NCBI GenBank assembly: GCA_009773005.1 | Contig: WOUT01000027.1 | Coordinates: 1-32,924, forward strand | Reading direction: 5' to 3' | Length of the DNA: 32,924 bases | Origin: Chloroflexota bacterium | GTDB lineage: Bacteria > Chloroflexota > Anaerolineae > Anaerolineales > Anaerolineaceae | In this document: positions 1 to 32,924 of the stretch, piece by piece | How the letters are laid out: each line of letters opens with the position of its first letter | Numbering within the stretch: position 1 is the first letter of the stretch | Translations under genes and position numbers: made by a program | Notes under the pieces: generated by a model | What the model was told of the DNA's origin: nothing | Seen by the model: only the letters and a program-made list of their open reading frames with translations | Database searches by the model: none

Positions 1-547
1 GGATACCAACATAGGTACCGACTTTACCGGTCTTGGTCATGCCGGCAGCCAGGTAGCCAGCCAGGAAGGTTGCCTGGTCGATTTTGGCAGCATTGCCGCT
101 GACATTGGTTTGTCCAAGCCAATCAACATCAATGATCGCAAAATTCTGATCCGGGTTGGCGTCAGCAGCCGCGCTGGTGGCGTCAGCAAGAAGGAAACCA
201 ACAGATATGATCAGATCACAGCCAGCTTCGACGAATGAATTGATGTTTACTTCATAGTCCGACGCCTGTTGTGATTCGAGGTATGCAATTTCCACACCCA
301 ATTCAGCCTGAGCTTTTTCCATTCCCAACCAAGCAGTGGCATTGAAGGACTTGTCATCAATGCCGCCTACGTCAGTTACTTGGCATGCTTTGAAGACTTT
401 TGGGGCTTCAGTGACAACTGGAGCTTCGGTGACAACCGGAGCTTGGGTGGGGGCAGCGGTGGGTGCCGGGGTCGGTTTGGCGCAGGCGCTCAAAGCGAAG
501 GCAGCAACCAATAGGACTGACAGTACAACAAACAGCTTCTTGGACAT
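1..547 (-). CDS. BMP-family (PnrA-like) ABC transporter substrate-binding lipoprotein, partial
   Basis: The reading frame starts at the ATG at 547 and stays open to the left edge (182 codons), so the C-terminal part is missing. GGAGGAGA lies just upstream as a strong ribosome binding site. The N-terminus is a lipoprotein signal: MSKK, a hydrophobic stretch, then lipobox LSAC with the lipidated Cys at residue 22. A Thr/Pro/Ala linker with a duplicated PVVTEA follows, then the start of a periplasmic-binding fold. The segment DVGGIDDKSFN is the typical opening of the BMP/PnrA family, whose members bind nucleosides or related ligands for an ABC importer. The rest of the family fold up to the edge (a stretch ending TGKVGTYVGI) also fits. 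Permease and ATPase genes, if present, would lie to the left outside the window. Family assignment is confident; the ligand is unknown. Confidence 0.88.
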   Translation of the reverse strand, partial: MSKKLFVVLSVLLVAAFALSACAKPTPAPTAAPTQAPVVTEAPVVTEAPKVFKACQVTDVGGIDDKSFNATAWLGMEKAQAELGVEIAYLESQQASDYEVNINSFVEAGCDLIISVGFLLADATSAAADANPDQNFAIIDVDWLGQTNVSGNAAKIDQATFLAGYLAAGMTKTGKVGTYVGI

Positions 548-579
548 TATTTCTCCTCCTACAGAGATAGTTGATTGAC

Positions 580-594
580 GGGATGATATATCCC
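580..594. promoter_or_regulatory. Inverted repeat at the predicted transcription start of the BMP gene
   Basis: GGGAT-gatat-ATCCC forms a short inverted repeat (5-bp arms) about 6-20 nt downstream of the predicted start of the leftward transcript. Its place, just after the -10 box and before the ribosome binding site, suits a repressor site or a small 5'-leader hairpin. The arms are short, so this is only a candidate. Confidence 0.3.
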
Positions 595-606
595 ATCCGT
601 TGCTTT

Positions 607-635
607 AGTATAACGTCATTTTTTTACAGATGCAA
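607..635 (-). promoter_or_regulatory. Predicted sigma-70 type promoter of the BMP lipoprotein gene
   Basis: On the minus strand, TTGCAT (635-630), a 17-nt spacer and TATACT (612-607) make a good -35/-10 pair. It predicts a transcript starting near 600 with a leader of about 50 nt. The -35 hexamer overlaps the edge of the 17-bp tandem repeats at 632-682. Confidence 0.55.
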
Positions 636-682
636 GCGTCTGTTTAATGCTTGCGTCTGTTTAATGTTTGCGTCTGTTTAAT
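632..682. repeat. Three tandem 17-bp direct repeats upstream of the BMP promoter
   Basis: Three head-to-tail units share GCGTCTGTTTAAT with small changes in the first four bases (gcaa, gctt, gttt) at 632-648, 649-665 and 666-682. The block abuts the -35 box of the leftward BMP promoter. The first and second units also give a GCAAGC/GCTTGC inverted pair. These could be iterated regulator sites or a slippage-prone repeat. The rest of 683-788, between this block and the MFS stop codon, is AT-rich with no gene seen. Confidence 0.8.
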
Positions 683-788
683 GCTTTTAGAACTAATTTA
701 ATGCAGTTTGTTTTTATCGACGCAGGTATAAATATACATAATTGATCACTGCATAACCAAATACGTAAATAAACACAACAGTTGCAGT

Positions 789-2045
789 CTAGGTGATCAC
801 TTCTTTCTGAATTTCACCACGCTTGACGCCAGCCATCATGTACAGAGCAACCACAAGGAAAAATGGTCCAACAAACATCATGGCATTGTAATTATTACCG
901 CTCAACTGCACGATCAAACCATTCAGGTTCGGCCCCACAATGGCAGAGAATGTAGAGAAGAGGTAATATAACCCGGTAAAAGTGCCGACCCGGGCGAGAG
1001 TCGTCATGTCCACGACCATCGGGAGTGAGTTGATGTTGATGAACGACCAGGCGATACCGGCTCCCATCAGGAATAAATTGAGGGTCCGGATCATGCCCAG
1101 ACCCGGGATCTTTGTGATTTCAGTAGTGAGGAAAGGAATAGGCAAAACTGCAATCAACACAATTAGCGCTGCCATAATGATGATCCCAATGGAAATGGTC
1201 ACACGGCGTCCAATGCGGCTTCCCAAAATCCCCGCCACGATGGCAAACAAAACAAACGTGATGCCCATGTGGCCTACAAGCCTGCCGGCATCACCGTCGG
1301 TCAGTCCTAACCGTTTGGTGGCGTAAAGAGTTAAAAAGGCATCAATACCTGAATACGCAAGGAACCAGAAGAAGATTGCCAACAGAATGCGCAAACCACT
1401 CTTGTCTTTATCAGTGACAACTTCACGCAGGCTTTGGAGCATGTTAGGTTGTTTCTCAGGGTTTTCAAACTGTTTTGGTTCTTTGATGAAGAGGAAGACG
1501 AGGGCTGCCGCTACCAGTACCAGCACAGACCCCATCCAGAATGGAAAGTTGATATTAATCTCATACAATGTGCTGCCCACTAATGAAGCGATGATCGTGC
1601 CCAAGCCGCCCATCAGATTAATGATTCCATTCGCTTGTGAGCGATATTTAGAGGGAGTAATATCAGGCATGAGGGCAACCACAGGCGTGCGCCAAAAAGC
1701 CATGCTCAATAGCAGAGTGCTTGTGCAAGCAACAAACAGGGGTAAGACGGCTGCCATTGGGATCAATCCAAATGCCAACGCTCCCACAGGCGCTCCGATC
1801 AAGATGAATGGCATGCGCCGGCCGATCTTGGTGCGCAGTTTATCAGACCAGGCGCCGACTGTCGGTTGAATGAACAAGGCTGCAATGTTATCCAGCGTCA
1901 TAAAAAAGCCGATCAGGGCAGGCGCCAGACCAAATTTATTTGCCAGGAAAAGCGGCACGAATGCATTGTAGACCGTCCAAATCACGCTGACGCCAAAGAA
2001 ACCAAACCCAAGCAAGAATATTTTTCCGTAGTTGAACTTTTTCAT
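789..2045 (-). CDS. MFS transporter, sugar (GPH/SUC-like) type
   Basis: This 418-aa protein has about twelve hydrophobic segments and the MFS loop signature after helix 2 ([18 protein letters not shown]), with a related GSRIGRRV motif at mid-protein. The pattern near the N-terminus ([10 protein letters not shown], then the [17 protein letters not shown] region) resembles sugar:cation symporters of the GPH/sucrose-transporter group, so it probably imports or exports a sugar or glycoside across the cytoplasmic membrane. Its ATG overlaps the TGA of trmD by four bases (ATGA), so it is probably translated by coupling to trmD on one mRNA; GGGAGAAG just upstream can also serve as a ribosome binding site. 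The pairing with trmD is unusual. The substrate cannot be read from the sequence. Confidence 0.85.
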
Positions 2046-2782
2046 TTATCTTCTCCCTTTTCTTTTATCTTCTTTATGAATTTTTTGTCACTATCGCTCA
2101 ACGGAGCATTTTCTAATAATTCCGGTCGGTGTTTAAGTGTTCGGTATAGCGACTGTTCTCTGCGCCAGCGGGCAATTTCGGCGTGGTTTCCGGAGAGCAG
2201 CTCCGGTGGAACTCGCCAGCCTCTAAAGTCTTCCGGGCGGGTGTAGTGGGGATATTCGAGCAAGCCATTGGAAAAGGAATCATCGTTGGCGCCATCAGGG
2301 TCACCCAAAACACCAGGGATGAAACGTGAAATGGCGTCGATGAGGATCATGGCGGGCAGTTCGCCGCCGGTGAGGACGTAATCGCCAACAGAGATCTGAT
2401 CCGAAACGAGATGTTCCCGCACGCGCTCATCAATGCCTTCGTAGCGACCGCATAACAAGCCGATTCGCGGTAAGACAGCCAGTTCGCGCGCAATCGCAGT
2501 CGTGAAGGGTCTGCCCTGAGGGGTCATCAAGATTAACGGGCAGGATGGGGGAGCGCCAAGTATTGCTTCAACCGCGTCAAATATCGGTGGCGCTTTCATC
2601 ACCATGCCGCCGCCGCCGCCATATGGTGTGTCATCCGTGACATGGTGACGGTCAGTTGCCCAATCACGAATATTATGCAAATCAACCTGAATGAGCTTAT
2701 TCACTTGAGCCCGTTGCAGTATGCTGGAGTCAAGGTAAGGTTGGATCACACCGGGAAATAATGTGAAAATATCAAAATGCAT
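2042..2782 (-). CDS. trmD: tRNA (guanine-N1)-methyltransferase TrmD
   Basis: The 246-aa protein is a full-length SPOUT methyltransferase that makes m1G37 in tRNAs, using S-adenosylmethionine and preventing +1 frameshifting. Diagnostic segments in order are [13 protein letters not shown] (50-62), GRYEGIDER (112-120), the trefoil-knot loop [11 protein letters not shown] (131-141), and [15 protein letters not shown] with the catalytic-type Asp just before it (D168). The C-terminal domain has [16 protein letters not shown]. In most bacteria trmD sits with rpsP, rimM and rplS; here it is first in a two-gene unit with an MFS transporter. The start codon lies only 6 nt from a predicted -10 box and no ribosome binding site is seen, so the mRNA is probably leaderless. 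Confidence 0.96.
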
Positions 2783-2788
2783 GAATTT

Positions 2789-2817
2789 ATTCTAGCCAAA
2801 ACTGTTCATCAAGGCAA
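2789..2817 (-). promoter_or_regulatory. Predicted promoter of trmD giving a leaderless mRNA
   Basis: Minus strand: TTGCCT (2817-2812), 17-nt spacer, TAGAAT (2794-2789). Six bases separate the -10 box from the trmD ATG, so transcription should begin at or within a base or two of the start codon. Confidence 0.55.
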
Positions 2818-2883
2818 GCCATTTTGGAAGATTGATTGAGGTGGAAAACAAGCATAATTGTGAATAGTGTGAATTTGCGCATC

Positions 2884-2912
2884 TTGACGCTCTAAAGTTC
2901 CATTGGTAAGAT
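2884..2912 (+). promoter_or_regulatory. Predicted promoter of the first TPR gene
   Basis: TTGACG (2884-2889), 17-nt spacer, TAAGAT (2907-2912). The predicted start falls at about 2919-2920, immediately before the ATG at 2921. This intergenic region of 138 bp therefore holds two back-to-back promoters. Confidence 0.5.
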
Positions 2913-2920
2913 GAAAATCT

Positions 2921-4204
2921 ATGTATATCAAAGGCTCCAAATGGAACATGCAGCGCAAAAGCAGAAGAGCAAACCCCTTCAGAGTGATCATGCTTCTTTT
3001 GGTGGTGGTTGCTATGATTCTTTTTGACAGAATGGTGGCTCCAACCATACCGCCATTATTTGTTGCTACCCCAACACCAACCCGGCCGCCTGAATCCTTT
3101 ATCACAGATGCCCAAAAGCTTGAGGAACAAGGAAAGTATACTCTGGCGATCCAGGCCTACAATCAAGCCGTACAAGCAGACCCGCGCAACCCGGTCAGTT
3201 ATATTGCACTAGCCAGGTTGAACGCGTATACTGGCAATTATGAAGAAGCCATCAAGAATGCAGAGAATGCCCTGCTGCTAAACGCAAACAATGACACAGC
3301 TCTCGCACTACGCGGATGGTCATATGGACTTTCCGGAGATTACATCAAAGCCGAGGGTTCATTGAAGGCTGCTATCGCGATTAACAAGAATAACGCGGCT
3401 GCGTATGCCTATCTGGCTGAAATCTACATCTTTATGCTCCAGACCAATCAAGGCCAATTGGGAACGATGGATCAAGCGATTGAAGCCTCCAAGAACGCGA
3501 TCGAGCTTGCCCCTAACACGATGGAAACACATCGAGCGCGCGGATTTGTTCTGGAATATACCGGGAATTACCCTGAGGCGGTCACTGAGTTTGAAGCCGC
3601 GAATGCTCTTAATCCAAACATTGCAGACCTTCATCTCGCGCTTGGGCGCAATTACCGGGCCACCCAAGAATATGACAAAGCCATCACGGAATTTTCACGC
3701 GCCAACGCACTGAACCCTAAAGACCCCACCCCTGAAACGCTGATCTCACGCACTTATTTTCTAAATGGCGATTATCAAAAAGCTATCCAGTATGCAGAAG
3801 CCGCTCTGGCCGATGATCCTTCTGCCCCAACCCTTTATGGTAATCTGGGCTTGGTCTACTGGAAAAATAGGCAATATCTGGACGCTGTAGATGTGTTGCG
3901 CGTCGCCATTCGTGGCGGGACTGCCAAAACTGGTCAAACGGTCGAAGGATTGGGACTGGATTATGGACGCGTAGGTGAATATTATTACACTTATGGTCTT
4001 GCCTTGGCAAAAACAAACCAATGCGGCGAAGCGTTACAAATTGCCCAGGCAGTGGCGGTTGGTTTGAGAAATGATGATATCGCAGCTTATAACGCGCAGG
4101 AAATGATCGTAATCTGTGAACAACTTGCGAAACAGGGTGTTTCGAATGTTTCAACCGCAACGCCCGGTATCAAACCTGCGCCAACCCTGACTCCTGCCCC
4201 ATGA
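2921..4204 (+). CDS. Membrane-anchored TPR-repeat protein, first of a tandem pair
   Basis: The 427-aa protein starts with a basic segment (KRS-rich), one transmembrane helix (VIMLLLVVVAMILF) and a Pro/Thr linker (ATPTPTRPPES), so the rest is predicted to lie outside the membrane. From about residue 60 it has eight tetratricopeptide-like units, most with the A/Y...G.Y..A...Y..A pattern and Asn/Asp-Pro turns (DPRNP, NPNIAD, NPKDP). The C-terminal helix pair carries two Cys, one in NQCGEAL and one in IVICEQL, followed by a Thr/Pro tail (TPAP). TPR arrays bind other proteins; the partner is unknown. The next gene is a paralogue. An alternative ATG nine codons in (2948) would still precede the membrane helix; neither start has a clear ribosome binding site, and the promoter spacing fits the first. 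Confidence 0.85.
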   Translation: MYIKGSKWNMQRKSRRANPFRVIMLLLVVVAMILFDRMVAPTIPPLFVATPTPTRPPESFITDAQKLEEQGKYTLAIQAYNQAVQADPRNPVSYIALARLNAYTGNYEEAIKNAENALLLNANNDTALALRGWSYGLSGDYIKAEGSLKAAIAINKNNAAAYAYLAEIYIFMLQTNQGQLGTMDQAIEASKNAIELAPNTMETHRARGFVLEYTGNYPEAVTEFEAANALNPNIADLHLALGRNYRATQEYDKAITEFSRANALNPKDPTPETLISRTYFLNGDYQKAIQYAEAALADDPSAPTLYGNLGLVYWKNRQYLDAVDVLRVAIRGGTAKTGQTVEGLGLDYGRVGEYYYTYGLALAKTNQCGEALQIAQAVAVGLRNDDIAAYNAQEMIVICEQLAKQGVSNVSTATPGIKPAPTLTPAP

Positions 4205-4229
4205 GACGCCAAAAGAAGTAACTTGTCGA

Positions 4230-5603
4230 ATGATAGATTACCGCGGTAAAAGGTTTTTATTCAGTAAACCAAAACGTTCCTCCAATCCAACCAGAATTTT
4301 CATTGGGTTTTTGATCCTCCTGGCGCTGCTTTTTGTATTACGTGCGTTCTCAACTGGTCAAATCAAACCGATGTTGGCAACCACGCCTACGCCCACCCGC
4401 ACACTTGGATCCTATGCACAGGAAGGCGAGACCCATTTTCAGTCTGGCAATCTGGAGAAGGCGATCGATGCTTATAAAAGCGCGGTCATGGTGAACCCAA
4501 ATGATCCTGCATTATGGGCTGAATTGGCGCGCATCCAGGTTTACTCGACTTCCCAATTCACCACCGATCAGGAAAAGAAAGCGAGATTGGAAGAAGCATT
4601 CCAATCCGTCGATGAAGGTTTTAAGGTGGCGCCAGAAAACAGCCAGCTATTTGCAGTCAAGGCATTTGCTCTGGATTGGTATGGCGTATCTTCCATTGCC
4701 GGGGAAAAATGGCAAGATTCTCTTATCGCGGGTGAGCAGGCAGCCGTCCAGGCGCTGCAATATGACAGCACAAATGCGCTGGCGCTGGCATATTACGCTG
4801 AGTTATTGGTTGATCAACAAAAATGGACGCAAGCTGAACAATACATTGCTCAAGCGATACAACGAGACGCCAGCCTGATGGACGTGCATCGGGTCAATGG
4901 GTATGTTCAGGAGTCGATTGCGAACTACAAACAGGCAATTGAGGAATACAAGAGAGCCATCGAGATCACTCCTAACCTGAATTTTCTTTATATTTCACTA
5001 GGCGCGAACTATCGAAAGCTGGCTAACCTGAGTGATCTTACCCCTGAACGTGATCATTATTACAACCTCGCGTTGGAAGCTTTTGCCAAAGCTGCAACCA
5101 TCAATGATCAGTTAGGCGTTAAGGACCCCATTCCCCTGATCTCGATTGCCAACACCTATGTCCAAATGGGTCAGGCGCTGGCTGCCTCCCGCAACATGCT
5201 CAAGGCGCTTCAATTCAAACCTGAAGACCCCACTGCTTATGGGCAGGTGGGGGTCGTTTATTACAAAGCTCGAAATTATGAAGGTTCCATTTTGCCTTTA
5301 AAATGCGCCGTGAGTGGGTGCACAGCGGCGGAGACCTGCCTGGTTCGAAATGGCGGCGCAGAATGCGACCCGCTCGATATTCCTGATATTGTGACAAATG
5401 GACTTCCACTCACTCAGAACACAGTGCTGTACTACTATATTTACGGTTCTGTTCTGGCAGGCATGAATCTTCCGGTCAATGACTATTGTGTCGAAGCTTT
5501 GCAGGTCTTTGATGAGATCTCAATAGGTTTTAGCGGAGATGAAACCATCATGGCAATTGTTAATGAAGGCGTGAAAATTTGCAATAACCAGGGGTACAAA
5601 TAG
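4230..5603 (+). CDS. Membrane-anchored TPR-repeat protein, second of a tandem pair
   Basis: The 457-aa protein repeats the plan of its upstream neighbour 25 bp away: basic N-terminus, one transmembrane helix (IFIGFLILLALLFVLRAF), ATPTPTRT linker, then a TPR array (for example EGETHFQSGNLEKAIDAYKSA and ANYKQAIEEYKRA). The C-terminal helix pair again has two Cys (NDYCVEAL and GVKIC). It differs by a Cys-rich insertion near the end of the array (C-x5-C-x5-C-x8-C around LKCAVSGC) where the first protein has the same Ala/Gly/Thr backbone but no Cys. The two genes are very likely a tandem duplication transcribed together. A role as an extracytoplasmic scaffold is inferred; no enzyme motif is visible. 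Confidence 0.85.
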   Translation: MIDYRGKRFLFSKPKRSSNPTRIFIGFLILLALLFVLRAFSTGQIKPMLATTPTPTRTLGSYAQEGETHFQSGNLEKAIDAYKSAVMVNPNDPALWAELARIQVYSTSQFTTDQEKKARLEEAFQSVDEGFKVAPENSQLFAVKAFALDWYGVSSIAGEKWQDSLIAGEQAAVQALQYDSTNALALAYYAELLVDQQKWTQAEQYIAQAIQRDASLMDVHRVNGYVQESIANYKQAIEEYKRAIEITPNLNFLYISLGANYRKLANLSDLTPERDHYYNLALEAFAKAATINDQLGVKDPIPLISIANTYVQMGQALAASRNMLKALQFKPEDPTAYGQVGVVYYKARNYEGSILPLKCAVSGCTAAETCLVRNGGAECDPLDIPDIVTNGLPLTQNTVLYYYIYGSVLAGMNLPVNDYCVEALQVFDEISIGFSGDETIMAIVNEGVKICNNQGYK

Positions 5604-5639
5604 TAGGGTGGGTTCCAAATCCACACTCTCCAATTATTT

Positions 5640-5790
5640 CGCCGAGCCGCGGAAAACGCAGAGGTTTCGTAAGGGCTGGGGATGCTTTCATTCGCCCATT
5701 TATTGCTTAATGACATTGCGAACCGGTTTTTTGCGGTGAAGCAACCCCCGTATAGTAAAAATTTTTCTCTGCGTGCTCTGCGGCTCAGTG
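5640..5790. repeat. Imperfect inverted-repeat element (MITE-like or decayed repeat)
   Basis: The segment 5640-5664 (containing gagccgc...acgcagag) is the near reverse complement of 5766-5790 (containing ctctgcgtgctctgcggctc). The two arms enclose about 100 bp with no open reading frame. This resembles a small non-autonomous mobile or dispersed repeat rather than a gene. No flanking target duplication is obvious. The whole 5604-5930 stretch is otherwise free of genes. Confidence 0.5.
5711..5747 (+). repeat. Dispersed hairpin repeat, copy 1
   Basis: The piece starts tgacattgcga and ends gtgaagcaaccc. Read in reverse complement, the second copy at 5802-5843 has the same outer parts (gtcattgcgag ... 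cgaagcaatctc) with a diverged centre. The two copies lie in opposite orientation about 55 bp apart. Confidence 0.55.
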
Positions 5791-5801
5791 TGAGATGTGT
5801 G

Positions 5802-5843
5802 GAGATTGCTTCGACCCGGAAATTTAGCGGGTCTCGCAATGAC
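5802..5843 (-). repeat. Dispersed hairpin repeat, copy 2
   Basis: The outer parts are GAGATTGCTTCG and CTCGCAATGAC. The centre forms a perfect hairpin, GACCCG (5813-5818) with CGGGTC (5828-5833). It is the inverted counterpart of copy 1. The motif GATTGCTTCGAC recurs at 16047-16058, at the broken end of the HEPN gene. Confidence 0.55.
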
Positions 5844-5933
5844 AAAAATATGAGAAAATCTTTGTGTTTTTCGTGTCGTTCATGGTTTATCCCCGCCATT
5901 TGTCAGAAATTTATAAGAGTTGCCGAGAACCTC

Positions 5934-5962
5934 TTGACTCCAATTTGAAAGACGGTTATTAT
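5934..5962 (+). promoter_or_regulatory. Promoter of groES-groEL
   Basis: TTGACT (5934-5939), exactly 17 nt, then TATTAT (5957-5962). This is a near-consensus housekeeping promoter and lies just upstream of the CIRCE operator, as expected for a class I heat-shock operon. Confidence 0.8.
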
Positions 5963-5972
5963 TGAAATGCTT

Positions 5973-5999
5973 TTAGCACTCTCTGCTATCGAGTGCTAA
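5973..5999 (+). promoter_or_regulatory. CIRCE operator (HrcA binding site)
   Basis: TTAGCACTC, nine spacer bases, then GAGTGCTAA: a perfect match to the canonical CIRCE inverted repeat. HrcA binding here would repress groESL and release it on heat shock. No hrcA gene is in the window, so the regulator is encoded elsewhere. Confidence 0.97.
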
Positions 6000-6036
6000 A
6001 ATTAAAAATCTGATCAATCCTAATCAGGAGGCAAGT

Positions 6037-6336
6037 ATGGCGCTAAATATGAAACCCTTAGGCAGTCGTGTGTTGGTTGAACCCATCGAGGAAAATGATG
6101 TAACCTCGGGTGGCATTGTTTTACCGGAAACTGCCAAAGAAAAACCCCAAAAGGGTGTTGTTCTCTCTGTTGGTCCTGGTGACCGCGACGATGACGGCAA
6201 ACGCATCCCCATGGATGTGGAAGTCGGCAACACTGTCTTATTCGCGAAGTATGGCGGCACTGAGATCAAAGTTGACGGCAAAAAACTTTTGATCCTGCGC
6301 GAGAGTGACCTGCTCGCAATTGTATCTGGCAAGTAA
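6037..6336 (+). CDS. groES: Co-chaperonin GroES
   Basis: This is a full-length 99-aa Cpn10. The N-terminal core [17 protein letters not shown], the mobile-loop region ([18 protein letters not shown]) and the C-terminal [21 protein letters not shown] are typical. It caps the GroEL ring to close the folding chamber in the cytoplasm. CAGGAGG at 6025-6031 is a strong ribosome binding site. It is the first gene of the groES-groEL operon, with the CIRCE operator in its 5' leader, so HrcA control is expected. Confidence 0.98.
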
Positions 6337-6366
6337 GACATTTTTTTCTAGAAGGAGTAAACACCT

Positions 6367-8004
6367 ATGGCAGCAAAACAACTGGTATTTGGTGAAGAAG
6401 CACGCCGAAAACTAAAAAACGGCATAGATATTGTTTCCGCAGCCGTTGTCACCACCCTCGGACCGAAAGGCCGCAATGTAGCCATTGACCGCAAATTTGG
6501 TTCCCCCACAATCACCCATGACGGTGTGACCGTCGCAAAAGAAATCGAGTTGGAAGATCCTTATGAAAATATGGGCGCCCAACTGATTAAAGAAGCCGCA
6601 ACCAAAACCAATGATATCGCTGGCGATGGTACCACCACATCCACTCTGCTCGCTCATTCCATCGTGACCGAAGGTTTAAAGACCCTGGCCGCAGGTGGAA
6701 ACCCCATGCTGCTCAAACGCGGCATTGAGATCGCAACCCAGAAAGTTTCAGATGCGATCAAAGCCGCTGCACTCCCCATCTCCACCCGGCAGGATATTGC
6801 TTCAGTGGCAACAACCTCTGCGCAGGATACTTCAATCGGTGAGTTGATTGCCGACGTGATGGACAAGGTTGGTAAAGATGGCGTCATCACTGTTGAAGAA
6901 TCCAAGGGTTTGGATTTTGAAAAAGAGTATGTCGAAGGTATGCAATTTGACCGCGGCTATATTTCACCTTACTTCATCACCGATTCCGAGCACATGGAAT
7001 CGATCATACCGGAACCTTACATCCTGGTTTACGACAAGAAAATCTCTGCCGCTCAGGATATCGTTCCCATGCTTGAAAAATTGGTTCAGACTGGCAAACG
7101 TGATCTCGTGATCATCGCTGAAGATGTTGACAGCGAAGCTCTCGCCACCCTGGTGCTCAATAAACTTCGCGGTATGTTGAACGTGTTGGCTGTCAAAGCC
7201 CCCGGTTTTGGCGATCGCCGCAAAGCCATGCTCCAGGATATTGCCCTCCTCACTGGCGCCCAGGTAATTTCTGAAGAGACTGGCCGCAAACTCGAGACCG
7301 TTGTCATTTCTGATCTAGGCCGCGCTGAAAAAGTCACCGCCGACAAAGACAACACCACTGTCATCGGTGGCAAAGGTGAAGAAGCTCAGATCAAGGGCCG
7401 CATCGAACAGATCCGTGTCGAGATCGAAAAAACCACCAGTGATTATGACCGTGAAAAACTTCAGGAACGTCTTGCCAAGCTCTCTGGTGGTGTTGCCATC
7501 ATCCGGGTTGGCGCTGCAACCGAGACTGAATTGAAAGAAAAGAAACATCGTGTAGAAGATGCACTCTCTGCAACCCGCGCTGCTGTTGAAGAAGGTATCG
7601 TGCCTGGTGGTGGTGTTGCGCTTATCAACGCGATGAGCGTCCTCGATGATCTTAAACTGGATAGCGAAGACGAACAGATCGGCGTCAAGATCGTCCGCAA
7701 GGCGCTTGAAATGCCCATGCGCAAGATCGTTGAAAATGCCGGCAAAGATGGCGCCGTCATCATTGAAGGCGTTCGCGCTGCACAGAAGGCCAAGAAAAAT
7801 GACAAGATTGGCTATGATGTCATGCGCGAAGACTATATCGATATGATCAAGGGTGGCTTGGGCGATCCCGCCAAAGTGACCCGCGGCGCTCTCGAAAACG
7901 CAGCTTCCATCGCTGCCATGATCCTGACCACCGAAGCATTGATCACCGATATCCCGGAAAAAAGTTCGCCAATGCCCGCCGGCGGACCCCCGATGGATTA
8001 CTAA
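6367..8004 (+). CDS. groEL: Chaperonin GroEL
   Basis: The 545-aa Cpn60 subunit matches the usual length. It has the ATP-binding segments LGPKGRNV (31-38) and GDGTTT (86-91), the apical-domain stretch [14 protein letters not shown], and the conserved [12 protein letters not shown] near the C-terminus. It assembles with GroES to fold proteins by ATP hydrolysis. AGAAGGAG precedes the ATG and the gene follows groES by 30 bp. The C-terminus ends [13 protein letters not shown] rather than in the flexible GGM repeats of proteobacterial GroEL. A strong terminator follows at 8021-8051. Confidence 0.98.
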
Positions 8005-8020
8005 GATTCATGAAACTAAA

Positions 8021-8051
8021 ACTGACAGGTTGAAAAGCCTGTCAGTTTTTT
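8021..8051 (+). terminator. Rho-independent terminator after groEL
   Basis: ACTGACAGG (8021-8029) pairs perfectly with CCTGTCAGT (8038-8046) across an 8-nt loop and runs into TTTTTT. The core is almost the same as that of the terminator at 30340-30374. Confidence 0.9.
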
Positions 8052-8068
8052 CATCAGGGGATTTCGAG

Positions 8069-8074
8069 TATAAT
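8069..8074 (+). promoter_or_regulatory. -10 box of the parvulin lipoprotein gene
   Basis: A consensus TATAAT ends 7 nt before the ATG at 8082. The -35 region is a T-tract overlapping the groEL terminator and is weak. A start at or next to the ATG is predicted, and no ribosome binding site is present. Confidence 0.45.
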
Positions 8075-8081
8075 TTAACCA

Positions 8082-8960
8082 ATGAAACGATTAACAATTC
8101 CCATTTTAATAATTCTAATGTTCTTATTTTCAGGCTGCGGCAAGAACATTCCCGGTGCAACCCCGACCGAGACAGCCCCTGCAGCTATCCCTGCCACACC
8201 GACATCCCTGCCGATGGCATTACGTGTGAATGGTGAGGGGATTTTACTCAGCGAGTATGAAGCGGAGTTGACAAGGTTGCAGCAAGCACAGACAACGCTG
8301 GGGCAGGTGACCACCCCGGAAGAACAAAGAAACCGGGTGATTCAAAATTTTACAGATCAACTACTGCTTGCGCAAGCCGCCACGCAGGCGGGTTTTGGAG
8401 TGGACGATGCGACCATTCAGGCGCGGATTGACAAACTGGTCTCAGACATCGGTGGGATAGACAAGTTGACCACCTGGCAGTCTGCCAATGGCTATACCGA
8501 TGAATCATTTCGAGCTGCTCTAAAACGGGCAATTCTCACCACCTGGCAGCGGGACCAGATCATCAATAGTGTGCCCACAACTGCAGTGCAGATTCACGCC
8601 AGGCAGATCCTGGTTCAGGACGAAGCAAATGCTTCTGCGGCATATAGCCAGCTCCAATCTGGCCTGGATTTTGCAACGTTAGCTTTTGCCTATGATCCAG
8701 TCTTGGGCGGTGATCTGGGCTGGTTCCCGGTCGGCATGTTAACTCAACCGGAAGTGGAAGCGGCCGCTTTCGCTGTGCAGCCTGGAGAGTACACCGAGGT
8801 AGTCAAAAGTAAGATCGGCTATCACATTGTGTTTGTCATCGAGCGCGATCCGGCGCACACTCTTTCTATAGATGCCCGCCGTACTTTGCAAGAGAAAACG
8901 CTCGTCGAATGGCTGGACGCCAGCCGTGCTGTTAGTAATATAGTAGTACTGGTGCCATAA
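8082..8960 (+). CDS. Parvulin-type peptidyl-prolyl isomerase lipoprotein (PrsA/SurA-like)
   Basis: The 292-aa protein begins with a lipoprotein signal peptide and lipobox FSGC (Cys 19), then a Thr/Pro-rich linker. Residues about 50-165 are helical and resemble a SurA N-terminal chaperone domain (AALRVNGEGILLSEYEAEL type opening, then ...QNFTDQLLLAQAA). Residues about 168-262 form a PpiC rotamase domain: HARQILVQDEANA, FATLAFAYDP, GGDLGWFPVGML and SKIGYHIVFVIERD are the standard signatures. It should help fold secreted proteins outside the membrane. It follows groEL but lies behind a terminator and has its own -10 box. The next gene, 36 bp on, is probably co-transcribed. Confidence 0.92.
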   Translation: MKRLTIPILIILMFLFSGCGKNIPGATPTETAPAAIPATPTSLPMALRVNGEGILLSEYEAELTRLQQAQTTLGQVTTPEEQRNRVIQNFTDQLLLAQAATQAGFGVDDATIQARIDKLVSDIGGIDKLTTWQSANGYTDESFRAALKRAILTTWQRDQIINSVPTTAVQIHARQILVQDEANASAAYSQLQSGLDFATLAFAYDPVLGGDLGWFPVGMLTQPEVEAAAFAVQPGEYTEVVKSKIGYHIVFVIERDPAHTLSIDARRTLQEKTLVEWLDASRAVSNIVVLVP

Positions 8961-8996
8961 CCATTTTGCTGATCTAAAACATTACTGGAGCGCCAA

Positions 8997-9746
8997 ATGA
9001 ACTTTGCTGACCATGAAGAATTGGCTAAACGTCAAAAACGCAGGCTACGCCGCCGAAGAAATGATATGGTGTGGAATTTGCTCACAGGCAGTGTGCTGAT
9101 CGCCATGGTGGGTTTGATCAGCGTGATGCTCCTGGTGTTTTCCAACCCGCATATTGCGTTAAATCCTTTTCCGCCGCCGACCATGCCCGTTCTTGTGATC
9201 CTTCCAAGCCCAACGCCAACGCTGGTGGTGATGCCTGCCACCTGGACACCAACGCTGAGAGCTACCGAAACGCCGCCACCTATGCTGATTAGTGCCACCG
9301 CAGATCCAACCAATACAACCACAACCAGCGCTCTGCCTACCACAAACACGACAGAGAGCAGCGCTATCTATCCGTTTGTTCTGCAAGGCGCCCCCGCAGA
9401 GGTCAGAAGCGTGGTTTTCAGACCTGAAACCGGATGCGAATGGCAGGGAGTCGCAGGTCAGGTGGTTGACCTTCAAGGCAAACCGAAACTTCAAATCGCG
9501 GTTGCGTTGAAGGGTGTGTTCAATGGGAAAACCGTTGATATGAAAACAATTTCCGGCACTCATACAGTATACGGAGAGTCCGGCTATGAGTTCCAATTAA
9601 GCAATGTGCCGATCCAATCATCCGGGTCGTTATCAATTCAATTGATTGACCAATCCTTTCTGCCTTTATCAGACAAGGTAATCTTCAATACATATGCAAC
9701 CTGCGATAAAAACCTGATCTTGATCAATTTCAAACAGGTACAGTGA
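8997..9746 (+). CDS. Membrane-anchored protein of unknown function with a C-terminal beta-rich domain
   Basis: I do not recognise a named family. The 249-aa protein has a very basic N-terminus (KRQKRRLRRRRND), one transmembrane helix at about residues 25-47 and a long Thr/Pro linker (SPTPTLVV to TTNTTE). After it comes a compact domain of about 115 residues that looks all-beta, with two Cys (ETGCEWQG and YATCDKN) that could pair outside the membrane. The basic cluster before the helix predicts an N-in, C-out topology. CTGGAG upstream of the ATG serves as the ribosome binding site. It follows the parvulin lipoprotein by 36 bp and converges with the next gene. A surface role is inferred only from topology. 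Confidence 0.75.
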   Translation: MNFADHEELAKRQKRRLRRRRNDMVWNLLTGSVLIAMVGLISVMLLVFSNPHIALNPFPPPTMPVLVILPSPTPTLVVMPATWTPTLRATETPPPMLISATADPTNTTTTSALPTTNTTESSAIYPFVLQGAPAEVRSVVFRPETGCEWQGVAGQVVDLQGKPKLQIAVALKGVFNGKTVDMKTISGTHTVYGESGYEFQLSNVPIQSSGSLSIQLIDQSFLPLSDKVIFNTYATCDKNLILINFKQVQ

Positions 9747-9753
9747 GTTTCAA

Positions 9754-12003
9754 TTATAGAAACATCGAAAGTTGAGTGGCATCTTCCAGGCTGATCGGAT
9801 CTGAGTCAATAAACAGATCCCACAAGTCCAGAGAGATGTCTTTGCGTTGCGCCAGATCTCGCAAGGTGCGGTATTTAAGAAAATGCCAATGGGATGAGAC
9901 CAATTCGCGCAAATTGGGGTCACGGTCCAGTTTGAATCTCAGAAGCGCTGAACGGCTGCCGGGGAATACGAATACAGTTTCAACAGGTTCTGAATATTGC
10001 GGGCGGGCAAACCGGCTGACCAGCGCCGAGACAGAAAGGAAGATCTGATATCGAGGGAGTTCCAACCGGGCTTTGTTGAACCAGGAGATGGGGTTTTCTC
10101 CGTTGCACTCCAATCCAAATTTTTCTGCCATTGATCTGATAAACTCTTGAATTTCATCAAGATCTTTCTTCCGTTTTCCTGATAACTCGTTCTCTTTCAA
10201 ATTCCAAGTCTGGTCTTGCGGATCAAAGTCGGCATAGGAGTGAAGACAGAATTCCAGCAGATCATCGGGTGGAGTAGAGAAACCGGGGAATCGCTGAAGT
10301 ATTCGGTGGTGAATTTCTTGAGACGCAACCTTTTTTTCTTTTTGCAGCCAATTTATCAGTTCGGTTTCCACGCGATCTGCCAGAGAAACCTGGCAGCCTT
10401 CTGATTGGGTCAACCACCAAAAACCGCTTTCCAGATCTTGCGCGGTCGCGTCCAATCGGCGCAGGAATTTTCGATCAGAAAAAACCTTGGCAATCTCGGT
10501 TTGAATTTCAGCAGCTGTTTCAAAAGTCAATTGCTGGATGGTCTTTGGAAAGGCATTTTCCTGGGCGAGCGCTGTGATTACCCGAGTAAATAGTTTGAGG
10601 TAGCGGCACGGTTCACCGATATCAATTAAGAGATCATGAATCGATTCGCGAATGATTCTATGGAGGTTAACCTTTTTGATTTCATGGCTGGTCCGTTGCG
10701 TAAGCCACTCCAACTGAATCGGGTCTTCTTCATTTTTATATGCCCAGCCGGATAACGCCAAACCGCTCGCCACGGAGGCTTCAACAGCGGCCGCTACAAA
10801 ACCGGCGGTTGGTTCGGGCAGCAAACTAAAAACATATGTGTTCTCTTTAACCAGCCGGGCTGCCGGGGCAAGCACTGACTGCAGTGCATTGGCATGCCAG
10901 TACCAATCAAACCGCTGGCGCTCAAGCACATTCTTAAGACTGGCGGCATTTTCTTTTCCCCACAGCCAAGAAGACCACAGGGTTGAAAGCGTCCAGAAAG
11001 CCTGGTTGGGACGGGGCAGCACGCAAACAACGGTCTCCATCTGAATGGACGGTTTTTGCTGGAGGAAGTCCCGCATTCGTCCAGGGAAGAGACAGATCCC
11101 TGCGGATTCAGGAAGGTCAGGCCAGAGCTTGAGCGGGATGGGTTCAGGTTCAGAGGTCCATAAGTTCACAGCGTTTTCCAGCGCCATCCAGATATTCTTT
11201 TCCAGATATTCTGCCGGTGTGTTAAGCATGCGCGGTCGCTCATTTGTTTCAGTGGTCTGCCACAAGGAGTGACCGGCATCCAGCGTGGAGAGTAAAAGCG
11301 CATCGATCAGAGCGCGGCGTTGAGGATTCAGGGATAAACCTTCCACTTTATTGATCAAGGTGAACAAGGCATAAAGCGGCCTGGCAGCGTAGACCTTGAG
11401 CACTTCCTCCAGATGTTCCCGCGCTTCTTTTGTCCCGCCTGGCACTCTTTCAATCGCCCGGGCACGGTGCAAGGGGTCAGACCTTTGAACCACAGCGAGC
11501 CGTTCGATATCTTCCTCTGTGACCGGGTGTTCGCCAGCATCCCCGCAAGCCGGACAAGTGTAGTCCCGCGCAAAAGGGGCTGCCTCCGACTTGCGCCACA
11601 GAAAACCGGTTGCGGAGATTTCTTTGCCGCAGCTCGCGCAGCGGGTGAGATATAGGTTCAGGATGTGCGATTCCAGACGCTCATTCCCCCGTTTTTGAAC
11701 CGCCAACTCAGAGAGGACTGATCGAAATTCATCCTTCGAGGGGGAATGCGCCAGCATTGTTAACTCGAACGCGCTGACCGGATTGTTGATCGCGACTAAA
11801 ACCTTGTACCCGGCTTGGGCGATCTCAAGAATGGTTTTTGGGGATGCGCCGATCGGTTCCAACACCCATACGCCTGGCGAGTTATGCTGGTTTAACCACA
11901 TGCGTGCTACACCAGCAGAGTAAGGAGGCAGGAATCTCTCAAACGGGATTTCCTGAGCATCTCTTTCCGGTTCAAGATAGGGGAGTGGCGTCGCTTCATT
12001 CAT
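9754..12003 (-). CDS. Degenerate DNA-methyltransferase-like protein with a zinc ribbon
   Basis: The 749-aa protein has the order of parts of DUF1156-type adenine-specific DNA methylases. A motif-I-like segment VLEPIGASPKTILEIA (47-62) leads to NNPVSAF where active enzymes have a DxNPVA-like stretch. A zinc ribbon CASC...CPAC follows (Cys 122, 125, 150, 153), and then CVLPRPNQAFWTLSTLW (about 327-343) stands where a DPPY-type catalytic motif would be. Asp and Tyr of that motif are missing and the glycine-rich loop is altered, so methyl transfer is unlikely. The last 300 residues are not recognised. The start at 12003 is chosen because a promoter ends 7 nt before it. An ATG at 12081 with AGGTGAT upstream would add 26 residues and cannot be excluded. 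Confidence 0.7.
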   Translation of the reverse strand: MNEATPLPYLEPERDAQEIPFERFLPPYSAGVARMWLNQHNSPGVWVLEPIGASPKTILEIAQAGYKVLVAINNPVSAFELTMLAHSPSKDEFRSVLSELAVQKRGNERLESHILNLYLTRCASCGKEISATGFLWRKSEAAPFARDYTCPACGDAGEHPVTEEDIERLAVVQRSDPLHRARAIERVPGGTKEAREHLEEVLKVYAARPLYALFTLINKVEGLSLNPQRRALIDALLLSTLDAGHSLWQTTETNERPRMLNTPAEYLEKNIWMALENAVNLWTSEPEPIPLKLWPDLPESAGICLFPGRMRDFLQQKPSIQMETVVCVLPRPNQAFWTLSTLWSSWLWGKENAASLKNVLERQRFDWYWHANALQSVLAPAARLVKENTYVFSLLPEPTAGFVAAAVEASVASGLALSGWAYKNEEDPIQLEWLTQRTSHEIKKVNLHRIIRESIHDLLIDIGEPCRYLKLFTRVITALAQENAFPKTIQQLTFETAAEIQTEIAKVFSDRKFLRRLDATAQDLESGFWWLTQSEGCQVSLADRVETELINWLQKEKKVASQEIHHRILQRFPGFSTPPDDLLEFCLHSYADFDPQDQTWNLKENELSGKRKKDLDEIQEFIRSMAEKFGLECNGENPISWFNKARLELPRYQIFLSVSALVSRFARPQYSEPVETVFVFPGSRSALLRFKLDRDPNLRELVSSHWHFLKYRTLRDLAQRKDISLDLWDLFIDSDPISLEDATQLSMFL

Positions 12004-12010
12004 CCCCTTT

Positions 12011-12038
12011 ATGATATACGAAAACAGAGGCTTTTCAA
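12011..12038 (-). promoter_or_regulatory. Predicted promoter of the methylase-like gene
   Basis: Minus strand: TTGAAA (12038-12033), 16-nt spacer, TATCAT (12016-12011), then seven bases to the ATG at 12003. This predicts a leaderless transcript. Confidence 0.45.
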
Positions 12039-12067
12039 TCCCTTCAAACAAAATCCCTTCAAACAAA
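12038..12067. repeat. Two perfect tandem 15-bp repeats abutting a -35 box
   Basis: The unit ATCCCTTCAAACAAA is present twice, head to tail, at 12038-12052 and 12053-12067. The block touches the -35 hexamer of the methylase-like gene. If translation started at 12081 the repeat would encode a duplicated FEGI(L/E) pentapeptide. Confidence 0.85.
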
Positions 12068-12135
12068 AAAGTGATACTCATCAAGCATCACCTTTTGGTG
12101 TGAACGAAAAAGAATAGAAATTAGATAAACTCTTA

Positions 12136-12219
12136 TTATTGTCCCGCGTTTTCCTTGGTGGAAGGGATGCGTTCCAGGACGGTTTCGATGACGTGGCGGG
12201 GGTACTTGTGTTTTCTGGT
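12136..12219 (-). other. Coding-like extension in frame with feoC, after its stop codon
   Basis: Right after the feoC TAA the same frame stays open for 27 codons to a second TAA. It reads TRKHKYPRHVIETVLER and on to STKENAGQ. Most codons end in G or C, like the neighbouring genes, and there is no start codon of its own. It may be a former C-terminus cut by a nonsense mutation, a sequencing error, or chance. The remaining bases 12068-12135 hold no recognisable gene. Confidence 0.35.
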
Positions 12220-12474
12220 TTACCGGAGAGAATCTCGCAAGATTCGTAAGCGGGGTTTGGAATCAACGGATGAACTGCACATATTGGAGAGCGAGCAAGA
12301 GTCGCAGGGTTTTTCGTTAGAACAACCTGGATCAACGGATTGCAGATAACCGTGCTCTTCGAGAGTATCCAGCATAGCCTGGATCATTTCGGGGGAAGTG
12401 CTGAGCCGGGTGGCGAGCACGCTTGGTGAGGTCGTGCCTCCGTTTTTTATCTCAGTGAGCAGTTTTTCCAGCAT
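12220..12474 (-). CDS. feoC: FeoC-like winged-helix protein with a four-cysteine cluster
   Basis: The 84-aa protein has an N-terminal winged-helix-like part (residues 1-47: MLEKLLTEIK, then SPSVLATRLSTSPEMIQAMLDTLEEHGYL). A C-x5-C-x2-C-x5-C cluster follows (Cys 51, 57, 60, 66), typical of the FeoC/FeoB-associated family, where the Cys bind an iron-sulfur cluster or another metal. It starts one base after the feoB stop codon (TGA-C-ATG), so coupled translation is expected. Its likely job is to tune FeoB or sense iron or oxygen; this is family knowledge. A coding-like extension in the same frame follows the stop codon. Confidence 0.82.
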   Translation of the reverse strand: MLEKLLTEIKNGGTTSPSVLATRLSTSPEMIQAMLDTLEEHGYLQSVDPGCSNEKPCDSCSLSNMCSSSVDSKPRLRILRDSLR

Positions 12475-12475
12475 G

Positions 12476-14518
12476 TCATAATCCCAAGGCTGAGGCGATC
12501 TGATAAACAGCGGTTCCGGCTGCGATCGAGACCACCAACATGATCCCGATGTTGACAAAGGTCCATTTCCACGAGCCGGTTTCTTGCCTGATGACCGACA
12601 TGGTTGCCGCGCAGGGGATAAACAATAAGGACACCGTTAAAAAACCGAGCGCTGTTGCAGGCGAATAAATAGTTGCCAGCGTTTGAGACAGCCCGTTGTC
12701 TTGAACGCCGCCGAAGAGGATGCCCAGAGTAGCGATGGCGTTTTCTTTCGCCACAAAACTGGTCAGCAAGGCGACGGTGAGCTTCCAATCCATGCCCATC
12801 CAACGCCCGACAGGTTCAACCAGTTGACCGATCCTGGCGAGTGCGCTGTGTTCGATGTTGCCGTCTGGTAAAACCGATAGCGCCCATACCACCACGGAGA
12901 TCAACAGAATGATGGTGCCCGCTTTTTTGACGAACGAGAGCGAGCGCTGCCAGATAAGCATGCCGATCGTGCGCAGGTTGGGGATATGGTAAAGCGGCAT
13001 CTCCATAATAAAGGCGGAGCGTTCGCCCTTGAAGAGAACGCGATTCAACACAACGCCCAACACGACGAGGATGAATAGGGAGAAAAAGACCAGCCCCCAG
13101 ATCACCCAGATGGCTTGACTGCCAAAGAAGGCGGGCGCAAGAAAAGCCAGCACAGCCATGCGGGCAGTGCACGGCACAAAAGGCGCGAGCAGGATGGTTA
13201 GCAGGCGGGACTTGCGTGAATCGATGACCCTGGTACCGATGACTGCCGGGACGTTGCAGCCAAACCCGAGGAAAAGCGGCAGGAACGACTTGCCGTGCAG
13301 TCCCATCCAGTGCATGAAATTGTCCATCACGTAGGCGGCGCGCGCCATGTATCCTACATCTTCGAGAAAGCCGAAGGTGGCAAAGAAGATGATGAGGATC
13401 GGCAAAAAGGTAAGCACTGACCCAACGCCGCCGATGATACCGTCCACGATCAGGCTGCGCAGCCAACCTGCAGAGCCAGCCAGCCAGCTGTTCACCATCA
13501 TTCCAAAGGGTGTGATGATCTGAGTGTTGAACCATTGTTGCGCGGGAGATCCCAGCGAAAAAGTGAGCCAAAACACCAGACCGAGAATAAACCCAAGCAA
13601 AACCAGTCCAAAAACGGGATGTGCCGCCCAGCGGTCGAGGCGGTCGGTCAGACTGATTTGCCCGATCTTCGGGTGGATGACCGCCGCTCGGGTCAGCCTG
13701 CCGATCCACTCATAGCGCCCGGAGGCGATGGCCAGCATGGCGTCATCATGGTCTTTGAGTAATGCGTGGATCTGACCCCAGCGATCAGGGGGAAGGACGG
13801 CTTGCATTTTTTGAGTAATCTCACGGTCGCCTTCGAGCAGTTTGAGCGCCACCCAGTTTTCAGGGTAGGGGCTGGGCACGAATTCACCCAGCAGGCACAG
13901 CATTTTATCCAGAATTTCCTGGTGGTCGGCGCGGATCTCGGGTACACGCGGGGTCTGAACGACGTCAGAGGTGACCATCTTCTTGATGGACTCCAGCAGG
14001 TGTGGCGTGCTTTCGGCGTGCGTGGCGGTGAGCGGAATGACCGGCACACCCAGGGCGGCTTCAAGCACGTTGGCTTCGATGGTGATGCCTGCCTGACCTG
14101 CCACATCCATCATGTTCAAGACCACTACCAGCGGCGCCGGCAGAGTAATAAGTTCCGCAACCAGGTATAACGAGCGTTCAAGGTTGGCGGCGTTCACCAG
14201 CGCCACCACCAGGTCTGGCGCTTCAGTGAGGATGAAATCGCGAGTGATCAATTCTTCGGGCGAGTTGGCAGTCAGACTGTAAGTTCCTGGCAGATCCACC
14301 AACCGGTATTCACGCCCGGCGTATTTGAACTTGCCCTCTTTGCGTTCGACGGTCTTGCCCGGCCAGTTACCGACGTGCTGATTTAATCCGGTCAGCAGGT
14401 TGAAGACGGTTGACTTGCCGACGTTGGGCTGCCCTGCCAGAGCGATCAGGGGCGAACCTTTGACAGCGAGATGTTTTTTGGTTTGGGGTGAGCCTGTGTC
14501 ATGGCAGCCAGCGTTCAT
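12476..14518 (-). CDS. feoB: Ferrous iron transport protein FeoB
   Basis: The 680-aa protein has an N-terminal cytoplasmic GTPase domain: G1 GQPNVGKST (29-37), switch Thr in GKTVE (56), G3 DLPG (75-78) and G4 NMMD (135-138, a mild variant of NxxD). A helical GDI-like domain and a polytopic membrane region with two gate-like segments follow (LPLFLGFGCNVPAVIGTR and LLFIPCAATMSVIR). These parts bring Fe2+ across the cytoplasmic membrane. Its ATG overlaps the feoA TGA (ATGA) and feoC follows by one base, giving a compact feoABC operon. The divergent DtxR-family gene suggests iron-responsive repression. Confidence 0.97.
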   Translation of the reverse strand: MNAGCHDTGSPQTKKHLAVKGSPLIALAGQPNVGKSTVFNLLTGLNQHVGNWPGKTVERKEGKFKYAGREYRLVDLPGTYSLTANSPEELITRDFILTEAPDLVVALVNAANLERSLYLVAELITLPAPLVVVLNMMDVAGQAGITIEANVLEAALGVPVIPLTATHAESTPHLLESIKKMVTSDVVQTPRVPEIRADHQEILDKMLCLLGEFVPSPYPENWVALKLLEGDREITQKMQAVLPPDRWGQIHALLKDHDDAMLAIASGRYEWIGRLTRAAVIHPKIGQISLTDRLDRWAAHPVFGLVLLGFILGLVFWLTFSLGSPAQQWFNTQIITPFGMMVNSWLAGSAGWLRSLIVDGIIGGVGSVLTFLPILIIFFATFGFLEDVGYMARAAYVMDNFMHWMGLHGKSFLPLFLGFGCNVPAVIGTRVIDSRKSRLLTILLAPFVPCTARMAVLAFLAPAFFGSQAIWVIWGLVFFSLFILVVLGVVLNRVLFKGERSAFIMEMPLYHIPNLRTIGMLIWQRSLSFVKKAGTIILLISVVVWALSVLPDGNIEHSALARIGQLVEPVGRWMGMDWKLTVALLTSFVAKENAIATLGILFGGVQDNGLSQTLATIYSPATALGFLTVSLLFIPCAATMSVIRQETGSWKWTFVNIGIMLVVSIAAGTAVYQIASALGL

Positions 14519-14769
14519 TGCAGCTCCACGCCCTGAACGAGCAGCCTGGCGGCTTCGCGTCTTCCGAGAGCGACATGCGTCCCTCTCACGTTGACGATCA
14601 GCGGACCACGGCCAAAGTTTTGCAGCACTTCTATCACCGTCCCCGGGGTCAGCCCCAGCGAGGTGAGGCGGCTGGTCAATTCACGACCTACCTTAATTGA
14701 AAACAAGGTAACCTGGTCACCGGTCTTGATCTCAGAGAGAGGTTTGATTGGGCTGTTGGTTGAATCCAT
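14515..14769 (-). CDS. feoA: FeoA, SH3-like partner of FeoB
   Basis: The 84-aa protein is a single FeoA/SH3-like domain (LSEIKTGDQVTLFSI, LTSLGLTPGTVIEVLQNFGRGPLIVNVRGTHVALGRREA) of normal length. It is a small cytoplasmic protein needed for FeoB-dependent Fe2+ uptake. AGAAGG precedes the ATG. As first gene of the operon it lies directly behind the operator-like palindromes at 14836-14869 that face the DtxR-family gene. Confidence 0.95.
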   Translation of the reverse strand: MDSTNSPIKPLSEIKTGDQVTLFSIKVGRELTSRLTSLGLTPGTVIEVLQNFGRGPLIVNVRGTHVALGRREAARLLVQGVELQ

Positions 14770-14835
14770 TTCATTGCCTTCTATGCCGGAATGAGAAAAA
14801 TAGTATCAACACAGTTTGAAAATATGGTATGATTA

Positions 14836-14869
14836 ATTAGTATATGCTAATTTCATGATTAGTATAATC
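14836..14869. promoter_or_regulatory. Two palindromes in the feoA/dtxR divergent promoter region (candidate iron operator)
   Basis: ATTAG-tatatg-CTAAT (14836-14851) and GATTA-gta-TAATC (14857-14869) are perfect short palindromes sharing the ATTAG half-site. A TATAAT box (14863-14868) for the rightward regulator gene lies inside the second. A leftward -35-like TTAGCA overlaps the first. This is what is expected of a DtxR/IdeR/MntR-type operator controlling both feoABC and the regulator. The -35 boxes are weak in both directions. The rest of 14770-14921 shows nothing else. Confidence 0.6.
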
Positions 14870-14921
14870 TATAAACAAGTCATTTGTAAAGTATGATGAA
14901 CTTCCTCTTTTTGGAGTAATT

Positions 14922-15578
14922 ATGACGGGAAAGATCAGCGCGACCATCGAAGATTATCTGGGAATGCTGTATATCTCGGAGCGCGACGGCAACGCCATCA
15001 GCGGCACGCGGCTGGCGGAATTGCTGGGGGTATCAACCCCCACAGTAGCCAACACGTTAAAACGGATGACGCGCGACGGATTGATCACAATGGACGGCAA
15101 CCACAGCCCTCACCTCACCCCGCGCGGCGACGAATTGGCACGCACGGTGATGCGCCGGCATATGCTGGCGGAATGGATGCTGATCCGCATGCTGTCGTGG
15201 TCGAAGGTGCATCACGAGGCACACGGGTTCGAACACTCCATTTCAGACGAAGTGGAGACGGCGCTTTTGCAGGAACTCAATCAACCGGAAGTTTGCCCGC
15301 ACGGCAACCCGCTGCCGGGGCACGAAGCGGCGGTTTCTGCCTGGGTGCCGCTCACCAGTCTCAAAGCGGGCGATTGCGTGACCATCCGCCGCATCCATGA
15401 ACTGGCCGAGGAGATCCCTGACCTGCTGACGTTTTTAGAAGAGAAGAAGATCTCGCCGGGGCAGCAGGTGAAGGTGACCGAGGTGCTGCCATTCAACCAG
15501 ACCGTCACGCTGGACGTGCTGGAGAACCTGGTGACGCTGGGGTTTTCAACCGCGCGGCAGATCTTTGTGGAAGTGTAA
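14922..15578 (+). CDS. DtxR-family metal-dependent transcriptional regulator
   Basis: The 218-aa protein has an N-terminal winged helix (ISATIEDYLGMLY, then ISGTRLAELLGVSTPTVANTLKRM, about 25-50). A dimerization/metal-binding domain follows (RRHMLAEWML, FEHSISDEVETAL, CPHGNPLPG), and the C-terminus is an SH3/FeoA-like domain (LTSLKAGDCVTIRRI, onward). These are the three standard parts of full-length DtxR/IdeR/MntR proteins, which bind Fe2+ or Mn2+ and then DNA. GGAG lies 7 nt before the ATG. Divergence from feoA points to iron as the signal, though Mn cannot be ruled out. The palindromes upstream are the likely binding site. Confidence 0.93.
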   Translation: MTGKISATIEDYLGMLYISERDGNAISGTRLAELLGVSTPTVANTLKRMTRDGLITMDGNHSPHLTPRGDELARTVMRRHMLAEWMLIRMLSWSKVHHEAHGFEHSISDEVETALLQELNQPEVCPHGNPLPGHEAAVSAWVPLTSLKAGDCVTIRRIHELAEEIPDLLTFLEEKKISPGQQVKVTEVLPFNQTVTLDVLENLVTLGFSTARQIFVEV

Positions 15579-15664
15579 AAGATCAGGGACTCGTAATTAG
15601 TTATTAGGTGACGAAGGTCAAACCCTTTTAAAAACCTCGGGGACATATGCACGGGCATTCAGTC

Positions 15665-15692
15665 TTGTATTGAAAAACCAATCATGTATAAT
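15665..15692 (+). promoter_or_regulatory. Predicted promoter of the MNT gene
   Basis: TTGTAT (15665-15670), 16-nt spacer, TATAAT (15687-15692). AAGAGG at 15699-15704 serves as the ribosome binding site for the ATG at 15710. The rest of 15579-15664 shows no gene or clear terminator. Confidence 0.6.
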
Positions 15693-15709
15693 TCAATCAA
15701 GAGGTTAGA

Positions 15710-16009
15710 ATGAATTTTGACCAAATCCGTCTATTTTCAAGTCAAATAAAAATAATTGCCGCCAAACATGGAATTTCACAAGTCTATGTGTTTGGATCTG
15801 TCGCACGTGGGGAGAACACGCCCCACAGTGATGTTGATCTTCTTGTAGAAATGCAGGAAGACGCTTCTCTATTTGGAATGGCAGGTTTTGGCTACGAAAC
15901 TGAAAAATTACTGGGAGTATCGGTTGATGTTGTTCCTTTATCGGTACTGCCTCAAGTGAGTGATCAAGAATTTGTTTTGAGTATTCAGAGAGAAGCAATT
16001 GCACTATGA
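15710..16009 (+). CDS. MNT-type minimal nucleotidyltransferase (antitoxin of a HEPN/MNT pair)
   Basis: The 99-aa protein has the complete signature of a minimal nucleotidyltransferase: GSVARGENTPHSDVD (29-43), with catalytic-type Asp 41 and 43 and a third Asp in VDVV (73). In HEPN/MNT toxin-antitoxin pairs such a protein AMPylates or otherwise neutralises a HEPN ribonuclease. Its TGA overlaps the ATG of a downstream reading frame (ATGA) that begins like a HEPN gene but stops after about 18 matching codons. The active-site residues are intact, so the antitoxin half looks functional but orphaned. Confidence 0.88.
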   Translation: MNFDQIRLFSSQIKIIAAKHGISQVYVFGSVARGENTPHSDVDLLVEMQEDASLFGMAGFGYETEKLLGVSVDVVPLSVLPQVSDQEFVLSIQREAIAL

Positions 16010-16083
16010 AAGATACCTCTAAACTTCTTCAAGATATGATAGAAGCGATTGCTTCGACGACTAATTCAACCTGTAATGCGTGA
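16006..16083 (+). pseudogene. Truncated HEPN-domain gene, 5' stub only
   Basis: The 25-codon frame begins MKDTSKLLQDMIEAIAS, as HEPN toxins often do, and overlaps the MNT stop codon in the usual ATGA arrangement. From about 16060 the frame runs antisense into the 3' end of mgtC and ends at 16083. The RNase motif (R-x4-6-H) and the rest of the four-helix bundle, normally about 80-110 more residues, are absent. GATTGCTTCGAC at the break (16047-16058) matches the repeat at 5804-5815 exactly. The HEPN reading is an inference from gene order and a short N-terminus. Confidence 0.6.
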
Positions 16084-16729
16084 CCCCGGCGATGGACTTG
16101 ATGCCATCGCGCATATCCACCATGGGGTCGTCCTCGATTGTTTTTACCACCATTGCCACAGTTAGCGCGTCTTGCGGGATGTCTGACTCAACGCTGACGG
16201 AGAGAACCTTCTTCTTCAAGCCTTTATACATGGCGAGCAAATCTTCCACAAGGTTGGGGTTGCTGCACGCGGTCACGGTGACTGTGATGGTCTCGTATGC
16301 GCGGATGAGCTTTTTCTCCAGCACATTGAGCAGCACCAGAATGATGAGCAGCATGCCAGTGGTGGCCATGCCGGCGAAGTAATGTCCGGCGCCAACCGCC
16401 AGACCCACGATGGCTATCGTCCACAAAGAAGTGGCTGTGGTGAGACCCTTGACACTGGTGCCGTAACGCAAAATGGCGCCCGCGCCCAGGAAACCGATGC
16501 CAGAAATGACCTGAGCTGCCAGCCGACCGGGGTCTCCATTGGGCACCATGGGCTGGAACTGCATGGCAATGTTGATCGAAATGGTCATGGCGAGGCATGA
16601 GCCAATAGCCAGAATGGTGTGCGTGCGCAGCCCGGCCGGCTGGTTTTGGCGTTCACGCTCATACCCCACGATCATGCCCAACAGGGCGGCCAAGCCGAGC
16701 CGCAGGACGATCTCGTAATCCGTGATCAT
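16061..16729 (-). CDS. MgtC/SapB-family membrane protein
   Basis: The 222-aa protein has an N-terminal membrane domain with about four helices and the family signatures GMIVGYERERQNQPAGLRTH, and GIGFLGAGAILRYGTSVKGLTTAT. The cytoplasmic C-terminal part (about 145-222: TITVTVTACSNPNLVEDLL ... GVTHYRLN) looks like an ACT-type domain. MgtC proteins are linked to low-Mg2+ survival and modulation of the F-ATPase or Mg2+ handling; the role here is not known. Its ATG overlaps the stop codon of the ThyX-like gene (ATGA), so it is the last gene of the ribF unit. Its stop codon lies within the stub of the truncated HEPN gene. Confidence 0.92.
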   Translation of the reverse strand: MITDYEIVLRLGLAALLGMIVGYERERQNQPAGLRTHTILAIGSCLAMTISINIAMQFQPMVPNGDPGRLAAQVISGIGFLGAGAILRYGTSVKGLTTATSLWTIAIVGLAVGAGHYFAGMATTGMLLIILVLLNVLEKKLIRAYETITVTVTACSNPNLVEDLLAMYKGLKKKVLSVSVESDIPQDALTVAMVVKTIEDDPMVDMRDGIKSIAGVTHYRLN

Positions 16730-18156
16730 ATTTTCCTCATTTCTGTGTAACTGAAGTATTTCTCTATAATAGAAGCGGCGCTTTCATCAGCGCATCGTAC
16801 CAGGTAATGTCCGAAAACGGGTAGCACCTTGCAGAGCTCATCCGCCATGCGCTGCGCCAGCCGTCTGACCGAAAAATGGGCGTTGGGCGCCGAGCGTAAG
16901 CTGATGAAATGGATCAGGCTGCGCAGGTTGCTGGTGATAAGGAAGCGCCGGTTGAAAGCGTTCGGCACAGCGTAAGAAGCCGCAGCGGGGAAGTCCGCTT
17001 TCATCTTTGTGGATAGCTCGGAGGCGCGTTCCATGGCGTATTGAAAGGGCGTTTCCATACCGGCGGCAGTGACGGCTTTGGGGAGGGCGTAGCCCAGGTC
17101 TATGGTGAGCGGCTGGGGGGTGAGGGTCAGCATGCGGTGGCGTTTGACCTCGTAGTAAGCACCCTGGTCGAGCGCAATGTCAAAGGTGAAAGTGGTGTGT
17201 TCCAGTTCGCGCAGCGGCGCGGTGTAACGCTCACGCTCCGCCAGAATGTTTTTCGCGAGGGACCCGCGCTGGTCATCGTTGGCTTGGGTGACCCATTGAT
17301 ACGCTTGCGTGTAGTCAATTTTCTGGAAACGGTAGAGCACAGCCGCCAGCACCCGGCTTTCAGCGTCAGTATCGTAGTGGACGAGATTGCACCAATCCGG
17401 TGAAGAATTGTCATTGGGAATCGTGATTTTGGAGAGAGTGCTTTCCGCATGTTTCAAATAGGCGTTTTCCTGGGCGTACTTCATCAGGGTGGGAACGGAA
17501 CTGACCGCGATCTCTTTTATGGATACTCCCATGCGCTGCACTTCCAGTAAAGGCGAGGAAAGCATCTTGCTGATGGCGTGTTCGAGTGCGCGCGCGTTGA
17601 TGGTCACTCCAACATTGGCCAGCGAGGCAGCCGGCAGCACAAAGCGGCATACGTCAATGGTCATCGAGAGGGTGCGGCGTTTCCAGGCGTTCTCAGTCTC
17701 ATCCGCCAGACGCGGAGTATCCTTCTCGATCGCTTTCTTGACTTCAGGGATCAACTTTTCATAACATCCAAAAAGGGTATTACAGGTGAGTATATAATCT
17801 CCCCTCAAGGGATGGTTGAGCAGTTCATCCGGGGTGAGATACGCCGCGGCGTCCCAGGTCTGGTAGCGGGTGGATTTCTCTGTGTAAGAAGCCAGACGGT
17901 TCGACTCCAGGCACTCCACCGCCAGGCGCGACACATTTTCTACAGCGATGTGCAGAACTGCGTGTTCCGCCACCGAGGAGTGACCATAACCGACCACCCA
18001 TTTTTCATTGAACTCCGAGCTTTTCTGGTCGGTCAGCTCCGCGGCGATCTGGTCAAAGGATTCAGGTGAGCGGGAGGTCTTGGCAAAGGTCACCGCGATG
18101 GTTTCGGGCGGCAGCTTTTGCGGGTCAAGCAGATAGATGCGCGGTTCAGATTTCAT
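16726..18156 (-). CDS. Two-domain ThyX-like protein (FAD-dependent thymidylate synthase family)
   Basis: The 476-aa protein is about twice the length of a normal ThyX and consists of two ThyX-like domains. Domain 1 has GHSSVAEH (58-65), SYTEKSTRY (90-98) and NARALEHAIS (187-196). Domain 2 has KRHR (338-341) and NLRSLIHFISLR (410-421). Canonical ThyX carries RHR-x2-3-S-x-N-E-x-S-x-R in one piece; here domain 1 lacks the RHR (ESNR instead) and domain 2 lacks the Ser/Glu/Ser part. It either makes dTMP from dUMP with a split active site or has a new role. The start at 18156 has GAGAGG upstream and overlaps the ribF end by 11 bp. RibF would supply its FAD. An upstream start at 18204 lacks support. 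Confidence 0.85.
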   Translation of the reverse strand: MKSEPRIYLLDPQKLPPETIAVTFAKTSRSPESFDQIAAELTDQKSSEFNEKWVVGYGHSSVAEHAVLHIAVENVSRLAVECLESNRLASYTEKSTRYQTWDAAAYLTPDELLNHPLRGDYILTCNTLFGCYEKLIPEVKKAIEKDTPRLADETENAWKRRTLSMTIDVCRFVLPAASLANVGVTINARALEHAISKMLSSPLLEVQRMGVSIKEIAVSSVPTLMKYAQENAYLKHAESTLSKITIPNDNSSPDWCNLVHYDTDAESRVLAAVLYRFQKIDYTQAYQWVTQANDDQRGSLAKNILAERERYTAPLRELEHTTFTFDIALDQGAYYEVKRHRMLTLTPQPLTIDLGYALPKAVTAAGMETPFQYAMERASELSTKMKADFPAAASYAVPNAFNRRFLITSNLRSLIHFISLRSAPNAHFSVRRLAQRMADELCKVLPVFGHYLVRCADESAASIIEKYFSYTEMRKI

Positions 18157-19075
18157 TGTCAAAGACCTCTCGTGTTTTGGCGATATCCTTTTGAATTTGA
18201 GCAATCAGTTCCTGCGGGTGGTTGAACTTGATCTCAGGGCGCAAGAAGTCCATAAATTCCAGAGTTAGTTCCTGTCCATACAGATGTTCCTGCATATCCA
18301 GAATATGCGGTTCCACCCGCGGGACGAGCAAGGGGTTTTCAAACGTGGGTCTGACCCCGATGTTGGTGACAGATGAGTAGGCTTTTCCATTGACCAGCGC
18401 GCGGGTGATATAGACGCCGTTGGCAGGGATCAAACGTTCAGGAGGGAGGCTCAGGTTGGCGGTCGGAACGCCCAATTTGCCGCCGCGGTGCTCACCGTGC
18501 ACCACCTTGCCGCTGATGGCGTAAAGCCTGCCCAATTTCTGGCTGGCTTCGCGCACCCGGTTGTGACTCAAATCCGCGCGGATCTGACTGGAGGAGATCA
18601 TCCCTTCATTGGAAATAAACGGTTTCATTCGTTCAATTTCAAAACCAAGTTTTTTTCCTGATTCTTCCAGCAGATGAATACTGCCTGACCTTCCCTTCCC
18701 TAACGCAAAATTGGGTCCTACAAACAGTCGCTGCACATCAAATGTGTCTTTCAATTGCTGCATAAAAACTGCTGCTTCCAGGCCTGCCAGGGCTTGATCA
18801 AAAGTGAGCGTGAGGACTTCATCCACACCCAAGCCTTTGATTAATTCTTCTCTCTCATCCGGGCAGGTCAAGGCGTGGGCGAGCGGAGCCCGGTTGAAAA
18901 AAGTCGCAGGATGCGGCCAAAAAGTGATCACGATTGCCCGGCAACCGGAGTCATGCGCTTTTTGCACCAATTGACCGATCAAGAATTGGTGTCCGAGATG
19001 CACCCCATCAAAAGTACCGATGGTGATGCAGGATCGTTTGAAAGAAAGGGAGTCGATGGAAATCGTGAAGTTCAT
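18146..19075 (-). CDS. ribF: Bifunctional riboflavin kinase / FAD synthetase
   Basis: The 309-aa protein is a full-length RibF. The N-terminal nucleotidyltransferase domain has GTFDGVHLGH (20-29) with the HxGH motif, VGPNFALGKGR (119-129) and ISSSQIR (160-166). The C-terminal riboflavin kinase domain has GGKLGVPTANL (198-208) and the SVTNIGVRPTF stretch. It converts riboflavin to FMN and FAD in the cytoplasm. Its stop codon overlaps the ThyX-like start region, consistent with cofactor supply to a flavoenzyme. A TTGAGC-16-TATAAT promoter ends 6 nt before the ATG, so the mRNA is probably leaderless; no FMN riboswitch could fit in the space before it. Confidence 0.96.
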   Translation of the reverse strand: MNFTISIDSLSFKRSCITIGTFDGVHLGHQFLIGQLVQKAHDSGCRAIVITFWPHPATFFNRAPLAHALTCPDEREELIKGLGVDEVLTLTFDQALAGLEAAVFMQQLKDTFDVQRLFVGPNFALGKGRSGSIHLLEESGKKLGFEIERMKPFISNEGMISSSQIRADLSHNRVREASQKLGRLYAISGKVVHGEHRGGKLGVPTANLSLPPERLIPANGVYITRALVNGKAYSSVTNIGVRPTFENPLLVPRVEPHILDMQEHLYGQELTLEFMDFLRPEIKFNHPQELIAQIQKDIAKTREVFDNEI

Positions 19076-19081
19076 AGCTCT

Positions 19082-19109
19082 ATTATATGAAAAATCGAGA
19101 TTCGCTCAA
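19082..19109 (-). promoter_or_regulatory. Predicted promoter of ribF giving a leaderless mRNA
   Basis: Minus strand: TTGAGC (19109-19104), 16-nt spacer, consensus TATAAT (19087-19082). Six bases then lead to the ribF ATG at 19075, so transcription should start at the start codon. It lies directly after the truB terminator. Confidence 0.65.
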
Positions 19110-19116
19110 GGGAATT

Positions 19117-19150
19117 GAAAAATTCCCCCTCGCTTTTCAGGAGGGGGAAT
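19117..19150 (-). terminator. Rho-independent terminator after truB
   Basis: On the minus strand ATTCCCCCTC (19150-19141) pairs perfectly with GAGGGGGAAT (19131-19122) over a 9-nt loop and is followed by TTTTT. It ends the nusA-truB operon and separates it from ribF. Confidence 0.9.
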
Positions 19151-19155
19151 AGGTT

Positions 19156-20082
19156 TTAGGAGAAGAAGACCTTTTTCGGCTGCCATTCCATGGCGCCATC
19201 TTCCAATAACTCCAGTACCAGCAGCGCAACCAGCTCGCCCTGTTCGCTGACGCCGCAGGCTTTTGGTCCAGCGCCTGGAGCGGCAGGAATGCGGTGACCG
19301 TGGCGGATGGCATCCATCTGTGCCTGATCCAGTTCAACGGCTGGCCAATCCGAGAGCGCTTCAGCCGCGGGGATCAAGTATTGATACCACGAGCCGTCCA
19401 TAAAAGCTTCATTGAGTTTGCGCAGGGGAACAGCGTCGCGCAGAGTAAAGCGACCGTTCTTTGTCCGGCGCAGGCCGGTCAGGGTAGCGCCGCAGCCCAA
19501 CCTGGCGCCCAGGTCATTTGCTAATGACCGTACATACGTGCCAGAGGAGCAATTTACATCAATGACCACTTCGGGGGGAGCCCATTCAAGCAGCTCGAGG
19601 CTATAAACATCAATGATGCGGGGAGCCAGTTCAAATTCTTCGCCGTTGCGAGCCATATCATAGGCTTTTCGTCCTCCGACCTTTACTGCTGAATACGGAG
19701 GCGGCACTTGTTCGATTTGGCCGACGAACTTTTGAAGTTCGGTGTTGAACTGTTCTTCGGTCACATTCACTGGAGTGGATGAAGTGGTTTTTCCGTCTGC
19801 GTCAAAGGTGTCGGTGGTGGTGCCGAGCATGATGACCGCCTGATAGCGTTTATCAGAGGCTGAGACATATTCACTTAACCTGACAGCCGGACCTAACAAA
19901 ACAACCAACACGCCAGAGGCGCGCGGATCGAGTGTGCCAGTGTGTCCGGCACGGCGGATGTTCGTTCCGCGGCGGATGGACTGGACGACGTCGTGAGAAG
20001 TCATCCCCGTGGGTTTGTCAACGACCAAAACCCCGGAAATGGCGTTTTTTATATCAAAATTATCGTTCGAGTCATTACTCAT
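19156..20082 (-). CDS. truB: tRNA pseudouridine-55 synthase TruB
   Basis: The 308-aa protein has the TruB opening GVLVVDKPTGMTSHDVV and the catalytic segment GHTGTLDPRASGVL, with the nucleophilic Asp at residue 52. RYQAVIMLGTTTDTFDADG, QVPPPYSAVKVGGRKAYD and SSGTYVRSLANDLG follow in order. It converts U55 of tRNAs to pseudouridine in the T-loop. GGAGGG precedes the ATG. It is the last gene of the nusA operon, in the common infB-rbfA-...-truB order, and the terminator at 19117-19150 follows it. Confidence 0.97.
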   Translation of the reverse strand: MSNDSNDNFDIKNAISGVLVVDKPTGMTSHDVVQSIRRGTNIRRAGHTGTLDPRASGVLVVLLGPAVRLSEYVSASDKRYQAVIMLGTTTDTFDADGKTTSSTPVNVTEEQFNTELQKFVGQIEQVPPPYSAVKVGGRKAYDMARNGEEFELAPRIIDVYSLELLEWAPPEVVIDVNCSSGTYVRSLANDLGARLGCGATLTGLRRTKNGRFTLRDAVPLRKLNEAFMDGSWYQYLIPAAEALSDWPAVELDQAQMDAIRHGHRIPAAPGAGPKACGVSEQGELVALLVLELLEDGAMEWQPKKVFFS

Positions 20083-20084
20083 TT

Positions 20085-21074
20085 TTACCCTCCATTTTGT
20101 GTACCCTGTGACGATTCAATGGCTACTTCCTCCAATGATCCAAGATATTCGTTGGTAAGTTTTAATATTTTCTCCTGCACTTGCAACATAGTGCCTGAAC
20201 ATTCAACACCTGCGGCTGCGGGGTGGCCGCCACCGCCAAGCGAATGAGCAATTTTTGAGATATCCAATCCAGGGCGGGCTCGCCAACTTACTTTGACCAA
20301 ATCCGGTTTTTGTTCTACAAATAAAACAACAATATCCAGCGGAGCTATGCTCGAGAGGATGTTTATGAGGTCGGCATCATCATTGCCCGGGTAACCTGCG
20401 TTCTTTCGGTCTTCAAGGGTCAATGAGGTCCATACAAGCCCATTTGATTGTTCAAGTTTTTCGAGCGCGTAGCCCCAGTATTTGGCGGCTTCAAATGGAC
20501 GACTGATGAGGGCTTTGTTATAGAGGTGATTGATATTTGCGCCAATATCCATTAAATCGGCAGAAATCCGTAAAGCCTCAGAGTTGGTATTGGAAGTTCT
20601 GAAACCGATTGAATCGCTTAGGATGCCAGTCAGCAGCGCGTTTGCAACTGGCAGATCGATCTTGTACCCTAATTGTGGAATCAGACGTGCAAGGATGGCG
20701 GAAGTTGCCACGGCTTCGGGGATGACCAGATTGATCTCGGCGAAATTCTCATTCGTGATATGATGGTCGATCGAGATATTTACCGGATGACCATCGAGCA
20801 CGCCCCCGGTCCGCAGTAAATCGGAACAATCCAGAACAATATAGAGGTCGCATTCCTCTTCAAACTTGTGTTTGATCGTTTCAAATCCTTGTAAGTGGCG
20901 GAAGGTTTGAGACACACCGTCACGCAGCACCATCTGAACTTGCTTTCCGGCATTTTGCAGCGCAAGACCAAAACCGATGACGGCGCCTATCGCGTCACCA
21001 TCCGGGCGGATGTGCGCGGTAATGCCGATATGGTTAGCATGGTGGATTGACTGGCGAATTTGATCCTGGATCAT
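20085..21074 (-). CDS. nrnA: DHH/DHHA1 phosphoesterase, NrnA-like oligoribonuclease / pAp phosphatase
   Basis: The protein is 329 aa from the ATG at 21074. DHH motifs are HIRPDGDAIGA (from residue 21), the Asp-containing IVLDCSD, and SIDHHITN (DHH at 103-105). The C-terminal DHHA1 domain has GGGGHPAAAG. NrnA-type enzymes degrade nanoRNAs and dephosphorylate 3'-phosphoadenosine 5'-phosphate. The place between rbfA and truB is the usual one for this family. The start four bases after the rbfA stop is preferred over one 33 bp upstream inside rbfA, because the conserved domain starts soon after it. Confidence 0.9.
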   Translation of the reverse strand: MIQDQIRQSIHHANHIGITAHIRPDGDAIGAVIGFGLALQNAGKQVQMVLRDGVSQTFRHLQGFETIKHKFEEECDLYIVLDCSDLLRTGGVLDGHPVNISIDHHITNENFAEINLVIPEAVATSAILARLIPQLGYKIDLPVANALLTGILSDSIGFRTSNTNSEALRISADLMDIGANINHLYNKALISRPFEAAKYWGYALEKLEQSNGLVWTSLTLEDRKNAGYPGNDDADLINILSSIAPLDIVVLFVEQKPDLVKVSWRARPGLDISKIAHSLGGGGHPAAAGVECSGTMLQVQEKILKLTNEYLGSLEEVAIESSQGTQNGG

Positions 21075-21078
21075 AGGT

Positions 21079-21447
21079 TTACTTATTGCGTTTCTTGTCT
21101 TCATCATGAATTGATGCGATCAACTGCTCAATCCTGTCTGCTTTTTCGGGGGTTACATCCCAATGAAAGCGCAAACGGGGGAAAGAACGAAGTTCAATAC
21201 GGTCTGAAAGTGTCTTTCGGATAAACCCGGTGGCGCTTTCCAATCCCTGTAGAACTTCCTTGGCGCGGGATACCCCTTCTACAGCAGAAACATAAATCTC
21301 GGCGTAAGAGAATTCCCGATCAACACTCACGCCAGTGACCGTGATCCCGCCGACACGATGATCACGGACTTCATTTTTGGCAAACATCATAGCCAATTCC
21401 TGTTGGAACCGGTCATTAATGCGGGATAGCCTCATTGGAGAGGGCAT
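21079..21447 (-). CDS. rbfA: 30S ribosome-binding factor RbfA
   Basis: This 122-aa protein has the usual RbfA length and KH-like fold pattern: MRLSRINDRFQQELAMMF at the N-terminus, ITVTGVSVDREFSYAEIYVS in the middle, and LRSFPRLRFHWDVTPEKADRIEQLI near the end. It binds the 30S subunit and helps mature the 16S rRNA 5' end, mainly in the cold. GGAAGGA lies before the ATG. It follows infB by 29 bp, in the standard order. Confidence 0.95.
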   Translation of the reverse strand: MPSPMRLSRINDRFQQELAMMFAKNEVRDHRVGGITVTGVSVDREFSYAEIYVSAVEGVSRAKEVLQGLESATGFIRKTLSDRIELRSFPRLRFHWDVTPEKADRIEQLIASIHDEDKKRNK

Positions 21448-21476
21448 GAAAAAATCCTTCCTAGCCAGGTGTTCAA

Positions 21477-23261
21477 TTAACTTGTTTTTTCGATAATGTA
21501 ACTTTCGAGTATATCGCCTTCGCTAAGGTCATTATACCCTTTTAAGGAAATTCCGCATTCAAATCCTTGCCGAACTTCTTTCACATCATCTTTCTCATGT
21601 TTTAAAGAGGAGACTTCACCGTCAAAAACCTTCGTTCCGTTTCGCATCACGCGGATGCGGGTATTTCGTCTGACTTCACCTTGTGTGATTCGGCAACCTG
21701 CGATGGTGCCAACCTTGTTGATCTTGAAGATCGCGCGCACCTGGGCTTGCCCGACTGGGATCTCTATGATTTCCGGTTCAAGCATGCCTTTGAGCGCTTT
21801 TTCGATGTCCTCGATCATGCGATAAATGATCTCATATAATCGGATGGACACGCCTTGCTGATCAGCGAGGTTGCGGGCGGCTCCATCAGCGTTGACATTG
21901 AACCCGAGCACAATGGCTTTGGAAGCCGTTGCCAGCATGACGTCACTTTCGCTGATATTTCCCGTTTCAGCGTGAAGGATGTTGATCTTGATCTCGCCTT
22001 GGCTAAGTTCGTTGAGAGAGTTAATGATGGGTTCCAGCGATCCCTGCACGTCTGCCTTGAGGATCAGGGGCAATTCACGAACTTCACCAGCCTGGAATTT
22101 CTCGAATAATTGCTCCAATGTGGCTTTTGCGGAAACAGTCGAATTTTGATTCTTTTCTGTTAAACGCTGCTGGATGATGGCGCGGGCTTCTTTTTCGCTT
22201 GGGACGACCTGAAAGATATCGCCGGCGGGAGGAACATCACCAAACCCAAGAACTTGAACCGGGCTTGATGGAGAAGCGCTTTTTACTTTCTTGCCAGTAT
22301 AATCGAACATCGCCCGGATCTTTCCGTATGTTAAGCCAGCCAACACGGTATCGCCTGCTTGAAGTGTGCCGTTTTGCACAAGCAGGGTCGCAATCACCCC
22401 TTTGGTTTTATCGATCTGGGCTTCGATGACAGTGCCGGTCACTTTTCCATCAGGGTTGGCTTGAATGTCAATGCTGTCGCTAACCAGCAGGATGGCTTCA
22501 AGCAGATCCTCGAGTCCTTTTCTCTGTTTGGCTGAAACGGGCACAACCAGGGTGTTTCCGTCCCACTCGTCCGGCACAAGACCGGCGTCAGCCAACTGAT
22601 GCTTTACATAATCAATATTGGCGTCTGGTTTGTCGACCTTATTAAGAGCCACAATGATGGGAACGCGAGCTGCTTTGGCATGCGCGATGGCTTCTTTGGT
22701 CTGCGGCATTACCCCGTCATCTGCAGCAACAACCAGGATGACAATATCTGCTCCCTGGGCGCCGCGGGCACGCATCGCTGTAAAAGCAGCATGACCCGGA
22801 GTATCAAGAAAAGTTACCAACCGGCCTTTTTGTTCAACCTGATAAGCGCCAATGTGCTGGGTGATTCCACCGGCCTCACCACTGGCAACATTGGTATGCC
22901 TGATCGCGTCCAACAAGGTAGTTTTACCGTGATCTACATGACCAAGAATAGTCACAACAGCAGGGCGTTTTTCAAGTTTCTTTGGATCTTCATCCATGAT
23001 CAAGCGGCGCCAAAGCGGAATCTCGCTCGTATCCTCGGCGACAACATCTTCCGGACCGGCTTCTTGAACGGCTTCGAACCCCAACTCGGATGCCACGATG
23101 GCAGCGGTATCAAAATCAATCTGCTGATTGATATTGGCCATCACACCGTTGGACATCAATATTTTGATAACCTGGATTGGACTGGCTGACATTTTTAATG
23201 CCAGATCGCGAACGGTGAGAACCACCGGAAATTCAATTGTCTTGCTTGTAATCTCGCCCAT
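21477..23261 (-). CDS. infB: Translation initiation factor IF-2, short form
   Basis: The 594-aa protein has an IF2-N-like domain (about 10-65), then the GTPase domain with G1 GHVDHGKTT (107-115), G3 DTPGH (153-157) and G4 NKVD (207-210). Domains II to IV follow, ending with a C-terminal fMet-tRNA-binding domain ([21 protein letters not shown], onward). The usual long, charged N-terminal extension is missing, which makes it shorter than the E. coli (about 890 aa) and B. subtilis (about 716 aa) proteins. GGAGGTG is a strong ribosome binding site. The 115 bp before it (23262-23376) holds only a loose inverted repeat, CTCTGTC/GACAGAG (23294-23329); the ribosomal L7Ae-like gene often found here is absent. 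Confidence 0.97.
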
Positions 23262-23376
23262 AATGCACCTCCGTAAAATGTGCCCCCTTGGATCTCTGTC
23301 AATTTAATCCTGGATAATTCAAGACAGAGAGTTCTATTGGTACCTCTGAGCAAGTTATGTTCAGGTTAACCGATCA

Positions 23377-23715
23377 TCATGCCGTCCCTTTTTGGTCACT
23401 TTCTGTGGTGCGGCTGCCTTGTGTGGGTTCCCCAGCGGGTAAAGTGGACATGAATTCTGTCAACTTTGCAATATCTCCTGCGGTTAGTTCCACCTTCAAG
23501 GCGTTATTGATCGGGCCTTTGATCGCTTGCTCCCAGCAAGAACGGATATTATGCAGATAGGCACCGCGTCCATCAGCTCTTCCAGTTGGGTCGATCAGAA
23601 TTCCTTGAGGAGTTCGCACGATGCGAATCAATTCTCTTTTTGAGAGAACCATCCGGCACCCAATACAAGTACGCTGAGGTACATGTTTTATCCGTTTTTG
23701 CGCTTTTCTAGCCAC
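23377..23715 (-). CDS. rnpM: YlxR/RnpM family RNA-binding protein
   Basis: The 112-aa protein has the YlxR (DUF448) signatures VPQRTCIGCRMVLSKRELIRIV, a DPTGRADGRGAYLH segment and a Cys in IRSCWEQA. The family fold binds RNA; the B. subtilis member has been reported to modulate RNase P, hence the name RnpM. It appears to start with GTG, 16 bp after the nusA stop. The last 25 residues (PAGEPTQGSRTT...) are a low-complexity tail. The gene sits between nusA and infB, as is usual in many bacteria. Confidence 0.9.
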   Translation of the reverse strand: MARKAQKRIKHVPQRTCIGCRMVLSKRELIRIVRTPQGILIDPTGRADGRGAYLHNIRSCWEQAIKGPINNALKVELTAGDIAKLTEFMSTLPAGEPTQGSRTTESDQKGTA

Positions 23716-23731
23716 CTATCATTCTCACTTT

Positions 23732-25633
23732 TTATTCTTCTATACTCCAGTCATCTCCGCCGCGTTTATGCTTTTTAGTCACCATCGTGAGGTCGCGGTC
23801 GGGATCGTAAGTAACAACCACGTGCTTGCTTTTCTTTTTCTTCTTCTTGCCTTTATCTGACTCTTCGCTATCTTCTTCGTCAGACAAGACAGCGGTATCC
23901 AAAACTTCAGGTCGAAGCGTAAATATCTCTTCGAGGGAGATCTCTTCTTCCAGTTCTGCCACTGGTTCGCCGGCAGCAAGTTGTTTCTCTTCAACCTCTT
24001 TGGCTTCACCGGCAAGGATTAATTCAGTGGCTGCTGTTACTTCAACTACTGGCGTTTCGGCAATCGATTCAATCGTTGCCACAAGTTCGGGTTCAGCGGC
24101 TTTGAGTTTCGCAGCCTCTTGTTCTGCAACAAGTTGCTCGTCAAGCGCGGTCATCATCAATTCAATGTTAACCATGGCGCGAGGGCCGATCCCTTGCAGG
24201 CGAAGAATATTGTCAGCCTCGATTTTCATCTGAACAGCCAACTCACCCAAGTTTGCAAACCCGGCTTCTTGCAGGATGTATGCTACATGTTCCGGTAAGC
24301 CGCTGTCAAGAATGTTGACCTCAAATGCGGATGCAGGAACCAGTTTTTTCAGTTGCTCAAAGCGGCTTTCTTCAGCCTTCTTTTGTTCCTCGGTCTTGGC
24401 GGTTGCTTTTTTCTCGACCCGGTCGACAAACTTGGCCATGAGATCGAATTCTTCAGGAGAAAGCGGTCGTCCTTCAGCCTTTCGCCCGAGGAATTCTTCC
24501 ATTTTCACAGAAATATCTTTTTCAGCAACAGCCATGGCAGCGAAACCAGGATCATTTGTCAATTTGAAGAGTGAATCTGAAACTGCTTCCGGCAGACTTT
24601 TGATATCGATACGCCAGCTGGTGAGTTTGGCAGCCAGGCGGGCGTTTTGACCATCGCGGCCGATAGCAAGGCTGAGTTGATCCTCAGGTACAACGACCGT
24701 GGCAGTTTTCCCGCCGCCGACTTTTTGTTCATTGAGATAAACACCGCTCACACGCGCAGGGCTGATGGCTTTGGCGATGAATATTGCCGGATCAGGATTC
24801 CATTCGATTACGTCTATCTTTTCATCATGCAATTCACGCACAATCGCCTGGATGCGGACGCCGCGGATGCCTACGCAAGCGCCAACCGGGTCGATGCCCT
24901 GCTGGGTCGCAGAGACGGCAACCTTGGCGCGCTGACCAGGTTCACGCGCGATGGAGCGAATTTCAACAATGCCGTGAAAGATCTCGGGAACTTCGTTCTC
25001 TAACAAACGGCGCAAGAAATTGCGGTGCGTGCGGGAGAGAATGATCTGCGGTCCGCGTTGATTATCTTTTACTTCCGCAACCAGCGCTCTTACGCGGTCA
25101 TGGATGTGGAATCTTTCGCCAGGGATCATTTCTTTGCGAGGCATACTGGCTTCGGTCTTCATTTCAAGCCCAACCGTTAGACCGGTTCCGCCGACCGACT
25201 GGATCATACCGTTTACGATCTCGCCGAGCTGCTTTTCATAAAAAACCATCTGTGCCTGGCGTTCGGCATCACGGATGCGCTGTTGAATGACCTGTCGGGC
25301 AGTTTGCGCTGCGACGCGGCCAAAATCAGTGGGCGTGGTTTCGACAACAATAAGACCACCCAGTTCACTATCGGGGTTTACTTTTTTGGCTTCTTCGAGA
25401 GAGACTTCGGTGATGTCGTTTTCAACAACTTCCACAACTTCTTTTTCGGCAAAGATGGTTACCTTGCCGGTCTCTGTATCAACTGACGCTTCAACATTTT
25501 GTTGAGCCGAAGCATTTACAGTGCGGCGGTATGCTGACACCATCGCCGATTCCAGCGCTTTCAAAATAATTTCTTTTGGAAGTCCCTTTTCTTCAAGGAC
25601 TTCGTTGAACGCGAGGGTAAATTCGTTCTTCAT
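23732..25633 (-). CDS. nusA: Transcription termination/antitermination factor NusA with a long charged C-terminus
   Basis: From the ATG at 25633 the protein is 633 aa. An N-terminal RNA-polymerase-binding domain (MKNEFTLAFNEVLEEKG) is followed by S1 (GMIQSVGGTGLTVGLEMK onward) and two KH domains (VGACVGIRGVRIQAIV and LSLAIGRDGQNARLAAKL). After these comes a helix-hairpin-helix-like part (LPEHVAYILQEAGF to RLQGIGPRAMVNIE). The last 130 or so residues are acidic and end in a lysine run and a tail including KHVVVTYDPDRDLTMVTKKHK. NusA controls pausing, termination and antitermination. GGAGAG lies upstream of 25633. A longer frame from 25744 is rejected because that ATG touches the predicted -10 box. 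rimP, often upstream, is absent. Confidence 0.95.
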   Translation of the reverse strand: MKNEFTLAFNEVLEEKGLPKEIILKALESAMVSAYRRTVNASAQQNVEASVDTETGKVTIFAEKEVVEVVENDITEVSLEEAKKVNPDSELGGLIVVETTPTDFGRVAAQTARQVIQQRIRDAERQAQMVFYEKQLGEIVNGMIQSVGGTGLTVGLEMKTEASMPRKEMIPGERFHIHDRVRALVAEVKDNQRGPQIILSRTHRNFLRRLLENEVPEIFHGIVEIRSIAREPGQRAKVAVSATQQGIDPVGACVGIRGVRIQAIVRELHDEKIDVIEWNPDPAIFIAKAISPARVSGVYLNEQKVGGGKTATVVVPEDQLSLAIGRDGQNARLAAKLTSWRIDIKSLPEAVSDSLFKLTNDPGFAAMAVAEKDISVKMEEFLGRKAEGRPLSPEEFDLMAKFVDRVEKKATAKTEEQKKAEESRFEQLKKLVPASAFEVNILDSGLPEHVAYILQEAGFANLGELAVQMKIEADNILRLQGIGPRAMVNIELMMTALDEQLVAEQEAAKLKAAEPELVATIESIAETPVVEVTAATELILAGEAKEVEEKQLAAGEPVAELEEEISLEEIFTLRPEVLDTAVLSDEEDSEESDKGKKKKKKSKHVVVTYDPDRDLTMVTKKHKRGGDDWSIEE

Positions 25634-25683
25634 GCTTTTGTCTCTCCACCTGATTGTCAATGCCAATTTTTTTGAGATAATAA

Positions 25684-25708
25684 GAAAAGTGGGGGCTGCC
25701 CACTTTTC
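25684..25708 (-). promoter_or_regulatory. Hairpin in the nusA 5' leader (possible attenuator)
   Basis: In the leftward transcript GAAAAGTGGG pairs perfectly with CCCACTTTTC over a 5-nt loop. The sequence TTATTATCT follows. It starts about 30 nt into the predicted leader and about 75 nt before the start codon. The U-rich 3' side makes it terminator-like, which would suit control of nusA by its own product. Confidence 0.5.
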
Positions 25709-25744
25709 GGTGTTGAAATCTCCTTGACTTACGAACCAATGCAT

Positions 25745-25773
25745 ATTTTATCATAGTGTGAGATAGATAGCAA
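25745..25773 (-). promoter_or_regulatory. Predicted promoter of the nusA operon
   Basis: Minus strand: TTGCTA (25773-25768), 17-nt spacer, TAAAAT (25750-25745). The leader would be about 105 nt and contain the hairpin at 25684-25708. Tandem 14-bp repeats begin at the next base upstream of the -35 box. Confidence 0.5.
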
Positions 25774-25839
25774 GGGTAACTTCGTTTGGGTAACTTCGTT
25801 TTGGTTTCGTTTGGGTAACTTCGTTTGGTATATTCGTTT
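25774..25839. repeat. Tandem 14-bp repeats in the nusA / alpha-glucosidase intergenic region
   Basis: GGGTAACTTCGTTT occurs perfectly at 25774-25787, 25788-25801 and 25813-25826. A partial copy (tggtttcgttt) lies between, and a diverged copy (ggtatattcgttt) lies at 25827-25839. The block sits directly against the -35 box of the nusA promoter and about 40 bp upstream of the -10 box of the rightward alpha-glucosidase gene. Confidence 0.85.
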
Positions 25840-25878
25840 GGATGTCAAGAGAATTCTCGAGTTTTAACTTGGTCAAAG

Positions 25879-25884
25879 TATAAT
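25879..25884 (+). promoter_or_regulatory. -10 box of the alpha-glucosidase gene
   Basis: A consensus TATAAT lies 29 nt before the ATG, with GGGAGAGG (25902-25909) as the ribosome binding site. No good -35 hexamer is seen at 16-18 nt, so an activator may be needed. Confidence 0.45.
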
Positions 25885-25913
25885 TAGCCAATATCGATTT
25901 TGGGAGAGGTTCA

Positions 25914-27518
25914 ATGCAGAATAAGACATTATGGTGGCGGGACGGCGTGATTTATCAGATCTACCCGCGCTCATTTGCAGACAGCAATGGCGACGGGATT
26001 GGCGACCTGCCCGGGATCACCGCCAAACTGGAGTACCTGGCTGATTTGGGAATCGACGCGATCTGGCTTTCTCCCATTAACCCATCCCCGGATGTTGATT
26101 TTGGCTATGATGTGTCTGACTACAAAGCTATTGACCCCAAGTATGGGACGATGGCGGATTTTGACGATCTGGTTAAAAAAGCTCACCAACACAATATCCA
26201 CGTCATTCTCGATCTGGTGCTGAATCACACATCAGATCAGCATCCCTGGTTCATCCAATCCCGAAGCTCGCGCGATAACCCTTATCGCGATTGGTATCTG
26301 TGGCGGGAGAATCCGAAAGGCAAACATTTGCCGCCCAACAATTGGCAGTCCATTTTTGGCGGCAAAGGCTGGGAGTATGATGAAAAGACCGAACAATGGT
26401 ATTTTCACATGTTTTACAAGCAGCAGCCTGATTTGAACTGGCGCAATCCGGCGGTGCGCGCGGAGATGATGTCGATTTTCCGTTTTTGGGCTGACCGCGG
26501 GGTGGATGGCTTCCGGCTGGACGTTTTCAATGAATATTATAAGGATGCAGAATTCCGGGATAATCCGCCCAAATGGGGAATCCGGCCATTTGACCAACAA
26601 AAACACATGCATGATACTGACCAGCCCGAGATGATGGGCATCGTTGAAGAGATCCGAAAGATTTTGGATGGATACCCTGAAAGGTATGCAGTAGGGGAAA
26701 CTTTTATGTCAGGCGCTGATAAAGCCGCGGCGTATTGCGGCCCCGGAAAATTGCATGCCACCTTCAATTTTTCTTTTATGCACAATTTCTGGAATCCAGC
26801 GGGGTTTTTAAAATCGGTTCTGGATTGGGAAGCCTTATTGACTGAAGATTCCTGGCCTAATTATGTGATGAACAATCATGATAATCCGCGCAGCGCAACC
26901 CGTTATCGCGCGCCGGAGAATGATGAACGTCTGAAGGTGGCTGCTGGTATGCTGCTCACTTTGAGGGGGACGCCCTTCCTCTACTCCGGCGAAGAGATCG
27001 GGATGCGGGATATTTCGGTTTCCCGCAGCGAGATTCAGGATCCGCTGGGACTGCACTATTGGCCGTTCAACAAAGGCAGGGATGGCTGCCGTTCACCAAT
27101 GCAGTGGTCGACTGCCCGGTATGCAGGTTTTACCAATGGAAAACCCTGGTTGAAAGCGCACCCAAATTTCATCAAACGAAATGTAGAATTGCAAAAAGCA
27201 GATCCAAAATCACTTCTGAATTTTTATTGTGCCCTGCTGCGCGTCCGCAGAGCGAACCCGGCTTTGCAGCAAGGGATGTTCGTGCCGCTAACCTACAATC
27301 CGCAGCAGATATTGGGATATTTGCGGCAGACTGCGGATCAGACGGTTCTGGTAGCTTTGAATTTTGGAAAACGAAAAGTGAAACTGGCGCTTGGGCCGCG
27401 CCTGAACGACGCCAACTGGGAACTCCTGCTTTCAAATAAAAGGGAAACCACGCCTAAGGTTGAAAGGGGCTGGCTTCAGTTAATGGGTGATGAGGTTTGC
27501 ATTCTGTTGCAGAAATGA
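25914..27518 (+). CDS. GH13 alpha-glucosidase (oligo-1,6-glucosidase type)
   Basis: The 534-aa protein is a full GH13 enzyme. YQIYPRSFADSNGDGIGDLPGI at the N-terminus is typical of the alpha-glucosidase subfamilies. Conserved regions are DLVLNHTSDQHPWF (100-113), GFRLDVFN with nucleophile Asp 203, GETF with acid/base Glu 262, and NNHDNPR with Asp 323. It hydrolyses terminal alpha-glucosides such as isomaltose, maltose or related sugars. No signal peptide is present, so it acts in the cytoplasm on imported oligosaccharides. An intrinsic terminator follows directly, so the gene is transcribed alone. The exact substrate cannot be fixed from motifs. Confidence 0.93.
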   Translation: MQNKTLWWRDGVIYQIYPRSFADSNGDGIGDLPGITAKLEYLADLGIDAIWLSPINPSPDVDFGYDVSDYKAIDPKYGTMADFDDLVKKAHQHNIHVILDLVLNHTSDQHPWFIQSRSSRDNPYRDWYLWRENPKGKHLPPNNWQSIFGGKGWEYDEKTEQWYFHMFYKQQPDLNWRNPAVRAEMMSIFRFWADRGVDGFRLDVFNEYYKDAEFRDNPPKWGIRPFDQQKHMHDTDQPEMMGIVEEIRKILDGYPERYAVGETFMSGADKAAAYCGPGKLHATFNFSFMHNFWNPAGFLKSVLDWEALLTEDSWPNYVMNNHDNPRSATRYRAPENDERLKVAAGMLLTLRGTPFLYSGEEIGMRDISVSRSEIQDPLGLHYWPFNKGRDGCRSPMQWSTARYAGFTNGKPWLKAHPNFIKRNVELQKADPKSLLNFYCALLRVRRANPALQQGMFVPLTYNPQQILGYLRQTADQTVLVALNFGKRKVKLALGPRLNDANWELLLSNKRETTPKVERGWLQLMGDEVCILLQK

Positions 27519-27526
27519 GATTACAT

Positions 27527-27557
27527 AAGTCGGGCTGCGATCACAACCCGACTTTTT
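27527..27557 (+). terminator. Rho-independent terminator after the alpha-glucosidase gene
   Basis: AAGTCGGG (27527-27534) pairs with CCCGACTT (27547-27554) over a 12-nt loop, followed by TTT. It lies between two convergent genes and could serve both. Confidence 0.85.
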
Positions 27558-27568
27558 AGTTATTCAAT

Positions 27569-28648
27569 CTAGATCGGCGTCAGGTCAAACTCGACCCCAT
27601 CCTGTTCACCGGCTTGTTTTAGTGTTTTTACTGCGGCTTCCGAGAGCGGCACGCCTTCCACTGCGGCACGATCTGCCTTTTCAAATTCCTTTTCCCCGTG
27701 GATGTAGATGCGCTCTTCCCCTTCCGCCTTGGGAGATTCTTTGAGCTGGGTAAGCAGCGTGTCCATATCCTTCTTGAATCCTTCGAGCTCGCGAAATGCC
27801 TCGATTTTGACCGCAGCAAAGAAATGCCCGATATTGGCGACAGTATTCCCGGAGGAGCCATAAACCCCTTCTCCAAAACCGGCGCCAGAAAGCACACCTG
27901 CGAAAATATCGACCATCAATGCCAAGCCATACCCCTTATAACCGCGCATGATCTCCGGTCCGCCAAGGGGCATGAGCGCGCCGCCGGAGATGACCTGCGC
28001 CGGGTCTTCAGTGATATTTCCATTATTGTTAACACCCCATCCTGCCGGGATCTTTTTGCCTTCTTTCTGGTAGACTGAAACCCGTCCAATGGGTACGATA
28101 CTGGTTGCCATATCCAAAACAAATGGTCTTTGAGAGTGAGCGGGTACGGCGACCGCGATCGGGTTGGTGCCGAGCATGGCTTTTTTTCCGTGGGTGGGCG
28201 CCACCAGCGGACCGGAATTGGTGAAACTGACGCCGATCATGTCATGCGGCAGCGCCATCATGGCGTAATACCCTGCAATGCCGTAATGGTTGCTGTTTCG
28301 CACAGTCGCGAGGGCTATTCCCGAACCTTGCGCCTTCTCAATGCATTGTTTCATTGTTTTTACACCAAGCGGGTGACCGAGACCGTTGCCACCGTCAATG
28401 GCAATTGTGGTCATTGTTTCTTTGAGGGTGGTCATGGGCGAGAGCGGGTTGATCAGACCCTTGCGCAGGCGTGAGCCGTAATAAGTGTTGAGCCGGATGA
28501 TGCCGTGCGAATCCACACCGCGCATATCTGCCGAGAGTAAAACCTCCGCGGCAATGGCGGCATCCTCAACTGGAACCTGCCAGCGCAGAAAATAGCGGAT
28601 CATATAATCTAATAGCGCGGATTGCGAAAAATAGTAATGGGCGGGCAT
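27569..28648 (-). CDS. Malate/L-lactate dehydrogenase family oxidoreductase (Ldh_2 type)
   Basis: The protein is 359 aa from the ATG at 28648, chosen because GGAAGGA lies five bases upstream. Longer frames lack a ribosome binding site. Family signatures are RGVDSHGI (43-50), NSNHYGIAGYYA (118-129) with the catalytic-type His, the GTNPIAVAVP stretch, and RGYKGYGLALMVDI. The fold is the unusual NAD(P)-dependent YlbC/MDH family that acts on 2-hydroxy acids such as malate, lactate, ureidoglycolate or 2,3-diketogulonate. The last 60 residues are charged and variable. The substrate cannot be inferred from the neighbours. Confidence 0.9.
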   Translation of the reverse strand: MPAHYYFSQSALLDYMIRYFLRWQVPVEDAAIAAEVLLSADMRGVDSHGIIRLNTYYGSRLRKGLINPLSPMTTLKETMTTIAIDGGNGLGHPLGVKTMKQCIEKAQGSGIALATVRNSNHYGIAGYYAMMALPHDMIGVSFTNSGPLVAPTHGKKAMLGTNPIAVAVPAHSQRPFVLDMATSIVPIGRVSVYQKEGKKIPAGWGVNNNGNITEDPAQVISGGALMPLGGPEIMRGYKGYGLALMVDIFAGVLSGAGFGEGVYGSSGNTVANIGHFFAAVKIEAFRELEGFKKDMDTLLTQLKESPKAEGEERIYIHGEKEFEKADRAAVEGVPLSEAAVKTLKQAGEQDGVEFDLTPI

Positions 28649-28682
28649 GAGAATCCTTCCGGACATCAGTTGAATTTCAAAA

Positions 28683-28711
28683 ATTATACCTTTGTGAAGA
28701 GGTTTTGTCTT
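28683..28711 (-). promoter_or_regulatory. Predicted promoter of the Ldh_2-family gene
   Basis: Minus strand: AAGACA (28711-28706), 17-nt spacer, TATAAT (28688-28683), giving a leader of about 28 nt with its own ribosome binding site. Confidence 0.5.
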
Positions 28712-28720
28712 GCATTCTTT

Positions 28721-28748
28721 TTGGATGTTTTGTATCCTTAGATACAAT
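28721..28748 (+). promoter_or_regulatory. Promoter of the LamG-like lipoprotein gene with an overlapping palindrome
   Basis: TTGGAT (28721-28726), 16-nt spacer, TACAAT (28743-28748). A perfect palindrome, TTGTATC-ctta-GATACAA (28730-28747), covers the spacer and most of the -10 box, the place for a repressor. It lies upstream of the leftward promoter of the divergent dehydrogenase gene as well. Confidence 0.55.
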
Positions 28749-28768
28749 TATTCACACAGGCAGGGACT

Positions 28769-30316
28769 ATGCGGAAAATTGGATTGATCGTCATCGTGAC
28801 GGTATTTTTGTTAACAGGTTGTGACCGCTCGAATGGAACCGCCATTGTTAATCCAGCGGAAGGGATGCAAGTGGCGACGCTCTCGGGGAATTCTCCACAT
28901 ACCACGCCAATTCCAACAAAGGACCTTGGACCTTTTATCCTGCTGCAGGATGACTTCAGCGATCCCGCATCCGGCTGGGAGATTTTTGACGGTGATTTTG
29001 GCAGGTCGGTGTATGATCGAGGCGGCTATTTGGTTGAAGCGCAGAAGGACGAAACAACCATGTGGGGAACGGCTGGCAAGAACTTTGACAACATCCGTAT
29101 CGATGTGGATGTGCGTATGTTGACTGCGCCTGCTAACGGCAATAATGCATTTGGAGTGGATTGCCGCATCCAACCTAACGGGGATGGATATAGTTTTCAC
29201 ATTTCTTCAGATGGTTGGTTTGCGATCATTAAATTTGAAAACGAAGGCTCAACGCAACTTTATAAATGGGAGCAATCTTCAGCGATCCTTCAGGGCAATG
29301 AGATCAACCACATCACCGCCGTTTGCCAGGGCAATCACCTGACATTCATGGTCAATGACGTTCAATTGGCTGAAGTAACCGATGAAACCTATTCTCAAGG
29401 AGATATCTCACTTTCGGCAACGACTTATGAAACTGAACCAACATCGGTTATGTTCGATGACATTATCGTGCTGCAGCTTGGCAACCCATATGAGTACGAA
29501 GACCGCGAAAGTTACTCGCTTTCGATCATCAACCCTACCCGGAGCCAGGTTTGTTACGTTTACATCGTTCCCTCGAGTGAGGAATATTGGGGGTTTGACC
29601 TGCTGGGGGAAGGCAGTACCATCAACCCTGGCGAAACGATGACTTTTGATGATCTTACGAGCAGCGAGGTGGATGTAAAAGTGGAAACCTGTCAAAATGT
29701 CCGATTAATTGAGAAATACAAAATCAACCTGGCGGAAACCTCTTCGATTCTGCTGATCGAACCTCAACTGTTGAACCGCGAAGAATTCACAGACACCCAG
29801 GGTTGGACGAGCGGAGTAGTGGATGGCGGGACGATCTCATACATCAATGGGGATTACTATTCGATCTCGGTGACAGCAGGCGATAAGCTGGTCACAGGAA
29901 CCGGAAATTTTAAAGCGGAAGATACCATTATCGTTACGGATGCTTCATTGGTGAAAACTGGAGCAGATTCAAAGGGAATCTACGGCATTACCTGCCGCAT
30001 GCAGCCGGATAACAGCGGTATCTTCTTTGCCGTCCGCGGCGATGGCAGCGCCAGCATCCGCAAGATCGTAAAGGGTACTTTGGTATTTTTAACGGAATGG
30101 AAATATTCGGATTACATTTACCCGGGCATTAATGCGAACTATATCGAAGGGGATTGCATCGGTACGACCTACACCATGTATGTCAACGGGGATTACATCG
30201 CCTCGGTGGAAGATTCGGATTTTTCCAACGGGTATGTTGGAACCGCGGTCTTTTCTCCTCCAGGTCCAACCACCCAAGCGGATTTTGATTTTGTGGATGT
30301 GTATTTAGGGCATTAA
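28769..30316 (+). CDS. Lipoprotein with two LamG/concanavalin-like domains
   Basis: The 515-aa protein has a lipoprotein signal with lipobox LTGC (Cys 18) and a Thr/Pro-containing linker. Two related beta-sandwich domains follow. The first starts LQDDFSDPASGWEIFDGD and has GVDCRIQPNGDGYSFHIS and FMVNDVQLAEVTD. The second starts NREEFTDTQGWTSG and has GITCRMQPDNSGIFFAVR and MYVNGDYIASVED. Between them is a short beta-rich segment of about 100 residues with paired Cys. The domains resemble LamG-like/DUF1080 folds that often bind carbohydrates, so a surface glycan-binding role is possible; this is inference. A palindrome overlaps its promoter, so it is likely regulated. Confidence 0.82.
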   Translation: MRKIGLIVIVTVFLLTGCDRSNGTAIVNPAEGMQVATLSGNSPHTTPIPTKDLGPFILLQDDFSDPASGWEIFDGDFGRSVYDRGGYLVEAQKDETTMWGTAGKNFDNIRIDVDVRMLTAPANGNNAFGVDCRIQPNGDGYSFHISSDGWFAIIKFENEGSTQLYKWEQSSAILQGNEINHITAVCQGNHLTFMVNDVQLAEVTDETYSQGDISLSATTYETEPTSVMFDDIIVLQLGNPYEYEDRESYSLSIINPTRSQVCYVYIVPSSEEYWGFDLLGEGSTINPGETMTFDDLTSSEVDVKVETCQNVRLIEKYKINLAETSSILLIEPQLLNREEFTDTQGWTSGVVDGGTISYINGDYYSISVTAGDKLVTGTGNFKAEDTIIVTDASLVKTGADSKGIYGITCRMQPDNSGIFFAVRGDGSASIRKIVKGTLVFLTEWKYSDYIYPGINANYIEGDCIGTTYTMYVNGDYIASVEDSDFSNGYVGTAVFSPPGPTTQADFDFVDVYLGH

Positions 30317-30339
30317 GATGACTATGGTCTATTAAGTTA

Positions 30340-30374
30340 GACCTGACAGGTTTGAAAAACCTGTCAGGTCTTTT
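30340..30374. terminator. Bidirectional-type terminator between the lipoprotein and fhs genes
   Basis: GACCTGACAGGTTT (30340-30353) and AAACCTGTCAGGTC (30357-30370) form a 14-bp perfect stem with a 3-nt loop, followed on the plus strand by TTTT. Both convergent genes end here. Its core matches the groEL terminator. Confidence 0.85.
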
Positions 30375-30378
30375 AATG

Positions 30379-32307
30379 TCAACTCAAACCGATGATCTTG
30401 CCGGTGTCCGGTTCAATATCGATCTCCATGAACATGGGACGGGTGGGCAGCCCTGGCATGGTGGACATGGTGCCCAGCAGGGGATAGAGGAAACCAGCCC
30501 CCACTGATGCGCGGATGTCGCGGATGGGGATGCGGAAACCTTTGGGAACGCCTTTAAGTGCGGCGTCATGCGACAGGCTGAGATGGGTCTTTGCCATGCA
30601 AATGGGCAGCTTGCCAAAACCCAGCCGGGTGTAATCAGCGATGCGTTCTTCCGCTTCGGGCAAGTAATCGACCCCGTCGGCGCCATAAACCTCGCGGGCG
30701 ATGGTCTCGATTTTCTCTTTGATCGACTTTTCCAACGAATAAAGGAATTTGAAATCGGACGGCATTTCAGCCGCCTTGATGACAGCGTTTGCCAGCGCAA
30801 CTGCACCCTCGCCGCCCTTCTCCCAGTGTTCGCAGACAACGGCATCAACCGCGCCGCCTTCTTCGATTGCGGCTTTGCGGATCAATTCCAATTCAGCCGG
30901 GGTGTCATTGAGGAAGCGGTTGACCGCCACCACCACAGGGACGCCGAATTTGCGCGCGGTTTTAATGTGATGTAACAGGTTGCCCATTCCAGCGCTTAAC
31001 AGGTCGAGATTTTCGGAAGTGTAAGCCGGGTCAAGTGGTTTGCCTGCCACAACCTTTGGTCCGCCGCCATGCATCTTAAGGGCGCGGACGGTGGCAACCA
31101 GCACCACTACAGAGGGAATGAGCCCTGAGTAACGGCACTTTATATTCATGAATTTTTCCATGCCCATGTCGGCGCCGAATCCGGATTCAGTAATCACGTA
31201 ATCAGACAACTTTAAAGCGATCTTGTCCGCAATGATTGAAGAATTCCCGTGGGCGATATTGGCGAAAGGACCAGCGTGAACGAAGACGGGTGTGCCTTCC
31301 ACAGTTTGCATCAGGTTGGGTTTGATGGCGTCTCGCATGAGCACGGTCATCGCTCCCGCCACGCCTAGATCCTCGGCGGTGACAGCGTCACCCGCCTTGC
31401 TGATGCCAATGACGATTTTGCCCAGACGTTCACGCATGTCTTTGAGGCTGCTGGTAAGCGCGAGGATTGCCATGATCTCAGAAGCGACGGTGATGTCAAA
31501 ACCAGTGTTACGAGTGAAGCCTTTTTCTTCCGGACCGACGCCAACGGTGATGCCGCGCAGAAAACGGTCAGAAGTATCCATGACGCGCCGCCAGGTGATG
31601 GTTTCAGGGTCGATATCGAGCCGGCAAAGTTTCCGGCGTTCTTCGGGGGTCAGTTCGTTCGGGTCGGCGGTCGTGATCTTTAGTTTTTCAAGTCTCACCA
31701 CCATCCCTTTGGTGAAATGACGCTTGCCGCTTTTATCGGGGGGAAGAAGCCGGTTGAACAATTGTTCATCGGTGGCTTCGGATTCGTGGAACATGCGCGC
31801 GTCAATCGCGGCAGCCATAAGATTATTCGCCGCGGTGATGGCGTGAATATCGCCGGTGAGATGCAGATTAAACTCTTCCATCGGTATAACCTGCGAATAG
31901 CCGCCGCCTGCCGCGCCGCCTTTGATGCCGAAGGTGGGTCCTTGAGAGGGCTGGCGGATGCAAGTGATCACCCGCTTGCCCAGGTGCGCGCCAAGCGCTT
32001 GACTGAGCCCAACCGTTGTGGTGGTTTTACCTTCTCCCAGCGGAGTAGGCGTGATGGCAGTGACGTCGATATACTTTCCGTCAGGGATGTGATGCAGGCG
32101 CTGAAGCACCTCAAGCCGAACTTTGGCTTTAGTCTCGCCATATTGCTCGATCTCTGAGGGCAGCAGACCGAGTTCCTCGGCGATGAGGGTGATCGGTTTC
32201 AGAGCGGCTTCTTGCGCGATCTCAATGTCGCTTGGCACAGGTGTGCGTCGTTTCAAAGCAGTGGGTGTAAATGCCTTGCGGTTGATGGCTTTGTCTACCG
32301 GGTTCAT
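30379..32307 (-). CDS. fhs: Formate-tetrahydrofolate ligase, long eukaryote-like form
   Basis: The 642-aa protein ligates formate to tetrahydrofolate with ATP, giving 10-formyl-THF for purines, fMet and one-carbon metabolism. The P-loop-like [11 protein letters not shown] (88-98), EPSQ-like [49 protein letters not shown], and [11 protein letters not shown] are all present. It is about 85 residues longer than clostridial enzymes (about 556 aa). The extra part is a segment at about 171-230 ([18 protein letters not shown] to [11 protein letters not shown]) that animal and fungal C1-THF synthases also have, plus an N-terminal extension. [13 protein letters not shown] at the C-terminus is likewise of the eukaryotic type. 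AGGAGG lies before the ATG. Confidence 0.96.
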
Positions 32308-32340
32308 AAGGGTCCTCCTGAGTGTTTGTCAACTGTTCTA

Positions 32341-32369
32341 ATTAAAGACCAGTTTAGTCATAAATGCAA
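32341..32369 (-). promoter_or_regulatory. Predicted promoter of fhs
   Basis: Minus strand: TTGCAT (32369-32364), 17-nt spacer, TTTAAT (32346-32341), about 33 nt before the ATG, with AGGAGG between. Confidence 0.45.
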
Positions 32370-32404
32370 GTTATTTTGAGTATTAAATGCATTAAAACTC
32401 GCTA

Positions 32405-32432
32405 TTGAAGGTTGAATTTTCTATGCTATACT
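32405..32432 (+). promoter_or_regulatory. Predicted promoter of the DUF5679 gene
   Basis: TTGAAG (32405-32410), 16-nt spacer, TATACT (32427-32432). The leader is about 50 nt with CAGGAGG (32479-32484) before the ATG at 32490. Confidence 0.5.
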
Positions 32433-32489
32433 CACTTTATGAGATTGAATATCAATCTTGCCGCGTTTTCAAAATAACAGGAGGATAAG

Positions 32490-32636
32490 ATGGCAGAAAT
32501 TGCATATTGCATGAAATGTAAGAAGAAGACCGAAATGAAAGAAACCCAGGAAGTGGTGATGAAGAACGGACGCAAAGCCATGAAAGGCAAATGCACGGTT
32601 TGCGGTACCGGGATGTATAAAATCCTCGGCAAGTAA
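32490..32636 (+). CDS. DUF5679-type small zinc-ribbon protein
   Basis: The 48-aa protein, too short for most gene tracks, reads MAEIAYCMKCKKKTEMKE... to CTVCGTGMYKILGK. Two CxxC pairs (Cys 7/10 and 35/38) make a zinc ribbon of the DUF5679 kind, a small protein family seen in Chloroflexota and other bacteria. It has a strong ribosome binding site, its own promoter and a perfect terminator, so it is clearly a single expressed gene. The N-terminal AYCMKCK and the central VVMKNGRKAMKG look like the family consensus. Its biochemical role is unknown; DNA or RNA contact via the basic residues is only a guess. Confidence 0.9.
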   Translation: MAEIAYCMKCKKKTEMKETQEVVMKNGRKAMKGKCTVCGTGMYKILGK

Positions 32637-32656
32637 TTTTAATTGTTAGAACAATT

Positions 32657-32687
32657 AACCGCGCCTCATTCGAAGCGCGGTTTTTTT
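32657..32687 (+). terminator. Rho-independent terminator after the DUF5679 gene
   Basis: AACCGCGC (32657-32664) pairs with GCGCGGTT (32675-32682) over a 10-nt loop and runs into a seven-T tract. It could also serve the convergent gene on the right. Confidence 0.92.
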
Positions 32688-32701
32688 ATCTTGATTTTTA
32701 A

Positions 32702-32924
32702 TTATTTATCTGCACAATAGTTCCCTGTCCAATAACACCTTATTTTGTCTCTATTGCAATTAAGCTCAGTTGTGTACCTTGAACAGTATGAAGGAGGAAC
32801 GGGAGTTGGCGTGGGGGTCGGCGTAGGGGTGACGATCCTCGGCCCGGTAAAGATGCCCAGACCGCCCAGATCACCGTGCGTTTTGGCATTGCGTTCGGGC
32901 ACCCAGCAGCGCACCGGTTTGACC
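32702..32924 (-). CDS. C-terminus of a secreted Cys-containing protein, partial
   Basis: The frame is open to the right edge and ends with TAA at 32702, leaving 73 residues of the C-terminus. It reads VKPVRCWVPERNAKTHGDL..., then GIFTGPRIV, a TPTPTPTPTPVPP linker and a final 30-residue part with four Cys (SYC, LNC, IRCYW, NYC). The Cys spacing and aromatic residues suggest a small disulfide-bonded module, linked by a flexible Thr/Pro stretch to a larger exported protein whose N-terminal part lies outside the window. No family name can be given. Confidence 0.75.
   Translation of the reverse strand, partial: VKPVRCWVPERNAKTHGDLGGLGIFTGPRIVTPTPTPTPTPVPPSYCSRYTTELNCNRDKIRCYWTGNYCADK

Follow-up and report, generated by a model that had tools for sequence, protein, structure and literature searches.

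The gene on the minus strand at positions 9754..12003 of the window (the whole 32,924-nucleotide stretch of Chloroflexota DNA analyzed here) probably encodes a chromosomal DNA-binding protein of Chloroflexota that comes from the PglXI/DUF1156 lineage of methylases, no longer catalyses methylation, and is tethered to the sliding clamp. Our computations establish the descent from a methylase, the fold, the conserved loss of the methylase motifs, purifying selection, and the conservation of a C-terminal tail. The substitutions at the former active site suggest that methylation is absent, and the further proposal that the protein reads bases and gives a signal is a guess made by analogy.

The open reading frame is listed at 9754-12084 from a TTG codon; the ATG at position 12003 gives a protein of 749 aa plus stop, free of internal stops, and matches the start positions of the homologues. 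At its cut-off Pfam assigned no family to this protein, its NCBIfam matches fell far below their cut-offs, and PADLOC returned no match. A sub-threshold Pfam match to RecO_C (20.9 bits against a cut-off of 22.1) was confined to the cysteine region described below, and we rejected RecO membership on these grounds. A sequence search of solved structures gave nothing under E 0.06, and a literature search, whose coverage stops short of subscription journals and preprints, found no description of the protein family. Scanning GTDB genomes yielded 311 confirmed relatives, whose titles, as far as shown, are those of Anaerolineae and other Chloroflexota; the best 80 were retained. Carriers of the gene include the cultured relatives Longilinea, Ornatilinea, and Anaerolinea. 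Counts out of 80 given below refer to an alignment (A2) of the window protein with 79 of these best relatives, one locus cut by a contig end being omitted.

An AlphaFold2 model built with 80 sequences (pLDDT 92.5, pTM 0.90, with pLDDT below 50 only at residues 741-749) shows the fold of a SAM methyltransferase, interrupted by an insert with four cysteines, and after it winged-helix and alpha/beta parts. Residues 9-439, the methyltransferase-like Rossmann region (10687..11979, minus strand, as are all features of the protein below), were matched best by VIA-align 2 to TrmN (3tma; Z 13.4, rmsd 3.0, 174 residues aligned), so that the Rossmann-type methylase fold on which the original prediction depended is predicted. 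With the whole model, Foldseek found no PDB match under E 0.001 and, in a viral library, a Pandoravirus N4-cytosine methyltransferase (E 1.3e-5). Strands at residues 46-49 and 67-71 precede the insert and strands at 302-306 and 324-328 follow it, which places the zinc-ribbon-like C122xxC125 ... C150xxC153 (11545..11640) between strands 2 and 3. Each of the four cysteines is invariant (80/80), and strands are predicted within the insert. The order that had been read from the sequence, namely a motif I-like region, paired CxxC motifs, a motif IV-like region, and a helical region, is thus borne out by sequence and model.

Folded separately, the C-terminal 309 residues gave a pLDDT of 93.0, with values below 50 for residues 303-309 of that model. 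A winged helix at residues 539-604 (10192..10389) aligns with a cullin WHB domain (3dpl_C; VIA Z 8.9, rmsd 2.6, 66 residues aligned). It is preceded by a region of predicted H-H-H-E-E secondary structure (residues 447-531; 10411..10665) that Foldseek relates to a tandem winged helix (7asv, E 6.1e-4) and that is possibly a first winged helix. The C-terminal alpha/beta domain of the model at residues 608-733 (9805..10182) drew weak Foldseek rows to AF2093, YaeQ, Can2, and FokI. The fold rows to PD-(D/E)XK nucleases are weak, and the sole invariant acidic column past residue 605 (alignment A3) is D735.

Pairwise hhalign comparisons with active DPPY methylases gave E-values of 1.2e-8 (8 large proteins) and 9e-10 (3 small ones), and two distant homologues match PADLOC PglXI (1.3e-8 and 1.1e-9). 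The type-3 BREX proteins BrxXI/PglXI and the DUF1156 (BR-system) methylases, in the portion of the published account available to us (PMC12839542), share with the window protein a methylase Rossmann core, a large nested insert that separates strands 2 and 3 and carries a four-cysteine zinc finger, and HTH or winged-HTH domains after the core. Unlike the proteins described there, the window protein has no DPPY motif, no glycine loop, and no DUF1156 Pfam match; it adds the alpha/beta region and a clamp-like tail, and by Pfam and PADLOC in the window, and by eye at the homologue loci, we found no ATPase, helicase, or other defence gene beside it. The original prediction of a protein evolved from a DUF1156-type methylase is supported, with a correction. 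Descent from a methylase stands on both hhalign and the fold, whereas the Pfam DUF1156 domain is absent from the protein and has 0 matches in its own genome (G000), and because of this absence we place the protein beside, not inside, the DUF1156 family.

The motifs for SAM binding and catalysis are lost. At the motif I place the protein reads VLEPIGASPKT (residues 47-57; 11833..11865), as had been noted; active relatives have DPF.GGG here, and the glycine loop is gone. After strand 2, the sequence NNP (residues 73-75; 11779..11787) lacks the acidic residue of the D.NP found in active relatives; residues 72-75 read ANNP, VNNP, SNNP, or CNNP in 74 of the 80 aligned sequences and INNP in the window. 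The catalytic motif had been read as LPRP, but alignment with active relatives and with a homologue carrying DPPR puts VLPR (residues 328-331; 11011..11022) at the DPPY place, as do the hhalign comparisons, and the conserved block is PRPNQAFW. Every one of the 80 sequences has xxPR at this place and none has [DNS]PP[YFWH], so the loss of the catalytic motif is itself conserved. P330, R331, and W337 are invariant (80/80); in a 30-sequence set the counts are 30/30 for R331 and 29/30 for P330. Around them lies a conserved block rich in tryptophan and arginine, PRPNQAFW..L..LW..WLWG ... R.R.DW.W (residues 330-369; 10897..11016), in which W337, W343, W346, W348, W367, and W369 are each found in 80/80 sequences. 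Among ten segments of the protein that we compared, residues 325-375, around the old motif IV, are the most conserved, with 18 of 51 columns at 95% or more, and this conservation in the Anaerolineales set suggests a specific ligand there.

DPPY is also absent from all 19 more distant homologues, which come from the same order, class, and phylum; what stands in its place includes DPPR, SPPR, RPPY, SPPG, QPPL, and QAPV. The original prediction asked whether LPRP or DPPR is conserved: the PR pair is kept throughout the best relatives, and DPPR occurs in a single distant homologue only. Thirty of 31 DUF1156-matching or related active proteins carry a catalytic [DNS]PP[YFWH]. From these replacements we infer that catalysis has been lost.

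The tail, which the original prediction had not noted, is more informative. The protein ends in QLSMFL, within the stretch that the model leaves at low confidence, and QLSMF (residues 744-748; 9760..9774) is a candidate beta-clamp-binding motif. In the available portion of its description (PMC9690074), the bacterial motif is QL(S/D)LF at the C-terminus, and the proteins that bear it share with ours a terminal pentapeptide on a flexible tail; the window protein differs in that it carries its candidate motif on a methylase-derived fold with an apparently degenerate active site. Q744 is invariant (80/80), and the linker before it is variable. Within their last 8 residues, 75 of the 79 complete homologues among the best relatives have the strict motif, compared with 4 of 1,441 flanking frames of at least 150 aa, a rough background that includes spurious frames and is set against homologues that are not independent of one another. 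Sliding clamp genes (DnaN) are present in 21 of 21 genomes, and the clamp of the organism itself aligns over its length to solved clamps. The resemblance of the tail to known motifs suggests that it docks on the beta clamp, and the protein would then probably be held there.

The reading that we favor runs as follows. The ancestor of the protein would have been a DNA methylase in the PglXI/DUF1156 lineage. Of that enzyme the protein would retain what is expected to bind DNA, namely the methylase fold, the insert with its four cysteines, and the winged helix of the C-terminal part; the loop that binds SAM and the D and Y needed for catalysis would be gone. The surface of the old active site would have been rebuilt with the invariant P-R and tryptophans, and the flexible tail would probably hold the protein to the sliding clamp, either in the wake of the replication fork or where DNA is repaired; there it would bind DNA, and maybe read it, without modifying it. 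A flipped base could occupy the rebuilt pocket, as in the alkyltransferase-like proteins, relatives of a repair enzyme that, in the part of the account available (PMC10779285), lack the catalytic residue, bind DNA, and flip bases. The likeness is one of analogy only, the fold being unrelated. The fullest form of this idea, an inherited Chloroflexota surveillance protein that derives from a defence-type methylase, docks on the clamp, uses a base pocket lined with tryptophans to inspect DNA that is newly made or has been repaired, and flags a particular state of a base, we offer only tentatively.

The tail also bears on two alternatives. The protein may be a clamp-bound regulator that competes for the clamp or acts as a scaffold, with the methylase-like part serving only to position it on DNA and no base being read. 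The strict motif is kept in 12 of the 19 distant homologues (for example as QLSLF, QLPLF, QLGLF, and QLTMF), at most two residues from the end in 11 of them, despite widely differing methylase motifs, as this alternative would have it; four of the other seven have near misses (QIPLV, QLVFN, QLAFK, QLSFQ) and three have none. The conservation of the old active-site segment, with the specific ligand that it suggests, argues the other way, and we think it unlikely that the protein is such a regulator.

It is rather improbable that the tail, a Q-hydrophobic sequence, binds a partner other than the clamp, with the rest of our preferred reading unchanged. Residues 745 and 746 are each most often M among homologues, a pattern looser than QL[S/D]LF, and the relatives' MutS (12/12) and Pol IV (12 frames listed, two of them cut), which we had taken as positive controls, end without the motif, from which it follows that tail docking is not general in these organisms. 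The endings of the distant homologues listed above speak against a different partner, as do the uracil-DNA glycosylases (Pfam UDG) of two relatives, which end in QLSLF (locus L210, 1504-2148, minus strand; locus L237, 856-1515, plus strand). Searches with the tail as a DNA pattern in two genomes, G047 and G034, showed no enrichment over a reversed control (20 versus 22 and 25 versus 26 matches). Among these 45 matches, 30 have loci and six of those end a frame of at least 90 aa: the two UDG genes, the pseudo-methylase gene of G047, a GNAT-like frame, and frames of 203 and 93 aa.

Clamp docking may have come before catalysis was lost, because active DUF1156-related methylases often carry clamp-like tails. 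In the last 22 residues of 31 such proteins (loci L176-L186 and L189-L208), a loose Q..[hydrophobic][FLIM] pattern occurs in 16 (versus 37 of 1,441 flanking frames), and the strict form in 3 of those 16 (versus 15 of 1,441 flanking frames). If docking predates the loss, DUF1156 methylases may couple methylation to replication, a trait so far unrecognised in them. A methylase-family protein tethered to a sliding clamp has a parallel in Dnmt1 and PCNA, as the available portion of the source presents them (PMC9690074); unlike the pseudo-methylase, whose tether is predicted, Dnmt1 is active and eukaryotic.

We regard it as improbable that the protein is still an enzyme, with an altered catalytic site that acts on DNA or a different substrate by means of SAM or some other cofactor. 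The pocket region is strongly conserved, and two of the 19 distant homologues retain a canonical SAM loop (DPWAGTG or DPWSGTG) with an acidic residue after strand 2, both of which would suit an enzyme. Against it, the Anaerolineales set has neither the glycine loop nor the acidic residue, and other residues stand in for the D and Y of DPPY in the window protein and all 79 best relatives.

The gene is under purifying selection. In eight close homologue pairs dN/dS was 0.06-0.11 (0.064-0.108; synonymous sites were saturated in one pair), in agreement with the original view that selection maintains the intact 749-aa frame. That the gene is a decaying methylase or its motif loss an artefact of alignment can be dismissed as extremely improbable, since the known methylase motifs are indeed lost but dN/dS is about 0.08, the 53 matches listed from a search of 61 genomes contain no internal stop, the replacement of the motif is itself conserved, and an active motif at the DPPY place, which homologues of a decaying copy would be expected to retain, occurs neither in the 80 near sequences nor in the 19 distant ones.

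Pseudoenzymes are well known among kinases. If the reading that we favor is true, a pseudoenzyme derived from a DNA methylase and tagged for the replication clamp would connect genome maintenance with methylases of the defence type, and the series DPPR, SPPR, VLPR would provide a testable case in which catalysis was lost step by step with a docking tail gained or retained. A protein that belongs to no Pfam or NCBIfam family also becomes approachable through simple binding assays.

Conservation of the protein extends over much of an order, and homologues occur throughout the phylum. The 61-genome search found the gene in 49 genomes, its own included; 40 of the 61 were of good quality, and 32 of these have it. 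In 400 Chloroflexota genomes a profile search at E 0.001 matched 101, the weakest of which could be active methylases; among the 284 good-quality genomes 82 had a match. G031, a genome in one contig, lacks the gene, which is therefore not essential. A quick maximum-likelihood tree (56 rows) largely tracks genome taxonomy, as expected under vertical descent. None of 74 pattern-matching stretches in viral contigs encodes a relative, and tblastn gave no match at 1e-5 in plasmids or phages; we rejected a mobile origin on this basis. Locus L126 has a 1069-aa frame (minus strand) that is methylase-like, with DPFGGNGTT and EPPF, and forms a long branch beside the active relatives.

As originally noted, no restriction or phage genes adjoin the gene. 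Housekeeping genes lie around it in the window, and Pfam recognised FeoB, a DtxR-FeoA regulator, a GroEL-like protein, PPIase, TPR, NusA, IF-2, TruB, and ThyX, among others; PADLOC, run on the window proteins (10 + 2), gave a single match, GlgB, on an alpha-amylase. The window has no Rfam or tRNA features. Across 80 homologue loci and the window we found no constant partner gene and none that supports the favored reading, and an operon or partner was rejected because clusters of flanking frames reach at most 46 sources and vary by lineage. At the homologue loci, flanking proteins named from sequence by eye, not by family search, were a histidine kinase, SCP-like, glycosyltransferase, SSB, penicillin-binding, and TrpB-like proteins. 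SSB lies about 5-8 kb upstream of the gene in 24 loci, which we judged to be lineage synteny. Within the window, a 492-aa protein (16726-18204, minus strand) has two Thy1 (ThyX) stretches by Pfam and is apparently a duplicated or fused ThyX. The gene convergent with the pseudo-methylase gene (8997-9746, plus strand) encodes a 249-aa protein with no Pfam match, and its flanking-frame cluster comprises 11 sources, including the window.
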